64,000 nt of DNA, taken from assembly GCF_009498455.1 (NCBI RefSeq), contig NZ_CP045644.1, positions 4,405,001 to 4,469,000 on the forward strand, written 5' to 3'. Shown in pieces: positions 1 through 64,000 of this stretch. Source of the DNA: Variovorax paradoxus (GTDB lineage: Bacteria > Pseudomonadota > Gammaproteobacteria > Burkholderiales > Burkholderiaceae_C). Below the pieces are notes generated by a model that ran no database searches, was not told the origin of the DNA, and saw only the letters and a list, made by a program, of their open reading frames with translations. Position 1 is the first letter of the stretch, and every line of letters starts with the position of its first letter. The position numbers and the translations under genes are program-made.

Positions 1-2
1 GC

Positions 3-3000
3 GTGAGCGCCAACCACAAGGGCAGCCTCTCGGTCTACCAGTCGCAGGGTGCGTACGAAGCCGGCAAGGGCTACGCCTACAGCGGCGGCAACCTGAACAT
101 CTTCTCGCCCCTGCTGACGGGCGAGGCGGGCTCGGTGAACCGCATCACGGCGGGCGGCGCGTTGCGCGTGGCCGCACCCGCGGGCGCGCCGGCGGCGGCC
201 ACCGGCGATGCGGCGCTGGGCGCCGAACTGAGCCTGCGCGGACGCGACGTGACGCTCGACACCGCCGTGGCGCTGCCCAGCGGCAAGCTCACCGTGAGCG
301 CCGAACGCGACCTCACGCTGACCGATCGCGCGGTGCTCGACCTGTCGGGCCGCACGGTGGCGTTCAACGACGTGAGCAAGTACAGCGCCGGCGGCGACGT
401 GGTGCTCGAAAGCCTGCACGGCAACCTGCGGCAGGCGGCGGGCTCGGTGATCGACATGTCGGCGCAGAACAACCGCGCGGGCACGCTGAAGGCGATGGCG
501 CTCGACGATCCCGGCGGCGCGGGAGGCACCGTCGACCTGCAGGGCCGCATCCTCGGCGCGAGCGGCGGCCACTACGACGCGGGCGGCACGCGCGTGCCGT
601 TCCTGGCGGGCAGCGTGGAAGTGCGCGCGCGGCAACTCGGCGACGCCGAGTTTGCGGCGCTCAACCAGCGGCTGAACGACGGCGGCGTGTTCGGCGCGCG
701 CAGCTTCCAGCTGCGCCAGGGCGACCTTGCCATCGGCGACGGCCTGAAGGCCGGCGAGGTGAACGTGTCGCTCGACAACGGCAGCCTCACCGTCACGGGC
801 ACCATCGATGCGAGCGGCGAGCGCGTGGGGCGCATCAGCCTCGCGGCAAAGCACCACCTCACGCTGGCCGGCAGCGCGGTGCTCGACGCGCACGGCCGCA
901 CGCTGCGCGTGGACAGCCACGGCCAGATCATCGATTCGCCGAACCGCGCAATGGTCGACCTCACGTCGAACGACGGGCAGCTCACGCTGGCCTCGGGTTC
1001 GCGCATCGACCTGCGCCACGGCACCGACGCCAAGGTGGGCGGCGAGCCGGGCCAGAACGATGGCAAGGCGCGCGGCACGCTGGAACTCAACGCGGGCCGC
1101 ACCGGCGAGACCGTCGGCGACCTCCGCATCGACGCCAGCGGCAACATCGCCATCGACGGCGCGCGCTCCATTGCCGTGAACGGCATGTGGCGCTACGACG
1201 ATGCGCGCTTCGGCACCGACGCCGCGGCCACCGGCCGGCCCTACCAGGTCATCGACCAGGCGTACCTCGACGCCAAGCACCTGCAGAGCACGGCCTTCAT
1301 CGACCATGCGCTGGCCAACGGCGCGCTGATGAACGGCAAGCTCGCCGGCCTGAACAACGCGCGCTATGCCGACGCCTTTCACCTGCGCCCCGGTGTGGAA
1401 ATCGTCAGCAAGACAGCCGACGGCGGCCTGGTGGTGCTGGGCGACATCGACCTGTCGGGCTACCGCTATGCGAGCGCCAATCCGCACACGCCAAAGACCG
1501 GCGTGTACGGTTCGGGCGAGGTCGGCGCGTTGGCGATTCGCGCGGGCGGCAACCTCGACATCTTCGGCAGCATCAACGACGGCTTCGCGCCGCCGCCCGC
1601 CACGCAGGACGACGGCGGCTGGCTGCTGTTGCCCGGCGTGAACCTGCTGCGCGGCGACACCGTGCTGCCGCGCGGCGGCGTGGTGCTCGCCGACGGCACG
1701 ACCTTCGAGGGCGGTGCCGGCACGCTCAACTACGACCTGCCGATCAAGTCGACGCTCTTCGCGGCCGGGCAAGTGATGCCGGTGGCCGGCGTGCTGGCCA
1801 AGGCGCTCGAACTGAAGGTGGGCACGGTGCTGAGTGCCGACGTGCGCAACGCGTCGGGCGCGCTGCTGTTCGCGGCGGGCAGCATCGTCAGCGGCGCCGA
1901 CGTGACGCTGCCGGTGGGCACACGCCTGGGGGCCGGCATGCGCCTGCCGTCGGCGGCCACGCTGTCGGGCGTGGTGTGGCCCAAGGGCGTGCCGCTGCCG
2001 GGCAACGGCAAGAAGTTCGTGCTGAACGGCGCCCTCACGCTGCCGCTGGGCGCGCTGCTGCCGGCCGCCACCAACATCAAGCTGCCCGCCGACGTGACCT
2101 CGGTGAAGCTGCGCCCGGACGGCGCCGGCAGGCTGTGGGCCGCGGCGGCGATGCTGCCCGAAGGCTCGCAGTCGTGGTCGCTGCGGCTGGTGGCGGGGGC
2201 GGACCTGAACGCGGCGGACAACCGCATCGTGCAGGTGCATCCGGCGGCGGGCCAGGGCGACCTGCGGCTGGCGGACAGCCACTACGGCATGTTCGGCAAG
2301 CTGTTGCCACCGAAAGGCGGATTCGGTTGGTCTGCGCAAGCGGTCGAGGAACTGTCCTGGAGCGGGATCACCGTCAAGGTAGGCGACCCTGTCGATCCGG
2401 CCATCGTGGGCGACGTGGAGTCCTTCTGCAAGGACGTGCCGGACTATTGCGTGTCCAACAGCAAGCCTGAATACGCGATGGTCCCCGGCAGCACACGCTT
2501 CAGCGTGGTGCGCACCGGCGCGGCCGATCTCGACCTGCTGGCCGCTGGCAACCTGCGCATGGATTCGCTGTTCGGCGTGTACACCGCCGGCGCCTCGTCG
2601 CAGGCCACGCATGCCGGCGACCCCTACAACCTGTCGCGCGCGGTAGGCGCCAACGGCACGGTGCTCAACGACGCGAACGGCGGCTACGAGAAGTTCGTCG
2701 ACGGCGGCGCGCAGAACCTGGCACGCGCCTGGTACCCGGCCTCCGGGGGCAACCTGACGCTCCAGGCTGGCGGCGACCTGACCGGCGACATGACGCTGAT
2801 CGCCGGGGGCACGGGCTCGAGGCGACCGAATCCCGCCGACAAGGGCTTCAGCAGCGGCGCCATCGGCAACTGGCTGTGGCGCCAGGGCACGGGCGAGAGC
2901 CTCGGTGGCGGGCAGGACCAGCCCGCGGCGTGGTGGATCAACTTCGGCTCCTATGTCGGCGCGAACGGAGCGGCCGACACCTTGCTCGGCTTCACCGGCT

Positions 3001-5870
3001 TCGGCACGCTGGGCGGCGGTGACCTGCGCGTGGACGTGGGCGGCAACGCAGGCCTGCTGGCGCGGCGCGGCGCCAGGATCGATTCGTCCACCGACAGCCG
3101 GCGCAGCCAGGGCCTCGTGCTGGCGGTGGGCGGCACCGGCCGCGTGGCGGCCGACGGCCGCCTGAGCCTCACGGGTGGCGGCGACGTGCAGGTGCGCGTG
3201 GGCGGCGCCTTCAATCCGTTGGACACCCCCTTCGTCCAAGGCGCCGGCGGCGACGTGGACGCCGGGCTCAACGGCCTCATCGTCAACCTCCGGGGCGACG
3301 TGCAGCTGCAGGCCGGCACCCTGGGCAGCCTGCCCCTGGTCTACGGCCTGTACGCCCGGTCGCAGTCGCCCCGCGAAACCCGCGCCTACGACCTGTACAC
3401 CGCGACCCGCGGCATGGCGCAAGGCGGCATCGTGCTGGCGCCGGGCGATGCGAACTACACGCTCGCCACGCGGGGCGACCTGGTGGTCAAGGGCGTGATC
3501 GACCCGACGCGCGTGGACCTCGCCAATGCCACGCCGTTCAGCGCCAATGGCCTGGCGGGACAAGGCCAGAGCTGGTTCACCCTGTGGACGCCGCACACCG
3601 CCATCGGCCTTTTCAGCACGGGCGGCAACCTGGTGCCGGTGGCGGGCGGCTGGGGCCTGCCCGTCACCGACTCGGCCTTCGTGGTCCCCTCGATCCTGAG
3701 CGCGGTGGCCGCCAGCGGCAGCTTGTTCTACGGCGATGCGGCGACCTTCCAGAACACCGGCACGGGCACGCCGCTGGTGCTGGCGCCGTCAGCCCGTGGC
3801 GCGCTCGAGTTCCTGGCCAGCGACTCGATCTATGCGGGCGGCAACACCGTGAGCCCATCGGGCGCGGCCGCCTCGGCGCTGGCGACGCCGTGGCGCCCGG
3901 CCTTCCAGGGCACGATCGGCGACGGCACGGTGCTCGGCAACCTGTCGGGTGGCAACAACCTGGACGGCGGCGGCATGCGCCCGCTGTTCGCCTTCGGCCC
4001 CGACACGGTGTCGGGTGAAGCGGTGGGCACGCAGCCGGCGCGCTTCTACGCCGTGCATGGCGACCTGGTCGGCGTGAGCAGCGGGCGCATCCTGCGCTTC
4101 GGGCCTGACGACGCGACGCGTGCCGGCCAGACCTGGTACGAAGGCGCGCAGCCGGTGTGGATGCGGGCCGGGCGCGACATCGTCGCGAGCGGCACGCCCG
4201 TCGGGCAGACCGAGCCCTCGAGCGGCCTGGCGCAGACCTACTTCGAGAGCAGCGGCAACCTGTTCGCGCACCAGAAGCCGGGCGACATCTCGGTGGTCTC
4301 GGCAGGCCGCGACATCCTGTTCAGCACCTTCAACGTGGCCGGCCCCGGCACGCTGGAGATCACGGCGGGCCGCGACATCCGCATGGAGAACAAGGCCTCG
4401 GTCAGCAGCCTCGGCGCGGTGGTGCCGGGCGACAGCCGGCCCGGGGCGGGCATTGCGATGCTGGCCGGCGTGGGCTCAAGCGGGCCCGACTACAGGGGCT
4501 TCGCGCAGCGCTACCTGGACCCGGCCAACCTCATGCAAAGCGGCCAGCCGCTGGCCGACCAGGCCGGCAAGGTGGTGAAGAACTACAACGGCACGCTCAC
4601 GCTGGGCGACTGGCTGCGCGCCGAGCATGGCTACAGCGGCGACGAGAACGGCGCGGCGGCGTGGATGGCGCAACGCCAGGCCAGCCTCGACGCGGACACC
4701 GGCACGCCGCGCCGCGCGCTCGCCAACGACTACCGCCAGGCGAGCCAGTTGTACCTGGTGAACTGGCTCCAGGCCTCGCAGGGCTACAGCGGCAACGGCG
4801 GTGCACAGGAGGCGCTCGTCTTCTTCAACGCACTGCCGTCCGAGCAGCAGCGCAGCTACCTGCGCGGCGTGTACTTCGCTGAGCTGAAGGCGGGCGGCCG
4901 CGAATACAACGACGAGGCCGGTGTGCGCTACGGCAGCTACCTGCGCGGACGCAACGCCATCGCGTCGCTGTTTCCGGGTACCAGCTACAGGGGCGACATC
5001 ACGCTGTTCGGTTCGGCCGGCGTCAACACGCTGTTCGGCGGCGACATCGCGATGCTCACGCCGGGCGGGCGCCAGGTGTTCGGCATCGAGGGCACGGCGC
5101 CCCAGGCCGTGGGCACGCTGATTCCGGGCGTCATCACGCAGGGCGCGGGCGACATCTCGCTCTACGCATTGGGCAGCATCCTGCTGGGCCAGAGCCGGAT
5201 CATGACCACCTTCGGCGGCAGCGTGCTGGGCTGGTCGGCCGAGGGCGACATCAACGCGGGCCGCGGCTCGAAAACCACCGTGGTCTACACGCCGCCCAAG
5301 CGCGTGTACGACCGCTGGGGCAACGTGGTGCTGTCGTCGGACGTGCCGAGCACGGGCGCGGGCATTGCCACGCTGAACCCGATTCCCGAAGTGCCGGCCG
5401 GCGACATCGACCTGATCGCGCCGCTGGGCACCATCGACGCGGGCGAGGCCGGCATCCGCGTGTCGGGCAACGTGAACCTGGCGGCGCTGCAGGTCGTGAA
5501 CGCCGCCAACGTGGCGGTGCAGGGCAAGAGCACGGGGCTGCCGGTGGTGACGTCGGTGAACGTCGGCGCGCTGGCCAACGCCAGCGCCGCGGCGTCGCAG
5601 GCCACGGCGGCGGCGCAGGACGTGATGCAGCGCGAACGCGCGGCGGCGCGCCAGAGCCTGCCGTCGGTGTTCTCGGTGCGCGTGCTGGGCTTCGGCAACG
5701 AGCCCGCGTCCGGCGCGCCCGAAGCGCCGGAAATGCGCCGCAAGCCGGCGGAGCAGGCGAGCTACGACCCGTCGGGGTTCGTGCAGATGGTCGGGCACGG
5801 TGCGCTCACCGACGCGCAACTCGCCCGTCTGAACGAGTCCGAACGGCGCGGCCTGCCGCGCGGCCGTTGA
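3..5870 (+). CDS. Filamentous haemagglutinin family protein, C-terminal part (5' truncated by window edge)
   Basis: This is the distal 1955 codons of a very large, glycine- and aspartate-rich secreted protein. The frame is open to the left edge, so the true start, signal sequence and two-partner-secretion (TPS) domain are outside the window. The body repeats short beta-strand units such as GGNL, AGRDI and GGDV separated by longer inserts, as in beta-helical adhesins. The last ~150 residues become alanine- and glutamine-rich and end in a charged tail, which resembles the DUF3739-type ending of FHA-like proteins. Such proteins are exported by a TpsB outer-membrane partner and act in adhesion or contact. 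An ECF sigma gene begins 13 nt after the stop. The family call is firm; the role is inferred from family only. Confidence 0.85.
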   Translation: MSANHKGSLSVYQSQGAYEAGKGYAYSGGNLNIFSPLLTGEAGSVNRITAGGALRVAAPAGAPAAATGDAALGAELSLRGRDVTLDTAVALPSGKLTVSAERDLTLTDRAVLDLSGRTVAFNDVSKYSAGGDVVLESLHGNLRQAAGSVIDMSAQNNRAGTLKAMALDDPGGAGGTVDLQGRILGASGGHYDAGGTRVPFLAGSVEVRARQLGDAEFAALNQRLNDGGVFGARSFQLRQGDLAIGDGLKAGEVNVSLDNGSLTVTGTIDASGERVGRISLAAKHHLTLAGSAVLDAHGRTLRVDSHGQIIDSPNRAMVDLTSNDGQLTLASGSRIDLRHGTDAKVGGEPGQNDGKARGTLELNAGRTGETVGDLRIDASGNIAIDGARSIAVNGMWRYDDARFGTDAAATGRPYQVIDQAYLDAKHLQSTAFIDHALANGALMNGKLAGLNNARYADAFHLRPGVEIVSKTADGGLVVLGDIDLSGYRYASANPHTPKTGVYGSGEVGALAIRAGGNLDIFGSINDGFAPPPATQDDGGWLLLPGVNLLRGDTVLPRGGVVLADGTTFEGGAGTLNYDLPIKSTLFAAGQVMPVAGVLAKALELKVGTVLSADVRNASGALLFAAGSIVSGADVTLPVGTRLGAGMRLPSAATLSGVVWPKGVPLPGNGKKFVLNGALTLPLGALLPAATNIKLPADVTSVKLRPDGAGRLWAAAAMLPEGSQSWSLRLVAGADLNAADNRIVQVHPAAGQGDLRLADSHYGMFGKLLPPKGGFGWSAQAVEELSWSGITVKVGDPVDPAIVGDVESFCKDVPDYCVSNSKPEYAMVPGSTRFSVVRTGAADLDLLAAGNLRMDSLFGVYTAGASSQATHAGDPYNLSRAVGANGTVLNDANGGYEKFVDGGAQNLARAWYPASGGNLTLQAGGDLTGDMTLIAGGTGSRRPNPADKGFSSGAIGNWLWRQGTGESLGGGQDQPAAWWINFGSYVGANGAADTLLGFTGFGTLGGGDLRVDVGGNAGLLARRGARIDSSTDSRRSQGLVLAVGGTGRVAADGRLSLTGGGDVQVRVGGAFNPLDTPFVQGAGGDVDAGLNGLIVNLRGDVQLQAGTLGSLPLVYGLYARSQSPRETRAYDLYTATRGMAQGGIVLAPGDANYTLATRGDLVVKGVIDPTRVDLANATPFSANGLAGQGQSWFTLWTPHTAIGLFSTGGNLVPVAGGWGLPVTDSAFVVPSILSAVAASGSLFYGDAATFQNTGTGTPLVLAPSARGALEFLASDSIYAGGNTVSPSGAAASALATPWRPAFQGTIGDGTVLGNLSGGNNLDGGGMRPLFAFGPDTVSGEAVGTQPARFYAVHGDLVGVSSGRILRFGPDDATRAGQTWYEGAQPVWMRAGRDIVASGTPVGQTEPSSGLAQTYFESSGNLFAHQKPGDISVVSAGRDILFSTFNVAGPGTLEITAGRDIRMENKASVSSLGAVVPGDSRPGAGIAMLAGVGSSGPDYRGFAQRYLDPANLMQSGQPLADQAGKVVKNYNGTLTLGDWLRAEHGYSGDENGAAAWMAQRQASLDADTGTPRRALANDYRQASQLYLVNWLQASQGYSGNGGAQEALVFFNALPSEQQRSYLRGVYFAELKAGGREYNDEAGVRYGSYLRGRNAIASLFPGTSYRGDITLFGSAGVNTLFGGDIAMLTPGGRQVFGIEGTAPQAVGTLIPGVITQGAGDISLYALGSILLGQSRIMTTFGGSVLGWSAEGDINAGRGSKTTVVYTPPKRVYDRWGNVVLSSDVPSTGAGIATLNPIPEVPAGDIDLIAPLGTIDAGEAGIRVSGNVNLAALQVVNAANVAVQGKSTGLPVVTSVNVGALANASAAASQATAAAQDVMQRERAAARQSLPSVFSVRVLGFGNEPASGAPEAPEMRRKPAEQASYDPSGFVQMVGHGALTDAQLARLNESERRGLPRGR

Positions 5871-5883
5871 GCGGCGACACGCC

Positions 5884-6441
5884 ATGTCGCACGCCTGCCT
5901 GCTGCCCCGCGGCGATGCCGCGGGGGTCGCCCCTGCGCCGACGGATGTCCAGCAGCTGCTGGTGGCGCACTACGCGCAGCTGCACCGGCGGCTGTCGATG
6001 CACCTGGGCTGCGCCGACGCCGCCACCGAAAGCCTGCACGATGCCTGGCTGCGCCTGGCCGAGGCCGCCTTCACGGACACCTTGGAGAACCCGGTGGCCT
6101 ACATCTTCCGCGTGGCCTGCAATGCCGCGATGGACCGCCTGCGCGCCGAGCGGCCCTGGCAGTACGCGGGCGAGGCGGACGACACGCTGGCCGAGGTGGC
6201 CGACCACGCGCCGGGGCCCGAACTCATCGCGGAGGCGCGCTCCGACCTGAAGGCGGTCGAACGCGCGATGCAGGGCTTGCCGCACCGCCATCAGGACATC
6301 TTCGTGGCCTTGCGCGTGCACGAGTTGACGCGGCACGAGGTCGCGGTGCGGCACGGGCTGTCGCTGCGGCGGGTGGATTCCACGCTGCGCCAGGCGCTGC
6401 AGCGTTTGCCGGTGGGGCGCTGGTCGGGCCTGCATGTCTGA
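5884..6441 (+). CDS. ECF-type (FecI-like) RNA polymerase sigma factor
   Basis: A 185-residue sigma-70 family protein of the extracytoplasmic function group. Region 2 lies around residues 20-85 and includes the segment ENPVAYIFRVACNAAMDRLR, which recognises the -10 element and core polymerase. Region 4 lies around residues 125-180, with a helix-turn-helix near HEVAVRHGLSLRRVDSTL. The ATG lies 13 nt behind the stop of the haemagglutinin-like gene on the same strand, so the two are probably co-transcribed. FecI-type factors usually pair with a FecR anti-sigma factor; none is visible nearby, but one could lie upstream of the window. What it regulates is unknown; control of the surface protein is a guess from position. 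Confidence 0.85.
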   Translation: MSHACLLPRGDAAGVAPAPTDVQQLLVAHYAQLHRRLSMHLGCADAATESLHDAWLRLAEAAFTDTLENPVAYIFRVACNAAMDRLRAERPWQYAGEADDTLAEVADHAPGPELIAEARSDLKAVERAMQGLPHRHQDIFVALRVHELTRHEVAVRHGLSLRRVDSTLRQALQRLPVGRWSGLHV

Positions 6442-6489
6442 GGCCATGCTTTTGTGGCCGAATGTTTTTGAATTGAAAACAAAAGACCT

Positions 6490-6505
6490 ATGATGAATTC
6501 ATCAT
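6490..6505. promoter_or_regulatory. 16-bp perfect palindrome overlapping a start codon
   Basis: The sequence ATGATGAATTCATCAT is its own reverse complement and includes the first two bases of the start codon of the small gene at 6504. Just upstream (6464-6480) lies an AT-rich imperfect inverted repeat, GTTTTTGAATTGAAAAC. In such a GC-rich genome the pair looks like an operator/promoter region. No binding protein can be named. Confidence 0.4.
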
Positions 6506-6734
6506 GGGCATGGTTCGACTCGATCTCCACCTGCCAGGCGGCTGGACGGGATGGTTCGAACTCACGCGCACGCCGAAGGGCACCTATGCCGGTATCGCGG
6601 CGCTGAGCCTGGACGGCATCACGCGCTGCGCCCTGGTCATCACGCAGCAGCTGTCGTGGGACTCGGCCGTGGCGCGTGCGAACGTGCGCGCGGGACACTT
6701 CGTGCGCCAGTGGACGCCCGAACGCGCGCACTGA
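6504..6734 (+). CDS. Small hypothetical protein (76 aa)
   Basis: I do not recognise a family. The product begins MGMVRLDLHLPGGWTGWFEL and has no signal peptide or membrane segment, so it is probably cytoplasmic. It has a compact mix of hydrophobic and charged residues consistent with a small folded domain. It sits alone between the sigma-factor gene and the phospholipase D gene, behind an AT-rich palindromic promoter region that overlaps its ATG. Its codon usage (GC-rich third positions) matches the neighbouring genes, which supports real coding. Confidence 0.55.
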   Translation: MGMVRLDLHLPGGWTGWFELTRTPKGTYAGIAALSLDGITRCALVITQQLSWDSAVARANVRAGHFVRQWTPERAH

Positions 6735-6872
6735 CCCAGGCATCGGCTGCGCGCCGGCGCGGCGCATGGTAGAAACCGCCACCCGTCGGCGCGGTCATGC
6801 ATCGCGCCGTGCGGCAGCGGCGTTTTTTCACCTTCGCTCCCGTGCCCTTGCTCTCCCCATTTCCTGTCGTTC

Positions 6873-8498
6873 ATGCAGAACCCGTCCCTCCGGGCTGACG
6901 TGCCGCGCGCCCGGTGGTTCGCCTGGCTGCTGTGCAGCCTGGCGATGCTCGTGCTCGCCGGTTGCGCCGGCCTGCCGACCGAGGTGGTGCGCAAGCCCTC
7001 GAGCGCCATCACCGATGGCGCGGACACCGCGCTGGGCCAGCTCGTGCGCGCCGCCGCGCCGCCGGGCGAGCCGCTCAGCGGCTTTCGCCTGCTGCCGATG
7101 CCGCAGTTCTCGCTGCACGCGCGCATCGAGCTGGCGCGCCGCGCGCAGCGCTCCATCGACGTGCAGTACTACCTCGTGCAGAACGACGAGACCGGTCGTT
7201 ACCTGCTGCGCACGCTGCGCGACGCGGCCGACCGCGGCGTGCGCGTGCGGCTTTTGGTGGACGACCTGTACACGGCGGGCGCCGACCCGCTGTTCACCAG
7301 CTTTGCCTCGCACCCGAACGTCGAGGTGCGCCTGTTCAACCCGTTCCCGGCCGGGCGTTCGCGCTTCGGCACCCGCTGGGCGTGGTCGATCCTGGACTTC
7401 GACCGCGTGCACCGCCGCATGCACAACAAGCTGTTCGTGGTCGACAACACGATGGCGGTCATGGGCGGGCGCAACATCGCCAACGAATATTTTTTGCGCG
7501 ACGGCGGCTCGAACTTCATCGACATCGACACGTTGGTGGCCGGCGCCGTGGTGCCCCGGCTGTCGTCGCTGTTCGACATGTACTGGAACAGCCCGTACGT
7601 GTACCCCATCGAGTCGCTGGTGCCGCGCGGCGGCGAGTCGGCGCAGGCGCTGCGCGAGCGTTTCGACCGGCTCACCACGGGGCCCGAGACGCTGCATCCC
7701 GAAGAGCCCGAATCGACCGACCTGCTGGGCAACAACCCGCTGGCCAAGGACCTCAATGCCGGCAAGCTCTCGCTGAGCTGGGCGCGCGCCGAGGCCTATG
7801 CCGACGCGCCCGCCAAGGCGCTGGCGCCCACCGAAGAAGGGCGCGGCCTGCCGGCCGACCAGGCGACCGACAGCGTGCTCTACAACGTGCAGCGCTACCT
7901 GCGCGGCGCGCAGCACGGCGTGCTGCTGACCACGCCTTATCTGATTCCCGGGCGGGGTGGCATGGAGACGATGCAGATCGTGCGCGGCAACGGCGTGGGC
8001 TACACCATCGTCACCAACTCGCTGGCGGCCACCGACGAGTCGCTGGTGCACATCGGCTACCGGCGCTACCGCGCGCAGATGCTGCGCCTGGGCGTGGAGC
8101 TGTACGAGCTGAGCCCCAAGCGCGTGGAGCAGACGAAGCGCTTCGGCATCTACGGTTCGGCCAGTGGGCGGCTGCACGGCAAGTCGGCCGTGATCGACCA
8201 GCAGGTGGTGTTCGTCGGCTCGATGAACTTCGACCCGCGCTCGGCGCTGCACAACACCGAGATCGGCATCTTCATCTTCAGCCCGCAGATCGCGCAGCAG
8301 CTCACGAGCCTGATCGGCTTCATGCGGCTGGACGGCGCCTACCAGCTGCAGCTGGGGCCGCGCGGCGGCATCGAGTGGGTGAGCCCGGCGTCGGGCGACG
8401 GGGCGGACACCATCCTGCACACCGAGCCCGAAACCCATTTCTGGGCCCGCTGGCGGCTGGAGCTGCTGGCGCCGCTGGTGCCCGAAAGCCTGCTGTAA
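6873..8498 (+). CDS. Phospholipase D family lipoprotein (two HKD motifs)
   Basis: A 541-residue PLD-superfamily protein with a cardiolipin-synthase-like layout. The N-terminus has a hydrophobic segment ending in the lipobox LAGC near residues 30-33, so it should be exported and lipid-anchored. Two catalytic HxK motifs are visible: HNKLFVVDN with His184 and Lys186, and HGKSAVIDQ with His435 and Lys437, each followed by a glycine/asparagine-rich stretch (GGRN, GSMNFDPRS). Paired HKD half-sites form one active site that cleaves or transfers phosphodiester bonds. The substrate is not predictable; phospholipid transfer or hydrolysis in the envelope is most likely. Its end lies 12 nt from the convergent NlpD-like gene. 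Confidence 0.88.
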   Translation: MQNPSLRADVPRARWFAWLLCSLAMLVLAGCAGLPTEVVRKPSSAITDGADTALGQLVRAAAPPGEPLSGFRLLPMPQFSLHARIELARRAQRSIDVQYYLVQNDETGRYLLRTLRDAADRGVRVRLLVDDLYTAGADPLFTSFASHPNVEVRLFNPFPAGRSRFGTRWAWSILDFDRVHRRMHNKLFVVDNTMAVMGGRNIANEYFLRDGGSNFIDIDTLVAGAVVPRLSSLFDMYWNSPYVYPIESLVPRGGESAQALRERFDRLTTGPETLHPEEPESTDLLGNNPLAKDLNAGKLSLSWARAEAYADAPAKALAPTEEGRGLPADQATDSVLYNVQRYLRGAQHGVLLTTPYLIPGRGGMETMQIVRGNGVGYTIVTNSLAATDESLVHIGYRRYRAQMLRLGVELYELSPKRVEQTKRFGIYGSASGRLHGKSAVIDQQVVFVGSMNFDPRSALHNTEIGIFIFSPQIAQQLTSLIGFMRLDGAYQLQLGPRGGIEWVSPASGDGADTILHTEPETHFWARWRLELLAPLVPESLL

Positions 8499-8510
8499 CG
8501 GCTTTTACGT

Positions 8511-9020
8511 TTACTGCTGCAAACGGCCGTTGAGGTACGGCTCGGGATCGACGGCGGTGCCGTTCTTGCGGATCTCGAAGTGCAGCTTCACGCGGTCGGA
8601 TTCGCTGTTGCCCATTTCGGCGATCTTCTGGCCCTGGCGCACCACGGTGCCTTCCTTCACGAGGATGGTCCTGGCGTGCGCGTAGGCCGTGAGGAAGGTC
8701 TCGTTGTGCTTCACGATGACCATGTTGCCGTAGGAGCGAAGTTCGCCCCCTACGTACACCACGCGGCCGTCGGCCGAGGCCACGATGGGGTCGCCCAGGT
8801 TGCCCGCGATGTCCAGGCCCTTGTTGCGCACGCCGTCGAAGCGGCCCACGGTGGTGCCGGCGGCGGGGCGGATGAAGAGTGCCTGGCGCGGCGGCTGCGG
8901 CGTGGCACTGGGCCCCGGAACAGGCTGCTGCGGCCCGGGTCCGGGCGTGGTGCAGGCGGCAATGCCACCAGCCACGAGGAGCGTGGCGGCGGTACGTAAA
9001 ACAAAAGTCTGAAGGTGCAT
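8511..9020 (-). CDS. NlpD-like LytM (M23) lipoprotein, probably catalytically inactive
   Basis: A 169-residue protein with a signal ending in an AAC lipobox (around residues 21-23), a short Pro/Gln-rich linker and a C-terminal LytM domain (about 60-165). The domain closely follows NlpD: KGLDIAG, ADGRVVYVG, YGNMVIVKH, AYAHAR, LHFEIR. The first zinc-ligand motif HxxxD of active M23 peptidases reads KGLDIAG, so the ligand histidine is missing, as in NlpD and EnvC. Those proteins do not cut peptidoglycan but activate AmiC-type amidases during cell separation. Activation of an amidase is therefore the likely role here. The LysM domain present in full NlpD is absent. Confidence 0.85.
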   Translation of the reverse strand: MHLQTFVLRTAATLLVAGGIAACTTPGPGPQQPVPGPSATPQPPRQALFIRPAAGTTVGRFDGVRNKGLDIAGNLGDPIVASADGRVVYVGGELRSYGNMVIVKHNETFLTAYAHARTILVKEGTVVRQGQKIAEMGNSESDRVKLHFEIRKNGTAVDPEPYLNGRLQQ

Positions 9021-9142
9021 GACGCTGTTGGAACGGATTCGTTGCGGAGGGTTCCGTCGACGGCCGAATCCGCTGCGCAGACCGGCTGGACGATGCTAGC
9101 AAACTCGCGCGCCGTGCCCTTCAGCAGCCCTTCAGCGGCCTG

Positions 9143-9631
9143 TTACTTGAGCGGAATCGGCGTGCCGCGATCGACCGGCACGGCCGTGATGCTGTTCTTG
9201 GGCGAGCCGTCGATCAGCAGGTCGGAGTAGGTCAGGTAGACCAGCGTGTTGCGCTTGGGATCGACCATGCGCACCACGCGCAGGCGCTTGAAGAGCACCG
9301 ACAGGCGTTCGGTGTAGACCTCTTCGCGCTTGGGCAGCGGCTGCGTGATGCTCACCGGGCCGACCTGGCGGCAGGCAATGGAGGCTTCGGCCTTGTCCTC
9401 GGCCACGCCGAAGGCACCGGCGATGCCGCCGGTCTTGGCGCGCGAGACATAGCAGGTCACGCCGCTGACCTTGGGGTCGTCGTAGGCCTCGATCACGATC
9501 TTGTGGTCGGGGCCGATGAGCTTGAAGGCCGTGTCGACCTCGCCCACCGTCTCCGCCTTGGCCGCCGAGGCCGCGAGTGCAAAGCCGAGGCTGGCGCCGC
9601 AGAGGAGGGTGGCGCGGAGGGTCTTGATCAT
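9143..9631 (-). CDS. creA: CreA family periplasmic protein
   Basis: A 162-residue protein starting at MIKTLRATLL, with a signal peptide cut near AAKAE (about residue 26). The mature part has the CreA pattern: ETVGEVDTAFKLIGPDHKI, VTCYVSRAKTGG, and VFKRLRVVRMVD-like residues near the C-terminus. CreA is a widespread exported protein of unknown biochemical role, named for its position beside creBC in E. coli. The frame is open further upstream into the Nudix gene, but the signal peptide fixes the start at 9631. It lies 11 nt downstream of the Nudix stop, so the two probably form an operon. Confidence 0.85.
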   Translation of the reverse strand: MIKTLRATLLCGASLGFALAASAAKAETVGEVDTAFKLIGPDHKIVIEAYDDPKVSGVTCYVSRAKTGGIAGAFGVAEDKAEASIACRQVGPVSITQPLPKREEVYTERLSVLFKRLRVVRMVDPKRNTLVYLTYSDLLIDGSPKNSITAVPVDRGTPIPLK

Positions 9632-9642
9632 GGAGAAATTCG

Positions 9643-10194
9643 TCAAACGATGCTGAGTTCGTGCACGCGGTCGAAGCTGCCCCGCTTGCGGTCTTCGAAG
9701 AAGTGTTCGAGCGCCTGGCGCACGGTGCGAAAGGCGATCTCGTCCCAGGGAATTTCTTCCTCGGTGAACAGGCGCGCCTCGATGGTTTCGTGGCCGGGGT
9801 CGAAGCGGTCGTCGAGCAGGCGGGCGCGGTAGAACAGGTGCACCTGGCCCACGCGCACGACGCTGATCATGGCGAACAGGCCCTGCATCTCGAAGTTGGC
9901 GCCGGCCTCTTCGTTGGTCTCGCGGGCCGCGCCTTCGGCGGTGGTTTCCTCGAGCTCCATGAAGCCCGCGGGCAGCGTCCACTTGCCCCAGCGCGGCTCG
10001 ATGTTGCGCTTGCACAGCAGCACCTTGTCGCCCAGCACGGGGATGGTGCCGACCACGTTCAGCGGGTTCTCGTAGTGGATCGTGTGGCAGGCCGGGCACA
10101 CCGCGCGCTGCTTGGTGTCGCCGTCGTCCGGCACGCGGTAGACCACCGCCGTGCCGCAGTTCTTGCAATGCTTGATGGGGACGCGAAGGAGCAT
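9643..10194 (-). CDS. Nudix hydrolase with N-terminal zinc ribbon
   Basis: A 183-residue enzyme. Four cysteines (Cys10, Cys13, Cys33, Cys36) form a zinc ribbon. The Nudix box spans residues 77-99, from GFMELEE to REtNEEAGA, with the REtNEE core that binds the metal and polarises water. This zinc-ribbon/Nudix pairing resembles NudC-like NADH pyrophosphatases and related ADP-ribose or nucleotide-sugar hydrolases. It lacks the larger N-terminal domain of true NudC, so the exact nucleotide substrate is open. It precedes creA on the same strand. Confidence 0.85.
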   Translation of the reverse strand: MLLRVPIKHCKNCGTAVVYRVPDDGDTKQRAVCPACHTIHYENPLNVVGTIPVLGDKVLLCKRNIEPRWGKWTLPAGFMELEETTAEGAARETNEEAGANFEMQGLFAMISVVRVGQVHLFYRARLLDDRFDPGHETIEARLFTEEEIPWDEIAFRTVRQALEHFFEDRKRGSFDRVHELSIV

Positions 10195-10214
10195 GAAGCG
10201 GGACCGCGCGGGCG

Positions 10215-10916
10215 TCAGGCGATCTTCACGGTCAGCGCGGGCAGGCCGGCCACCTGGCCCACCAGCGTGTCGCCGGCCACCACGGCCGCGACGCCCTCGG
10301 GCGTGCCCGTGAAGATCAGGTCGCCGGGTTGCAGCTCCCAGGCGGCCGACAGGTGCTCGATGGTTTCGGCCACGTTCCAGATCAGCTTGCTCACGGTGCT
10401 GCGCTGGCGGTCTTCGCCGTTCACCTGCAGCGAGATTTCGGCCTGCTCGGCGTTGCCGGCCTGCGCCACCGGAACGATCGGGCCGATGGGCGCGCTCTGC
10501 TCGAAGCTCTTGCCGATGTCCCAGGGGCGGCCCTGCTTCTTCATGTCGTTCTGCAGGTCGCGGCGCGTCATGTCCAGGCCGACGGCGTAGCCGTAGATGT
10601 GCTTGTGCGCGTCGGCGGCCAAGATGTTCTTGCCGCCCGTGCCGATGGCCACCACGAGCTCGATCTCGTGGTGCAGGTTCTTCGTGAGCGTGGGGTAGGC
10701 CATGGTGCCGGTCTGGCCGGCATCGACCGTCACCAGCGCGTCGGCCGGCTTCATGAAGAAGAAGGGCGGCTCGCGGCCGGTGAAACCCATTTCCTTGGCG
10801 TGATCTTCGTAGTTGCGGCCCACGCAGTAGATGCGGTGCACCGGAAAGCGGGCGGGCTGACCGACGACCGGCACCGAAACGGTGGCGGGCGGGGCAAAAA
10901 CAAACTCGGAAGCCAT
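10215..10916 (-). CDS. Fumarylacetoacetate hydrolase family protein (fumarylpyruvate hydrolase-like)
   Basis: A 233-residue FAH-superfamily enzyme beginning MASEFVFAPP, with AAGGA placed just upstream of the ATG. Family landmarks are CVGRNYEDHAKEMG (about 31-44), FMKPADALV (55-62), the metal-binding LHHEIELVV with Glu84 and Glu86, the aspartate in GYAVGLDMT, and the C-terminal GDLIFTGTPEGV. It resembles NagK-type fumarylpyruvate hydrolases of gentisate breakdown, which split fumarylpyruvate to fumarate and pyruvate. A zeta-class isomerase gene lies 1.1 kb away on the other strand, but no gentisate dioxygenase is nearby, so the exact substrate is uncertain. Confidence 0.85.
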   Translation of the reverse strand: MASEFVFAPPATVSVPVVGQPARFPVHRIYCVGRNYEDHAKEMGFTGREPPFFFMKPADALVTVDAGQTGTMAYPTLTKNLHHEIELVVAIGTGGKNILAADAHKHIYGYAVGLDMTRRDLQNDMKKQGRPWDIGKSFEQSAPIGPIVPVAQAGNAEQAEISLQVNGEDRQRSTVSKLIWNVAETIEHLSAAWELQPGDLIFTGTPEGVAAVVAGDTLVGQVAGLPALTVKIA

Positions 10917-11079
10917 GGAAAGGTGTCCTTTTTCAGCGAAACGGGAGGGGAGACCGGCAGTGTGCCAGAGGCGGCACGCCCTTGCCGGCACGCCGGACCC
11001 GGGATTTTGCGGCGGCCCACAATAGGCGCTTCTGCGCGTTTCCCCGACCCTTTTCCTTCCCGTTCCACCTCGCTTCACC

Positions 11080-11994
11080 ATGCCCATCCGACTCGGCAAA
11101 GCCGGCAAGGCCACCGCCTTCAACGAACTCGGTCGCGAACGCGACGATGCCGGCGACGCCGAAGGCGCCCTGGCCGCCTACGCGCAGGCCAGCGCCATCC
11201 ATCCGTACTGGTCGGCGCCCTGGTACAACGCCGGGCTCATCCACAAGTACCGCGGCGAATGGGCCGCCTCGCTGCAGGCCAACGAGCGCGCCGTGCAGTG
11301 CGAGCCGCGCCACGAAGGCGCGCTCTGGAACCTCGGCATCGCGGCCACCGCGCTGGGCGACTGGCCCACGGCGCGGCGCGCATGGCGGCAGTACGGCATC
11401 GGCATTCCTGAAGGCGAAGGACCGGTCGACTATTTCGTCGGCCTGACACCGATCCGCGTGCACGGCGACGAGGGCACCGAGGTGGTGTGGGCCGACCGCA
11501 TCGACCCGGCGCGCGCCATCCTGCGCAACGTGCCCACGCCCGCCTGCGGCCACCGCTACGGCGACCTGGTGCTGCACGACGGCGCGCCCAACGGCTACCG
11601 GCTGCGCGGCGAACGCGAGGTGCCGGTGTTCGATGCGCTCGAGCTGATTGCGCCGTCGGCGCACGCGACCTACGAGGTCTCGGTGGAAGGCGTGAGCTCG
11701 GAAGACATCGAGGCGCTGGTGCAGCGCTTCAAGGCCGCCGATGGCTTCGCCGAGAACTGGACCGACAGCATGGAGATGCTCTGCCGCGCCTGCTCCGAAG
11801 GCCGCCCCTTCGGCGAGGGCCGGCACAACCACGGCGCCGACGAGGCGCCCGGCACGCTCGGGCCGTGGCGCCTGGGCATCGCCTCGCGCGAAGAAGCCGC
11901 GGCGCGCGAGCTGCTCGACACGTGGCAACAAGAAAACCCCGACGCCCGGCTGCACGATTTCCGCTGCGTGCTCCCGGCCACACCCCGCTCCTGA
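11080..11994 (+). CDS. Tetratricopeptide-repeat protein
   Basis: A 304-residue cytoplasmic protein. Residues 10-110 hold about three TPR units, recognisable by AFNELGRERDDAGDAEGALA, APWYNAGLIHKYRGEWAASL and ALWNLGIAATALGDWPTARR. These form a helical protein-binding scaffold. The C-terminal ~190 residues are a conserved but unnamed domain containing HRYGDLVLHDG and the segment MEMLCRACSEGRPFGEGRHN, with two cysteines near each other. It is divergent from the FAH-family gene and lies 34 nt upstream of the maiA-like gene, so it may share an operon with it. I cannot assign a specific function. Confidence 0.75.
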   Translation: MPIRLGKAGKATAFNELGRERDDAGDAEGALAAYAQASAIHPYWSAPWYNAGLIHKYRGEWAASLQANERAVQCEPRHEGALWNLGIAATALGDWPTARRAWRQYGIGIPEGEGPVDYFVGLTPIRVHGDEGTEVVWADRIDPARAILRNVPTPACGHRYGDLVLHDGAPNGYRLRGEREVPVFDALELIAPSAHATYEVSVEGVSSEDIEALVQRFKAADGFAENWTDSMEMLCRACSEGRPFGEGRHNHGADEAPGTLGPWRLGIASREEAAARELLDTWQQENPDARLHDFRCVLPATPRS

Positions 11995-12028
11995 AGGTGA
12001 AGTTCAAGGGCGCTATCCTCGAGAAATC

Positions 12029-12667
12029 ATGAAGCTGCATAACTACTTTCGCTCCTCCGCCTCGTTCCGCGTGCGCATCGCGCTTCAGCTGAAGGGCCTC
12101 GATTACGACTACGTGCCCGTGCACATCGCGCGCGGCGACCACCGCACCGGTCCGTTCTCGGCGATCTCGGCCGACATGCTCGTGCCGCTGCTCGAAGACG
12201 AAGGCGAGCGCTTCTCGCAGTCGATGGCCATCATCGAATACCTCGACGAAGTGCATCCCGAGCCGGCGCTGCTGCCGACCGACCCGGTGGGCCGTGCGCA
12301 CGTGCGTGCGCTGGCGCAGTCGATTGCCTGCGAGATCCATCCGCTGAACAACCTGCGCGTGCTCAAGTACCTCGTGAAGGAACTGAAGGTCGACGACGAA
12401 GCCAAGAACACCTGGTACCGCCACTGGGTGCGCGAAGGCCTGCTGTCCTTCGAGCGCCAGCTCGCGCAGCACCCGGGCGGCACCTACTGCTGGGGCGACA
12501 CGCCGACCATCGCCGACTGCTGTCTCGTGCCGCAGATCTTCAACGGCCGCCGTTTCGACTGCGACTTCAGCGGCCTGCCGCGCACCATGGCCGCCTTCGA
12601 CGCCTGCATGAAGCTCGACGCCTTCCAGCGCGCGCAGCCTTCGCAGTCGCCCGACGCCGAGCCCTGA
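12029..12667 (+). CDS. maiA: Maleylacetoacetate / maleylpyruvate isomerase (zeta-class GST)
   Basis: A 212-residue zeta-class glutathione transferase. The active-site motif SSASFRVRIAL (residues 9-19) matches the SSxSxRVRIAL signature that places glutathione for cis-trans isomerisation. The mid region shows QSMAIIEYLDEVHPEPALLP, which closes the thioredoxin-like domain, and the C-terminal helical domain follows with INPL-type IHPLNNLRV. The enzyme converts maleylacetoacetate (tyrosine route) or maleylpyruvate (gentisate route) to the fumaryl isomer. The frame is open upstream into the TPR gene, but the conserved N-terminus MKLHNYFRSS sets the start. Confidence 0.9.
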   Translation: MKLHNYFRSSASFRVRIALQLKGLDYDYVPVHIARGDHRTGPFSAISADMLVPLLEDEGERFSQSMAIIEYLDEVHPEPALLPTDPVGRAHVRALAQSIACEIHPLNNLRVLKYLVKELKVDDEAKNTWYRHWVREGLLSFERQLAQHPGGTYCWGDTPTIADCCLVPQIFNGRRFDCDFSGLPRTMAAFDACMKLDAFQRAQPSQSPDAEP

Positions 12668-12681
12668 GCAGGCACGTCGCG

Positions 12682-13437
12682 ATGAATCCGCAATGGCTGG
12701 TGCCCGAGTGGCCAGCGCCATCGAACGTGCGCGCGCTGTGCACCACGCGCGACGGCGGGGTGTCGGCCGGGCGCTATGACAGCTTGAACCTTGGCGATCA
12801 CGTGGCCGACGATGCCGCGCACGTCGCCGAAAACCGCCGCCGGCTGCAGCAGGCAATCGGCACGCAGCCGGTGTTCCTGCAGCAGGTGCATGGCACGGGG
12901 CTGGTGTCGCTCGACGATGCGGTGCAAGACGGCACCGTCGCCGATGCCTGCACCGCCACGACCACCGCGCGCGCCTGCACGGTCATGGTGGCCGACTGCC
13001 TGCCCGTGCTCTTCACCGACGCACGCGGCCGTCGCGTGGCCGCTGCGCATGCGGGCTGGCGCGGGCTGGCCGGCGGTGTGCTCGAACAGACCGTGCGCGC
13101 CTTCGCACAAGACGACGATGGCGCACCGCGCCTCATGGCCTGGCTCGGCCCCTGCATCGGCCCGAAGGCCTTCGAGGTCGGGGCCGAGGTCAAGGCCGCC
13201 TTCGAGGCGCAGTCGCCCGAAGCGGCGTCGTGCTTCACGCCCGCTGCGGCCGATGGCAAGTGGCTGGCCGACCTGCCTGCGCTCGCGCGGCAGCGGCTGC
13301 GTGCGGCGGGTGTCGAGTCGCTCCATGGCAACGACAGCGGCGATGCGTGGTGCACCGTCGCGCAGCCGTCACGGTTCTTTTCGCACCGGCGCGACGGCGT
13401 CAGCGGGCGTTTCGCTGCGCTGGTCTGGAAGGTCTGA
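12682..13437 (+). CDS. pgeF: Peptidoglycan editing factor PgeF (YfiH, multicopper-laccase domain)
   Basis: A 251-residue YfiH-family protein. The metal site is clear: QQVHG (His70), ADCLPVLF (Cys106) and AAHAGWRGL (His123), together with GPCIG near residue 157 and the C-terminal SRFFSHRRDGVSGR. The family trims wrongly incorporated L-serine from the muropeptide precursor and has been tied to purine nucleoside phosphorylase or phenol oxidase activity. It begins 14 nt after the maiA stop. Its last 69 nt overlap the end of the convergent small membrane-protein gene. Confidence 0.9.
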   Translation: MNPQWLVPEWPAPSNVRALCTTRDGGVSAGRYDSLNLGDHVADDAAHVAENRRRLQQAIGTQPVFLQQVHGTGLVSLDDAVQDGTVADACTATTTARACTVMVADCLPVLFTDARGRRVAAAHAGWRGLAGGVLEQTVRAFAQDDDGAPRLMAWLGPCIGPKAFEVGAEVKAAFEAQSPEAASCFTPAAADGKWLADLPALARQRLRAAGVESLHGNDSGDAWCTVAQPSRFFSHRRDGVSGRFAALVWKV

Positions 13438-13689
13438 ACCTGCAGCTTCCGCGGCGGCGCGGCGCGCGGCTTCCTGGGCCTGAGCCTGGGCCTGTGCTTC
13501 GCGTTCCTTGATCGCCCGCCGGCGCGCCGGCGTGGCCATCAGGTAGATCACCAGCGCCACCGGCGCCAGGCCGTACAGAAGGAAGGTGACGAGGGCGCCC
13601 AGCACCGTGCCCGTGGTGTTGGTGGCCTCGGCCACCGCCATCATCACGGCCACATAGAGCCAGCCGATCACGATCAAATGGATGAACAC
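13369..13689 (-). CDS. Small membrane protein of unknown function (106 aa)
   Basis: The product starts at a GTG (MFIHLIVIGWLYVAVMMAV) and has two predicted membrane helices, about residues 3-20 and 31-50. A basic segment (TPARRRAIKERE) follows, then an Ala/Gln-rich coiled tail. The topology suggests an inner-membrane protein with a cytoplasmic tail. No family with known function is recognised. The 3' end overlaps pgeF in the opposite direction by 69 nt; the overlapped part encodes only the low-complexity tail, so that tail is under loose constraint. Confidence 0.6.
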   Translation of the reverse strand: MFIHLIVIGWLYVAVMMAVAEATNTTGTVLGALVTFLLYGLAPVALVIYLMATPARRRAIKEREAQAQAQAQEAARRAAAEAAGSDLPDQRSETPADAVAPVRKEP

Positions 13690-13815
13690 AGGCAGAGACG
13701 TTTCGTTTCAATGGATTAGTGAAAGCGCGGCGTTGTGAGTGCCTTGCGAATGCAGCATACTCAAAACACGCAAGCCATCCGTTCGTATCGACCCAGGCCA
13801 CGGCCAGGAGACATG

Positions 13816-15588
13816 ATGAAGCAAGAAGACACGGGGGCCGATGCGTTCGCGCCCCTTCAAAAAGCCCTCACGCAGGGCTGGACCCAGGCCATGGAGGCTT
13901 TCCAGAAAGCTGGGGGCCCAGGAGGCACCGCCGCTTTCGACATCGGCGGCACGCCGCTATGGCAATTGCCTCAGATGCCACAGTTCCCGGGTGCGGCCGG
14001 CATGCCCGAACTGCCCAAGTTCTCCATCGATCCCGAGCAGCTCCAGTCGATCCAGCAGCAGTACCTGAGCGACGCCACCGACCTCTGGCGCCGCGGCTTC
14101 GGTGCCCGCCCCGAGGGCGACAAGCGCTTTGCCGCCGAAGCCTGGGGCAGCAACCCGATGGCGGCTTTCTCGGCCGCCGTGTACCTGCTCAACGGGCGCA
14201 CCATGATGCGCATGGCCGAGGCCATCGATGCCGACGACAAGACCAAGGCGCGCCTGCGCTTCGCGGTCGAGCAATGGATGGCGGCGGCATCGCCCAGCAA
14301 CTCGCTCGCCTTCAACGCCGAGGCGCAGAAGAAAGCCATCGACACGCAGGGCGAGAGCATCGCCAAGGGCATCCAGAACCTGCTGCACGACATGAAGCAG
14401 GGCCATGTGAGCATGACCGACGAAAGCGCCTTTGAAGTGGGGCGCAACGTCGCCACCACCGAAGGCGCCGTGGTGTTCGAGAACGAATATTTCCAGCTGC
14501 TCGAATACAAGCCGCTCACCGCCAAGGTGTACGAGCGGCCGTTCCTGCTGGTGCCGCCGTGCATCAACAAGTTCTACATCCTCGACCTGCAGCCCGACAA
14601 CTCGCTCATTCGTTATGCGAACACGCAAGGCCACCGCGTGTTCGTGGTGAGCTGGCGCAACCCCGACGAGTCGATGGCCCAGGCCACCTGGGACGACTAC
14701 ATCGAGAACGCCGCCATCAAGGCCATCCATACCGTGCAGGAGATCAGCGGCAGCAAGCAGATCAACACGCTGGGCTTCTGCGTGGGCGGCACCATCCTGA
14801 GCACCGCGCTGGCCGTGCTCGCGGCGCGCGGCGAGAAGCCGGCCGCATCGGTCACGCTGCTGACCACCTTTCTCGATTTCAGCGACACCGGCATCCTCGA
14901 CATCTTCGTGGACGAGCCCATGGTGGCGTACCGCGAAATGCAGCTGGGCAAGGGCGGCCTGCTGCCCGGCGGCGACCTCGCCTCGACCTTCAGCTTCCTG
15001 CGCCCGAACGACCTGGTGTGGAACTACGTGGTCGGCAACTACCTCAAGGGTGAGACCCCGCCGGCCTTCGACCTGCTGTACTGGAACAGCGACGCGACCA
15101 ACCTGCCGGGCCCGTTCTACGCCTGGTACCTGCGCAACACGTACCACGAGAACAAGCTGGCCAAGCCCGGCGCGCTCACCGTGTGCGGTGAGAAGGTCGA
15201 CCTCGGCAAGATCGACATTCCGGCCTACCTCTACGGCTCGCGCGAAGACCACATCGTGCCCATTGGCGGCGCCTACGCGTCCACGCAGTTGCTCACGGGC
15301 AAGAAGCGCTTCGTGATGGGCGCCTCGGGCCACATCGCCGGCGTGATCAACCCGCCCGCCAAGAACAAGCGCAGCCACTGGCTGCGCGAGGACGGCAAGT
15401 TTCCCAAGACCCAGCCCGAATGGCTGGCCGGCGCGCAGGAGCAGCCGGGCAGCTGGTGGACCGACTGGGCACAATGGCTCAAGGGCCACGCGGGCAAGCA
15501 GATCCCCGCGCCCAAGGGCTACGGCAACGGCAAGGCCTACAAGGCCATCGAACCGGCGCCGGGACGCTACGTGAAGGCCAAGGCCTGA
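13816..15588 (+). CDS. phaC: Class I poly(3-hydroxyalkanoate) synthase PhaC
   Basis: A 590-residue class I PHA synthase, which polymerises 3-hydroxybutyryl-CoA at the surface of storage granules. The lipase-like box GFCVGG holds the nucleophile at Cys322. The catalytic Asp lies in SREDHIVP and the His in ASGHIAGVINPP near the C-terminus. Length matches Cupriavidus PhaC (589 aa). Two ATGs are adjacent (13813, 13816); AGGAG at 13806-13810 is better spaced for the second. A longer open frame starts upstream at 13735 but lacks family similarity. phaA follows after 61 nt, forming a phaCA operon ended by a strong terminator. Confidence 0.95.
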   Translation: MKQEDTGADAFAPLQKALTQGWTQAMEAFQKAGGPGGTAAFDIGGTPLWQLPQMPQFPGAAGMPELPKFSIDPEQLQSIQQQYLSDATDLWRRGFGARPEGDKRFAAEAWGSNPMAAFSAAVYLLNGRTMMRMAEAIDADDKTKARLRFAVEQWMAAASPSNSLAFNAEAQKKAIDTQGESIAKGIQNLLHDMKQGHVSMTDESAFEVGRNVATTEGAVVFENEYFQLLEYKPLTAKVYERPFLLVPPCINKFYILDLQPDNSLIRYANTQGHRVFVVSWRNPDESMAQATWDDYIENAAIKAIHTVQEISGSKQINTLGFCVGGTILSTALAVLAARGEKPAASVTLLTTFLDFSDTGILDIFVDEPMVAYREMQLGKGGLLPGGDLASTFSFLRPNDLVWNYVVGNYLKGETPPAFDLLYWNSDATNLPGPFYAWYLRNTYHENKLAKPGALTVCGEKVDLGKIDIPAYLYGSREDHIVPIGGAYASTQLLTGKKRFVMGASGHIAGVINPPAKNKRSHWLREDGKFPKTQPEWLAGAQEQPGSWWTDWAQWLKGHAGKQIPAPKGYGNGKAYKAIEPAPGRYVKAKA

Positions 15589-15649
15589 ACGGGCGCCAGC
15601 TCCCGCACAACAGCAACCGATTTCAAATCACCTCAACGGAGAGAACCTC

Positions 15650-16828
<1,179 letters not shown>

Positions 16829-16853
16829 GACTGATCACCGGGTGAACCGGTAC

Positions 16854-16905
16854 AGGGAGGGGAGGCAGGGGCTCGACACGGGCTGCTGCCTCCTCTCCCT
16901 TTTTT
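16854..16905 (+). terminator. Rho-independent terminator of phaCA
   Basis: A long GC-rich hairpin pairs AGGGAGGGGAGGCAG (16854-16868) with CTGCCTCCTCTCCCT (16886-16900), with one or two mismatches, followed at once by a run of six T. It lies 26 nt behind the phaA stop. Confidence 0.85.
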
Positions 16906-16936
16906 GTGTCCGCTGTGCGCGGGTCTCGCTTGCCGA

Positions 16937-17122
16937 TTACTTCGACCGGTCCGAATCCACGAGGTCCCAGGCCAGCCCTGCGAGCCAGCCGATGCCCACC
17001 AGCCACGCGCCGACGTGCACGGTGTCGATGTCGACGGGAGCCAGCCAATGCACCAGCAACGCGATCAGCAGCCCGGCGATGGCGCCGAGGCAGGACCAGG
17101 GGGAGCTGAGGGCTTCGAGCAT
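16937..17122 (-). CDS. Small membrane protein (61 aa), unknown function
   Basis: From the ATG at 17122 the product begins MLEALSSPWSCLGAIAG and has two hydrophobic segments, about residues 11-28 and 38-54. The tail DLVDSDRSK is charged. A longer version from a TTG at 17197 is possible. It has no recognised family. The end lies close to the phaCA terminator, which may serve both directions. Support is moderate and rests on membrane topology and codon usage. Confidence 0.5.
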   Translation of the reverse strand: MLEALSSPWSCLGAIAGLLIALLVHWLAPVDIDTVHVGAWLVGIGWLAGLAWDLVDSDRSK

Positions 17123-17262
17123 GTCAGGGCGACTGTAGCGGCCGTCTTTCGCGCCCGCGCCGGTCGATTTGGGCGCACTGAGAACCTTTGGATTCAATCA
17201 AGCGGCAGGCGCCCGAGCGGCGGTTCCATTTGTTCACCGCTCAAAAATTGAGCAATGTGTCG

Positions 17263-17346
17263 AATCCCTTTGTAAAACAACAACTTGCATTCGTTTTACA
17301 AAGCTCCACCCCAGTTACCCCCAAAGTTGCCCACAGAAAGTGGGGA
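17263..17346. repeat. 84-bp repeated element, copy 1
   Basis: This copy contains a perfect inverted repeat, TTTGTAAAAC (17269-17278) with GTTTTACAAA (17293-17302). It is followed by TTACCCCCAAAGTTGCCCAC and AGAAAGTGGGGA. It aligns without gaps to copy 2, 247 bp further on, at 66 of 84 positions by my hand count. The AGTTG(TG/CC)CACAG core resembles a degenerate DnaA-box-like motif but does not match the consensus. Confidence 0.7.
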
Positions 17347-17509
17347 TTGAAGCGGACTTCTGCACAACCGGCGGCAAGTCGTTGGTTTCAAAGGGCGGCC
17401 TAGCACAGGCAACCCCCTGTTTTTTCGCTTGACTTTCTTGTTTTGCAGCCATTTTGGGACCTCCTGGCCGCCAGAGTTGTGCACTGCAAAATTTTTAAGC
17501 AGACTAACT

Positions 17510-17593
17510 ATTCCCCTTATAAAACAACAGCTTGCGATGGCTTTACAACGCGACCCCTGACTTACCCCCAAAGTTGTGCACAGAAAATGGGGA
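17510..17593. repeat. 84-bp repeated element, copy 2
   Basis: This is the second copy of the element at 17263-17346. Its stem is imperfect (TTATAAAAC with GCTTTACAA). The right half, TTACCCCCAAAGTTG then CACAGAAA and TGGGGA, is almost unchanged. It lies just before the end of the convergent LysR gene. Confidence 0.7.
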
Positions 17594-17607
17594 AGACATC
17601 GGGTTTC

Positions 17608-18564
17608 TCACAAGCCACCTGCAAGTGCCTGTTTTTGGCCGGAAATCGGGCCGTCAGGCGGTTCGGCCTGCGCGTCGGAATAGTGTCGGCACAGCGTCTC
17701 GACCAGCGCCTGCGCGTACACGGGCAGGGCGGCGCGATCGCGCACGAGCAGGTAGCGCTCGCGCACGCACCACGGGTCGCTGAGTTCGACCAGCGCGAGC
17801 TGCATGCTCTCCTGGTTGCGCCGCGCGGCCGACTCCGGCACCACGCCGATGCCCACGCCGCTGCCGATCATCCGGCACATGGCGTCGAAGCTGCCGAGCT
17901 GGATGCGCAGCTTCTGGCGCTTGCCCAGGTTGTCGGTGATCTGCCCCAGGAAGGCCTGCAGCGTGCTGCCTTGCTGCATGCCGATGGCGTCTTCGTCGAG
18001 CGTCTCGGCGAACGAGATGCGGCGGCGCCGCGCAAAGCGGTGCTGGCGCGAGGTGACGAGCACCAGCCGGTCGGTGCTGAAGTGGATGGTGTCCAGGCCC
18101 AGCGTGTCCATCTGGCCGGCGACGATGCCGATGTCGGCGCGTCCGTCGCGCACGCCGCGCGGGATCTGAGCATTCGGTTTTTCCTGAAGGTCGACGTTGA
18201 TGCGCGGGTTGGCGGCCAGGAAGCCGGGCAGGATCTCTGGCAGGAAATCGGTCACCGCCGTGGTGTTGGCGAACACGCGCAGGTGGCCGCGCAGCCCGCC
18301 GCCGTACTCGAGCAGATCGGCACGCAGCTGGTCGGCCTGGTGCAGCACCAGCCGGGCATGGTGCAAAAAGGCTTCGCCCGGCGGCAGCAGTCGCACGCCG
18401 CGGGCCTCGCGCTGCAGCAGCTGCAGGCCGGCCTGGGTCTCGAGCGCCTTGATGCGCGCGCTGGCCGCGGCCAGCGACAGGTGCTGGCGCTCGGCCGCCC
18501 GCGTGAGGTTGCCGAGCTCGGCCGTGGCCACGAACAGGCGCAGGTCGGTGAGGTCGAAGAGCAT
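17608..18564 (-). CDS. LysR-type transcriptional regulator, divergent from the Bug/CoA-transferase cluster
   Basis: A 318-residue LysR-family regulator starting MLFDLTDLRLFVATAELGNL. The winged helix-turn-helix spans residues 1-60 (RAAERQHLSLAAASARIKAL) and the effector domain runs from about 90 to 300 (LRVFANTTAVTDFLPEIL, ADIGIVAGQ, GSGVGIGVVP). It is divergent from the Bug-MaoC-CoA-transferase-CitE-Bug genes; LysR regulators usually control the adjacent divergent operon in response to a pathway metabolite. An inverted repeat at 18585-18613 in the shared intergenic region is a candidate binding site. The open frame extends upstream of the ATG but without similarity. Confidence 0.88.
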   Translation of the reverse strand: MLFDLTDLRLFVATAELGNLTRAAERQHLSLAAASARIKALETQAGLQLLQREARGVRLLPPGEAFLHHARLVLHQADQLRADLLEYGGGLRGHLRVFANTTAVTDFLPEILPGFLAANPRINVDLQEKPNAQIPRGVRDGRADIGIVAGQMDTLGLDTIHFSTDRLVLVTSRQHRFARRRRISFAETLDEDAIGMQQGSTLQAFLGQITDNLGKRQKLRIQLGSFDAMCRMIGSGVGIGVVPESAARRNQESMQLALVELSDPWCVRERYLLVRDRAALPVYAQALVETLCRHYSDAQAEPPDGPISGQKQALAGGL

Positions 18565-18584
18565 GGGGCGATGGTAGCCAAGCC

Positions 18585-18613
18585 TTCGGAAATCCAGAAG
18601 CCTGGGTTCCGAA
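18585..18613. promoter_or_regulatory. Candidate LysR operator (inverted repeat)
   Basis: TTCGGAA (18585-18591) and TTCCGAA (18607-18613) form a perfect 7-bp inverted repeat with a 15-nt spacer. The spacer holds a smaller repeat, CCAG-AAGC-CTGG. It lies 21 nt upstream of the LysR start codon and before the divergent Bug gene, the usual place for LysR binding. Confidence 0.45.
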
Positions 18614-18713
18614 ATCGCAGATTGCGCAGGCGGGGCCGGCAGCAGACCATGCAGCCATGGAGACACAACACAAGCAACCAACCAGCGGATTAAGAGTCCG
18701 CTGTTCTATCCCG

Positions 18714-19697
18714 ATGAGATTCCGCGCCCGCGCGTTGCTCGCCTTCGGACTCACCGCCGCCACGTGGCTGACCGCCGGCCCGGCCACCGCCCAGACCTAT
18801 CCCTCGCGCCCCATCACCCTCGTCGTGCCGCAGGCCGCGGGCGGCACCAACGACATCGTCGGCCGCCTCGTGGGCCAGAAGCTCGGCGAGGTGCTGAACA
18901 ACGCCAGCGTGGTGGTCGACAACCGCCCCGGCGCGGGCGGCAACATCGGCACGCAGCTGGTCGCCAAGGGCCCGAAGGACGGCTACACGCTGCTCATGAC
19001 GATCAGCAGCAGCCAGGCCATCAACCCCGCGCTCTACAAGAACCCGGGCTTCGACCCCGAGAAAGACTTCAAGCCCGTCGGCCTGATTGGCGCGGTGCCC
19101 AACGTGCTGCTGGTGAACCCGTCGTTCCCCGCGAAGAACTTCGCCGAATTCCTGAAGCTGGCGCGCGAGAAGGGCGCCAACTACCAGTACGCCTCGGCCG
19201 GCAACGGCACGCTCAACCACCTGCTGGGCGAAATGCTCAACAGCATGGGCGGCATCTCGCTGCAGCACGTGCCGTACAAGGGCGTGGCGCCTGCGATCAA
19301 CGACGTGCTCGGCGGGCAGTTGCCCATCGTGTTCGCGAGCCTGCCTTCGGCGCTGGCGCACATCAAGGCCGGCAAGCTGCGCGCGCTGGCCGTGAGCGGT
19401 GAAAAACGCTCGGCCGTGCTGCCCGACGTGCCCGCCATCGCCGAGCAGGTGCCGGGCTACAACGGCACGCTGTGGATCGGCCTGTTCGCGCCTGCGGGCG
19501 TGCCGGCGGACGTGCTCGCCACCCTGCAGGACGCGACGCGCAAGGCGCTCGCGGCCAAGGACCTGCGCGACAAGCTCGACCAGCAAGGCGTCGAGATCGC
19601 GGCGCCCACCTCGCCCGAGCAGTTCTCGGCGTTGCTGCGCACCGACCTCGCCAAGTGGGCGCGCATCGTCAAGGCCTCGGGCGCTGCGGTCGACTGA
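18714..19697 (+). CDS. Bug family tripartite tricarboxylate transporter binding protein
   Basis: A 327-residue periplasmic solute-binding protein of the Bug (TctC-like) family. The signal peptide MRFRARALLAFGLTAATWL is cut after ATAQ. The mature protein starts TYPSRPITLVVPQAAGGTND, the family's conserved first strand, and continues with VVVDNRPGAGGNIG, QHVPYKGVAPAINDVLGGQ and LPDVPAIAE. Bug proteins bind carboxylates for TctAB permeases; no TctAB genes lie in the window. An earlier ATG at 18657 would add 19 residues before the signal peptide and is less likely. It heads the cluster with hydratase, CoA-transferase and lyase, so its ligand is probably a dicarboxylate used by them. Confidence 0.88.
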   Translation: MRFRARALLAFGLTAATWLTAGPATAQTYPSRPITLVVPQAAGGTNDIVGRLVGQKLGEVLNNASVVVDNRPGAGGNIGTQLVAKGPKDGYTLLMTISSSQAINPALYKNPGFDPEKDFKPVGLIGAVPNVLLVNPSFPAKNFAEFLKLAREKGANYQYASAGNGTLNHLLGEMLNSMGGISLQHVPYKGVAPAINDVLGGQLPIVFASLPSALAHIKAGKLRALAVSGEKRSAVLPDVPAIAEQVPGYNGTLWIGLFAPAGVPADVLATLQDATRKALAAKDLRDKLDQQGVEIAAPTSPEQFSALLRTDLAKWARIVKASGAAVD

Positions 19698-19732
19698 CCC
19701 GGCCACTCATTTCTCTTCTTGCCACTCACGCC

Positions 19733-20623
19733 ATGACTTCTCCACTCATTGACGCCGAAGCCCTCGCGCGGCTGCAGGCCTGGCAGGGCCGCAGCGAAAC
19801 GCTGCGCGACGACCTCACCGCCGCGCCCGTGCGCGCGCTCTCCGCCACGCTCGACCGCGACGACCCGCTGCCCGAGGCGGGCACGCGCCTGCCCGCGCTG
19901 TGGCACTGGCTCTACTTCCTGCCGCACCACCGCCAGTCGGAGATCGGCGAAGACGGCCATGCCAGGCGCGGCGGCTTCCTGCCGCCCGTGCCGCTGCCGC
20001 GCCGCATGTGGGCCGGTGGCCGGCTGACGTGGGAGCCGGGCAATCCGCTGCAGGTGGGCGATGCGATCGAGCGCACGTCGACCATCGCCTCGGTCACGCA
20101 CAAGGCGGGCCGCACGGGCGAGCTGGTGTTCGTGCTGGTGCGCCACGAGGTGCGCAACGCGCGCGGGCTCGCGCTGACTGAAGAGCACGACATCGTCTAC
20201 CGCGCCGCCGCCGCGCCCGGCGAAGCCACGCCGCCGCCCACGCCCGCACCGAAGGACGCCACCTTCAGCCGCGACCTCGTGCCTGACGACGTGCTGCTGT
20301 TTCGCTACTCGGCGCTGACCTTCAACGGCCACCGCATCCATTACGACCGCCGCTACGTGACGCAGGTCGAGGGCTACCCGGGCCTCATCGTGCACGGGCC
20401 GCTGATCGCGACGCTGCTGGTCGACCTGTTGCGCCGCAACGCGCCGGCCGATGCGCAGCTGGCGCGCTTCGAGTTCCGCGCCGTGCGCCCGACCTTCGAC
20501 ATCGCGCCGTTCCGCGTGCACGGCAAGCCCGCCGAAGGCAGCACCGACGGCAAGACCTTCAGCCTGTGGGGCGAAGACGCCGACGGCTGGCTCACGATGC
20601 AGGCGACGGCCGTGCTCGCCTGA
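19733..20623 (+). CDS. MaoC-like / HTD2-type enoyl-CoA hydratase (mesaconyl- or itaconyl-CoA hydratase-like)
   Basis: A 296-residue double-hotdog protein of the FAS1-like dehydratase (HTD2/MaoC) group. The N-terminal half carries WHWLYFLPHHRQSEIGEDGH and PRRMWAGG; the C-terminal half has LLFRYSALTFNGHRIHYDRR, with the catalytic-type Asn/His of the hydratase motif, then GLIVHGPLIATLL. Such proteins hydrate mesaconyl-C1-CoA, mesaconyl-C4-CoA or itaconyl-CoA to citramalyl-CoA or methylmalyl-CoA. The flanking class III CoA-transferase and CitE-like lyase fit this exactly. The precise isomer cannot be read from sequence alone. Confidence 0.82.
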   Translation: MTSPLIDAEALARLQAWQGRSETLRDDLTAAPVRALSATLDRDDPLPEAGTRLPALWHWLYFLPHHRQSEIGEDGHARRGGFLPPVPLPRRMWAGGRLTWEPGNPLQVGDAIERTSTIASVTHKAGRTGELVFVLVRHEVRNARGLALTEEHDIVYRAAAAPGEATPPPTPAPKDATFSRDLVPDDVLLFRYSALTFNGHRIHYDRRYVTQVEGYPGLIVHGPLIATLLVDLLRRNAPADAQLARFEFRAVRPTFDIAPFRVHGKPAEGSTDGKTFSLWGEDADGWLTMQATAVLA

Positions 20624-20644
20624 CGCAAGGAAAGAAAGACGCCC

Positions 20645-21826
20645 ATGACAAGACCCCTGGACGGCATCACCGTCATCTCGCTCGAACACGCCATCGCGGC
20701 GCCGTTCTGCACCCGCCAGCTCGCCGACCTCGGCGCGCGCGTCATCAAGGTCGAGCGCCCCGGCGGCGGCGACTTTGCGCGCGCCTACGACGAGCGCGTG
20801 AACGGCGAGGCCTCGCACTTCGTGTGGGTCAACCGCTCGAAGGAAAGCCTCACGCTCGACCTCAAGCAGCCCGCCGCGCTTGCCGTGCTGCAGGAGCTGG
20901 TGGCCGGCGCCGACGTGCTGGTGCAGAACCTCGCGCCCGGCGCCGCCGCGCGCATGGGCTTGGGCGCGCAGGTGCTGCAGGAGAAGCACCCCGCGCTCAT
21001 CGTCTGCGACATCTCGGGCTACGGCGAAGACGGCCCGTACCGCGACAAGAAGGCCTACGACCTGCTGATCCAGAGCGAGGCCGGTTTCCTGTCGGTGACG
21101 GGCACGCCCGACGACCCGTGCAAGTCGGGCAACTCCATCGCCGACATCGCGGCAGGCATGTACGCCTACACCGGCATCCTTGCGGCGCTGATGCAGCGCG
21201 GCAAGACGGGCAAGGGCTCGCACATCGACGTGTCGATGCTCGAATCGCTCGCCGAGTGGATGGGCTACCCGATGTACTACGCCTACGACGGCGCACCGCC
21301 GCCGCCGCGCAGCGCCGCCTCGCACGCGACCATCTATCCCTACGGCCCGTTCCCCGCAGGCGACGGCGGCACCGTGATGCTGGGCCTGCAGAACGAGCGC
21401 GAGTGGCGCGCCTTCTGCGACAAGGTGCTGCTGCGCCCCGAGCTTGCGACCGATCCGCGCTTCGACAGCAACGCGCGGCGCAACGAACACCGCGAGGCGC
21501 TGCGCACGCTCATCGTTGACACCTTTGGCGCGCTCAGCGCGGCGCAGGTGCTTGAACGGCTCGACACGGCGCAGATCGCCAATGCGCGCATGAACGACAT
21601 GGCCGGGCTGTGGGCGCACCCGCAGCTGCAGGCGCGCGAGCGCTGGCGCCAGGTGGGTTCGCCGGCCGGCGACATCCCGGCGCTGCTGCCCGCCGGTCGT
21701 CAGAGCGCGTTCGACTACCGCATGGACCCGGTGCCGGCGGTCGGCCAGCACACGGACGCCATCTTGCGCAGCCTGGGCCGTGGCGACGACGCGATCGCGA
21801 CGCTGCGCGCTGCCGGGGCGGTATGA
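20645..21826 (+). CDS. CaiB/BaiF class III CoA-transferase
   Basis: A 393-residue class III CoA-transferase, which moves CoA between acids through an aspartyl-CoA thioester. Landmarks are LEHAIAAPFCTRQLADLGAR near the N-terminus, VKVERP-like VIKVERPGGGD, NRSKESLTLDLK, and the catalytic Asp139 in KKAYDLLIQSEAG. By context it would activate itaconate, mesaconate or citramalate with succinyl-CoA or acetyl-CoA. It begins 21 nt after the hydratase gene and its TGA overlaps the ATG of the lyase gene (ATGA), so the three are co-translated. Confidence 0.88.
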   Translation: MTRPLDGITVISLEHAIAAPFCTRQLADLGARVIKVERPGGGDFARAYDERVNGEASHFVWVNRSKESLTLDLKQPAALAVLQELVAGADVLVQNLAPGAAARMGLGAQVLQEKHPALIVCDISGYGEDGPYRDKKAYDLLIQSEAGFLSVTGTPDDPCKSGNSIADIAAGMYAYTGILAALMQRGKTGKGSHIDVSMLESLAEWMGYPMYYAYDGAPPPPRSAASHATIYPYGPFPAGDGGTVMLGLQNEREWRAFCDKVLLRPELATDPRFDSNARRNEHREALRTLIVDTFGALSAAQVLERLDTAQIANARMNDMAGLWAHPQLQARERWRQVGSPAGDIPALLPAGRQSAFDYRMDPVPAVGQHTDAILRSLGRGDDAIATLRAAGAV

Positions 21827-22713
21827 GCGAGCCGGCCCATCCAGCGCTCGCTTTGGCGCGCGCCTTTCTCTTCGTGCCGGCCGACCGGCCCGAGCGTCAT
21901 GCGCGCGCCTTGTCGACGGGCGCGAGCGCCGTGATCATCGACCTCGAAGACGCCGTGGCGCCCGCGCGCAAGGCCGAGGCGCGCGACGCGCTCGGTGCCT
22001 CGCTCGCCGCGCTGCCTGCCGACCGGCGAGGGCGGTTGCTCGTGCGCGTGAACGCCAGCGGCACGCCGTGGCATGGCGACGACTGCGCGCGCGCAGCGGG
22101 CTGGATCGCCGACGGACACATCGCCGGCATCGTGCTGCCCAAGGCCGAGCACGCCGACGAACTGCATCGGCTCGCCGCCACCGTCGGGCCGAAGGCCGTG
22201 CTGGTGCCACTCATCGAATCGGCCGCGGGGCTCACCGCAGTCGATGCCATCGCGGGCGCGCCGCAGGTGCTGCGGCTGGCCTTCGGCCACCTCGATTTCC
22301 AGGCCGACCTTGGCATGGCCTGCGACGCCGACGAGGTCGAGCTGACAGCCGTGCGCCTCGCGCTCGTGCTGGCGTCGCGCCGCGCCGGGCTGGCCACGCC
22401 CATCGACGGCGTCACGCCCGACTGGCGCGATGCGCAGCGCCTTGCCGCCGACACCGCGCGCGCCCGGCGCGGCGGCTTCGGCGCCAAGCTCTGCATCCAT
22501 CCCGAGCAGGTCGCGCCCGTGCAGGCCGCACTCGGGCCCACGGCCGACGAGGTGGCCTGGGCGCACCGCGTGACCGAGGCCGTGCGCGCGGCCGGCGGCG
22601 GCGTCGTGAGCCTCGACGGCCGCATGGTCGACGGGCCCGTGGTGCGGTTGGCCGAGCGCTGGCTCGCGCTGGCGGCACCGCAAGGCCCGGGCGATTCATC
22701 GCCGGCCCACTGA
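21823..22713 (+). CDS. HpcH/HpaI/CitE-family CoA-ester lyase (citramalyl-CoA lyase-like)
   Basis: A 296-residue CitE-like TIM-barrel lyase. It shows ARAFLFVPADRPER, the metal-binding IIDLEDAVAP (about 38-47), VRVNASGTPWHGDD, VPLIESAAGL with the second metal-binding Glu, and FGHLDFQADLGM. The C-terminus has GFGAKLCIHPEQV, which is typical of the family. Such enzymes split citramalyl-CoA to acetyl-CoA and pyruvate, or related 3-hydroxyacyl-CoAs. It starts inside the CoA-transferase stop (ATGA). With the hydratase and transferase it completes a three-enzyme C5-dicarboxylate route. Confidence 0.85.
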   Translation: MSEPAHPALALARAFLFVPADRPERHARALSTGASAVIIDLEDAVAPARKAEARDALGASLAALPADRRGRLLVRVNASGTPWHGDDCARAAGWIADGHIAGIVLPKAEHADELHRLAATVGPKAVLVPLIESAAGLTAVDAIAGAPQVLRLAFGHLDFQADLGMACDADEVELTAVRLALVLASRRAGLATPIDGVTPDWRDAQRLAADTARARRGGFGAKLCIHPEQVAPVQAALGPTADEVAWAHRVTEAVRAAGGGVVSLDGRMVDGPVVRLAERWLALAAPQGPGDSSPAH

Positions 22714-22743
22714 TTCATCGACAAGCCAAAAGGAGACAAAGAA

Positions 22744-23748
22744 GTGAACGCAACGAAGACCTGGAAACTGAAAGCCCTCATCGCGGCCTCGGCGGGCGCC
22801 TGCCTGCTCGCCGCCGCATCGCCCGCCGCCGCGCAGGCCGCGTGGCCCGACAAGCCCGTCGTGATGGTCGTGCCGTACTCGGCCGGCGGCCCCACCGACG
22901 TGGTCGCGCGCATGCTCGCCGTGCCCATGGGCAAGTCGCTCGGCCAGACCGTGGTGGTCGAGAACACCGTGGGCGCGGGCGGCACCATCGCGCCGACCCG
23001 CGTGGCCAAGGCCGCGCCCAACGGCTACACCATCCTCATTCACCACATGGGCATGGCCACCGCGCCCGCGCTCTACAAGAAGCTCAACTACGACCCGCTC
23101 AAAGACTTCGAGTACATCGGCCAGGTCATGGACGTGCCGATGACCCTGCTGTCGCGCAAGGACTTTCCGGCCAACAACTTCAAGGAGCTGCTGGCCTACG
23201 TGAAGACGAACAAGGACAAGGTCTCGCTCGCCAACGCGGGCATCGGTGCGGTGTCGCAGCTGTGCGGCATGCTCTTCGCGCACCAGATCGGCGTGCAGCT
23301 CACGACCGTGCCCTACAAGGGCGCAGGCCCCGCACTCAACGACCTCATGGGCGGGCAGGTCGACCTGCTGTGCGACCAGACCACGCAGACCGCGCCCGTC
23401 ATCAAGGACGGCCAGCGCGTGAAGGTGTTCGGCGTGACCACGCCCAAGCGCCTGTCGAGCATGCCCGACATTCCCACGCTCGACGAGCAGGGCCTCAAGG
23501 GCTTCGATGTGAAGGTGTGGCACGGCGTGTACGCGCCCAAGGGCACGCCGCCGGCTGTGATCGACAAGCTCAATGTGGCCCTGCGCGCCGCGCTGCAGGA
23601 CGACAACGTGAAGAAGCGCTTCGCCGAGTTGAGCACCGAGGCCGTGCCGATGGACAAGGTCACGCCCGAGGCGCTGCGCAGCCACCTGGCGGCGGAGATC
23701 GAGAAGTGGGGGAAGGTGATCCGGGCTGCGGGGGTGCAGGCGGATTGA
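22744..23748 (+). CDS. Second Bug family solute-binding protein
   Basis: A 334-residue periplasmic binding protein starting at GTG, with AGGAG 8 nt upstream. The signal peptide ends at PAAAQ (about residue 31). The mature part begins AAWPDKPVVMVVPYSAGGPT and has VVVENTVGAGGTIAP, TVPYKGAGPALNDLMGGQ and SSMPDIPTLDEQG, all Bug signatures. It is clearly a paralogue of the first Bug protein but divergent, so the two may bind different ligands. It closes the cluster; a hairpin at 23767-23784 follows. Confidence 0.88.
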   Translation: MNATKTWKLKALIAASAGACLLAAASPAAAQAAWPDKPVVMVVPYSAGGPTDVVARMLAVPMGKSLGQTVVVENTVGAGGTIAPTRVAKAAPNGYTILIHHMGMATAPALYKKLNYDPLKDFEYIGQVMDVPMTLLSRKDFPANNFKELLAYVKTNKDKVSLANAGIGAVSQLCGMLFAHQIGVQLTTVPYKGAGPALNDLMGGQVDLLCDQTTQTAPVIKDGQRVKVFGVTTPKRLSSMPDIPTLDEQGLKGFDVKVWHGVYAPKGTPPAVIDKLNVALRAALQDDNVKKRFAELSTEAVPMDKVTPEALRSHLAAEIEKWGKVIRAAGVQAD

Positions 23749-23766
23749 AGATCGCAGTTTGAGTTG

Positions 23767-23784
23767 CGGGGCAGTGATGCCCCG
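23767..23784. terminator. Hairpin between convergent genes (probable terminator)
   Basis: CGGGGCA (23767-23773) pairs perfectly with TGCCCCG (23778-23784) around a GTGA loop. It lies between the end of the Bug cluster and the end of the convergent GNAT gene. No immediate T run, but TTTTT follows about 10 nt later on the plus strand. Confidence 0.5.
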
Positions 23785-23787
23785 GGC

Positions 23788-24210
23788 TCACAGCTTTTTC
23801 TTCATGTAGGCAAGGTAGTTGCCGCGCGCGTAGTTGTCGATGCGGGCGAACTCTTCATAGCCCTGCTTCAGGTAGAAGCCTCGCGCCTGCCACTCGAAGG
23901 TTTCGAGCGCGGCATTCCCGGCACCCAGCGCCTTGCCGCGCGCTTCCGCCTCCGCGAGCAGGCGGCGGCCCAGGCCGGTGTCCCGGGCTTCCTCTTCGAC
24001 GAACAGCACGTCGATGCGCAGCCATTCGAGGAACACGAAGCCGCGCAGGCCACCCATCAGGCGGCCCTGTGCATCCTTGGCGTTCAGCCACACGGGTTGG
24101 CTCTCGGGGTACTCGCCGACGAAACCGTAGTTGAACTCGCGCAACCGGCGGCCCAGGACGCCGGAGCGGACCTCTTCTTCGGAGGCGGCCGATATCACCG
24201 TCTCGGTCAT
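23788..24210 (-). CDS. GNAT family N-acetyltransferase
   Basis: A 140-residue single-domain acetyltransferase. Motif A reads LRIDVLFVEEEARDTGLGRRLLAEAEA (about 64-90), in which the DTGLGRRLL turn binds the acetyl-CoA pyrophosphate. Motif B follows with ETFEWQARGFYLKQGYEEF. The substrate is unknown; close relatives acetylate small amines or antibiotics. Its ATG overlaps the stop of the upstream CinA-like gene by 4 nt, so the two are probably translated together. Confidence 0.85.
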   Translation of the reverse strand: MTETVISAASEEEVRSGVLGRRLREFNYGFVGEYPESQPVWLNAKDAQGRLMGGLRGFVFLEWLRIDVLFVEEEARDTGLGRRLLAEAEARGKALGAGNAALETFEWQARGFYLKQGYEEFARIDNYARGNYLAYMKKKL

Positions 24211-24731
24211 GCGTCACCGGCCGTCTGCAATGTCTCCTCGAACAGCTTCAGCAACAGCCGCGCGAACACATCCATGTTCCACGGCCGGTCGGTCGCGCCG
24301 GTTTCGATCGTGCGGCTGACCACGAGGCCGTCCGCGCCGGTCACGGCGATGCAGACATGCCCGGGCGCGTCGCCGTACGGGCTGCCCGACGGCCCCGCCG
24401 CACCGCTTTCGCAGAGGCCCCACTTCGATCGATGCGCATCACGGATGCGGCCCGACATGAAGCGCGCATAGGGCTCGGTCTCGCCGCGCATGTCGCCCAT
24501 GTCTTCGGGCGTGAGACCGAGCAGGGCCTTTCCGGCGCGGCGCGAATAGATGACCGCGCCGCCCAGGAAGTACGCCGAGGCGCCCGGCGCCGCGAGCAGG
24601 GCGGCCGAGACCAGGCCGCCGGCCGACGATTCGGCGACCGCCACCGTCTGGCGCCGCTCGCGCAGCGTCGCCCCCACGCGGGCGGCGAGCACGGCAAGCG
24701 GTTCGAGGTCGGTGAGGTCGGGCGTGGACAT
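24207..24731 (-). CDS. CinA C-terminal domain protein (PncC-like nicotinamide-nucleotide amidohydrolase)
   Basis: A 174-residue stand-alone CinA C-terminal domain. It shows VAVAESSAGGLVSAALLAAPG (split around residues 30-50), GGAVIYSRRAGKALLGL and the substrate-loop ESGAAGPSGSPYGDAPGH. PncC/YgaD enzymes deamidate nicotinamide mononucleotide to nicotinate mononucleotide in the NAD salvage cycle. The usual ESCTGG is ESSAGG here, so this is a divergent branch and its activity is less certain. It forms a two-gene unit with the following GNAT gene (ATGA overlap). Confidence 0.75.
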   Translation of the reverse strand: MSTPDLTDLEPLAVLAARVGATLRERRQTVAVAESSAGGLVSAALLAAPGASAYFLGGAVIYSRRAGKALLGLTPEDMGDMRGETEPYARFMSGRIRDAHRSKWGLCESGAAGPSGSPYGDAPGHVCIAVTGADGLVVSRTIETGATDRPWNMDVFARLLLKLFEETLQTAGDA

Positions 24732-24803
24732 GGAGGTCGAAAGAAGTAAGAAAGAAGAAGTGACCGACCGTTCGATCGATCCAACAAACGAAAGAAAGAA
24801 CGA

Positions 24804-25454
24804 TCAGGCGGTTGTGCCCGCACGCGACCCGGGCCGCCGCACATACGACGGCGCGCGCTCGTGGCTCGAGGTATGGCCGTACACCGTGTCGGCCGGGTAG
24901 TACTCGGCCTGCAGCTGCACCTTGGCCGCCGCTTCCTCACCCGCGGCATGCGCGATGAAGGCCAGCATCAAATCGGTACCGGCCGAGACGCCGGCCGAGG
25001 TCCACACATGGCCATCCTGCACGAAGCGTTGCTCGACCACCTTCACGTCGCCGAGCGCGCGCAGGCGGTCGAGCGATCCCCAGTGCGTGGTGGCGGTGCG
25101 GCCCGAGAGCAGGCCGGCCGCATGCAGCACGAAGGCGCCGGTGCACACGGACATCAGCGCCTTGCAGCCGGGCGCCTGCGCGGCCACGAACTGCACCATC
25201 GCGGGGTTGTCGACCTCGCGCCGCGTGCCCATGCCGCCGGGCACGAGCAGGAAGTCGAGCGGCGGGCAGTCGGCAAACGACACATGCGGGTTGATCGACA
25301 GCCCCTTGGCGCAGACGACCGGGCCGTGCGTTTGCGCCACCACCAAGCAGTTGGCAGGGCCGCCAGCGAGCTTGCTCCACATGGTGAGCATTTCCCAGGG
25401 ACCGATGAAATCGAGCTCCTCGACCTCGGGGAAGACGATGATTCCGAAATTCAT
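24804..25454 (-). CDS. DJ-1/PfpI family protein (isonitrile hydratase-like)
   Basis: A 216-residue class I glutamine-amidotransferase-like protein of the DJ-1/PfpI superfamily. The nucleophile elbow is SVCTGAFVLHAAGLLSG with Cys104, and the acidic partner lies in VEELDFIGPWE. This pattern, including TATTHWGS after the elbow, matches the isonitrile hydratase/transcriptional-regulator sensor branch. There is no AraC helix-turn-helix domain, so it is a free-standing enzyme. The natural substrate is unknown. It is transcribed away from phaB, from which it is separated by about 215 nt. Confidence 0.82.
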   Translation of the reverse strand: MNFGIIVFPEVEELDFIGPWEMLTMWSKLAGGPANCLVVAQTHGPVVCAKGLSINPHVSFADCPPLDFLLVPGGMGTRREVDNPAMVQFVAAQAPGCKALMSVCTGAFVLHAAGLLSGRTATTHWGSLDRLRALGDVKVVEQRFVQDGHVWTSAGVSAGTDLMLAFIAHAAGEEAAAKVQLQAEYYPADTVYGHTSSHERAPSYVRRPGSRAGTTA

Positions 25455-25604
25455 GCGTGCGAACTCCTGGGTGGCTGGATGGGAGGGGGGCCGGCAGGGG
25501 CCGTGTCACGGTCGCGCAGCCGCAAGCATATAGAGTGCCGCCGAGGCGATGTCCGTGACAGCTGGTTGCAAGCTTGGCTCAGTGTTCTCCCTCAGGGTTG
25601 TGTG

Positions 25605-25652
25605 GCCTGAAAATGGCTAGAGTGAAGGCGGCCGTTCAGGCTTTTTGCTAGC
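25605..25652 (+). promoter_or_regulatory. Hairpin-rich leader upstream of phaB
   Basis: GCCTGAA (25605-25611) pairs with TTCAGGC (25635-25641), which is followed directly by TTTTT, like an intrinsic terminator. GCTAG (25616-25620) can pair with CTAGC (25648-25652), crossing the first stem. The segment ends 18 nt before the phaB start. It could be the terminator of upstream read-through or an attenuator. Confidence 0.35.
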
Positions 25653-25670
25653 TTCAATCAAGGAAATCTC

Positions 25671-26408
25671 ATGAGCAAGAAAGTTGCATATGTCACCGGA
25701 GGCATGGGTGGCATCGGAACAGCCATCTGCCAGCGTCTGCACAAGGACGGGTTCACCGTGGTCGCAGGTTGCGGCCCCACGCGCGACCATGCCAAATGGC
25801 TGGCCGAACAGAAAGCCGAGGGCTTCGAGTTCCATGCGTCGGTCGGCAATGTCGGCGACTGGCAATCCACCGTCGAGGCTTTTTCCGCCGCCAAGGCGGC
25901 CCACGGGCCGATTGACGTGCTCGTCAACAACGCCGGCATCACGCGGGACCGCATGTTCCTCAAGATGACGCCGGAAGACTGGAGCGCGGTCATCGAGACC
26001 AACCTCAACAGCATGTTCAACGTCACCAAGCAGGTGGTGGGCGACATGGTCGAAAAGGGCTGGGGCCGCATCATCAACATCAGCTCGGTGAATGGCGCCA
26101 AGGGCCAGGCGGGCCAGACCAACTACTCGGCCGCCAAGGCCGGCATGCACGGCTTCACGATGGCGCTGGCGCAGGAGCTGGCCAACAAGGGCGTCACCGT
26201 GAACACCGTGAGCCCGGGCTACATCGGCACCGACATGGTGAAAGCCATCCGCCAGGAAGTGCTCGACAAGATCGTGGCCACCATTCCGGTCAAGCGCCTG
26301 GGCGAGCCGAGCGAAATCGCTTCCATCATCTCGTGGCTCGCCACCGATGAGGGCGGCTACAGCACCGGCGCCGACTTCTCGGTCAACGGCGGCCTCCACA
26401 TGCACTGA
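25671..26408 (+). CDS. phaB: Acetoacetyl-CoA reductase PhaB
   Basis: A 245-residue short-chain dehydrogenase that reduces acetoacetyl-CoA to (R)-3-hydroxybutyryl-CoA with NADPH, supplying monomers to PhaC. The nucleotide-binding loop is TGGMGGIG (residues 9-16), the structural motif NNAG is at 86-89, and the catalytic set is Ser139, Tyr152 and Lys156 in NYSAAKAG. The segment VGNVGDW is typical of PhaB rather than FabG. AAGGAAA precedes the ATG. It lies 9 kb from phaCA and is followed by its own terminator. Confidence 0.92.
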   Translation: MSKKVAYVTGGMGGIGTAICQRLHKDGFTVVAGCGPTRDHAKWLAEQKAEGFEFHASVGNVGDWQSTVEAFSAAKAAHGPIDVLVNNAGITRDRMFLKMTPEDWSAVIETNLNSMFNVTKQVVGDMVEKGWGRIINISSVNGAKGQAGQTNYSAAKAGMHGFTMALAQELANKGVTVNTVSPGYIGTDMVKAIRQEVLDKIVATIPVKRLGEPSEIASIISWLATDEGGYSTGADFSVNGGLHMH

Positions 26409-26434
26409 GCATGCGCACCGCACCCTGAAAACAA

Positions 26435-26456
26435 AACCCGCTTCGGCGGGTTTTTT
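26435..26456 (+). terminator. Rho-independent terminator after phaB
   Basis: AACCCGC pairs with GCGGGTT around a TTCG tetraloop, and the right arm runs into six T. It lies 26 nt behind the phaB stop and before the dctA-like gene. Confidence 0.9.
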
Positions 26457-26555
26457 CATTTGGGCCCTGCCCGAAACCACCTCGATCCACGAAAGCACCC
26501 CGCAACACGAACCCTTTCTTCTGCGTTTTCCCCTTCATCTTTTCAGGAGGCAGTC

Positions 26556-27899
26556 ATGGCACATACAACAAGCACAGTACCCAGGAAGCTCCCCCTTTAC
26601 CGTTCCCTTTACGTGCAGGTGATCACCGCGGTGGTCATCGGCGTGCTCCTCGGGTATTTCTACCCCTCGCTCGGCGAGTCGATGAAACCCTTGGGCGACG
26701 GGTTCATCAAGCTCATCAAGATGATCATTGCGCCGATCATCTTCTGCACGGTGGTGGTCGGCATTGCCGGCATGGAAGACATGAAGAAGGTCGGCAAGAC
26801 CGGCGGCCTGGCGCTCCTGTACTTCGAGGTCGTGAGCAGCATCGCGCTGGTGGTCGGCCTCGTGCTGGTGAACGTGCTCAAGCCGGGCGCGGGCATGAAC
26901 ATCGATGCGTCCACGCTCGACACCAAGGCCATCGCGGCCTATACCGGCCCCGGCAAGATGACGGGCACGGTCGACTTTCTGCTCAACGTGATTCCCAGCA
27001 CGATCGTCGATGCCTTCGCCAAGGGCGAGATCCTGCAGGTGCTGCTGATCGCGGTGCTGTTCGGCTTTGCGCTGCACCGTTTCGGCGGGCGCGGCACGCT
27101 GGTGTTCGACGTGATCGAGAAGGGCTCGCACGTGCTGTTCGTGATCGTCAACTACATCATGAAGCTCGCGCCCATCGGCGCCTTCGGTGCCATGGCGTTC
27201 ACCATCGGCAAGTACGGGCTGGGCAGCCTGCTGTCGCTGGGCAAGCTCATGGGCACTTTCTACCTGACCTGCCTGCTGTTCATCTTCGTGGTGCTGGGGC
27301 TCATTGCGCGCTTTCACGGCTTCAGCATCTGGAAGTTCATCAAGTACATCAAGGAAGAGCTGCTGATCGTGCTGGGCACCTCGTCCAGCGAGTCGGTGCT
27401 GCCGCGCATGATGGAGAAGATGGAAAACCTGGGCGCGCACAAGACCTGCGTCGGACTGGTGATTCCCACGGGCTACTCGTTCAACCTCGACGGCACCTCG
27501 ATCTACCTGACGATGGCGGCGGTGTTCATTGCGCAGGCCACCAACACGCCGATGACGCTCACGCAGGAGATCACGCTGCTGGCCGTGCTGCTGCTCACGT
27601 CGAAGGGCGCGGCCGGGGTCACGGGCAGCGGCTTCATCGTGCTGGCGGCCACGCTGTCGGCGGTGGGGCATGTGCCGGTGGCGGGGCTGGCGCTCATCCT
27701 GGGCATCGACCGTTTCATGTCCGAGGCGCGTGCGTTGACCAACCTCATCGGCAACGGCGTGGCGACCATCGTGGTCGCGAAGTGGACGAACGAGCTCGAC
27801 ACCGAGCGGCTGCAGGCCGGGCTCAACAACGAGAGCTGGGTCGAGTCGCAGGAGCCCGAGGAACTGATGAATGCGCGCGAGTCGAAGATGGCGCAGTAA
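26556..27899 (+). CDS. dctA: C4-dicarboxylate:cation symporter (DctA-type)
   Basis: A 447-residue inner-membrane transporter of the DAACS family, preceded by a strong AGGAGG. The signature [20 protein letters not shown] (helical hairpin 1) and the cation-binding [14 protein letters not shown] are present, as is the second hairpin around [19 protein letters not shown]. DctA carries succinate, fumarate, malate or aspartate with protons or sodium. It lies behind the phaB terminator, so it is probably separately transcribed. Growth on C4 acids would feed the nearby PHB genes, but this is inference. Confidence 0.92.
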
Positions 27900-27904
27900 G
27901 TGAA

Positions 27905-27937
27905 ACGGCGGTCGGAGGCAAAGCCCCCGACCGCCGT
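27905..27937. terminator. Bidirectional hairpin between dctA and katG
   Basis: ACGGCGGTCGG (27905-27915) pairs perfectly over 11 bp with CCGACCGCCGT (27927-27937). It lies between the convergent ends of dctA and katG. No T run follows, so it may act with Rho or as a 3'-end stabiliser. Confidence 0.6.
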
Positions 27938-27969
27938 GAATGCGCCCGAGGGCGCCCGTCTTGATGGCC

Positions 27970-30276
<2,307 letters not shown>

Positions 30277-30300
30277 TCAGTGAGAAAGATGTCGGCGCAC

Positions 30301-30326
30301 ATAGAACTGCTAAATGCTTGCGATAG
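30301..30326. promoter_or_regulatory. OxyR-like binding site upstream of katG
   Basis: The OxyR consensus is ATAG-N7-CTAT-N7-ATAG-N7-CTAT. Read on the katG strand, the site gives CTAT-N7-ATTT-N7-CTAT, i.e. the second and fourth elements match fully with exact 7-nt spacing, and the third matches half. On the plus strand this is ATAG at 30301-30304, AAAT at 30312-30315 and ATAG at 30323-30326. It lies about 70 nt upstream of the katG start. Confidence 0.45.
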
Positions 30327-30415
30327 GCGGTGCGAGCGGCAAAAGGGTGTAGGCGCGGGCCGCGCGAAAGCCTGCGGGCTTCAAAGGTTGGGGGTCGTTC
30401 CTGCAAAATGGACCG

Positions 30416-32119
30416 ATGCCCCACAGCGTCTCCCTCATCAACACGATTGCCGCCGGCCTGGGGTTGGCGCTGGTGTTCGGCTTTCTCGCGGCGCGGCTGC
30501 GGCTGCCGGCGCTGGTGGGCTACCTGCTGGCGGGCGTGATCATTGGCCCGTTCACGCCGGGCTTCGTGGCCGACGCGGGCATTGCCGCGCAGCTGGCCGA
30601 GATCGGCGTGATGCTGCTGATGTTCGGCGTGGGCCTTCATTTCTCGCTGGCCGACCTGCTCGCGGTGCGCAAGATCGCGCTGCCCGGCGCCATCGCGCAG
30701 ATCGTCGTCGCCACGCTGCTCGGCGGCGGCTTGGCCGTGTGGTGGGGCTGGAGCTGGGGCGCGGCGCTGGTGTTCGGGCTGGCGCTGTCGGTGGCGAGCA
30801 CGGTGGTGCTGCTGCGCGCGCTGGAAAGCCTGGGCATCCTCGATTCGTTCACGGGCCGCATCGCCGTCGGCTGGCTGGTGGTCGAAGACCTCGCGATGGT
30901 GCTGGTGCTCGTGCTGCTGCCGCCGCTGGCGGGCGCGCTCGGCGGCACCAGTGCCGACAGCAACGGCGCGCCGGTCTGGCAGACGCTGGGCCTCACGCTG
31001 CTGCAGGTCGGCGGCTTCGTGCTGCTGATGCTCGTGGTCGGGCGGCGCGTGTTCCCGTGGATCCTCTGGCAGGTCACGCGCACCGGCTCGCGCGAGCTGT
31101 TCACGCTGTGCGTGGTGGCGGCGGCTGTGAGCATCGCGTTTGCCTCGGCGGCGCTGTTCGGCGTGTCGTTCGCGCTGGGCGCCTTCTTCGCCGGCATGGT
31201 GATGCGCGAGTCGCAGTTCAGCCACCGCGCGGCACAGGAATCGCTGCCGCTGCGCGACGCGTTCGCCGTGCTGTTCTTCGTGTCGGTCGGCATGCTGTTC
31301 GACCCGTCGGTGCTGGTGGACCGCCCGCTGCAGGTGCTGGCCGTGGTGCTCGTCATCGTGCTGGGCAAGTCGCTCGCGGCCTGTGCGCTGGTGCTGGTGT
31401 TCCGCTACCCGCTGGCCACGGCGCTCACGGTGAGTGCGAGCCTGGCGCAGATCGGCGAGTTCTCGTTCATCCTCGCGGGGCTGGGCGTGATGCTCGGCCT
31501 GCTGCCGGTGGAAGGGCAGAGCCTGGTGCTGGCCGGCGCGCTGATCTCCATTGCCACCAACCCGCTGTGGTTCAGCCTCATCGCGCCGCTGCAGAAATGG
31601 CTGCACGCGCATTCGAAGTTCGCGCGCGAGCTCGACATGCGCAGCGACCCGCTCGCGGAGCTGCCGATGACCACCGAGGCCAGGTACCTGTCGCGCCAGG
31701 TCGTGCTGGTCGGCTACGGCCGCGTGGGCCGGCGCATCGCCGCCGAGCTCGAGACGAACGACATTCCCTACGTGGTGGCCGAGCAGAACCGCGAACTGGT
31801 CGAGAAGCTGCGCGAGGCCGGCATTCCGGCCGTGTGGGGCGACGCCGCCGACCCGGCGGTGCTGATCCAGGCGCATGTGGCGCGCGCCCGCGTGCTCGTG
31901 GTCGCCACGCCCGACGCCATGAACGTGCGCCAGATGATCGAAACCGCCCGCACGCTGAACCCCACCATCCAGACCGTGGTGCGCAGCCACAACGAGCAGG
32001 AAGCGCGCTTGCTGGCCGACGAAACCGACGCGAAGGTGTTCCTCGGCGAACAGGAACTCGCCCAGGCCATGGCCCGTGATGTGGTGCAGCGCGCCGCGGC
32101 GATGGCGGTGCCGGCCTGA
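30416..32119 (+). CDS. KefB/YbaL-type monovalent cation:proton antiporter with TrkA-N domain
   Basis: A 567-residue CPA2 family membrane protein. About twelve helices occupy residues 5-395, with GYLLAGVIIGPFTPG early on and the ion-site-like GWLVVEDLAMVLVLVLLPPL in the middle. A cytoplasmic TrkA-N (Rossmann) domain covers about 420-540, with VVLVGYGRVGRRIAAELE for NAD(H) binding and VWGDAADPAVL. The layout matches E. coli YbaL more than KefC, since no KefF/KefG partner is near. It would extrude potassium or sodium in exchange for protons. It is divergent from katG. Confidence 0.88.
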   Translation: MPHSVSLINTIAAGLGLALVFGFLAARLRLPALVGYLLAGVIIGPFTPGFVADAGIAAQLAEIGVMLLMFGVGLHFSLADLLAVRKIALPGAIAQIVVATLLGGGLAVWWGWSWGAALVFGLALSVASTVVLLRALESLGILDSFTGRIAVGWLVVEDLAMVLVLVLLPPLAGALGGTSADSNGAPVWQTLGLTLLQVGGFVLLMLVVGRRVFPWILWQVTRTGSRELFTLCVVAAAVSIAFASAALFGVSFALGAFFAGMVMRESQFSHRAAQESLPLRDAFAVLFFVSVGMLFDPSVLVDRPLQVLAVVLVIVLGKSLAACALVLVFRYPLATALTVSASLAQIGEFSFILAGLGVMLGLLPVEGQSLVLAGALISIATNPLWFSLIAPLQKWLHAHSKFARELDMRSDPLAELPMTTEARYLSRQVVLVGYGRVGRRIAAELETNDIPYVVAEQNRELVEKLREAGIPAVWGDAADPAVLIQAHVARARVLVVATPDAMNVRQMIETARTLNPTIQTVVRSHNEQEARLLADETDAKVFLGEQELAQAMARDVVQRAAAMAVPA

Positions 32120-32134
32120 GGGCCGGCTGGCTGG

Positions 32135-32542
32135 CTACAGGTCTTCGATCACCAGCGTCCGGTAGCGTTGCGCCATCGAATAAGGCACGGTGCGCACCAT
32201 TTCCATCACGCGCTCGGTGATTGCGCCGTCCTTGGTGCGGATCAAGAGGCCCGTGTGGCCTTCGCGTGCGAGCTTGGTGTAGGCGCGCACGGTGGCACCG
32301 TCGGTGCCGGCGGAGGGCAGGGGGTTGTCGGAGTCCGCGACGGTGGGCGTGATCTCTTTCAGGATCGTCTCGGCGGGCAGCAGGTAGACCTCGTCGCCGC
32401 TCACGATGCCCTTGTCGATCAGGCCGTGGCCGATGCGGTTCGCGTCCTCCGCGCTGGGAAACATCACCAGGGCATGGCCGCTCGGGTAAAACGCGCCGCC
32501 GATGCTCGAGCGCATGTTGGGTTCAAGTGTGAAATGTTTCAT
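32135..32542 (-). CDS. Hypothetical protein (135 aa)
   Basis: I do not recognise a named family. The product, beginning MKHFTLEPNMRSSIGGAFYP, is soluble with no signal peptide. It has SAEDANRIGHGLIDKGIVSGDE in the first half and AREGHTGLLIRTKDGAITER in the second, a pattern of alternating strands and helices as in small stress-related or nucleotide-binding domains. It is convergent with the antiporter gene, only 15 nt apart, and has its own promoter region on the right. Confidence 0.6.
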   Translation of the reverse strand: MKHFTLEPNMRSSIGGAFYPSGHALVMFPSAEDANRIGHGLIDKGIVSGDEVYLLPAETILKEITPTVADSDNPLPSAGTDGATVRAYTKLAREGHTGLLIRTKDGAITERVMEMVRTVPYSMAQRYRTLVIEDL

Positions 32543-32697
32543 GCTGCGTCCTTCTTCTGGTGCCGCTCCCTGCTCCTAACATAGGCGTCGCAACGGGCCG
32601 CCTCTGTAGGAGAAGCCCGAATACTGACAACCGCTGGCGCCTTTCATTCGTTCCAGGGGTGGCTCTTTCCTCTTTTCACTCCTTGCCTGCTGCCGTC

Positions 32698-32931
32698 ATG
32701 CCTTCGCCTTCGCCTGCGTCCAGAGACATCGCACTCACCGTCCATGAACTGGAAGAGGGGGAGTTCTATTGGGTGCTCATGGAAGCCGTCGATGGCTCGC
32801 CCGGCGACATCACCCATGAGTACGCGCCACTCGAAGCCGCCCACCAGCCCTACGCCACCTATTCGAACGCGCTGGTGGCCGGCGTGGCGGTGCTGCGGCG
32901 GTTGTTCGGGCCCGACGGCAAGCCGGTCTGA
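32698..32931 (+). CDS. Small hypothetical protein (77 aa)
   Basis: From the ATG at 32698 the product begins MPSPSPASRDIALTVHELEE and continues with GEFYWVLMEAVDGSPGDI and YATYSNALVAGVAVLRRLFG. It looks like a small soluble alpha/beta domain. No known family is recognised. A longer frame from 32560 would add a poor-quality N-terminus, so the shorter start is chosen. It ends just before the promoter and riboswitch of the cobalamin operon. Confidence 0.5.
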   Translation: MPSPSPASRDIALTVHELEEGEFYWVLMEAVDGSPGDITHEYAPLEAAHQPYATYSNALVAGVAVLRRLFGPDGKPV

Positions 32932-32954
32932 GGCCGCCACGGGGAGGCGCTCCC

Positions 32955-32960
32955 TATAAT
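32955..32960 (+). promoter_or_regulatory. Consensus -10 box before the cobalamin riboswitch
   Basis: TATAAT is a perfect -10 hexamer about 60 nt upstream of the first recognisable riboswitch element. No good -35 hexamer is seen at the right distance, so this is a partial match. Confidence 0.45.
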
Positions 32961-33011
32961 CCCGGCGGTCGGAAACATTGGTTCACACCGGTGTCATCCG
33001 TCACCCCACGG

Positions 33012-33275
33012 TTCGAAGGTGCCCTGCACGACCAGTCACGGATTGGCGGCGGGGTTAAACGGGAAGCAGGTGCGAGGCGTCGATTTTTTGAACGACGCTT
33101 CCATTCCTGCGCTGCCCCCGCAACGGTCAGCGGATTTCGACACCCTCAGGTCCCGGCGATCTTTCGTCCGGGCAGCCACTGCGCTTCGGCGTGGGAAGGC
33201 GAGGGTGTCGGCGCCCAGGTGCATTCATTTCGATGTGCACCCCGGCGCACTCCGCGAGCCCGGATACCGGCCTTC
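33012..33275 (+). ncRNA. Cobalamin (adenosylcobalamin) riboswitch
   Basis: The conserved elements appear in order: GGTGCC (33018), GGGAAGCAGGTG (33061), GCCCCCGCAACGGT (33114), GCCACTG (33175), GGGAAGGCG (33193), and a B12 box GAGCCCGGATACCGGCC (33256-33272; consensus rAGYCMGGAGACCTGCC). Together they define a cobalamin aptamer. It lies upstream of the TonB receptor, CbiM-like permease, CobW and CobN genes, so these should be repressed when cobalamin is plentiful. Exact ends are approximate. About 145 nt of leader (33276-33419), probably the expression platform, separates it from the receptor start. Confidence 0.9.
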
Positions 33276-33419
33276 GCAACCGCCTTCGGACGCTGCGGGA
33301 GAGCGTGTCCGGGCCTGCCGCTTTTCCCTCGCGCGAAACGGCACCGCCCCCAGCCTCTTCTCCCGCTTCGTCCTTGATCGGTCAGGAGCCTGCGGGGACG
33401 CGGGCCGGAGAAAAATCGA

Positions 33420-35588
33420 ATGAATCAGGCATCGCCGCCTTTGCGCGATCGCCCGGGCCTGCCGGGCCTTTCAGCGCTTTCGCTGGGGCTCGGTCTCGCA
33501 TGCGGGCCAGCCGTTGCCCAATCGGGTGAGGGTGACGCGGCGGGCCGCCCCAGCCTCGCGCCCGTGCAGATCGAGGCCAGCCGCCACACGCCGCTGGCCC
33601 TGGACGAGCCCACGCAAACGGGCAGCCGCCTGGGCCTCACGCCGCTCGAAACGCCCGCCAGCATCGAGGTGCTCACCGGCGACACCATCCGCGCACGTGG
33701 CGACGTGTCGGTGGTCGAGGCCGCGAGCCGCGCCACCGGCCTCACGGGCGCGCCGGCGCCGGGCAACGGCGGCTCGTCGCTGTCGGCACGCGGCTTCAAT
33801 GGCCATGGCTCGGTGATGCAGCTGTACGACGGCACGCGCCTGTACGTGGGCGCGGGCACCGTCACCTTTCCGTTCGACACCTGGTCGACCGACCGCATCG
33901 AGGTGCTGCGCGGCGCGGCTTCGGTGATGTTCGGCGAAGGCGCCATCGGCGGCGCGATCAACGTGGTGCCCAGGAAGCCCACGCGCGGCCCGATCCGCAA
34001 CGAAGCGCTCGTGACCGTGGGCTCCGACGCCACGCGCCAGGTCGCTTTCGGCAGCGGCGGGGCGGTCAACGACAGGCTGTCGTACCGCTTCGACATCAGC
34101 CACCGCACCACCGACGGCTTCATGGTGCGCGGCGAGGCCGAGAGCCTGGCCGTGGGCGGCGCGGTGCGGCTCGACGTGTCGCCGCAGCTGCAGTTCACGC
34201 TCTCGCACGACGAGGGCCGCCAGGCGCCGCAGCGCTATTTCGGCGTGCCGCTCATCAACGGCCGCCTGAGCCGCCTGAACCGCGAGCAGAACTACAACCT
34301 CGACGATGCCGAGGTGAAGTACCGCGACCGCTGGACCCGCCTCGACGCGCAGTGGACGCCCAACGACGCCGTCACCGTGCGCAACCAGCTCTACCGCCTG
34401 GACAGCAAGCGCCACTGGCGCGACAGCGAAACCTACACCTACAGCGCCGCCACGAACCGCGTGACGCGCGGCGACTACCTGGAGATCGGCCACGACCAGG
34501 AGCAGATCGGCAACCGCACCGACGCCACCTTCAAGCACGCGCTGTTCGGCCTGAAGAACCAGGTGCTGGTCGGCTTCGACGTGAACCGCATCGACTTCCT
34601 GAATGCGAGCGACACGCCCTACGGCGGGCGCTCGGTGGTCGACGCCTTCGTGTTCAACCCCGGCTCCTACGTGTCGCCCACGGCCTACCTGCCGCGCTAC
34701 AAAACGAAGACCCGCACCTACGCCTTCTTCGCCGAAGACAAGCTGGCCTTCAACGCGCAATGGTCGGCGGTCGGCAGCCTGCGCTGGGACCACGCGAAGA
34801 TCGTGCGCACCGATCCGCAGAACCGCGCCCCGCGCCTGGACAAGACGTTTGAATACGCCACCGGCCGCCTCGGCGTGGTCTACGCGCCCGACGCCGCGCA
34901 GTCGTTCTATGCGCAGGTGGCGCGCGCGGCCGATCCGCTCACCGGACTCATCAGCACATCGGCCACGCAGGTACCGTTCGAGCTCAGCACCGGCAGGCAG
35001 GTCGAGGTGGGCTACAAGCGCCAGCTGGCCGAAGGCCGCTGCGCCTGGAGCGTGGCCGCCTACCGCATCGAGAAGACCAAGCTGCTGTCGCGCGACGCGA
35101 GCGATCCGACGGTCGTGCAGCAGGTCGGCAAGCAATCGTCCGAAGGCATCGAAGCGACGCTCGACCTGGCGCTGAGCTCCACGCTGCGCCTCGAAGCCAA
35201 CGCCGCGCGGTTGCGAGCGCGCTATGACGACTTCAACGAAGCGGTCGGCAAGTCGCTGGTCTCGCGCGCGGGCAACACGCCGACCGGCGTGCCCGAGGTG
35301 GCGGCCAACCTGTGGCTGCACTGGCGCTTCCTGCCGCAGTGGGAGGCCGAGTTCGGCGTGCGCCACGTCGGCGCGCGGCAGGTCGATGCGGCCAACACGC
35401 GCCGGATCGGCTCGTACACCGTGGCCGACGCGGGCGTGAGCTGGCAGGCGAACCGGTCGCTCAAGCTCGCGCTGCGCGCCTTCAACCTCGCCGACCGCAA
35501 GTACCCGGTCTCGTTCTCGAACAGCGGCAACCAGTGGCTGCTGGGCCGGCCGCGTTCGTTCGAGCTGTCGGCGCTGGTGAGCTTCTGA
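33420..35588 (+). CDS. TonB-dependent outer-membrane receptor under cobalamin riboswitch control
   Basis: A 722-residue outer-membrane receptor. The signal peptide ends near PAVAQ (residue 34). A TonB-box-like APVQIEAS follows at about 47-54, then the plug domain to about residue 185 (TPLETPASIEVLTGDTIRAR, RGFNGHG, IEVLRGAASVMFGEGAIGGA) and the beta-barrel to the final ALVSF. The sequence looks more like a siderophore receptor (FhuE/FpvA branch) than like BtuB. The riboswitch and the following cobalt and B12 genes argue that it imports cobalamin, a corrinoid or a cobalt chelate. It lacks an STN signalling domain. Confidence 0.88.
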   Translation: MNQASPPLRDRPGLPGLSALSLGLGLACGPAVAQSGEGDAAGRPSLAPVQIEASRHTPLALDEPTQTGSRLGLTPLETPASIEVLTGDTIRARGDVSVVEAASRATGLTGAPAPGNGGSSLSARGFNGHGSVMQLYDGTRLYVGAGTVTFPFDTWSTDRIEVLRGAASVMFGEGAIGGAINVVPRKPTRGPIRNEALVTVGSDATRQVAFGSGGAVNDRLSYRFDISHRTTDGFMVRGEAESLAVGGAVRLDVSPQLQFTLSHDEGRQAPQRYFGVPLINGRLSRLNREQNYNLDDAEVKYRDRWTRLDAQWTPNDAVTVRNQLYRLDSKRHWRDSETYTYSAATNRVTRGDYLEIGHDQEQIGNRTDATFKHALFGLKNQVLVGFDVNRIDFLNASDTPYGGRSVVDAFVFNPGSYVSPTAYLPRYKTKTRTYAFFAEDKLAFNAQWSAVGSLRWDHAKIVRTDPQNRAPRLDKTFEYATGRLGVVYAPDAAQSFYAQVARAADPLTGLISTSATQVPFELSTGRQVEVGYKRQLAEGRCAWSVAAYRIEKTKLLSRDASDPTVVQQVGKQSSEGIEATLDLALSSTLRLEANAARLRARYDDFNEAVGKSLVSRAGNTPTGVPEVAANLWLHWRFLPQWEAEFGVRHVGARQVDAANTRRIGSYTVADAGVSWQANRSLKLALRAFNLADRKYPVSFSNSGNQWLLGRPRSFELSALVSF

Positions 35589-35683
35589 ATGCGCGGCCAT
35601 GAACCTATGACAAGGACTTGCGCAAGCCAGTCCCTCCCCCAACAATCAACTTTCGCACTTCGGTGCATTACAGGAGGTGCGTG

Positions 35684-36361
35684 ATGCACATCGAACCCGG
35701 TCTCGTCGACGGATCCAAGATCTTTCTCAGCTATGCCACGGGGGCGGCCGCGCTGGCCTATACCGGCAAAGTCGCGTTCGACACCTTGCGCAAGGACGGG
35801 CCCCTCGGCCTGGCGCTGCGCTCGGTCTTCACCGTGATGCTCGTGTTCTGCTTCTTCGAGCTGTTCCCGCACCATCCCGTGGGCGTGTCCGAGGTGCACC
35901 TGATCCTGGGCACCACGCTGATGCTCCTGTTCGGGCTCGCGCCCGCGGCCATTGGCCTGGCGGGCGGGTTGCTCATCCAGAGCCTGTTCTTCGCACCACC
36001 CGATCTGCCGCAGTACGGCATGAACGTCACGACCTTGCTCGTGCCGCTGTTCGCCACCGCCGCGCTGGCCCGCCGCATCATTCCCGCCCACATGGCCTAC
36101 GTGGACATCAGCTACCAGCAGGCCTTCAAGCTGTCGGTGGCCTACCAGGGCGGCATCGTGGTGTGGGTCGGCTTCTGGGCGCTCTACGGTCGCGGCACGG
36201 GGCTTGAGAACCTGAGCCAGATCGCCAGCTTCGGCGCGGCCTACATGACCGTCGTGCTGATCGAGCCGCTGGTCGACCTGGGCGTGCTGGCTGCGGCCAA
36301 GGCCTGGCGCCGCCTGCAGGGCACGGCCCTCGTCGAGCGCCGCCTGTACAGCGCCGTCTGA
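35684..36361 (+). CDS. cbiM: CbiM-like cobalt energy-coupling-factor transporter permease (lone S component)
   Basis: A 225-residue inner-membrane protein with about six helices. It starts MHIEPGLVDGSKI right behind AGGAGG; the N-terminal Met-His-Ile is a hallmark of CbiM/NikM, where His2 coordinates the metal. The upstream in-frame extension is therefore not coding. CbiM is the substrate-binding subunit of cobalt ECF transporters, usually with CbiN, CbiQ and CbiO, none of which follows here. Solo CbiM-like proteins occur and might work alone or share remote energy modules. Position between the riboswitch-controlled receptor and CobW supports cobalt uptake. Confidence 0.8.
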   Translation: MHIEPGLVDGSKIFLSYATGAAALAYTGKVAFDTLRKDGPLGLALRSVFTVMLVFCFFELFPHHPVGVSEVHLILGTTLMLLFGLAPAAIGLAGGLLIQSLFFAPPDLPQYGMNVTTLLVPLFATAALARRIIPAHMAYVDISYQQAFKLSVAYQGGIVVWVGFWALYGRGTGLENLSQIASFGAAYMTVVLIEPLVDLGVLAAAKAWRRLQGTALVERRLYSAV

Positions 36362-36442
36362 TTCGCGCCCATCTGAAGAGGGGGCGCCGCTCGCCGGCGC
36401 CCGGTTCCCTGTGCGCCCTCGGCGCCTGAAAGCATCCATTCC

Positions 36443-37519
36443 ATGACATCCAACAGCAACGCCAAGATCCCCGTCACCATCGTCACGGGCTTCCTCGGCA
36501 GCGGCAAGACCACGCTGCTGCGCCACATCCTCGGCAATGCCGAGGGCCGCCGCATCGCGGTGGTGGTCAACGAGTTCGGCGAACTCGGCATTGACGGCGA
36601 CATCCTGCGCGGGTGCGGCATCGGCTGCGAGGATGAGGACAGCGAAGGCAACGATCGCGAAGTCGCGCTGTACGAACTCGCCAACGGCTGCGTCTGCTGC
36701 ACCGTGCAGGAAGAGTTCCTGCCCGTGATGCTGCAGCTCGCCGAGCGCCGCGGCGACATCGACGCCGTGCTCATCGAGACCTCGGGCCTCGCATTGCCCA
36801 AGCCGCTGGTGCAGGCCTTCCAGTGGCCCGACATCGCGAACATCTTCACCGTCGATTCGGTGGTCACCGTGGTCGACGGCCCCGCTGCTGCCTCAGGTCA
36901 GTTCGCCGCGAACCCCGCGCAGGTCGACGTGCAGCGCCGCGCCGATCCCAACCTCGACCACGAGTCGCCGCTGCACGAGCTGTTCGAAGACCAGCTCTCG
37001 GCCGCCGACCTCGTGGTGCTCAACAAGACCGACCTCATGGACGCCGCCGCGCGCGCGCAGGTCGAGGCGCTGGTGCGCGAAGAGCTGCCGCCCGAAGTGA
37101 AGATCGTCGGCGCCACCGAAGGCAGGCTGCCGCTCGCGCTGCTGCTGGGCCAGGGCCGCGCCGCCGAGACCACCATCCACCTGCGCGAGAGCCACCACGA
37201 CCACGAGGAAGACCACGACCACGACGAGTTCGACTCGCTCGTGATCGAGCTGCCGCCCGTGGAACGCGACAGTCTCATCGCCGTGCTGGCCGCTTTGGTC
37301 GAACAACACACCATCTACCGCGTGAAGGGTTTCGTCGCCGTGCCGAACAAGCCGATGCGCCTGCTGGTGCAAGGCGTGGGCCGCCGCTTCGACCACCACT
37401 TCGACCGCCGCTGGCGCGACGGCGAGGCGCAGCGCACGCGCCTCGTGTTCATCGGCGAAGATCTCGACGAGGCCGCGCTGCGCAAGGCGCTCGAAGGCGT
37501 GGCCGCCGTGCCCGCCTGA
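36443..37519 (+). CDS. cobW: CobW family GTP-binding cobalt chaperone
   Basis: A 358-residue G3E-family GTPase. Walker A is GFLGSGKTT (residues 16-24), the metal-binding CxCC motif is CVCC (83-86), and the guanine motif NKTD is at 194-197. A histidine- and acid-rich stretch at about 250-262 (HHDHEEDHDHD) would bind metal. The C-terminal CobW domain follows. CobW loads cobalt for corrin-ring insertion in the aerobic cobalamin pathway. It lies directly before cobN, 7 nt away, so the pair is clearly one operon. Confidence 0.92.
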   Translation: MTSNSNAKIPVTIVTGFLGSGKTTLLRHILGNAEGRRIAVVVNEFGELGIDGDILRGCGIGCEDEDSEGNDREVALYELANGCVCCTVQEEFLPVMLQLAERRGDIDAVLIETSGLALPKPLVQAFQWPDIANIFTVDSVVTVVDGPAAASGQFAANPAQVDVQRRADPNLDHESPLHELFEDQLSAADLVVLNKTDLMDAAARAQVEALVREELPPEVKIVGATEGRLPLALLLGQGRAAETTIHLRESHHDHEEDHDHDEFDSLVIELPPVERDSLIAVLAALVEQHTIYRVKGFVAVPNKPMRLLVQGVGRRFDHHFDRRWRDGEAQRTRLVFIGEDLDEAALRKALEGVAAVPA

Positions 37520-37526
37520 TCAACGC

Positions 37527-40500
37527 ATGCACCTGCTGAGCACCCAGCCCGGACGCTTCGTCGAGGACGATCCGAGCGTCGTCACCCGGCTCGACCAGAC
37601 GCCGGGCGACATCGTGGTGCTCAGCTCGGCCGACACCACGCTCGCGCTGCTCGCGGCCGCGCGCACCGCGCTGGCGGCCACCGACCCCGGCTACCCCTCG
37701 CTGCGGCTGGCCAACCTCATGCACCTGCGCCAGCCTGCGTCGCTCGACCTGTACGTCGACGAGGTGTTGCGGCATGCGCGCGTGGTGGTGGTCGATCACC
37801 TGGGGGCCGAATCGGCCTGGGCCTATGGGTTGCAGCAACTCGAAAAACTCGCGAAGCGCCAGGGCCAGCAGCTCGCGATGTTCTCGGGCGACCTGCAGGA
37901 AGACGAAGACCTGCTCGCGCGCGGCACCGTGCCGCGCGGCGTGAGCCGGCAGCTCTGGCAGTACCTGCGCTCGGGGGGCGCGGGCAACGCGGCGCAGTTC
38001 CTGCGCGCGGTGGCCTTCCATGGCCTGGGCCATGGCGAGGCGCCGTTGCCGCCGCGCAGCCTGCCGCAGGTGGCGCTGCATGTGCCCGGTGGCATCGACG
38101 CGACGCACACGGTTGCGGGCATCGACGACCTGCGGGCCGGCTGGCATGCGAACGCGCCCGTGGTGGCGCTGGTGTTCTACCGCTCGCACCTGCTGTCGGG
38201 CAACACCGAGGCCTTCGACGCGCTGGCCGCCGCGCTGCATGCCGAAGGGCTGAACCCGCTGCCCGTGGCGCTCGATTCGCTCAAAGACCCGCTGTGCCTG
38301 TCTGCACTGCGCGCGTTGTGCATTGAGCACGACGTGCAGCTGGTGCTCAACACCACCGCCTTCGCTGCCTTGGGGCAGGGCGCTTCGGACGAGCACGGCG
38401 AGCCCATGGCGCTGGCCGGTGACGCGCCCGTGCTGCAGGTGATCGTGAGCGGCGGCAACCGCGAAGACTGGCTGGCTGACAGCCAGGGCCTGCGCCCGCG
38501 CGACATCGCGATGCAGATTGCCCTGCCCGAGATGGACGGGCGCATCGTCACGCGGGCCGTGAGCTTCAAGGGCCTGTCGCACCGCTGCGAACTCACGCAG
38601 ACCGAAGTGGTCGGCTACCGGCCCGAGCCCGACCGCATCGCCTTCGTGGCCGAGCTGGCGCGCCGCTGGTGCCGGCTGCGCAGCCTGCGCGCGGATGAGA
38701 AACGCGTCGCGCTGATCCTCGCCAACTACCCCGGCAGCGAAGGCCGCATCGGCAGCGGCGTGGGGCTGGACACGCCGGCCTCGGTGATGGCCATCCTGCG
38801 CACGATGCAGGCCGAGGGCTACATGCTCGACGCGCTGCCCGCGGACGGCGACGCGCTGATGCGCAGGCTGCAGGAGGGCATCGCCAACGATCCCGCCCAA
38901 TGGGCTGCACGGCCCGCGTGGCAGAGCTACGCGCTCGCCGACTACCGCGCCCGCCTCGCGGCGCTGCCCGAGGGCATGGCCGCTGCCATCGACGCGCAAT
39001 GGGGCCCGCCCGAAAACGATCCGATGCTGCGCCAGGGCCGTTTCATGATCGCCGGGCTGCGGCTGGGCCGCGTGTTCGTGGGCATCCAGCCGGCGCGTGC
39101 GCTCGGGCCACTGGGTCTGGCCGACTACGCGAGTTACCACGACGCCGAGCTGGTGCCGCCGCACAGCTACCTCGCGTTCTACTTCTGGCTGCGCGATGTG
39201 TTCGCCATCGACGCGGTGGTCCACGTCGGCAAGCACGGCAACCTCGAATGGCTGCCGGGCAAGAGCCTCGCGCTGTCGTCCACCTGCTGGCCCGACGCCA
39301 TCCTCGGGCCGCTGCCCAACGTCTATCCCTTCATCGTCAACGACCCCGGCGAGGGCGCGCAGGCCAAGCGCCGCACGCAGGCCGTGATCGTCGACCACCT
39401 GATGCCGCCGCTCACGCGCGCCGAGAACCACGGCCCGCTGCAGGACCTGGAGCGCCAGGTCGACGAGTACTACGACGCGCTGCTGGTCGACGCGCGCCGC
39501 GCCAAGGTGCTGCGCGCGCAGATCCTCGCGACCGTGCGCGCCCAGCACCTGGTCGAAGAGCTGGGCATGCCGGGCGCGGAAGACGATGTCGTGCTCGCAC
39601 GCGTCGATGCCTACCTGTGCGAGCTGAAAGAAACCCAGATCCGCGACGGCCTGCATGTGTTCGGCGACTCGCCGCGCGCGCGGCTGCGGCGCGACACGCT
39701 GCTCGCGCTCGCGCGCTACCCGGCCGGCGACGGCGCGGGCGAGAACGCCGGGCTGCTCGGCGCGCTCGCGGCCGACCTGTTGCCGGGCGAAGCCTTCGAC
39801 CCGCTCGACATCGACGCGGCGAAGCCCTGGCAGGGCGCGCGGCCCGCGCTGCTGGCGGCCGTGAGCGACGAGGCGTGGCGCCACCAGGGCGACACGCGCG
39901 AGCGGCTGGAGCTGCTGGCCCAGCAGCTGCTCGAAGCGGAAGCCTGTCCGCCCGATCTGCCGCGCACCGCTGCCGTGATGGGTCGCATCGAACGCCACCT
40001 CGCACCCGCGCTCGATGCGTGCGGCGGGGAAGAACTGCGTCAGCTGTCGCGTGCACTGCAAGGCCGCTTCGTGCCGCCGGGCCCGAGCGGATCGCCTTCG
40101 CGCGGTCGGCCCGACGTGTTGCCGACCGGGCGCAACTTCTACGCGGTCGACACGCGCGCCATCCCCACGCCCACGGCCTGGATGCTCGGGCTCAAGTCCG
40201 CCGCGCAACTGGTCGAACGCCATCTGCAGGAGCACGGCGACTACCCGGTCGCACTGGGCTTGTCGGTCTGGGGCACGGCCACCATGCGCACCGGCGGCGA
40301 CGATCTGGCGCAGGCCTTCGCGCTCATCGGCGTGCGCCCCAAGTGGGCACCGGGCAGCCAGCGCGTGGTCGATTTCGAGGTGCTGCCCACGGTCGGCATC
40401 GGGCGTCCGCGCATCGATGTCACGGTGCGCATCTCGGGCTTCTTCCGCGATGCCTTTCCCAATGCCGTGCAGATGTTCGACGCCGCCGTGCAGGCCGTGG

Positions 40501-41339
40501 CCGCGCAGGAAGACGAAGACGCCGAGCGCAACCCGATCCGCGCACGCATCCTGCGCGAGGCCGCGGCGCTCGAAGCGCAGGGCGTGGCGCCCGGCGAGGC
40601 GCGCACGCAGGCCGGCTGGCGCGTGTTCGGCTCCGCGCCCGGCAGCTACGGCTCGGGCCTGCAGCCGCTGTTCGACCACGGCGACTGGCAGACCGACGAC
40701 GACCTGTCGAAGGCCTACGTCGGCGGCAGCGCCCACGCCTACGGGCAGGGCAGCGACGGCGTGCCTGCGGGCGATGCGCTGGTGCGCCGACTGCGCACGA
40801 TGAACGTCGTGCTGCAGAACCAGGACAGCCGCGAGCACGACCTGCTCGACTCCAACGACTACTACCAGTTCCAGGGCGGCATGGCCGCCGCCGTGCGCCA
40901 CCTGAGCGGGCAGCAGCCGGCGATGTACCACGGCGACCACGGCAACCCGCAGGCGCCGCGCGTGCGCACGCTGAAGGAAGAAATCAGCCGCGTGATCCGT
41001 TCGCGCGTGGTCAACCCCAAGTGGATCGACGGCGTGAAGCGCCACGGCTACAAGGGCGCCTTCGAGATGGCTGCGACCGTCGATTACCTCTTCGGCTTCG
41101 ACGCCACCGCGCGCGTGGTGGGCGACCACCAGTACGCGATGGTGGCCGACGCCTACGTGCTCGACGAGGCCACCCGCGACTTCGTCAACACGCACAATCC
41201 GCGCGCGCTGCAGGACATGCTCAACCGCCTGCTCGAAGCCATGCAGCGCGGCCTCTGGCAGTCGCCCGGCGACTACAAGAACCAATTGGAAAACCTGCTG
41301 CTCGACCACGAGCAGCAGATGGAAGGAAGCCCCCGATGA
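37527..41339 (+). CDS. cobN: Cobaltochelatase large subunit CobN
   Basis: A 1270-residue CobN/BchH-type chelatase subunit, full length for CobN. It holds hydrogenobyrinic acid a,c-diamide and inserts cobalt with ATP hydrolysed by partner AAA+ subunits. Family landmarks include HVGKHGNLEWLPGKSLALS in the central domain, the preceding SYLAFYFWLRD, and near the C-terminus NDYYQFQGGMAAAVRHLSG and KGAFEMAATVDYLFGFDATA. The ATG lies 7 nt after cobW. Its TGA overlaps the ATG of the ChlI-like gene (ATGA), tying the subunits together in translation. CobS and CobT homologues are not in the window. Confidence 0.95.
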   Translation: MHLLSTQPGRFVEDDPSVVTRLDQTPGDIVVLSSADTTLALLAAARTALAATDPGYPSLRLANLMHLRQPASLDLYVDEVLRHARVVVVDHLGAESAWAYGLQQLEKLAKRQGQQLAMFSGDLQEDEDLLARGTVPRGVSRQLWQYLRSGGAGNAAQFLRAVAFHGLGHGEAPLPPRSLPQVALHVPGGIDATHTVAGIDDLRAGWHANAPVVALVFYRSHLLSGNTEAFDALAAALHAEGLNPLPVALDSLKDPLCLSALRALCIEHDVQLVLNTTAFAALGQGASDEHGEPMALAGDAPVLQVIVSGGNREDWLADSQGLRPRDIAMQIALPEMDGRIVTRAVSFKGLSHRCELTQTEVVGYRPEPDRIAFVAELARRWCRLRSLRADEKRVALILANYPGSEGRIGSGVGLDTPASVMAILRTMQAEGYMLDALPADGDALMRRLQEGIANDPAQWAARPAWQSYALADYRARLAALPEGMAAAIDAQWGPPENDPMLRQGRFMIAGLRLGRVFVGIQPARALGPLGLADYASYHDAELVPPHSYLAFYFWLRDVFAIDAVVHVGKHGNLEWLPGKSLALSSTCWPDAILGPLPNVYPFIVNDPGEGAQAKRRTQAVIVDHLMPPLTRAENHGPLQDLERQVDEYYDALLVDARRAKVLRAQILATVRAQHLVEELGMPGAEDDVVLARVDAYLCELKETQIRDGLHVFGDSPRARLRRDTLLALARYPAGDGAGENAGLLGALAADLLPGEAFDPLDIDAAKPWQGARPALLAAVSDEAWRHQGDTRERLELLAQQLLEAEACPPDLPRTAAVMGRIERHLAPALDACGGEELRQLSRALQGRFVPPGPSGSPSRGRPDVLPTGRNFYAVDTRAIPTPTAWMLGLKSAAQLVERHLQEHGDYPVALGLSVWGTATMRTGGDDLAQAFALIGVRPKWAPGSQRVVDFEVLPTVGIGRPRIDVTVRISGFFRDAFPNAVQMFDAAVQAVAAQEDEDAERNPIRARILREAAALEAQGVAPGEARTQAGWRVFGSAPGSYGSGLQPLFDHGDWQTDDDLSKAYVGGSAHAYGQGSDGVPAGDALVRRLRTMNVVLQNQDSREHDLLDSNDYYQFQGGMAAAVRHLSGQQPAMYHGDHGNPQAPRVRTLKEEISRVIRSRVVNPKWIDGVKRHGYKGAFEMAATVDYLFGFDATARVVGDHQYAMVADAYVLDEATRDFVNTHNPRALQDMLNRLLEAMQRGLWQSPGDYKNQLENLLLDHEQQMEGSPR

Positions 41340-42394
41340 CCACAGCCGCCCCGATGCCGGTGCCGTTCCCTTTTGCCGCGATTGCCGGCCAGCCGCAGCT
41401 GCGCCAGGCGCTGCTGCTGGCCGCGGTCGATCCCGCGCTGGGCGGCGTGCTCATCGAAGGCCCGCGCGGCACCGCCAAGACCACGGCCGCGCGCGCGCTG
41501 GCCGAGCTGCTGCCCGGCGCGCCCTTCGTCACGCTGCCGCTGGGCGCGAGCCTCGAAAGCCTCGTGGGCACGCTCGACCTCGGGCAGGCGCTGGCCGGCC
41601 ATGAACTCAAGTTTGCGCCGGGCCTGCTGGCGCGCGCGCACGGCGGCGTGCTGTACGTCGATGAGATCAACCTGCTGCCCGACGCGCTGATCGACTCGCT
41701 GCTCGATGCGGCGGCCAGCGGCGTCAACGTGGTGGAGCGCGACGGCATCTCGCACCGGCACGCCGCGCGCTTCGTGCTGGTCGGCACCATGAACCCGGAA
41801 GAGGGCACCTTGCGACCGCAGCTGCTCGACCGCTTCGGCCTGTGCGTGCGGCTGCGCAACCTGCAGGATGCGGCCGAGCGGCAGGCCATCGTGCGGGCGC
41901 GGTTGGCTTTCGATGCTGATCCGCAGGGCTTTCGCGCCGCACACGCGGATGAAGAGGCAGCGCTCGCCGCCGCGCTGGTGCGTGCGCGAAGTCTTGTGGC
42001 GGATGCAACGGCACTGTCGTATGGCGATGCCGTGCACGAAGCCGTCGGCGCGCTGTGCATCGCGGCCGGCGTGGACGGCCTGCGTGCCGACCTCGTGATG
42101 CTGCGCTCCGCGCGTGCGCTCGCGGCGTGGGAGGGCGCGGCATCGATCACTGATGACCATGTGCAGCGTGTCGCCGAGGCGGTGCTGCTGCACCGGCGCC
42201 ATCCGATGGCCGAAGCTGCGGCGGACCCCCCGGTGGCGTCGCCAGCTCCTCGTCATAACCCCAGTGACGCGCCCTCGCGCAATGCCGGCGACGGCGACTG
42301 GGGCGCCATGCCGCCCGAGCCCGTCGGCATCGAGCGCGTGAAGCCGCTGCGTCCGCTGATTTCCGCGCAGCAGGCCGCCCCAAAAAAAGCCTGA
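41336..42394 (+). CDS. chlD: ChlI-like AAA+ chelatase subunit (zero-frame product of a frameshifting chlD gene)
   Basis: This 352-residue product is the small-subunit-like form. Walker A is GPRGTAKTT (residues 42-50), Walker B is in GGVLYVDEINLLPD (about 102-115), and the sensor region is VGTMNPEEGTLRPQLLDRFGL, all as in BchI/ChlI. A Ser/Pro-rich linker ends at KPLRPLISAQQ before the stop. Known biology: many cobalamin producers have cobN plus a single chlD gene and no chlI, and a frameshift in chlD gives both subunits. Here the stop (42392-42394) comes right behind a run of seven A, and the -1 frame continues into a VWA domain. It overlaps cobN by 4 nt. Confidence 0.9.
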   Translation: MTTAAPMPVPFPFAAIAGQPQLRQALLLAAVDPALGGVLIEGPRGTAKTTAARALAELLPGAPFVTLPLGASLESLVGTLDLGQALAGHELKFAPGLLARAHGGVLYVDEINLLPDALIDSLLDAAASGVNVVERDGISHRHAARFVLVGTMNPEEGTLRPQLLDRFGLCVRLRNLQDAAERQAIVRARLAFDADPQGFRAAHADEEAALAAALVRARSLVADATALSYGDAVHEAVGALCIAAGVDGLRADLVMLRSARALAAWEGAASITDDHVQRVAEAVLLHRRHPMAEAAADPPVASPAPRHNPSDAPSRNAGDGDWGAMPPEPVGIERVKPLRPLISAQQAAPKKA

Positions 42395-42442
42395 GCCTCC
42401 GGGACGCCGCACCCGCTGGCGCACGCCAGGGTGACCGGAGGC
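42382..42442 (+). promoter_or_regulatory. Programmed -1 ribosomal frameshift signal (slippery heptamer, spacer, stem-loop)
   Basis: In the chlI-like frame the codons read CCA AAA AAA GCC TGA, so A AAA AAA (42382-42388) is a proper -1 slippery heptamer. A 6-nt spacer (42389-42394) contains the zero-frame stop TGA. A perfect 8-bp stem then pairs GCCTCCGG (42395-42402) with CCGGAGGC (42435-42442). Inside it, CTGGC (42416-42420) pairs with GCCAG (42425-42429). A weak Shine-Dalgarno-like AGCAGG lies 7 nt upstream of the heptamer. After slipping, translation continues AGC CTG AGC into the VWA domain. Confidence 0.85.
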
Positions 42443-43032
42443 AGGGCACGCAACGGGACGCATGGCACGGCGCCGCCGCGCCCGGCACCGCCTTCGACTG
42501 GCCACGCACGCTCGTCGCTCGCGGCGCCGACCAACTGCGCGCCGCGCACCTGCGCCATCGCCCGCAAGAGGGGCGCAGCGGCACGCTGCATTGCTTTCTG
42601 CTCGACTGCTCGGCTTCGATGCGCCACGACGGCCAGCTCGCGCGCGCCAAGGGCCAGCTGCTCGCGCTGATGCAGGAGGCCTACCAGTGGCGCGACCATG
42701 TGGCGCTGCTGTGCTTTGCCGGCGACGTGGTCGAGCTGCGCCTGCCGCCGCGCCGCGCGAGCGCCTGGAACGACGACTGGGTCGCGCCCATCGCGGCCGG
42801 CGGTGGCACGCCGTTGGCGCTGGGCGTGCAGCGCGCGCAGCAACTGCTGGCGAAGCACGAGACCCGCCAGCGCTGGCTCTGGCTGCTCACGGACGGCCGC
42901 AGCAACGAAAGCCCCGCGCGCCCCGCCGCCGCGGACGTCGCCTGCGTGATGGACTTCGAGCGCGCCCGCACGCCGCTGCACCGGGCGCGGCAGCTGGCGG
43001 CGCAGTGGGACGCGCGCTACTTCAGCGCCTGA
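42388..43032 (+). CDS. chlD: VWA domain of ChlD, reached by -1 frameshift (C-terminal part of medium chelatase subunit)
   Basis: This frame has no ATG, GTG or TTG before the VWA motif, yet the conserved domain starts well upstream of the first ATG (42619). The MIDAS motif DCSAS begins at codon 42604, followed by GGGTPLALGV and LLTDGRSNESP, as in ChlD/BchD and CobT. Joined at the slippery site, the full protein is 351 + 214 = 565 residues: AAA+ domain, proline-rich linker, VWA domain. This is a normal ChlD length. The medium subunit links the AAA+ ring to CobN. An alternative is initiation at the CTG at 42391, which overlaps the stop. Confidence 0.85.
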   Translation, partial: SLSLRDAAPAGARQGDRRQGTQRDAWHGAAAPGTAFDWPRTLVARGADQLRAAHLRHRPQEGRSGTLHCFLLDCSASMRHDGQLARAKGQLLALMQEAYQWRDHVALLCFAGDVVELRLPPRRASAWNDDWVAPIAAGGGTPLALGVQRAQQLLAKHETRQRWLWLLTDGRSNESPARPAAADVACVMDFERARTPLHRARQLAAQWDARYFSA

Positions 43033-43120
43033 ATCACAGGTGCGACCTTGGCCGACCGGAACGGCTGCGATCTGAAGGGGTGAAGGCCTGTTCCGTCGAG
43101 GAGTTCAGGTACCGTACGGC

Positions 43121-43462
43121 ATGCGTCCGAAACCCCGTCTCCTGGCCCTTGCGTTGACCCTGGCAATACCCGCCGCCTTTGCACAAGCCGAGCCCTCCGC
43201 ACAGCCGTTGAATGCCGAAAACTGCGCGGCGCAAGAAGCGGTGCTCGAGCGCGAAATGGCCCTGGCCCGTTCCCGCGGCCAGATGCTGCGCCGGCGCGAG
43301 CTGGCCGACACCCTGAGCGCGCTGCAGTTGCGCTGCCAGGCGCTCGCGCCGGTGAGCCGCGAAGTGCGTATCGAGAAGCTGGAACACGAGATCCGCACGC
43401 TGCGTGCCGAGCTCGAACGCGCGGAGGCACAACTGCGCAGCGTGAAGAGCGAGTCGCCCTGA
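43121..43462 (+). CDS. DUF1090-like small periplasmic protein
   Basis: A 113-residue exported protein starting MRPKPRLLALALTLAIPAAF, with cleavage likely after AFAQA. The mature part has the Cys-x(n)-Glu pattern NCAAQEAVLEREMALARSRG and a second cysteine in LQLRCQALAP, then a long charged coiled-coil (EVRIEKLEHEIRTLRAELER). Spacing of the two cysteines and the helix fits DUF1090 proteins, which are periplasmic with no known role. It stands alone after the chelatase operon and converges with the SET-domain gene. Confidence 0.65.
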   Translation: MRPKPRLLALALTLAIPAAFAQAEPSAQPLNAENCAAQEAVLEREMALARSRGQMLRRRELADTLSALQLRCQALAPVSREVRIEKLEHEIRTLRAELERAEAQLRSVKSESP

Positions 43463-43468
43463 GCTACT

Positions 43469-44023
43469 TCACCAGGGCAGTTCGCTGATCGGCCTGCGCG
43501 GGTCTGAAACGGCCGGCGCCACATCGGCGGGGGTGGCCGGCCCGTCTTTCTCCGCCACGGCCTCCACCGGCGCCAGCATCGTCCCGCGGCAGTTCGGCGA
43601 GCCACAGTGGCAGGGGTACTTCGAGGGCGGCGAGCCGTCGTCGGCCGTCAGCGAGTAGTCGATGAACAGTTCGTCGCCGGCCTCCACCGCCTCCATCGTC
43701 TGGAACCGCAGCACCATCTCGCCCGCCTCGTCGAACTCCTCGACTGCTTCGCAGTTCGGCTCGCAGGAATGGTTGAGGTGGCGCGTGGCGTTGCCGCCCT
43801 TGGCGCCGTCGATGGTTTCGCCGGTCGTCAACGTGAACAGGTAGGTGAGCTGGTCGTCCCAGACCTTGGCCGCGACTTCCTGCTTGGTGTAGCGGCGGCC
43901 TTCGTAGAGGCCGAGAAAGGCTTCGGCCGGCAGGTCGCGCGTGGCGAAGGCGCCGAGGCCGTGCACGCCGCTGGGGCCCACGCGGATGAACGGGGTGGAC
44001 GAGGTTCGCTTGTGGGGCTTCAT
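43469..44023 (-). CDS. SET domain-containing protein (lysine methyltransferase-like)
   Basis: A 184-residue SET-domain protein from the ATG at 44023. The domain spans about residues 10-140: VHGLGAFATRDL, TYLFTLTTGETID, the cofactor/pseudoknot motif RHLNHSCEPNC, and DELFIDYSL. A post-SET-like zinc cluster CHCGSPNCRG follows. SET enzymes use S-adenosylmethionine to methylate lysines; in bacteria targets are mostly unknown, with some ribosomal or secreted-effector cases. Its ATG overlaps the stop of the upstream GNAT gene (ATGA). Confidence 0.88.
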   Translation of the reverse strand: MKPHKRTSSTPFIRVGPSGVHGLGAFATRDLPAEAFLGLYEGRRYTKQEVAAKVWDDQLTYLFTLTTGETIDGAKGGNATRHLNHSCEPNCEAVEEFDEAGEMVLRFQTMEAVEAGDELFIDYSLTADDGSPPSKYPCHCGSPNCRGTMLAPVEAVAEKDGPATPADVAPAVSDPRRPISELPW

Positions 44024-44892
44024 GAACGGACGGGGCGCGAGGAGTCGGAAGAGGAATCGGAAGAGGTGGGCTGGAGTGTCGCGGTCATCTCGATCTGGCG
44101 GATGACAAGCGTGGCGCCGCGTGCGGTCAGCGCGCGGTGCATCGGGCTGCCCTCGGGCTCGTCGACCAGCCGCCAGCGTGCGCCGGGGCGTGCCTGCGCG
44201 AGCGCGTCGAGCAGCGCATGGGCCGAGGCCTCGTCGGGCGCGGCGGCATCGAGCAGCGTGTTCAGCGGCAGCGGTGTGGGCAGGAGGACGGCGTAGCCGC
44301 CCGTTGCGGTCCCCAGCGCGAGGGCACCGTCGTGCGCCAGCGCACCTTGCACGGTCGGCCACTCGCGGCGCCAGGTCGGGCGCGAGAGGGCGGTGCAGGC
44401 TGCATGCACAGCGGCGAGCGTGCCGGTGTCGGGCGTCGTCGGGTTCGCGGCATTGGCGGGAGATTCGAAGCTGCCTTCGAGCACTTCGAGCGTGCGGACT
44501 TCCACGAAACCCGCCTGCTCATAAAGCTGCCGCGCCGGGTTCTGTTCGATGACTTCGAGCTGCACCTGCGCGATGCCGGCGGCCGACAGGTCGCGCAGCT
44601 GCGCCTCGATGAGCTGTTTCGCCAGCCCCCGACGGCGCTGCGCGCTCGCGATGCCGAAGCCCGCGAGATAGGCACGCGGCCCGCGCCGGCCGACGAGCGA
44701 GAGGCCGCAGGCGTCGCCATCGACGACGATCACGCGCGAGAGCGCCAGGTCGGCTTCCGCGCGCCGCACATGCCGCTCGAACATCGCGCGGTCGAACGCG
44801 ATCGGCACGAAATAGTCCTCGTAGGAACGGTTCCAGAGCGTGGTGAGTTCGTCGATGCCGAAGTGGGCGGCGGGAACGATGTCGAAGTTCAT
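44020..44892 (-). CDS. GNAT family N-acetyltransferase
   Basis: A 290-residue protein beginning MNFDIVPAAHFGIDELTTLW. The N-terminal GNAT domain (1-150) has motif A LAGFGIASAQRRRGLAKQLIE and motif B VQLEVIEQNPARQLYEQAGF. The C-terminal half (about 160-275) has a weak second fold with LLPTPLPLNTLLDA, perhaps a degenerate GNAT repeat. The start chosen lies behind a longer open frame with no similarity. Substrate unknown. It is translationally coupled to the SET gene and 16 nt downstream of the BtuF-like gene. Confidence 0.82.
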   Translation of the reverse strand: MNFDIVPAAHFGIDELTTLWNRSYEDYFVPIAFDRAMFERHVRRAEADLALSRVIVVDGDACGLSLVGRRGPRAYLAGFGIASAQRRRGLAKQLIEAQLRDLSAAGIAQVQLEVIEQNPARQLYEQAGFVEVRTLEVLEGSFESPANAANPTTPDTGTLAAVHAACTALSRPTWRREWPTVQGALAHDGALALGTATGGYAVLLPTPLPLNTLLDAAAPDEASAHALLDALAQARPGARWRLVDEPEGSPMHRALTARGATLVIRQIEMTATLQPTSSDSSSDSSRPVRS

Positions 44893-44908
44893 GGGATGGA
44901 TGTGCAAG

Positions 44909-45835
44909 TCAGTTGCGCGGTGCATCCAGCGACGCAAGGCAATTCACGATGGCATCGGCCGCCTCGTCGAGCCGCGGGCCGGGCCGCATCATCAGGTCGA
45001 AGCGCGCCGAGGCAAAGCTGCAGACGCGTCCGCGCTGGATGGCCGACATGGCCGACCAGCCGGGCCGCGCGGCCATCGCCGAGATTTCGCCGAGGGCCGA
45101 AACCATCAGCACGTCGGGGTTGGCGCGCACCACGAACTCGGGGTTCATCTTCGGGAAAGGGCCGAGCGAGCCCGGCACCGCGTTGGCCAGGCCCAGACGC
45201 GCCAGGGTCTCGCCGATGAAGGAGCTTTCGCTCGCAGCGGCGACGCCGCCATGCACCTCGAAGTACACGCGCCGGCCTTGCCAGTTCAGCGGCACGCGGG
45301 CGCGCGCTGCATTCAGCCGGGCATCGAGGGTGCGCCAGAAGGCCTCGCCCGTGCCCGGCTTGCCGGTGGCGCGGGCGACGGTTTCCATCACGCGGCGCAT
45401 GTCGGCATGGGTCTTGGCGTCGAGCGCCAGCACCTTGATGCCCAGGCGTTCCAGTGCTTCTGCGGCGCGGCTGCGCGGTCGCAGCAGCACGAGGTCGGGC
45501 CTGAGCGCGACGATGCGCTCGATGTTCGCGTCGTCCATGCCGCCCACTTGCGGCAGGCCCTTCACCGCCGCCGGCCAGTTGGCGTGGCGGTCGATGCCCA
45601 CGAGCCGGTCGCAGGCGTCGAGCGCGCAGACCGTTTCGGTGAGCGAGGGCATCAGCGAGACGATGCGTTTGGCGGGCGTCTGCAGCTCGAGCACGCGGCC
45701 GCGGTCGTCTTCCAGGCGGATGGTGCCCGCGTGCGCCGCCGGGCCCAGGCCCAGTGCCACGAAGGCCGCGGCCCGGGCGATGTGGCGGGCGGCGGTTGAA
45801 AAGGGTTGGCGCAGGGGCAGGGCGTGGGAAGTCAT
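44909..45835 (-). CDS. btuF: BtuF-like cobalamin ABC transporter binding protein
   Basis: A 308-residue periplasmic binding protein of the class III (PF01497) type. The signal peptide ends about residue 36 (AAHAG). The mature part has RIVSLMPSLTETVCALDACD, VGIDRHANWP, LPQVGGMDDANIERIVALRPD and SFIGETLARLG. The SLxPSxTE pattern is typical of BtuF rather than of ferric-siderophore binders. Its BtuCD partners are not next to it, so it must work with distant genes. It fits the cobalamin theme of the operon 2 kb away but is on the other strand and has no riboswitch. Confidence 0.82.
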   Translation of the reverse strand: MTSHALPLRQPFSTAARHIARAAAFVALGLGPAAHAGTIRLEDDRGRVLELQTPAKRIVSLMPSLTETVCALDACDRLVGIDRHANWPAAVKGLPQVGGMDDANIERIVALRPDLVLLRPRSRAAEALERLGIKVLALDAKTHADMRRVMETVARATGKPGTGEAFWRTLDARLNAARARVPLNWQGRRVYFEVHGGVAAASESSFIGETLARLGLANAVPGSLGPFPKMNPEFVVRANPDVLMVSALGEISAMAARPGWSAMSAIQRGRVCSFASARFDLMMRPGPRLDEAADAIVNCLASLDAPRN

Positions 45836-45856
45836 CGGGCGGGCGGAAGCAGCCCG

Positions 45857-46708
45857 CTATTGTCGCGGCGTCTGCATCCGCAACAGCCGCGCCGCTTCTT
45901 CCGCACGCGCGTCGTCCACCTCGCGCAGCACGTTGCTGAGATCGACGGGGCCGGTCTCGCGCACGAAGGTGCCCGTGAGTTCGGTTTCCGGCCGCAGCAG
46001 GCCGCGCTCGTAGAGTTGCCAGATCTCGTCGCCGTAGTGCGTCTTCAGCAGCGCGGGCGCGTACTGTCCGAAGAAGTTGCGCAGGTTCTCCACGTCGCGC
46101 AGCAGCATGCGCTTGGCGTGGTTGTTGCCCGCTGCGTCGACCGCCTGCGGCAGGTCGATGATCACCGGGCCGTCTTCGGCCAGCAGCACGTTGAACTCCG
46201 ACAGGTCGCCGTGCACGATGCCGGCGCAGAGCATGCGCATCACTTCCTTGAGCAGGCTGGCGTGGTGCAGCAGCGCGTCTTCGGGCGAGAAGGCCACGTC
46301 GTTCAGGCGCGGGGCGGCGTCGCCGTGGGCATCGGTCACCAGGTCCATGAGCAGCACGCCTTCGAGGAAGTTGTGCGGCGTGGGCACGCGCACGCCGGCC
46401 GCGGCCAGGCGGTAGAGCGCATCGACCTCGGCGCTCTGCCAGATGGCCTCGGTGACCTGGCGGCCGAATTTCGTGCCCTTGGCCATGGCGCGCGCCTCGC
46501 GCGTGTTCTTCACGCGGCGGTTCTCGGTGTAGTCGACGGCCTGGCGGAAGCTGCGCTTGTCGGCTTCCTTGTAGATCTTGGCGCAGCGCGTCTCGTCGCC
46601 GCAGCGCACGACATAGACCATGGCTTCCTTGCCGCTCATGAGCTGGCGCACGACGCTGTCGATGAGGCCCTCGTCGACGAGGGATTGCAGTCTGGGGGGT
46701 GTCTTCAT
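45857..46708 (-). CDS. RIO1-type serine protein kinase
   Basis: A 283-residue atypical protein kinase of the RIO family. The ATP loop region is MSGKEAMVYVVRCGDETRCAKIYK (split around residues 24-47) with the catalytic-type lysine in CAKIYK. The catalytic loop is IVHGDLSEFNVLL and the metal loop IIDLPQAVD. In eukaryotes and archaea RIO kinases act in ribosome maturation; bacterial members are poorly known. Its start overlaps the end of the upstream double-GNAT gene (ATGA), so the two are coupled. Confidence 0.88.
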   Translation of the reverse strand: MKTPPRLQSLVDEGLIDSVVRQLMSGKEAMVYVVRCGDETRCAKIYKEADKRSFRQAVDYTENRRVKNTREARAMAKGTKFGRQVTEAIWQSAEVDALYRLAAAGVRVPTPHNFLEGVLLMDLVTDAHGDAAPRLNDVAFSPEDALLHHASLLKEVMRMLCAGIVHGDLSEFNVLLAEDGPVIIDLPQAVDAAGNNHAKRMLLRDVENLRNFFGQYAPALLKTHYGDEIWQLYERGLLRPETELTGTFVRETGPVDLSNVLREVDDARAEEAARLLRMQTPRQ

Positions 46709-47805
46709 GTGTGCGCCTCCGGCACAGCCAGGGGGTGGGTCGAGAGGAAGGCCCTCAGGCTTTCCGTGCCGATCTGGTAGACCGCATCATGCCTGTGCGC
46801 GGCGAAGCCGAGCCGGCGGTTGATGGCGAGCATGGGCGCGTTGGCCTCTGCGTTGGTGGTGATGGCCATCACCACCTCGGGGTGCCGCTCGCGCACGAGC
46901 TGCAACATGATCGCCTTCACGCCCTTGGCCAGGCCCTTGCCGCGCCAATGGCGGGCAACGCCGGTGAGGCGCTGGAACATGCGGTCCGGGTACAGCTGGT
47001 TCCAGCTGGCGTCGCACACGGCGGCCACCTCGTCGTTGGCGTCGCGCAGCAGCACGAGAAAGTGCTCACCACCGCGGCGGTCGATTTCGGCATACCAGGC
47101 GTGGAAGCCTTCGAGTTCGAAGCGCATCGGCGCGCGTTCGAGCGCGCTGGTGGGCGCGTCTTCGAGCAGCGCGGACAGCGGCGCCATCAGCGTGGCCAGC
47201 CGATCGAAGGGCACGCGGCCTGCGTGGATCTCGAGGCGCAGCCCGTGCGCGGGCGCAAGGGCATCGGCGCGCCAACGCGCGAGCGTCGCCCAGTCGAGGC
47301 TGTCGAAGGCCATGCGGTTCTCGATGCTGCGGTGCTTCTCGGTCGCGCCGATGGCCGCGAGGAACGCCCGGCCTTCCGACAGGTGGGCCTTGAAGGTCGC
47401 GGTGGTCGGGCCGCGGGCTTCCATCAGCGCCAGCAGCCGGTGCAGCAAGGTGCTGGCCACGCCTTGGCGTTGGTGCGATCGCAGCACGCCGCCCCACACA
47501 TCGACGAAGGGCGCGAAGGCCGCATAGTCGGGCGAGCCTTCGCGGCGCACGCCCATGTTGAGGCTGCCGACGATGCGCCCCTGCGCGTCTCGCGCGAGCA
47601 CGCGGTGCACCACGTACAGCGGTGTGTGCTGTTGCACGTTCTGCTGGGTGTGAGCGTCGTCGGGCTGCGGTTCGCCCGGAAAGTCTTCGTCATGGCGCTG
47701 GCGCCAGTAGGCCAGCGCCTGCGTCCATTCTTCAGCGGACGCCCGCTGCGGATCGAAAGGAGAAGTCGTGAACTGCCGCGCATCGGCGGCACGGGTTTCA
47801 AGCAT
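46705..47805 (-). CDS. Tandem GNAT acetyltransferase
   Basis: A 366-residue protein with two GNAT domains. The first (about 10-170) has GGVLRSHQRQGVASTLLHRL as its acetyl-CoA loop; the second (about 195-355) has GVARHWRGKGLAKGVKAIML and AITTNAEANAPMLAINRRLGF. It starts MLETRAADARQF at 47805. Double-GNAT proteins of this type include mycothiol-synthase-like and aminoglycoside-type enzymes; the substrate is not known. A leader with a 22-codon ORF and a hairpin lies between its probable promoter and its start. It is coupled to the RIO1 gene. Confidence 0.82.
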   Translation of the reverse strand: MLETRAADARQFTTSPFDPQRASAEEWTQALAYWRQRHDEDFPGEPQPDDAHTQQNVQQHTPLYVVHRVLARDAQGRIVGSLNMGVRREGSPDYAAFAPFVDVWGGVLRSHQRQGVASTLLHRLLALMEARGPTTATFKAHLSEGRAFLAAIGATEKHRSIENRMAFDSLDWATLARWRADALAPAHGLRLEIHAGRVPFDRLATLMAPLSALLEDAPTSALERAPMRFELEGFHAWYAEIDRRGGEHFLVLLRDANDEVAAVCDASWNQLYPDRMFQRLTGVARHWRGKGLAKGVKAIMLQLVRERHPEVVMAITTNAEANAPMLAINRRLGFAAHRHDAVYQIGTESLRAFLSTHPLAVPEAHT

Positions 47806-48143
47806 GGTGAGCCTTGATTCGAAAAGGGAACGAACCGCACGCGGCACGCATGTGCCGGCGTGGCGTTGTCTGAATCGGACGGCGTGTCGCGGCAGAACAC
47901 CGCGAGGGTCGAACGGGCTGGCTGGTGGTGCCTTCAGCGGCACCTGGTGCGCGGGGAGCGCGTCAGCAGCGGTTCGGATGCGACCCGGCAAACCGTACGT
48001 GGGCGGGAGAGTGAATAGCAGTGTCTTCCATCGCGCACCTCCAATCCGGTTTGTTGATCGAGGCGTCGAATGTAGCGAGGTTCGCACGGTCTGTGAAGTG
48101 CAACGCGCCTGCGGCAGAATCCAAAAAACCAACAGGGGATGCC
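47806..48143. other. 338-nt divergent intergenic region
   Basis: This gap between the tandem GNAT gene (minus) and the ankyrin gene (plus) holds, on the minus strand, a sigma-70-like promoter (-35 TTCACA at 48097-48092, 17 nt, -10 TACATT at 48074-48069). Below it lie the leader ORF 48031-47963 and a hairpin GGTGCC-TTCAGC-GGCACC (47927-47944). No other gene is seen. Confidence 0.45.
47963..48031 (-). CDS. Candidate 22-codon leader ORF
   Basis: A short frame beginning MEDTAIHSPAHVRFAGS and ending in Asn-Arg-Cys. It has a near-perfect Shine-Dalgarno GGAGGT (48042-48037) exactly 5 nt before the ATG, which is rare by chance. It lies about 40 nt after a good sigma-70-like promoter and is followed by a 6-bp hairpin before the GNAT gene. 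I do not recognise it. A regulatory leader peptide is one explanation; a small functional protein is another. Confidence 0.35.
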   Translation of the reverse strand: MEDTAIHSPAHVRFAGSHPNRC

Positions 48144-48956
48144 ATGAATCCGAAGAAGATCTTCGACGCGGCGAGCGAAGCCGATGTCGACACGGTGCGC
48201 GCCTGCATCGAGGCCGGGGCCGACCTGGCCGCCGTCAACAAGCAAGGCTTCACCGCACTGCAGTGCGCCGCGATGGGCACGAACGAATCCGAGCTCGAAC
48301 CGATCCTTGCCGTGCTGCAACTGCTGCTCGACGCCGGCAGCCCGCTCGAATACGCCGGCACCGACAGCCGCACCGCGCTGTACCTCGCGGCCGAGTTCTC
48401 GCCGACCACAGAGCCCGTGCAACTGCTCATCGATGCGGGCGCGAACCCCGACGTGAGCGACAGCCACGGCAACCACATCACGGAGAACGCGATGGAGGAA
48501 GAGGTCGCCGAGTTGCTGTCGCGCATCACCGGCCACGCGCTGCCCGAACCACCGCCGCCCGAACCTGATCCGGTGAAGATGAGCACCGCGCAGTGGCGCG
48601 CGGCCGAAGCGCGCATCGCCGAGGTGTTCGACGCGCTGACGCAAGCTGGCCTGGTCGCACTGCAGGATGCGGGCGACACGCAGTCCGATGGCTTCTCCGA
48701 TTGCTCCGAAGCGTTCCGCGAGCGCGGCGGCAAGAAGGCCGGCGTGCACGGCTTCTGCTTCTACACACGGCAGGACCAGAACCGCGCCAAGCGCACGAGC
48801 CAGCTCTCGCTCGCGTTCTGGGGCGCGCCCGAAGGCGGCGATGCCGACATGCAGCGCGTCGGCGAACTCGTGGTCGGCGAGTTCCGCAACGCGGGCTTCG
48901 AGGTGCGCTGGAACGGCGCGTCGTCGATGCGGCCTGAAGTCGATCTGCGCGCCTGA
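48144..48956 (+). CDS. Ankyrin-repeat protein with C-terminal conserved domain
   Basis: A 270-residue protein from the ATG at 48144. Residues 1-130 hold about three ankyrin repeats (VRACIEAGADLAAVNKQGFT, LQLLLDAGSPLEYAGTDSRT, VQLLIDAGANPDVSDSHGNH), which form a protein-binding surface. A Pro-rich linker (PEPPPPEPDPV) leads to a C-terminal domain with SDGFSDCSEAFRERGGKK, FCFYTRQDQNRA and QLSLAFWGAPEGGDADM, a conserved family of unknown role. No signal peptide, so cytoplasmic. It ends 3 nt from the convergent MocR gene. Confidence 0.78.
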   Translation: MNPKKIFDAASEADVDTVRACIEAGADLAAVNKQGFTALQCAAMGTNESELEPILAVLQLLLDAGSPLEYAGTDSRTALYLAAEFSPTTEPVQLLIDAGANPDVSDSHGNHITENAMEEEVAELLSRITGHALPEPPPPEPDPVKMSTAQWRAAEARIAEVFDALTQAGLVALQDAGDTQSDGFSDCSEAFRERGGKKAGVHGFCFYTRQDQNRAKRTSQLSLAFWGAPEGGDADMQRVGELVVGEFRNAGFEVRWNGASSMRPEVDLRA

Positions 48957-48959
48957 GCC

Positions 48960-50381
48960 TCAGCCCAACGCCGCGCGCAACCGCGTGGCGAGCTGTCGCG
49001 CCTGGGTCGGCGTGGCAACGTTGGTGAAACCCATCAGCAGTCCTTGGCCGTCGAAGGCCGCTGTCCCCCGGGCCGACAGCGGCTGGCAGCTCAGGCCGGC
49101 CTCTTGCGCGCGACGGGCCAGCACGAGGTCGCTCTCGGTGCGCGCATCGAAGCGCGCAATCAGGTGCATGCCGCCAGCCTGCAGATCGATGCGCACGCCG
49201 TCGCCGAAAGCCTTCTGCAATGCCTCGACCAGCAGGGCGCGTCGGCGCGCATAGAGCAGGCGCATCTTCTTCAGGTGGCGCGAGAAATGCCCGTCACGCA
49301 TGAAGTCAGCCACCGTGGCCTGCGTGATCTGCGGGCAGCCGTTGGAGGCGATGCGCGCCGCCTCCTCGAAGCGCGCACGCAGCGATTCGGGCACCACCAG
49401 GTAGCCCAGCGCCAGCCCGGGATACAGCACCTTCGAGAAGCTGCCCGCGTACAGCACGCGGTCGTGCCCGTCGAGGCTCTTGAGCGCGGGCAGCGGCGCG
49501 CCGGCGTAGCGGTACTCGCCGTCGTAGTCGTCTTCGACGATCCAGGCCTTGGCGCGCGAGGCCCATTCGAGCAGCTGCAGCCGGCGCGCCAGCGACATCG
49601 ACACGCCCAGCGGCGCCTGGTGCGAAGGCGTGACGATCGCCATGCGCGCCTTCGGCGAGCGTCGCACGCCCCGCGCGACGACCAGCCCTTCGTCGTCCAC
49701 CGGCACGGGCACCACGCGCTGGCCGGCGCTGCGCAGCACGTCGTGCGTGGGGGCGAAGCCGGGGTCTTCGGTCCACACGCGGTCGTCCTTCGCGAGCAGC
49801 GTGCGCGCCACGAGCGCGAGCGACGCGCGGTAGCCGCCGGTGACGAAGACCTGCGCAGGCTGGCAAACCACGCCGCGCGACACCAGCAGGTAGGCCGCGA
49901 TGGCCTCGCGCAGCGGTGCGTAGCCCGCGGGGTCGCCATAGAACAGGTCGGCCGCACCCATGGCGCGCGCGCGGCGGGCGACCAGGCGCGCCCAGAGCTT
50001 GCGCGGAAAGGCATCGAGTGCAGGGATGCCGAGTTGCAGCGGGGGCGGGGCGATCGGTCCGGCCAGTGCAGGCGCATCGACGACGGAGCGCGAACCGGCG
50101 CGCACGGCGCGCTGCACCGGCAGCGACGGCGACACCACCGTGCCCGCCTGCCCCTGCGCGGAGAAATAGCCTTCGCCCGCGAGCTGGCTGTAGGCCGCCT
50201 CGACCGTGCCGCGCGCCACGCCCAGCTCGCCCGCCAGGCTGCGCGCCGACGCCACGCGGTCGCCGGGGCGGAGCACGCCGCGCTCGATCGCCGTGCGAAA
50301 GCGCTCGTAGACCTGGCGGTGCAGCGGGATCGACGTCGAGCGATCGATGCCGGGGATGGCATTGCTTGGTGGGTTGATCAT
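48960..50381 (-). CDS. MocR/PdxR-type regulator (GntR HTH fused to aminotransferase domain)
   Basis: A 473-residue fusion regulator. Residues 15-85 are a GntR winged helix (PLHRQVYERFRTAIERGVL, ARSLAGELGVARGTVEAAYS). Residues 115-470 are an aminotransferase class I fold with the PLP lysine in AGSFSKVLYPGLALGY, preceded by VEDDYDGEYRY. MocR proteins sense PLP or amino acids and control nearby genes such as pdxST, transporters or aminotransferases. It is divergent from the SDR-cupin pair, with a 96-nt shared promoter region, so it probably controls those genes and itself. Confidence 0.9.
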   Translation of the reverse strand: MINPPSNAIPGIDRSTSIPLHRQVYERFRTAIERGVLRPGDRVASARSLAGELGVARGTVEAAYSQLAGEGYFSAQGQAGTVVSPSLPVQRAVRAGSRSVVDAPALAGPIAPPPLQLGIPALDAFPRKLWARLVARRARAMGAADLFYGDPAGYAPLREAIAAYLLVSRGVVCQPAQVFVTGGYRASLALVARTLLAKDDRVWTEDPGFAPTHDVLRSAGQRVVPVPVDDEGLVVARGVRRSPKARMAIVTPSHQAPLGVSMSLARRLQLLEWASRAKAWIVEDDYDGEYRYAGAPLPALKSLDGHDRVLYAGSFSKVLYPGLALGYLVVPESLRARFEEAARIASNGCPQITQATVADFMRDGHFSRHLKKMRLLYARRRALLVEALQKAFGDGVRIDLQAGGMHLIARFDARTESDLVLARRAQEAGLSCQPLSARGTAAFDGQGLLMGFTNVATPTQARQLATRLRAALG

Positions 50382-50477
50382 GGCCCACTCATTCTGACGA
50401 TTCTTGGTTCTTTCGTCTGGTGCATCGAAATCCTAAGCTCGTGGCTTCGAACAGCCAGCAGGAAAGAAGGACACGCA

Positions 50478-51221
50478 ATGGGCGAGAAGGTATTCGTGGC
50501 GGGCGCGACCGGGGCCGTGGGCTCCGCGCTGATACCGCTGTTGGTCGACGCCGGCCACGCGGTGTACGGCGGCACCCGCCGTGCCGATCGTGCGGCGGCG
50601 CTGGAGGCACGCGGTGTGACGCCGGTCGTCGTCGACGTGTTCGACGCGCTGGCCTTGCGCGACGCACTGGTGCGCATTGCGCCCGCGGTCGTCATTCACC
50701 AGCTCACCGATTTGCCGCAAGACCTGAACCCGGCGCTCATGGCCGAGGCGGTGGTCCGCAATGCACGCGTGCGCATCGAGGGCACGCGGCACCTCGTGGC
50801 GGCGGCGCTGGCGGCCGGCGCGACGCAGGTGATTGCGCAGAGCATCGCCTGGGCCTATGCACCCGGACCGACGCCGCACACCGAAGACGATCCACTCGAT
50901 CTCGCAGCCGAAGGCGGTCGCCGCATCAGCATCGACGGCGTGGTGGCGCTGGAGCGCAGCGTGCGCGGTGCCGTCGGGCTCACGGGAACGGTGCTGCGCT
51001 ATGGGCAACTGTATGGGCCCGGCACGTCGAACGCGGCACCCAAGGGCGCGAGCCCGGTGCATGTGGAGGCCGCGGCCTGGGCCGCGTTGCTTGCGATGCG
51101 GCATGCGCGGGGCGGCGTCTTCAACATTGCAGAGGGCAGCCCCGAGGTCAGCAGCGAGAAGGCCAAGCGCGAGCTGGGCTGGCATGCGGCGCTGCGGCGG
51201 TCGCAGGAGGTCGCGTCATGA
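50478..51221 (+). CDS. NAD-dependent epimerase/dehydratase family protein (atypical SDR)
   Basis: A 247-residue extended-SDR-like protein starting MGEKVFVAGATGAVGSALIP behind AAGGA. The GATGAVG loop (about 9-15) binds NAD(P). There is VIHQLTDLPQDLNP in mid sequence and LRYGQLYGPGTSN near the site where substrate binds. The usual YxxxK catalytic pair is not evident (IAWAYAPG instead), so this is an atypical SDR and may bind a ligand without classical catalysis. It is coupled to the cupin gene by a 4-nt overlap. Confidence 0.8.
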   Translation: MGEKVFVAGATGAVGSALIPLLVDAGHAVYGGTRRADRAAALEARGVTPVVVDVFDALALRDALVRIAPAVVIHQLTDLPQDLNPALMAEAVVRNARVRIEGTRHLVAAALAAGATQVIAQSIAWAYAPGPTPHTEDDPLDLAAEGGRRISIDGVVALERSVRGAVGLTGTVLRYGQLYGPGTSNAAPKGASPVHVEAAAWAALLAMRHARGGVFNIAEGSPEVSSEKAKRELGWHAALRRSQEVAS

Positions 51222-51742
51222 AGGCCGTGCGTCTGTCTCACACACCGTCGATCCTTGCAGGGCTGTTGCTGGTGCTCGCCGCCAGTTGGGCGCTGATGCC
51301 GCGCACGGGCCAGCAGGAGGCCGTGCAGTGGTTCGCCGATGTGTGCAGCGCGGTGGCGCGGCCGATGTTCGCGTCGGCCCCCGTGCCCGCGGGCTCGCAG
51401 GCCACGGCGCGGCCGGCGACGCAGGTCAAGGTGCTGTCGTGCGAGGCACTGCCGAATGTGCCCGGCAAGTCGGTGACGACGGTGCTGGTCGACTTTCCGC
51501 CGCTGGCCTATTCGCCGGCGCATCGGCATCCGGGCTCGGTGACGGCGATCATTCTCGAAGGCACCATCCGCTCGCAACTGGGCGGCGGCCCCGTGGGCAC
51601 CTTCCAGAGCGGAGAAACCTTCTTCGAGCCGCCCAACACGCTGCACATGTTCGCGGAGAACCCCGACCCGGTAAAGCCTGCGAAGCTCATGGCGGTGTTC
51701 GTCACCGACACCAACTGCGGCCCGCTGCTGCTGCCGCCCTGA
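51218..51742 (+). CDS. Membrane-anchored or exported cupin protein
   Basis: A 174-residue protein with an N-terminal hydrophobic segment (ILAGLLLVLAASWALM, about 12-27) acting as an anchor or signal. The cupin domain covers about 85-165, with metal-binding HRHPGSVTAIILEGTIRSQL (two histidines and a downstream Glu) and the second motif GETFFEPPNTLHMFAENPD. Cupins of this small one-domain type bind a metal and a small ligand; function unknown. Its ATG lies in the stop of the SDR gene, so the pair is probably regulated by the divergent MocR protein. Confidence 0.82.
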   Translation: MKAVRLSHTPSILAGLLLVLAASWALMPRTGQQEAVQWFADVCSAVARPMFASAPVPAGSQATARPATQVKVLSCEALPNVPGKSVTTVLVDFPPLAYSPAHRHPGSVTAIILEGTIRSQLGGGPVGTFQSGETFFEPPNTLHMFAENPDPVKPAKLMAVFVTDTNCGPLLLPP

Positions 51743-51776
51743 TCGGCCTCGCATCGCGCGCGATTAAAGTCCGGCG

Positions 51777-52112
51777 ATGACCCTGACCTATGCCTACCTC
51801 GCTGTCGCGATCGTCGTCGAAGTGCTCGCGACCAGCTTTCTCAAGGCCTCGGACAGCTTCACGAAACTCTGGCCCAGTGTGGCCACGGTGGTGGGCTACG
51901 CGGTGTCCTTCTACTTTCTCTCGCTCGCACTGCGCGTGCTGCCCACCGGCATCGCCTATGCGATCTGGTCGGGCGTGGGCATCGTGCTGATCTCGGTCGT
52001 GAGCTGGCTTTGGTTCGGCCAGACGCTCGACGCACCGGCCATCGTCGGGCTGGGGCTGATCATCGCGGGCGTGGTGGTGGTCAACGTGTTCTCGAAGTCG
52101 GTGGGGCACTGA
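51777..52112 (+). CDS. Small multidrug resistance (SMR, EmrE-type) transporter
   Basis: A 111-residue four-helix inner-membrane protein. The membrane-embedded glutamate that couples drug and proton movement is Glu15 in AIVVEVLATSFLKASDSF. The helix-3 pattern GIAYAIWSGVGIVLISVVSW is the SMR signature. Such pumps work as dimers and export quaternary cationic compounds or guanidinium. It lies 34 nt after the cupin gene and may have its own promoter. It could be an EmrE or a Gdx-type exporter. Confidence 0.9.
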   Translation: MTLTYAYLAVAIVVEVLATSFLKASDSFTKLWPSVATVVGYAVSFYFLSLALRVLPTGIAYAIWSGVGIVLISVVSWLWFGQTLDAPAIVGLGLIIAGVVVVNVFSKSVGH

Positions 52113-52366
52113 CCTGGGGGTTGAGGCTCCGGCGCGCCGCATTGTTTCCGTTTCGGGAACGCCGTGGTTCCTTTTGCTGCGGGTTTTTACCTAGATCTCG
52201 CCGCACAATTCATCTCACGGACCGGCCCCCAAGCAGATCCGGATGAACAGGCCCCGAGCGAGTTGGCCGCCCTTCCAAAAGAGGGACGGTGACCCACCCA
52301 AGACCGGTTCAACCCCTCCAAGTCAAACACTTGAACCACTGAACTGAATTGAAGAAGGAAACCGAC

Positions 52367-52747
52367 ATGACCGCCTCCAAGCTCCTCTCCGCCGTTGCCG
52401 TTGCCCTGATGGCCGTTGCCGGCGCCGCCCACGCTGAAACCTACGAAGGCGTGCATCGCCTGACCTCGGCCGCCAGCCGCGCCGATGTCGCCGCAGAAGC
52501 CGTGGTGGCCGCACGCAGCGCCAACCCCTACGCCACCGGCGCCGATGCAGGCCCTGCCCAGGTGTTCGTCTCGACCGTGAGCCGCGACGCCGTCCGCGCC
52601 CAGGCCGTGGTCGCCGCTCGCAGCGAGAACCCCTACAGCGAAGCCGTGACTTCCCGCGTGGCCCCGGTGCTGGCCAGCGGCCTGGACCGCGCCTCGGTGC
52701 GTGCCGAAGCCCGCGCCGCTGCACGCGGTGACGCACTGCCGCTGTAA
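52367..52747 (+). CDS. Small secreted protein with three tandem DUF4148-like repeats
   Basis: A 126-residue exported protein. The signal peptide MTASKLLSAVAVALMAVAG is cut after AAHA. The mature part has three imperfect repeats of about 40 residues, starting at SRADVAAEAVVAARSANPYA, SRDAVRAQAVVAARSENPYS and DRASVRAEARAAARGDALPL. Proteins of this sort are common in Burkholderiales and are sometimes misnamed; function unknown. AAGGAAA precedes the ATG. A strong terminator follows at 52811-52844. Confidence 0.78.
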   Translation: MTASKLLSAVAVALMAVAGAAHAETYEGVHRLTSAASRADVAAEAVVAARSANPYATGADAGPAQVFVSTVSRDAVRAQAVVAARSENPYSEAVTSRVAPVLASGLDRASVRAEARAAARGDALPL

Positions 52748-52810
52748 TTGATGGGTATCAGGCGCGCACACCTTGCCCCATGGCGAGGTGTCAGCGGGTC
52801 AGAGAAAGAA

Positions 52811-52844
52811 AAACCGGCCTTGCGAAAGCAAGGGCCGGTTTTTT
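52811..52844. terminator. Bidirectional Rho-independent terminator
   Basis: AAACCGGCCTTGC (52811-52823) pairs with GCAAG-GCCGGTTT (one bulged G) around a GAAA loop, with a T run on the plus strand. On the minus strand the A-rich left flank gives a U run too, so it can serve the convergent DUF427 gene. Confidence 0.88.
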
Positions 52845-52866
52845 CACAAACGGGGTGAAGCCGTCG

Positions 52867-53256
52867 TCAGAAGCAGCGTTCTTCGATCGTGCCCACGCGG
52901 TCCGGATAGAAGGCCACGTAGTCCTTGATCGGTGCGACCGAGTCGTAGGGCGACTCGTAGGTCCATACCGCATTCACCGAGCGCTCGCCGCCGGCCGGAA
53001 TGCTGTAGTACGCGCACTCGCCCTTGTACGGGCAGTAGGTCGCGTGCGCGGTGCGCTCCAGCAGCGACATGCGCACGTCCTTGCGCGGGAGGTAGTGCAC
53101 CGTGCCGAAATGCGACTCGCGCAATGTCAGCGCATCGCGCGAGTCGGCAATCACATGCCCTCCCACGGACACCACCACGCGCAACGGATTCGGCGTGATG
53201 GCGATCGCATGGTCGGGGCCCGGAATCTTGACGGTGCGTTCTGGCGTGGCGAACAT
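52867..53256 (-). CDS. DUF427 domain-containing protein
   Basis: A 129-residue protein from the ATG at 53256, with AAGGAG 9 nt upstream. It shows the DUF427 pattern: VVVSVGGHVIADSRDALTL, HYLPRKDVRM, THCPYKG-like TYCPYKGECAYYSI and WTYESPYDSVAPIKDYVAFY. DUF427 proteins are small soluble beta proteins common in actinobacteria and proteobacteria, of unknown function. A longer start (53292) is possible but has no ribosome binding site. The downstream gene boundary is set by the bidirectional terminator. Confidence 0.85.
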   Translation of the reverse strand: MFATPERTVKIPGPDHAIAITPNPLRVVVSVGGHVIADSRDALTLRESHFGTVHYLPRKDVRMSLLERTAHATYCPYKGECAYYSIPAGGERSVNAVWTYESPYDSVAPIKDYVAFYPDRVGTIEERCF

Positions 53257-53351
53257 GGACAAGCTCCTTCGGACGAATCGGCGGATGCGCATCTTGCTGC
53301 GTTGTCGCGACGATTTGAAGTCTCCTGCAAATCCACCTGTTCCTGGCGTGG

Positions 53352-54170
53352 TTAAAGGCCGTGGCGTTCGGAAACCAAAGTTTCAGATTCGCTGCTTTTG
53401 CGGTGTACCCCGAAGCCCGCGCGCCCCGGCGCGAGGTGTTCGCGCAGCGTGAGCGCCGGAATTTCGTAGTCGCCCCCGTTCTGTGGGCGAAACGGAATCG
53501 GGTCGGTGGTCCACAGCGTATCGAGCCGTTCGCCCAGCTCACCGGTGATGCGCTCATAGGCTGCACCATCGACCTTGTCCGTGCGGTGCACCACGAAGGG
53601 CGGCAGCACGTCGAAGCCCGGGTAGTAGAGGATGCCGTGGTGAATGGGGAACAGCAGCTCGTCCATCGGCCCGTTGATGCCGCGGGGGGTGTAGTGCGAG
53701 GCCCAGCCGCCGGTCGTCACCACGAGCATCGCGCGCTTGCCGGCCAGCGTGCCTTCGCCGAAGCGATCGCCCCAGTGTGTGTCTGAATGTTCGCCCACGC
53801 CGTAGGCAAAACCATAGGCGTAGATGCGCTCGATCCAGCCCTTGAGGATGGCGGGCATCGAGTACCACCACAGCGGGAACTGCAGGATCACCGCGTCGGC
53901 CCACAGCAGCTTCTCTTGCTCTGCGGCGATGTCCGCGGTCTGCGTGCCGCCCTCGAAGGCCTGCAGCGAATCGCGCACGGGGTCGAAGGGCGCGGTGGTG
54001 TCGCGCGCCGGAAAGTCGTCGGCGTCGAGCGCGGGCTTCCAGCGCATCGCGTACAGGTCGGACACGCGCACGGAGTGGCCCGCACGGGTGAGGCGTTCGA
54101 CCATGAAGCGATGGAGCGAGCCGTTCAGCGAGGCGGCTTCGGGATGGGCAATGACCAGCAGGATGTTCAC
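53352..54170 (-). CDS. NAD(P)H dehydrogenase (quinone), flavodoxin-like fold
   Basis: A 272-residue flavoenzyme of the NQO1/MdaB (Flavodoxin_2) family, starting at a GTG (MNILLVIAHPEAASLNGSL). FMN/FAD-binding is seen in HPEAASLNGSLH, the mid-part LLWADAVILQFPLWWYSMPA and TTGGWASHYTPRGING. Two-electron reduction of quinones protects against redox cycling. It is divergent from a LysR gene, 88 nt apart, which probably controls it. The open frame extends far upstream, but the conserved N-terminus starts here. Confidence 0.85.
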   Translation of the reverse strand: MNILLVIAHPEAASLNGSLHRFMVERLTRAGHSVRVSDLYAMRWKPALDADDFPARDTTAPFDPVRDSLQAFEGGTQTADIAAEQEKLLWADAVILQFPLWWYSMPAILKGWIERIYAYGFAYGVGEHSDTHWGDRFGEGTLAGKRAMLVVTTGGWASHYTPRGINGPMDELLFPIHHGILYYPGFDVLPPFVVHRTDKVDGAAYERITGELGERLDTLWTTDPIPFRPQNGGDYEIPALTLREHLAPGRAGFGVHRKSSESETLVSERHGL

Positions 54171-54258
54171 GGTGTGATGAGGTTCGAGTGAAGATGCCCT
54201 CAGGTTAGGAGTCGTGGCGTTATATTGGAAATGAATAGTTTGAATGCCAGGTATCGCC

Positions 54259-55152
54259 ATGAACAATTTCAGCCGCCTCGACCTCAACCTGCTGGTCACG
54301 CTCGACACCTTGCTGGCCGAGCGCAACGTGACCCGCGCGGCCGAGCGCCTGAACCTTTCGCAGCCCTCGGTGAGCGTGCAGCTCGCCAAGCTGCGCGAGC
54401 TCTTCAACGACCCGCTGCTCGTGCCCGCGCAACGCGGCATGCGGCCCACCGCGCGCGCCGACGAACTGCGCGAGCCGCTGCGCGAAGCCCTCGCATCGCT
54501 GGGCCGCGCGGTGGCGCCCAGCCAGCCTTTCGACCCGGCCCAGGCGACCACCACCTGGCGCGTGGCCGCGGCCGACTACGCCGAGTCGGCCATCCTGCTG
54601 CCGGCGCTGGCCGGGCTGCGTGAGGCCGCACCGAACACCCGGCTCGCCGTGGTCGAGGCCGTGCCGACGCGCATGGCGCGCCAGCTCGAGCAGGCGGAGA
54701 TCGACCTGTTCTTTCACACCAGCGTGGGCGCGCCGACCGGCCTGCACCGGCGCGTGCTGTTCCACGAGCGCTATGTGCTGGCCGGCCGGGCAGGGCACCC
54801 GCGCCTGAAGCGCCGGCCCACGCTCGCGCAGTTCTGCGCGCTGGAGCATGTGGTGGTGTCGCTGGGCGGCGGCGGTTTTGTCGGCCCCACCGACGAGGCG
54901 CTGGCGGCGCAGGGCCTCACGCGGCGCGTGGCGCTGTCGGTGCCGCACTTCCTGTTCATGATGTCCGTGCTCGCCAGCACCGACATGGTCGCGATGCTGC
55001 CCGAGCGCCTGGCGCGCGGCGCGCCGGGGCTGCGCGTGGTGGAGGCACCGCTGGAGGTGCCGGGCTACGAGATGGCGATGCTGTGGCACGAGCGGCGGCA
55101 TCGCGACCCGGGGCATCGGTGGCTGCGAGAGCAGATTGCGGCGAGCTTGTAG
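54259..55152 (+). CDS. LysR-type regulator, probable controller of the divergent quinone reductase
   Basis: A 297-residue LysR-family protein. The helix-turn-helix is at about 18-60 (AERNVTRAAERLNLSQPSVS, VQLAKLRELFNDPLLV). The start at 54259 (MNNFSRLDLNLLVTLDTLLA) fits the family; an ATG 15 nt upstream adds five residues. The effector domain runs to the end with LSVPHFLFMMSVLASTDMV. This NodD/LeuO-like branch (LDLNLL...R.FNDPLLV) often governs aromatic- or quinone-related genes. The 88-nt gap to the reductase gene is a typical shared operator. Confidence 0.88.
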   Translation: MNNFSRLDLNLLVTLDTLLAERNVTRAAERLNLSQPSVSVQLAKLRELFNDPLLVPAQRGMRPTARADELREPLREALASLGRAVAPSQPFDPAQATTTWRVAAADYAESAILLPALAGLREAAPNTRLAVVEAVPTRMARQLEQAEIDLFFHTSVGAPTGLHRRVLFHERYVLAGRAGHPRLKRRPTLAQFCALEHVVVSLGGGGFVGPTDEALAAQGLTRRVALSVPHFLFMMSVLASTDMVAMLPERLARGAPGLRVVEAPLEVPGYEMAMLWHERRHRDPGHRWLREQIAASL

Positions 55153-55341
55153 ATCCCTTCGCAGGTGCGCCAGCCGGCGAGCGGCCAAGCGCTTCGAGCG
55201 GCAGGCCCCGAGGCTTCTGCGGTCGGCCAGCCGCCGCCCTTCGCGTGCGTCGGCTTTTCGGATTGACGACGGGGAACTGCTGCCGCGGGCGTACAGTCGA
55301 ACCGCAGCCCTGTCGGGGCTCTGCACGAATGGAGGTCGAAG

Positions 55342-55653
55342 ATGGCCCAGCATGCAATTACCGCTGTTCACTTCAAGGATGGGAAGATGGACCTCGTCGC
55401 CATTCACCCGGTCGTGGAGAAGGAGTTCGGCTCGACGGAGTTTTCCCTGGGCACGGCACAGCGAATCAGCGTCGGCGAATGCGCCAAGCTCGTTGCTGCC
55501 GGCGAGGAGGTATGCCTTGCCCGGCGCACTGAAAACCATGGCTGGGAAATCGTTTGCGACGTCAGGCTCTTGCCGGGTGGAACCGAGTTCACTGGCGTCG
55601 ACATTGCGGATCGTCCCAACGATGCCTTGCAGCACCTTCCTGCGTGGGACTAG
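55342..55653 (+). CDS. Hypothetical protein (103 aa), possibly DUF3892-like
   Basis: The product begins MAQHAITAVHFKDGKMDLVA with GGAGG about 10 nt upstream. It is a small soluble protein rich in beta strands, with SVGECAKLVAAGEEVCLA and DVRLLPGGTEFTG. The opening ITAVHFKDG recalls DUF3892-type small proteins; I am not certain of this. It stands alone between the LysR gene and the convergent VOC gene. Confidence 0.6.
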   Translation: MAQHAITAVHFKDGKMDLVAIHPVVEKEFGSTEFSLGTAQRISVGECAKLVAAGEEVCLARRTENHGWEIVCDVRLLPGGTEFTGVDIADRPNDALQHLPAWD

Positions 55654-55751
55654 ATCACCGGGCGCTTGCGCCGGATGGCCCTTTGAGGGGCTGCAAGCAA
55701 GTCGTCGCCGGCAAGTTCAGCCGGCGACACCCGCTGCTCACCGCGAGCCGG

Positions 55752-56138
55752 CTATGCGGGCGCAAGGTCCTCGTGGATGCAAAGGAAGTTGCCTTCCGTG
55801 TCCTTGAACCACGCCGCTTTTTCCGAGCCGAGCACGCAGACATGGTCGACGGTTTTCAGATCGGGAAAGTCGTAGTCCTCGAACACCACCCCCGCGCGCT
55901 GCAGCTTCGCGACGCTGGCGGCGATGTCCGGCACGTGGAAGCTGATCGCCGTGTGGTCGGCCTTCGTCCCCTCGGGTTTCGGGAACAGCGCCAGCGTGCT
56001 GCCGCCCACCGTGTAGACAAACTTTCCGTCTGGCCGCAAGCCACCGGCCTTCAAACCCAGGCAGCCCTCGTAGAAAGCACGCGCGCGGTCCATGTCCTTC
56101 ACTGGAAGCATGGTCGTGACAGTGGAGTCGGACAACAT
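55752..56138 (-). CDS. VOC superfamily (glyoxalase/bleomycin resistance-like) protein
   Basis: A 128-residue vicinal-oxygen-chelate fold protein with two beta-alpha-beta-beta-beta modules. It shows TMLPVKDMDRARAFYEGCLG, TVGGSTLALFPKPEG, TAISFHVPDIAASVAKLQ and WFKDTEGNFLCIHEDL. Several potential metal ligands (His, Glu) are in place, so it could be a glyoxalase-, dioxygenase- or resistance-type enzyme. The substrate cannot be inferred. It is a stand-alone gene. Confidence 0.85.
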   Translation of the reverse strand: MLSDSTVTTMLPVKDMDRARAFYEGCLGLKAGGLRPDGKFVYTVGGSTLALFPKPEGTKADHTAISFHVPDIAASVAKLQRAGVVFEDYDFPDLKTVDHVCVLGSEKAAWFKDTEGNFLCIHEDLAPA

Positions 56139-56328
56139 GGCCAGTCCTTTCGCACAGCTCGGCGCAGCGGGTGCCGCTTGGCGGCGTTGCCTTGGCTGGC
56201 CGAGCGGTGGTCAGCTTACGCTTGCGGGCGGTGCGATGCCAGCGCGGTGGGTACCCTGTTCAGTGAATGCGACCTCACGACGTGCCGCTCCTGGGGTGCA
56301 AGAGATGGCACCCGACTTTCAAGGGAGC

Positions 56329-57159
56329 TCAGGTACTGCCCGCAATCCATCGGTAGACCGGATGCGCGGGGTCCAGCATCAGCTTGAAGGCGATGGCGCA
56401 ACAGACCACCATGAGCAACGGCCTGATGAGTTTCGCGCCAGCCCGGATCGCCAGCTTGGAGCCCACCTGCGCACCGATGAATGCACCCAATCCCATGACC
56501 ACGCCGATGCGCCAGTGCACCAAGCCCTGGAAGAGGTAGATGGAGAGCGACCCGAGTATCGATGCGAGGTTCAGCAACTTCGTATGGGCCGTCGCGCGAA
56601 CGACCCCATAGCCCAGAAGAAGAACGAACGCGATCATGAAGAACGATCCGGTGCCGGGGCCGAAGGCGCCGTCATAGAAGCCGATCACAACGGCTGCGGT
56701 TGCGCAAAAGGCCGCCATGGAAATTCGCTGTTCGGCATCGTCGTCGGTCATCTTGGGCGACAACGCGAAATAGAGCGCCATGGTGATCAGCAGGAACGGC
56801 AGGCCGTTTCGGACCAGCTGTTGAGGGACCGAACTGACCACCAACGCCCCGATGACCGAGCCGAAGCAAGCCAGGAGGGCCGCAGGCCAGATCCGGTGCC
56901 ACTCGATCAGGCCGGCCCGCGCAAAGTTTCTTGTTGCGGAGACAGCACCCAATGTCGCCTGCAGCTTGCTCGTTGCGATGGCAGACACGGGGTCCAGCCC
57001 GGCAATGACAAGCGCGGGGACCGTGATCAGGCCACCCCCTCCCGCGATCGCATCGAACGCCCCCGCCAGGAATGCGACGCCGGCAAGGATGAAAAGAATG
57101 GAAAGCGAGTGATCGCCGATCAGAAAACTGATGGTGTCCATGACATGCGAGGAGTTCAT
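56329..57159 (-). CDS. TauE/SafE family membrane permease
   Basis: A 276-residue inner-membrane protein with about eight helices. The two repeat motifs are GAFDAIAGGGGLITVPALVI and GFYDGAFGPGTGSFFMIAFV, the family signature. TauE/SafE proteins move sulfite, sulfoacetate, taurine-derived or other organic anions. Its ATG overlaps the stop of the upstream oxygenase gene (ATGA), so it probably exports or imports that enzyme's substrate or product. The region is visibly less GC-rich than the surroundings, which hints at later acquisition. Confidence 0.88.
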   Translation of the reverse strand: MNSSHVMDTISFLIGDHSLSILFILAGVAFLAGAFDAIAGGGGLITVPALVIAGLDPVSAIATSKLQATLGAVSATRNFARAGLIEWHRIWPAALLACFGSVIGALVVSSVPQQLVRNGLPFLLITMALYFALSPKMTDDDAEQRISMAAFCATAAVVIGFYDGAFGPGTGSFFMIAFVLLLGYGVVRATAHTKLLNLASILGSLSIYLFQGLVHWRIGVVMGLGAFIGAQVGSKLAIRAGAKLIRPLLMVVCCAIAFKLMLDPAHPVYRWIAGST

Positions 57160-58262
57160 CCCTGCACAAGCAGAGGGTCGTCGGACAAGACGATTTCCTG
57201 CGCGGCGGGCGAATACCCGAACATGCGGATCAAGAGCCGCCGGTTGTCCTCGATCTCGTCACGGCAATGCAAGGCCTTGTGGTTGTTGATCACGATCGCC
57301 TTTGAAGGCTGAAGCGCCAGCCGCACCATGTCTGTGCGACGAACCTCGTCTGTCAAGACCTGGAACGCGTTCTTGATAGGAGGTGGGGCCTCTTCGCTCA
57401 CCGAAAAACGGTACGAGTTGTATCGAAGCGAGAACGTCCCCTTCCCGTCGATCTCGAGTATCGAGACATCCGCACCAGCTTCTCCTTTGTCCGCGGCAAA
57501 CGAATCGGTTCGCGTGAACTGGAACACCTTCGCTGTCAGGGCTAGTGCATGGTGAGCGCCAATCCTTTCGATGACTCTGTGCATCGGGAGGATCGCTGTG
57601 GGCTCGCTCTTCGGGTTCCAACGGGCGGTGAGAACGAGCGCACAAGGCGCAGGCGAGTGCGAGCCGGATGGGGAAAACGAGCAGTGGTATGGGGGCTCCG
57701 TGTGCGCACTCAGCGCCAAGCCCGTGTGCGAGGAAAGCTCTAGGGCTCCCAGATCCGGCTCTTCCGTGAGCTTGGTTTTTCCTCCGCCTTTGAAGTTACC
57801 GACCATTCGGACCAGCTCGTTGCTGTCGAGGTCGAATGCGAATGCGCGGTGCTCGACGAGGTTGAGCAGAATCTGGCTTCGCGACGCCAGCCTGAGGCAA
57901 TGGAAGTCTTCCTGAAGCAGGCTGAGTTCGGGCAGCTCGGCAGGCAAGTCGCCAACGGTCGGGTCGAGCATCCCTTCAAAGATCAGAAGAGAAAGTTCGC
58001 CGTCGGCAAAGCGCTTTGCGGCGGCGGTTTGCGAGGCATCAAGGGTCTCGCAGATCGCTGTGGCAGATGCCCGCGCCATGGATTGCGTGCCCGCCGCTTG
58101 TGGGCCTCCGTTCTTCGCAATCTCCGTTGCTGAGTTTTCCAGCATCTCAGCCTGCAACCTGGTGAAGGTGAGGACTTCAACGTCCGAGAAATTTTCTTCT
58201 ATGGACTCTCGTCGCCTGACAGGAAGCAAGCTTCCTTCGCTCAATTCCGGCTGAACTCTCAT
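57156..58262 (-). CDS. Fe(II)/2-oxoglutarate oxygenase of the clavaminate synthase/AsnO type (TauD superfamily)
   Basis: A 368-residue enzyme starting MRVQPELSEGSLLPVRRRES behind AGGGAGAAA. The iron-binding triad is His187 and Glu189 in HTEPPYH and the distal His332 in NNHKALHCR; the 2OG-binding arginine is in DNRRLLIRMF. The HxE (not HxD) variant is typical of clavaminate synthase, AsnO and arginine/lysine hydroxylases that act on free amino acids. Substrate is likely an amino acid or derivative. It overlaps the TauE-like permease gene. Lower GC than its neighbours. Confidence 0.8.
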   Translation of the reverse strand: MRVQPELSEGSLLPVRRRESIEENFSDVEVLTFTRLQAEMLENSATEIAKNGGPQAAGTQSMARASATAICETLDASQTAAAKRFADGELSLLIFEGMLDPTVGDLPAELPELSLLQEDFHCLRLASRSQILLNLVEHRAFAFDLDSNELVRMVGNFKGGGKTKLTEEPDLGALELSSHTGLALSAHTEPPYHCSFSPSGSHSPAPCALVLTARWNPKSEPTAILPMHRVIERIGAHHALALTAKVFQFTRTDSFAADKGEAGADVSILEIDGKGTFSLRYNSYRFSVSEEAPPPIKNAFQVLTDEVRRTDMVRLALQPSKAIVINNHKALHCRDEIEDNRRLLIRMFGYSPAAQEIVLSDDPLLVQG

Positions 58263-58567
58263 CGGCTTTCTCCCTTGTATTCAAAGGGCTCAAACCTCTA
58301 CCGCGACAGATTGATTGATGGCGTCGTTGAAACCAAAAACTATCACCGAGCCGCGAAGGCTGAGCCGATGGGAAGTATCTGGTCAGCGCATCTCGCTCCC
58401 AAGCCTTGATTCCCGCTCTCTGGGAATCGATCTGTCATTTGCTTGGGTGTTATTGACAATGTGTGCCGAAACAGAAGGAGCACGTCCCGCTGCGGGGAAG
58501 GCGGGATCGAACTTCGTCAACGCGGGGCCTTCGAAGGGGAGTCCATCCGGGGCTGTCCAAGGCCACC
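58263..58567. other. 305-nt intergenic region between the oxygenase and the PhyH gene
   Basis: I see no reliable gene. It carries the upstream region of the AsnO-like gene and a perfect inverted repeat GATTCCC (58408-58414) with GGGAATC (58422-58428), which may be an operator or an end-of-operon hairpin. The composition is less GC-rich than the flanking coding sequence. Confidence 0.45.
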
Positions 58568-59323
58568 TCAGGTATTCATGAAGCAGCGCGTCGTCGCCAT
58601 CATCCGCACGTTCTTCGTCGCGTTGACCGACGGCGTGTGCAAGAGGCGCAGGTCCATCAGGAAGACGTCGCCTGCGCGCCCCGACATCTCGACGAGGCCG
58701 ATGCCCAGCGGGTGAAGTTGCTGCTTCAGGTCGCCGGTCGTCTTCAGCACCTGCCGCAGCGCCGAAGCCGAAGGCCATCCCGGCGTGCCGACGCGATGCG
58801 AGCCGGCCAGCGCCAGGGTCGCGCCGCCGCCCGGCGCCACATCGTCGATCAGGAAGAAGGCCTGGATGCCCGGCAGGGGATCTTGCGGTGATGCCGAGAC
58901 GTCGACATGCCAGTTCAAGCCTGTGAAGGTCGAGGCGCCTTGAAGAGGCGGCGAGAGCAGGAGCTGCGTGTCCTGGATGGCTGTGGGCGCGCGCCCGCCG
59001 AGTTGGGTGACGCAGTCGATCAGCTGCGGCGTCACCAGCGCTTCATGCACGCCGGGCACCTCGACCAGCGCGGACAGCTTGCCGATCTGCTGGAAGAGCG
59101 GGAATTTCTGCAGCGAGCTCGACAGGCCCTTGCCGCCAGGCAAGGCCTTCAGTCGCTTGATCTCATCGTGCAACTTCTGCCGCAGGCCCGCGATCTGTTT
59201 CTGCGGATGGAAGCCTTCCAGCCGCAGATAGCCTTTGTCGATGAAGAAGTCGGCGTGAGTTGGTTGCATTGCATGAAGCTGCCGCGCGCTCTGTCCACGC
59301 AGTCGCATCGGGTTGTAGTTCAT
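58568..59323 (-). CDS. Phytanoyl-CoA dioxygenase (PhyH) family Fe(II)/2OG oxygenase
   Basis: A 251-residue oxygenase starting MNYNPMRLRGQSARQLHAMQ. The iron ligands are His139 and Asp141 in LNWHVDVSA and the distal His229 in LLHTPSVNATKNVR, with Arg240 for 2-oxoglutarate. A jelly-roll fold surrounds them. It follows the TonB receptor gene by 73 nt on the same strand, so it is part of the FecI-FecR-receptor unit. Pairing an iron receptor with an Fe(II) oxygenase recalls PiuA-PiuC and Fiu-YbiX, though those oxygenases are a different family. It may process an imported ligand. Confidence 0.82.
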   Translation of the reverse strand: MNYNPMRLRGQSARQLHAMQPTHADFFIDKGYLRLEGFHPQKQIAGLRQKLHDEIKRLKALPGGKGLSSSLQKFPLFQQIGKLSALVEVPGVHEALVTPQLIDCVTQLGGRAPTAIQDTQLLLSPPLQGASTFTGLNWHVDVSASPQDPLPGIQAFFLIDDVAPGGGATLALAGSHRVGTPGWPSASALRQVLKTTGDLKQQLHPLGIGLVEMSGRAGDVFLMDLRLLHTPSVNATKNVRMMATTRCFMNT

Positions 59324-59396
59324 GACGAGAAGATTTTCCGCGCTTTGGCAGCGCGAGAAAGAGGGGCGACGCCGACCGCGTGCCCCTTTCCCACCT

Positions 59397-61904
59397 TCAC
59401 AGCTTCGGCGTGTACTTCACCGTGAACAGCACATTGCGCGGATCGCCGTAGTTGTTGTTCCCGTTGGTCTCGTTGTAGGCCGGGATGTAGTAGCGCTTGT
59501 CGAAGATGTTGTTGATGTTGACGGCCAGCGCCACCTCCGGCGTCAGCTGGTAGGCCAGGCGCGCGCTCCACACCGCGAAGCCGGGCACCTTGTACGTGCG
59601 GTCGTAGCCCAGCGTGTGGCTCTGGATGCTGAAGCCGCCGCCCACGCTGAGCCGGCTCCAGTCGCCGGGCAGTTGGTAGTTGCTCCACACGCGCAGCATG
59701 TGCTTGGGCGTCCACTGGCTGAAGACCCGGCCCTTGTTGTCCGGGTCTTCGAGGAACTTGGTGGTGTTGTAGGTGTAGCCGGCCGTGAGCTGCAGCCGCG
59801 GCGCGACCTCGCCGCTGACCTCGGCTTCGAAGCCTTGGCTGCGCACCTTGCCCGACGACTTGGAGCAGTACCAGCCGTCGCAGGCAAAGCCGCCGTCGCG
59901 ATCGGTCACGGCGCGGTTGGTGTGGTCGTAGCGGAACACGGCCAGTGAGGTGTTCAGGCGGCCGTCCATCAGCTCGCCCTTCAGGCCGACTTCGTAGTTG
60001 CTGCCGATGATGGGCTTGAGCCCTTCGCCCGAGACGGTGCGCTCGGTCTGCGGCTCGAACACGTCGGTGTAGCTTGCGTAGGCCGACCATTGCTTGTTGA
60101 GCGCAAACACGAGGCCGACGTACGGCGTTACTTCGGCCGACGTGCTGACGGTGCTCCGGATGTCTGCGGTCTGGCTCGAATAGAGGTAGTCGTACCAGCT
60201 CAGCCGCGCACCGACGATGGCCGTAAGCGGCTCGGCCAGCTTGGCCCGCCAGCTGCCGTAGATGCCCTTTTGCCGCACGTCGTAGTGCGTGTGGCTCTTC
60301 GCGCCGCCGGCGGCCAGGATGGTGTCGTAGTTCTGCGCCGGGCGGTTGTGGTCGATGGCGAAGATGTTGCCGCCGCCGCTGAACCGGCGCGCATACCGGT
60401 CGGTCGACACAAACTTCGAGTAGTTGGCGCCGAGGGTCACGTCGTGTTCCATCGACAGTGCGTCGAAGCGCCCGCGCAGGTAGACGTCGAAGCCCTGCTT
60501 GCGCGAATCGAAGAGGGTGTCCCAGTCGGCGAAGTCCAGCCCGCTGCCGTCGGCCGTCACGTCGCCGTGCATGCGCTGGTGCTGCGAACTGTTCTTTTCG
60601 TTCATGCCGAGCGCGGAGAACTTCAGCTTCCACTTGTCGTTGAAGCGGTGCTCGGCGTCGACATACACGGCGGCCTGTTCGACGTCGCTGTGGTTCCACA
60701 AGGCGCCGGTGAACACGGAGCGCGGCAGGCCGATGTCGACGCCGTCCGGATAGCGCGGAAAGCCGCGCAGCATCGGACGCCCCTTGCCATGCGAGTGGCT
60801 CACGCCGAAGCCGATGGTGGTGTCGGGAGAAATGTCGTAGTCGATGGCGCCGTAGAGCGAGCGCGTCTTGCTCCACACGTAGTCGGTGAACGAGTGGCTG
60901 CGGTTCTCGTCGACCACCACGCGGCCGCGCAACGTGCCTTCGGCATTGAGCGGACCGCCGGCGTCGAGCTGCGCGCCGTAGTGGTCCCACGAGCCCGCCT
61001 TGCCGGTGAGCGTGAGCGTCTTCTCGGGCTGGCCGCGTTTGCGCACGAGGTTGATCGCGCCGCCCGGGCTGCCCGTGCCCTGCAGCAGGCCCGAGGCACC
61101 GCGCAGCACTTCCACGCGGTCGTAGAACACGGTGTCTTCGGTGGCCCAGTTGCCCAGCGAATACATGTTGCGCGGCACCGGTACGCCGTCGTACTGCCAG
61201 GCGTCGATCTGGAAGCCGCGCGACGTGAGGATCATGCCCGGCCCCACACCCTTGACGCCCACCACGCCCGTGACGTTGTTGACCGCGTCGCGCAGATCGA
61301 CCAGGCCCTGGTCGTCCATGCGCTGGCGCGTGATCACGCTGACCGATTGCGGAATGTCCTTGAGCGCCTGCTTGCCTTTGCCGATGGTCAGCGCGCGCGC
61401 CGTGTACGAGCGCGTGCCTTCGGTGGTGGCGCTGCGCTCGGCCTCGGCCGTGACGGTGACCGGCGCGAGCGTGGTGCTGCCGTCGGCACCAGTATCTGCA
61501 GGGCCGCCGATGCTCGAGCGACGCAGCGCGTACGAGCCGCCTGCACCGCCCGCCGCCTCGAGGCCTGAGCCGGCCAGCAGCTGCGCGAAGCCTTCGCCCA
61601 CGGCGTGCGGGCCCTGCAGGCCGGGCGAGCGCTTGCCCTGCGCGAGCGCAGGCGGAATCGTGATGCTCACGCCGGCGGATGCGGCGAAGCTCGACAGCGC
61701 CTCGTCGAGCGGGCCGGGTGCGATGTTGTAGGCCTTGCGTGCTTCGGCCTGCGTGGCCGGTGCGTTGGCCGCGCCCGGCGTTTGCGCGGCGACGGTCCCG
61801 GCGGCGGCGCACGCCATGGCGAACAGCGCGCCATGCACGGCGAGCGACAGCGCACGCAACGAGACGGCGTCGGAATCAAGGGGGGACGGTCGGCGACGGG
61901 CCAT
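59397..61904 (-). CDS. TonB-dependent siderophore receptor with STN signalling domain
   Basis: An 835-residue outer-membrane receptor from the ATG at 61904, with AGGAGAG upstream. The signal ends at TVAAQ. A secretin/TonB short N-terminal (STN) domain spans about 55-110 (AYNIAPGPLDEALSSFAASA), followed by a TonB box-like APVTVTAEAE, the plug (QALKDIPQSVSVITRQRMDD, YDRVEVLRGASGLLQGTGSP) and the beta-barrel. STN-containing receptors such as FecA, FpvA and FoxA signal through FecR/FecI on ligand binding. Gene order FecI-FecR-receptor supports such a relay. The ligand is unknown; a ferric siderophore is most likely. Confidence 0.9.
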   Translation of the reverse strand: MARRRPSPLDSDAVSLRALSLAVHGALFAMACAAAGTVAAQTPGAANAPATQAEARKAYNIAPGPLDEALSSFAASAGVSITIPPALAQGKRSPGLQGPHAVGEGFAQLLAGSGLEAAGGAGGSYALRRSSIGGPADTGADGSTTLAPVTVTAEAERSATTEGTRSYTARALTIGKGKQALKDIPQSVSVITRQRMDDQGLVDLRDAVNNVTGVVGVKGVGPGMILTSRGFQIDAWQYDGVPVPRNMYSLGNWATEDTVFYDRVEVLRGASGLLQGTGSPGGAINLVRKRGQPEKTLTLTGKAGSWDHYGAQLDAGGPLNAEGTLRGRVVVDENRSHSFTDYVWSKTRSLYGAIDYDISPDTTIGFGVSHSHGKGRPMLRGFPRYPDGVDIGLPRSVFTGALWNHSDVEQAAVYVDAEHRFNDKWKLKFSALGMNEKNSSQHQRMHGDVTADGSGLDFADWDTLFDSRKQGFDVYLRGRFDALSMEHDVTLGANYSKFVSTDRYARRFSGGGNIFAIDHNRPAQNYDTILAAGGAKSHTHYDVRQKGIYGSWRAKLAEPLTAIVGARLSWYDYLYSSQTADIRSTVSTSAEVTPYVGLVFALNKQWSAYASYTDVFEPQTERTVSGEGLKPIIGSNYEVGLKGELMDGRLNTSLAVFRYDHTNRAVTDRDGGFACDGWYCSKSSGKVRSQGFEAEVSGEVAPRLQLTAGYTYNTTKFLEDPDNKGRVFSQWTPKHMLRVWSNYQLPGDWSRLSVGGGFSIQSHTLGYDRTYKVPGFAVWSARLAYQLTPEVALAVNINNIFDKRYYIPAYNETNGNNNYGDPRNVLFTVKYTPKL

Positions 61905-62044
61905 GGGTTTTTTTCTCTCCTGCAAGGGGTGTGAAGTTGCTGTTCCTCAAGGCTTCACACGCGAGGAAAGAAAAGGGGACAGGCCGCGACAGAAAAAATC
62001 GCAGCGGCCGGAATCGCCGGCACCACCCGACACCACCCGATGCC

Positions 62045-63040
62045 TCAACCGCCCGGCGCGACCACCGTGACCCAGTAGCGCGTGCGAAAGAGCACATCCA
62101 CCGGCAAGGCCTGCGGCAGGCTGTCGAGCACCGGGCCGGTGTCGCGCAGCTGGAAGACGCCCGACACGCGCAGGTCGGCCACGGCCGGGTCGCAGCGCAG
62201 CACGCCGGGCCGGTAGCGGCCCAGCTCGGCGAGAAAGTCGTGCAGCCGCATGTTCCTGGCGCGCAAGACACCGCGCGACCAATCGTCGGCATCGGCATCT
62301 GCCGCCGTGATCTCGCCGACGGCCTTCGCGGAGAACATGGCCTGCTCGCCGGCACGCACCACTGCCGTCAGGCTGCGCGCGTCGTCGGGGCGAATCTCGA
62401 CCGCGCCGTCGAGCACCGTCAGGTGGCTGCGATCGCCTTCGTGCTGCCGGACCACGAAGCGCGTGCCCAGCGCACGCAGCCGCCCCTGCGCGGTCTCGAC
62501 CATGAAGGGGCGGTAGGCGGGGTCGGAAGAGGGCACTGCGTCGGACGCCGTCTCGATGAGTATTTCGCCCGCGTGCAGCCGCACCAGGCGCTGCGTCGCG
62601 CCGTAGGCCACGTCGATGGCGGTCGCGGTGTTGAGCTGGATGCGCGTGCCGTCGGCCAGGCGCAGTTCGCGGCGCTCGCCGGTGGGGGTGCGGTGGTCGG
62701 CCAGCCATTCGCGCGCCGGCGACGCACGCCACGCCAGCCAGCCGGCGGGCGCCGCGGTCAGCAGCACGGCCAGCGCCTTGACGGCCGCGCGGCGGTCGCT
62801 TCGCACCGTGCGGCCCAGCACCGGCATCGACAGCGCGCCCGGCAGCCTGCCGAACTTGCCGCTCACCTGCTCGGCGCGCTGCCAGGCCGCTTCGTGCGCG
62901 GGGTCGGCCGCGCGCCAGCGCGTCCATCGCGTGCGATCGGCCGCCGTGGCCTCGCCCGACTGCATCAGGAAGAACCATTGCGCCGCCTGCAGGGCGACCG
63001 CCTTGTCGACCACGACCGTCATCGTGCGCTGCACCGTCAC
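62045..63040 (-). CDS. FecR family anti-sigma/sigma-regulator protein
   Basis: A 331-residue FecR-type protein. The cytoplasmic N-terminal part (DUF4880-like) shows LQAAQWFFLMQSGEATAADR and DPAHEAAWQRAEQ. A membrane helix lies near AVKALAVLLTAAPAGWLAW, then the periplasmic FecR domain with RELRLADGTRIQLNTATAID and LRALGTRFVVRQHEGD. FecR transmits the receptor signal to FecI. A GTG at 63040 overlaps the sigma-gene stop (GTGA); an ATG at 63022 is the alternative. It is between the FecI and receptor genes. Confidence 0.88.
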   Translation of the reverse strand: MTVQRTMTVVVDKAVALQAAQWFFLMQSGEATAADRTRWTRWRAADPAHEAAWQRAEQVSGKFGRLPGALSMPVLGRTVRSDRRAAVKALAVLLTAAPAGWLAWRASPAREWLADHRTPTGERRELRLADGTRIQLNTATAIDVAYGATQRLVRLHAGEILIETASDAVPSSDPAYRPFMVETAQGRLRALGTRFVVRQHEGDRSHLTVLDGAVEIRPDDARSLTAVVRAGEQAMFSAKAVGEITAADADADDWSRGVLRARNMRLHDFLAELGRYRPGVLRCDPAVADLRVSGVFQLRDTGPVLDSLPQALPVDVLFRTRYWVTVVAPGG

Positions 63041-63561
63041 GCGACCAGCAGGATGCAGCGGGCCATGGCCTCGGCCATGTAGCGCTTGACCGTGCGTTCG
63101 CTCACGCCCAGCTTCGTCGCGATGTCGGCATAGCCCAGCCCTTCGAGCTGCGCCATCAGGAAGGCCTGGCGCACCGGCGGCGCCAGGCCGTCGAGCATCG
63201 CGTCGATTTCTTGCAGGGTTTCGAGAATGATCGCCTGCTGCTCGGGCGAGGGCGCCAACGGCTCGGGCAATGCGCTCAACGCATCGAGGTAGGCCTGCTC
63301 CAACGAACGCCGGCGGTACAGGTTGGCCAGCAGCCGCTTGGCGACCACCGTCAGGTAGGCGCGCGGCTCCCGCAATTGCCAGTCGCACTGCTTCTCGGGC
63401 GTGTGGTCTGGCGCGGTGAGGATGCGCAGGAAGGTGTCTTGTGCCAGGTCTGCCGCATCGAAGGCATTGCCGAGCTTCCTGCGCAACCAGCCCTGCAACC
63501 ACCCGTGGTGCTCGCTATAGAGCGTGTGGATGTGCGGGTTCAGAGCGGGATCGGCGGCCAT
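63037..63561 (-). CDS. FecI-type ECF sigma factor, Fur-regulated
   Basis: A 174-residue iron-starvation sigma factor. Region 2 is at about 12-80 (LYSEHHGWLQGWLRRKLGNA, DLAQDTFLRIL, EPRAYLTVVAKRLLANLYRR). Region 4 is at about 115-170 (AFLMAQLEGLGYADIATKLG, VSERTVKRYMAEAMARCILL). FecI factors transcribe their receptor gene when the receptor binds its siderophore. A Fur-box-like sequence lies 31-50 nt upstream of the ATG, so iron should repress it. It heads the FecI-FecR-receptor-PhyH unit. Confidence 0.92.
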   Translation of the reverse strand: MAADPALNPHIHTLYSEHHGWLQGWLRRKLGNAFDAADLAQDTFLRILTAPDHTPEKQCDWQLREPRAYLTVVAKRLLANLYRRRSLEQAYLDALSALPEPLAPSPEQQAIILETLQEIDAMLDGLAPPVRQAFLMAQLEGLGYADIATKLGVSERTVKRYMAEAMARCILLVA

Positions 63562-63591
63562 GGCGAACGTAGTGCGGTGGCCAGGCCATCC

Positions 63592-63611
63592 AAATAAGAA
63601 TTATTCTCATT
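63592..63611 (-). promoter_or_regulatory. Fur box upstream of the fecI-like gene
   Basis: Read on the minus strand it is AATGAGAATAATTCTTATTT, close to the Fur consensus built from NAT(A/T)AT hexamers and centred on GAATAATTC. It lies 31-50 nt upstream of the sigma-factor ATG. Its AT content stands out sharply in this GC-rich sequence. Confidence 0.8.
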
Positions 63612-63634
63612 GTATGTCGGCTGCGCACCCATGG

Positions 63635-64000
63635 CTACGTTCGGGGCTGCTGCACCAGTTGAAGCTCGTTGCCGGCGGGGTCGCGCAATGTGGCGAGGAT
63701 GCCGCCCCATGACTGCGGCTCGGGGAGGCCGCTGAAGGCGACGCCGAGTGATGAGAGTTCGGTGTACTTCGACTGGATGTCTTCGACGTCGAAAGACAGG
63801 CCTGTGAAGCGGCCTACCAGGGCCTGGTCTTCTGGCGGGGCATCTGCTTCGACACGTTCGACCACGAGGCTCATCGGACCTGCGCCGAACACGCAGAAGC
63901 CCTGTTCGCGTCCGTCGGCCTTCAGGGGCAGGCCGAGGGTCTCTTCATAGAAGCGGGAGGCGAGAGCGAGGTCTTTGACGAAGATGCGGGCGGTGTGAAG
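63635..64000 (-). CDS. VOC superfamily protein, C-terminal part (cut by window edge)
   Basis: The frame is open to the right edge and its start lies outside the window; 121 residues are visible. They show ARIFVKDLALASRFYEETLG, VERVEADAPPEDQALVGRFT, LSFDVEDIQSKYTELSSLGV and ILATLRDPAGNELQLVQQP, the usual VOC two-module pattern. The last motif carries a typical Glu ligand (GNELQL). Enzyme activity and substrate cannot be told. It is on the same strand as the FecI unit but upstream of the Fur box, so it is transcribed separately. Confidence 0.82.
   Translation of the reverse strand, partial: LHTARIFVKDLALASRFYEETLGLPLKADGREQGFCVFGAGPMSLVVERVEADAPPEDQALVGRFTGLSFDVEDIQSKYTELSSLGVAFSGLPEPQSWGGILATLRDPAGNELQLVQQPRT

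Follow-up and report, generated by a model that had tools for sequence, protein, structure and literature searches.

Frameshifted chlD genes, abbreviated here to fs-chlD, are reportedly the subject of a 2020 paper in MBE by Antonov and co-workers. The principle is familiar from dnaX, where an A-rich heptamer and a downstream stem bring about a -1 frameshift and thereby a short and a long AAA+ protein are produced from one gene. For chlD the strategy has been published (PMC3711429, PMC9227772, PMC5009743). According to the text of PMC3711429, chelatase genes with signals of the A_AAA_AAA type gave efficiencies of 63, 40 and 10% in reporters for 11, 9 and 7 A respectively, the 10% of the A7 cassette having been obtained in Escherichia coli. 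The precedent that the initial annotation of the present locus had invoked is therefore real. Such genes, linked with cobN, are on record for Pseudomonas, Burkholderia and Delftia as well as other bacteria (PMC3711429, PMC9227772); they are also described in species that have neither the B12 and chlorophyll pathways nor a large subunit (PMC9227772).

In the CobNST cobaltochelatase, the large subunit CobN works with an AAA+ motor and a VWA adaptor, and cobalt is supplied by CobW (PMC7689651). The BchD/ChlD ring is described in the same source as being without ATPase activity. C. metallidurans is described as having an operon whose products convert cobyrinic acid to adenosylcobalamin (PMC2864759). 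Variovorax is not named in the main text of PMC3711429, nor in the portions of PMC9227772 that were covered, and our literature search found no paper on Variovorax with cobN or with B12 synthesis or auxotrophy. The texts available from that search likewise held no description of an operon of cobN and fs-chlD in genomes without ring synthesis.

Here we analyse a 64-kb stretch of DNA, called the window throughout, from a Variovorax paradoxus genome that consists of a single contig of 7.29 Mb. The initial annotation had proposed that a gene beside cobN uses a programmed -1 frameshift to make a short ChlI-like and a long ChlD-like product, and the comparative data below support this proposal. Judged from its sequence, the gene is very probably an fs-chlD, whose AAA+ and ChlD-like products would arise via a programmed -1 slip.

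Locus sets

The genus was surveyed by searching 100 genomes with the fs-chlD DNA. For conservation beyond the genus we selected 121 loci, namely 42 genus loci and 79 of the 82 wider loci (named loci and order-level loci) whose VWA match falls in the -1 frame. The total includes four or more duplicates, because the records of L104-L107 and of four genus genomes are identical. Two BchI-like loci that lack an A run, with identity of about one half in the AAA+ part, were dropped by hand (L086 and L092; with both included the heptamer count given below becomes 121/123), as was one whose first frame is broken (L121). Also left out were L019 (A6), L109 (a single-frame fusion), L102 and L130, which has a run of N in the -1 frame and in which the A7, TGA and stem are present. 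The same applies to the BchI-like loci L085, L087 and L096, in which the two parts share a frame phase, and to L081, L083, L091, L094, L103 and L113, which have no VWA match. Fifteen order-level loci lie outside the count, 13 of them about 48-53% identical. The other two of the fifteen, L075 and L076, were read by eye and have the A7, GCC, TGA and a complementary stem.

Results

The gene belongs to a run on the forward strand. A cobalamin riboswitch (RF00174; 33001-33289, +; 86.6 bits, gathering threshold 31.5) is located upstream of a TonB-dependent receptor (33420-35588, +; TIGR01783 251.3 bits, cut-off 223.5; PF00593 and PF07715), a CbiM-like cobalt-uptake membrane protein (35618-36361, +; PF01891 53.0 bits, cut-off 23.1), the cobalt chaperone GTPase CobW (36443-37519, +; TIGR02475 499.3 bits, cut-off 332.1) and the large cobaltochelatase subunit CobN (37527-41339, +; TIGR02257 1545.5 bits, cut-off 822.05). 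The fs-chlD gene follows directly downstream of cobN, the stop codon of which overlaps the fs-chlD start. The riboswitch is found upstream on the same strand in the window and in 16/16 other loci of the same clade that were tested (17/17; this clade is defined below as clade 1).

Some variation around the run is worth recording. A gene for a BtuF-like periplasmic binding protein (44909-45835, -; PF01497) lies near the run on the opposite strand. Just 29 bases separate the genes for the TonB receptor and the CbiM-like protein in the window (35588-35618), and in L185, L187, L189 and L192 a long membrane-protein frame lies between them; the inserted frame of L185 (6966-8504, -), the one tested, is PepSY_TM by Pfam. 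In L186 and L188 the riboswitch is immediately 5′ of the CbiM-like gene, and a search of these two loci detected no relative of the window's TonB receptor. Three of the clade-1 loci tested for the riboswitch (L195-L197) have it some 6 kb away from cobW, and other reading frames occupy the interval.

The zero frame of fs-chlD (41336-42394, +) encodes a ChlI-like AAA+ protein of 352 amino acids. It scores 372.5 bits against TIGR02442, a putative cobaltochelatase family, and 305.8 bits against TIGR02030 (BchI/ChlI), both below the full-length cut-offs; it is over the cut-off for PF01078 (Mg_chelatase) and PF17863 (AAA_lid_2) and matches the BchI structure 1g8p (E 2.4e-77). We take GPRGTAKT, at about 41459-41482, to be its Walker A motif, and VLYVDE, at about 41648-41665, is presumably Walker B. 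The -1 frame (42388-43032, +) holds a linker and the VWA domain that had been claimed for it, with the MIDAS motif DCSAS at 42604-42618; this 214-residue part matches PF13519, PF00092 and the VWA domain of the BchD structure 2x31 (E 6.2e-12). A fused, ChlD-like product was computed at 565 amino acids, AAA+ first and linker and VWA after it, in agreement with the size and order first given. The initial annotation had also stressed that no ATG, GTG or TTG precedes the MIDAS in the -1 frame. This is true of the window from the slip site onwards. It is not a general feature, since only 12 of the 121 loci, the window among them, are startless in this sense; the other 109 have an ATG, GTG or TTG before the MIDAS, and a missing start is consequently no general argument.

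At the junction the zero frame reads CCA AAA AAA GCC TGA. The slippery heptamer A AAA AAA (42382-42388, +) is in zero-frame phase and is followed by a 6-nt spacer, GCCTGA (42389-42394, +), which contains the zero-frame stop TGA (42392-42394), 3 nt from the heptamer. Directly behind the stop, the arms GCCTCCGG (42395-42402, +) and CCGGAGGC (42435-42442, +), located by folding and by comparison of pairing, are perfectly complementary over 8 bp. They enclose a nested hairpin found by folding (42405-42433, +), in which 42405-42408 pairs with 42430-42433 and 42416-42420 with 42425-42429. Reading and folding thus bear out both of the original descriptions, that the AAA+ frame ends just after an in-phase A AAA AAA and that the spacer and perfect stem with its nested hairpin follow. 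At -37.1 kcal/mol the fold of 42389-42450 is more stable than the average of shuffled sequences, -27.2 (z -2.90), and 1 of 200 shuffles folds as well or better. The A7 is the sole run of at least seven A on the forward strand of the 64 kb, which is 68% GC; there is one T7 run.

Within the genus, a close copy (clade 1) is present in 36/100 genomes and a more diverged copy (clade 2, L042-L048) in 7/100, the latter about 60% identical to the window in the AAA+ part and about 40% in the VWA part. A ChlI-like match occurs on its own, with no VWA match, in four further genus loci (L049-L052). In 42/43 loci, both clades included, the zero-frame stop comes 10 bases after the first A of the A7. L019, from a draft genome, departs from this with an A6 and a broken phase that may be an error or a real loss. 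Synonymous conservation across 35 clade-1 loci (L019 left out) peaks at the signal, on which all of the top 12 of 549 17-codon windows lie. Both frames are under purifying selection, with median dN/dS values of 0.20 and 0.22 (561 pairs each) among 34 clade-1 loci from genomes in which no CobH or CobJ was found. There is little covariation in clade 1: of five measures, four are higher than in any of 500 shuffles, and the remaining one is attained in 13 of them. Both two-sided changes in the clade sit in the inner hairpin, one of whose five pairs, with the columns as set, forms in just 1 of 34 rows; two-sided changes were sought in the outer stem, which hardly varies, and none were seen.

The initial annotation suggested a comparison of A7, spacer and stem across related genomes as a check, and we carried this out on the wider set. 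An X XXY YYZ heptamer in the correct phase is present in 121/121 loci, most often AAAAAAA (108 loci), otherwise AAAAAAG (10), AAAAAAC (1) or CCCAAAG (2). Further upstream in the same genes, in-phase slippery heptamers occur at 17 of 33,880 codon positions. The distance from heptamer to stop is 3 nt in 118/121 loci, 6 nt in two and 24 nt in one. A complete stem of eight pairs can form in 84 of the 116 distinct regions behind the stop, and the 5′ arm occurs in 42 different sequences; arms swapped between loci give 2.5% and shuffled sequences 3.6%, where shuffling keeps base content only. At least seven of eight pairs are possible in 107/116, against 38% swapped and 34% shuffled, which is weak evidence by itself.

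Individual loci depart from the common layout. Comamonas odontotermitis (L127) keeps the in-phase A7 at 24 rather than 3 nt from the zero-frame stop. Two Tepidimonas loci (L177 and L178) have C CCA AAG in place of A AAA AAA, with 7/8 stem pairs after the stop. Acidovorax sp. SUPP3334 (L109), whose genome has CbiC, encodes AAA+ and VWA parts as a single-frame fusion with no A7 or signal; the frameshift arrangement is therefore not indispensable everywhere, and this locus is a natural control for loss when the short product is absent.

The gene keeps close company with cobN. Across the genus, cobN exceeds its family cut-off in 44/100 genomes and 43 of these have fs-chlD, the 44th (G010) having a 3′ fragment of it at a contig end. 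No full fs-chlD was found in the 56 genus genomes without cobN over the cut-off; one of them (G079) has a 3′ piece, again at a contig end. A CobS-like gene occurs in 49/100 genus genomes, 27 with cobN and 22 without, and its association with cobN is weak (27/44; Fisher p 0.04; 100 genomes). These counts indicate that it is fs-chlD, and not the CobS-like gene, that tracks cobN. The genome of the window has a CobS/CobT-like pair at 5.917-5.920 Mb (L068:4250-7022, -), away from cobN; the CobS-like protein scores 530.7 bits against a cut-off of 558.55, and the CobT-like protein is also below its family cut-off. The CobS-like gene may have a client other than CobN. A second, longer CobN homologue, over the cut-off for NF004644, is encoded at 5.597-5.602 Mb (L069:5361-9719, -); it lies in a late B12 cluster beside DUF2149, BluB, CobO and CbiB.

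Neither of the two known routes to the corrin ring can do without CobH/CbiC, and CobB makes the usual substrate of CobN. In the complete genome of the window there is no CobH/CbiC match at E 1e-20 or better, the threshold for all CobH/CbiC matches listed here. At this threshold the enzyme is present in 14/100 genus genomes: 7/7 of clade 2, where fs-chlD lies about 1.3-1.8 kb from cobH/cbiC, 1/36 of clade 1 (G066) and six without cobN. CobJ/CbiH was searched for in 65 chosen genomes, including 12 of the 15 wider genomes without CbiC, and exceeds its curated cut-off in 15 of the 65, just one of them among the 36 of clade 1; the best match in the window's genome reaches 39.4 bits against a cut-off of 246.35. 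In total, 35/36 clade-1 genomes have neither CobH/CbiC nor CobJ/CbiH at the thresholds used, four of the 36 being drafts of 86-96% completeness. Of 85 candidate genomes, the wider search for CbiC covered 53, made up of that of L109 and 52 in which the gene has the frameshift layout, and found it in 38. The 15 with fs-chlD and no CbiC include Cupriavidus, Polaromonas, Duganella, Comamonas and some metagenome-assembled genomes of unknown completeness.

A second cluster near 5.596-5.611 Mb of the window's genome has a cobalamin riboswitch of its own. It contains a TonB receptor nearest to BtuB (below the cut-off), CobB (NF002204 410 bits, cut-off 254; TIGR00379 259.4 bits, just below 261.4), a CobU-type kinase (over the cut-off for PF02283 and slightly under it for NF004469), a putative BtuF/C/D ABC transporter identified by reading its sequence alone, and CobO, BluB, DUF2149, the second CobN homologue and CbiB. 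On the strength of CobH/CbiC and CobJ/CbiH, this genome apparently does not make the corrin ring, but it seems equipped for at least some of the steps that follow (hydrogeno)byrinic acid.

Discussion

We propose the following model for fs-chlD. Most ribosomes would halt at the TGA at 42392 and release the 352-residue ChlI-like AAA+ subunit. On A AAA AAA, the tandem lysine tRNAs of some ribosomes would re-pair one base back, aided by the stem 6 nt downstream, and these ribosomes would go on to make the 565-residue ChlD-like subunit, which joins the AAA+ module of the short form to the linker and VWA domain. A ribosomal -1 slip on tandem lysine codons would explain the heptamer, its phase, the nearby stop and the stem alike. 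The two products, with their common AAA+ sequence, could then form a two-tier motor working with the CobN encoded just upstream, with cobalt coming from CobW and the whole run controlled by the cobalamin riboswitch. The sole guide to the efficiency of the frameshift predicted here is the 10% of the A7 cassette in E. coli, and this value, as given in PMC3711429, fits a 1:1 motor badly unless the native efficiency is higher.

Other explanations for the two frames have to be considered. RNA polymerase might add a base within the A7, and some mRNA molecules would then encode the fusion without any ribosomal slip; the A7 is after all a homopolymer, kept as such in 108/121 loci. Slippage of this kind needs neither a stem nor a fixed spacing, however, whereas pairing is kept across 42 arm sequences and the stop lies at a nearly constant 3 nt. 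In 13 loci, moreover, the site is A6G, A6C or C CCA AAG, which obeys the rule for tandem tRNAs and not one for homopolymers. The near-fixed gap, the stems maintained across different arms and the heptamer variants together sharpen the mechanism in favour of ribosomal over transcriptional slipping, and we consider the latter very unlikely. Separate proteins are less probable still. Ribosomes would in this case terminate and re-initiate at the codon overlapping the stop, CTG 42391 in the window, or slightly later, producing a lone VWA protein. The frequent starts ahead of the MIDAS would permit this, and the overlapping codon is ATG or GTG in nine loci (four of the seven of clade 2, three Hydrogenophaga, one Lampropedia and one Burkholderiales MAG). 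But that codon is CTG in 106/121 loci and a non-start CTA or TTA in six, so a start at the stop codon, which the initial annotation had named as a possible refutation, is not conserved and re-initiation is disfavoured. It would conserve neither heptamer nor stem, and in the window there is no conventional start to use. A Shine-Dalgarno-like stretch precedes the slip site in 7/7 clade-2 loci, an energy that 69% of base-content shuffles reach; for 75 further loci, named or order-level, the figure is 28%, against 16% shuffled; in clade 1 the energies are no better than shuffled (5.7% against 11.3%). In clade 2, with ATG or GTG at the stop in 4/7 loci and purine-rich sequence before the A7, some translational coupling may exist in addition to the slip. 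As a candidate stimulator of frameshifting the Shine-Dalgarno-like stretch was rejected, there being no enrichment in clade 1, mostly base composition in clade 2 and a modest excess elsewhere. Finally, homopolymers are error-prone and the ring-forming B12 genes were not found, which would make decay plausible, and a sequencing error in the A7 had been foreseen as fatal to the proposal. The A7 is not such an error, because 42/43 genus loci have it at the same place; purifying selection on both frames in genomes with no CobH or CobJ found, and a riboswitch upstream in every clade-1 locus tested, speak against a pseudogene. An erroneous or decaying gene is, in our estimation, scarcely credible.

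The role of the enzyme is a separate matter. That it is a cobaltochelatase, as first claimed, agrees with the presence of cobN and cobW; that it is the cobaltochelatase of B12 synthesis cannot be assumed, because neither CobH nor CobJ was found and a CobS/CobT-like pair is encoded elsewhere. An ordinary, complete aerobic pathway would accord with cobN, cobW, the CbiM-like gene and the riboswitch standing in one gene run, with CobB, CobO, CbiB, a CobU-like protein and BluB elsewhere in the genome, and with the proximity of fs-chlD to cobH/cbiC in clade 2. Against it stands the failure to find CobH/CbiC or CobJ/CbiH at our thresholds in the window's own genome or in 35/36 genomes of clade 1, and we think it unlikely. 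Since CobH and CobJ were not found, yet CobB and later B12 genes are present, the leading idea is that cobalt is inserted into a corrin ring of outside origin, and we infer that the substrate of the chelatase would be either an externally derived ring or a different tetrapyrrole. A more specific version is offered tentatively, as a conjecture that we would not back strongly: the clade may keep only the late half of the aerobic pathway and, when B12 is short, put cobalt into neighbours' metal-free corrins or some other scavenged tetrapyrrole. The corrins that we have in mind are, just as speculatively, hydrogenobyrinic acid or its a,c-diamide. If true, this would be corrinoid salvage upstream of cobalt insertion. 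There is in any case a conserved and selected cobaltochelatase under a B12 riboswitch in genomes seemingly unable to make its usual substrate, and the locus offers a direct and cheap test of whether bacteria trade metal-free corrins.

Comparison with known systems

The Variovorax locus is an addition to the published family of frameshifted chlD genes, as far as that family is set out in PMC3711429 and PMC9227772, and the full locus set adds a large and well-conserved group of examples to this known type of recoding. It resembles the published genes in having a ChlI-like zero frame, a VWA domain in the -1 frame, an A-rich slip site and a downstream structure. It differs in its setting: the gene run is headed by a riboswitch and encodes a TonB receptor and a CbiM-like protein, and the surrounding genomes are ones where no CobH or CobJ was found.

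CobNST and the present system have CobN, an AAA+ motor, a VWA adaptor and CobW in common. In CobNST, however, the small and medium subunits CobS and CobT come from separate genes, whereas here they would be of the ChlI/ChlD type and come from one. By sequence, the closest solved structures of the two parts are those of Mg-chelatase BchI and BchD (1g8p and 2x31), which are encoded by separate genes and have BchH as their partner; here there is one gene and the partner is CobN. Whereas the BchD/ChlD ring is reportedly without ATPase activity, the long and short forms here are identical in AAA+ sequence. The likeness to dnaX lies in the heptamer and stem and in the two AAA+ proteins encoded by one gene. 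In contrast to dnaX, the long form of fs-chlD gains a VWA domain, and clade 1 has no enriched Shine-Dalgarno-like stimulator.
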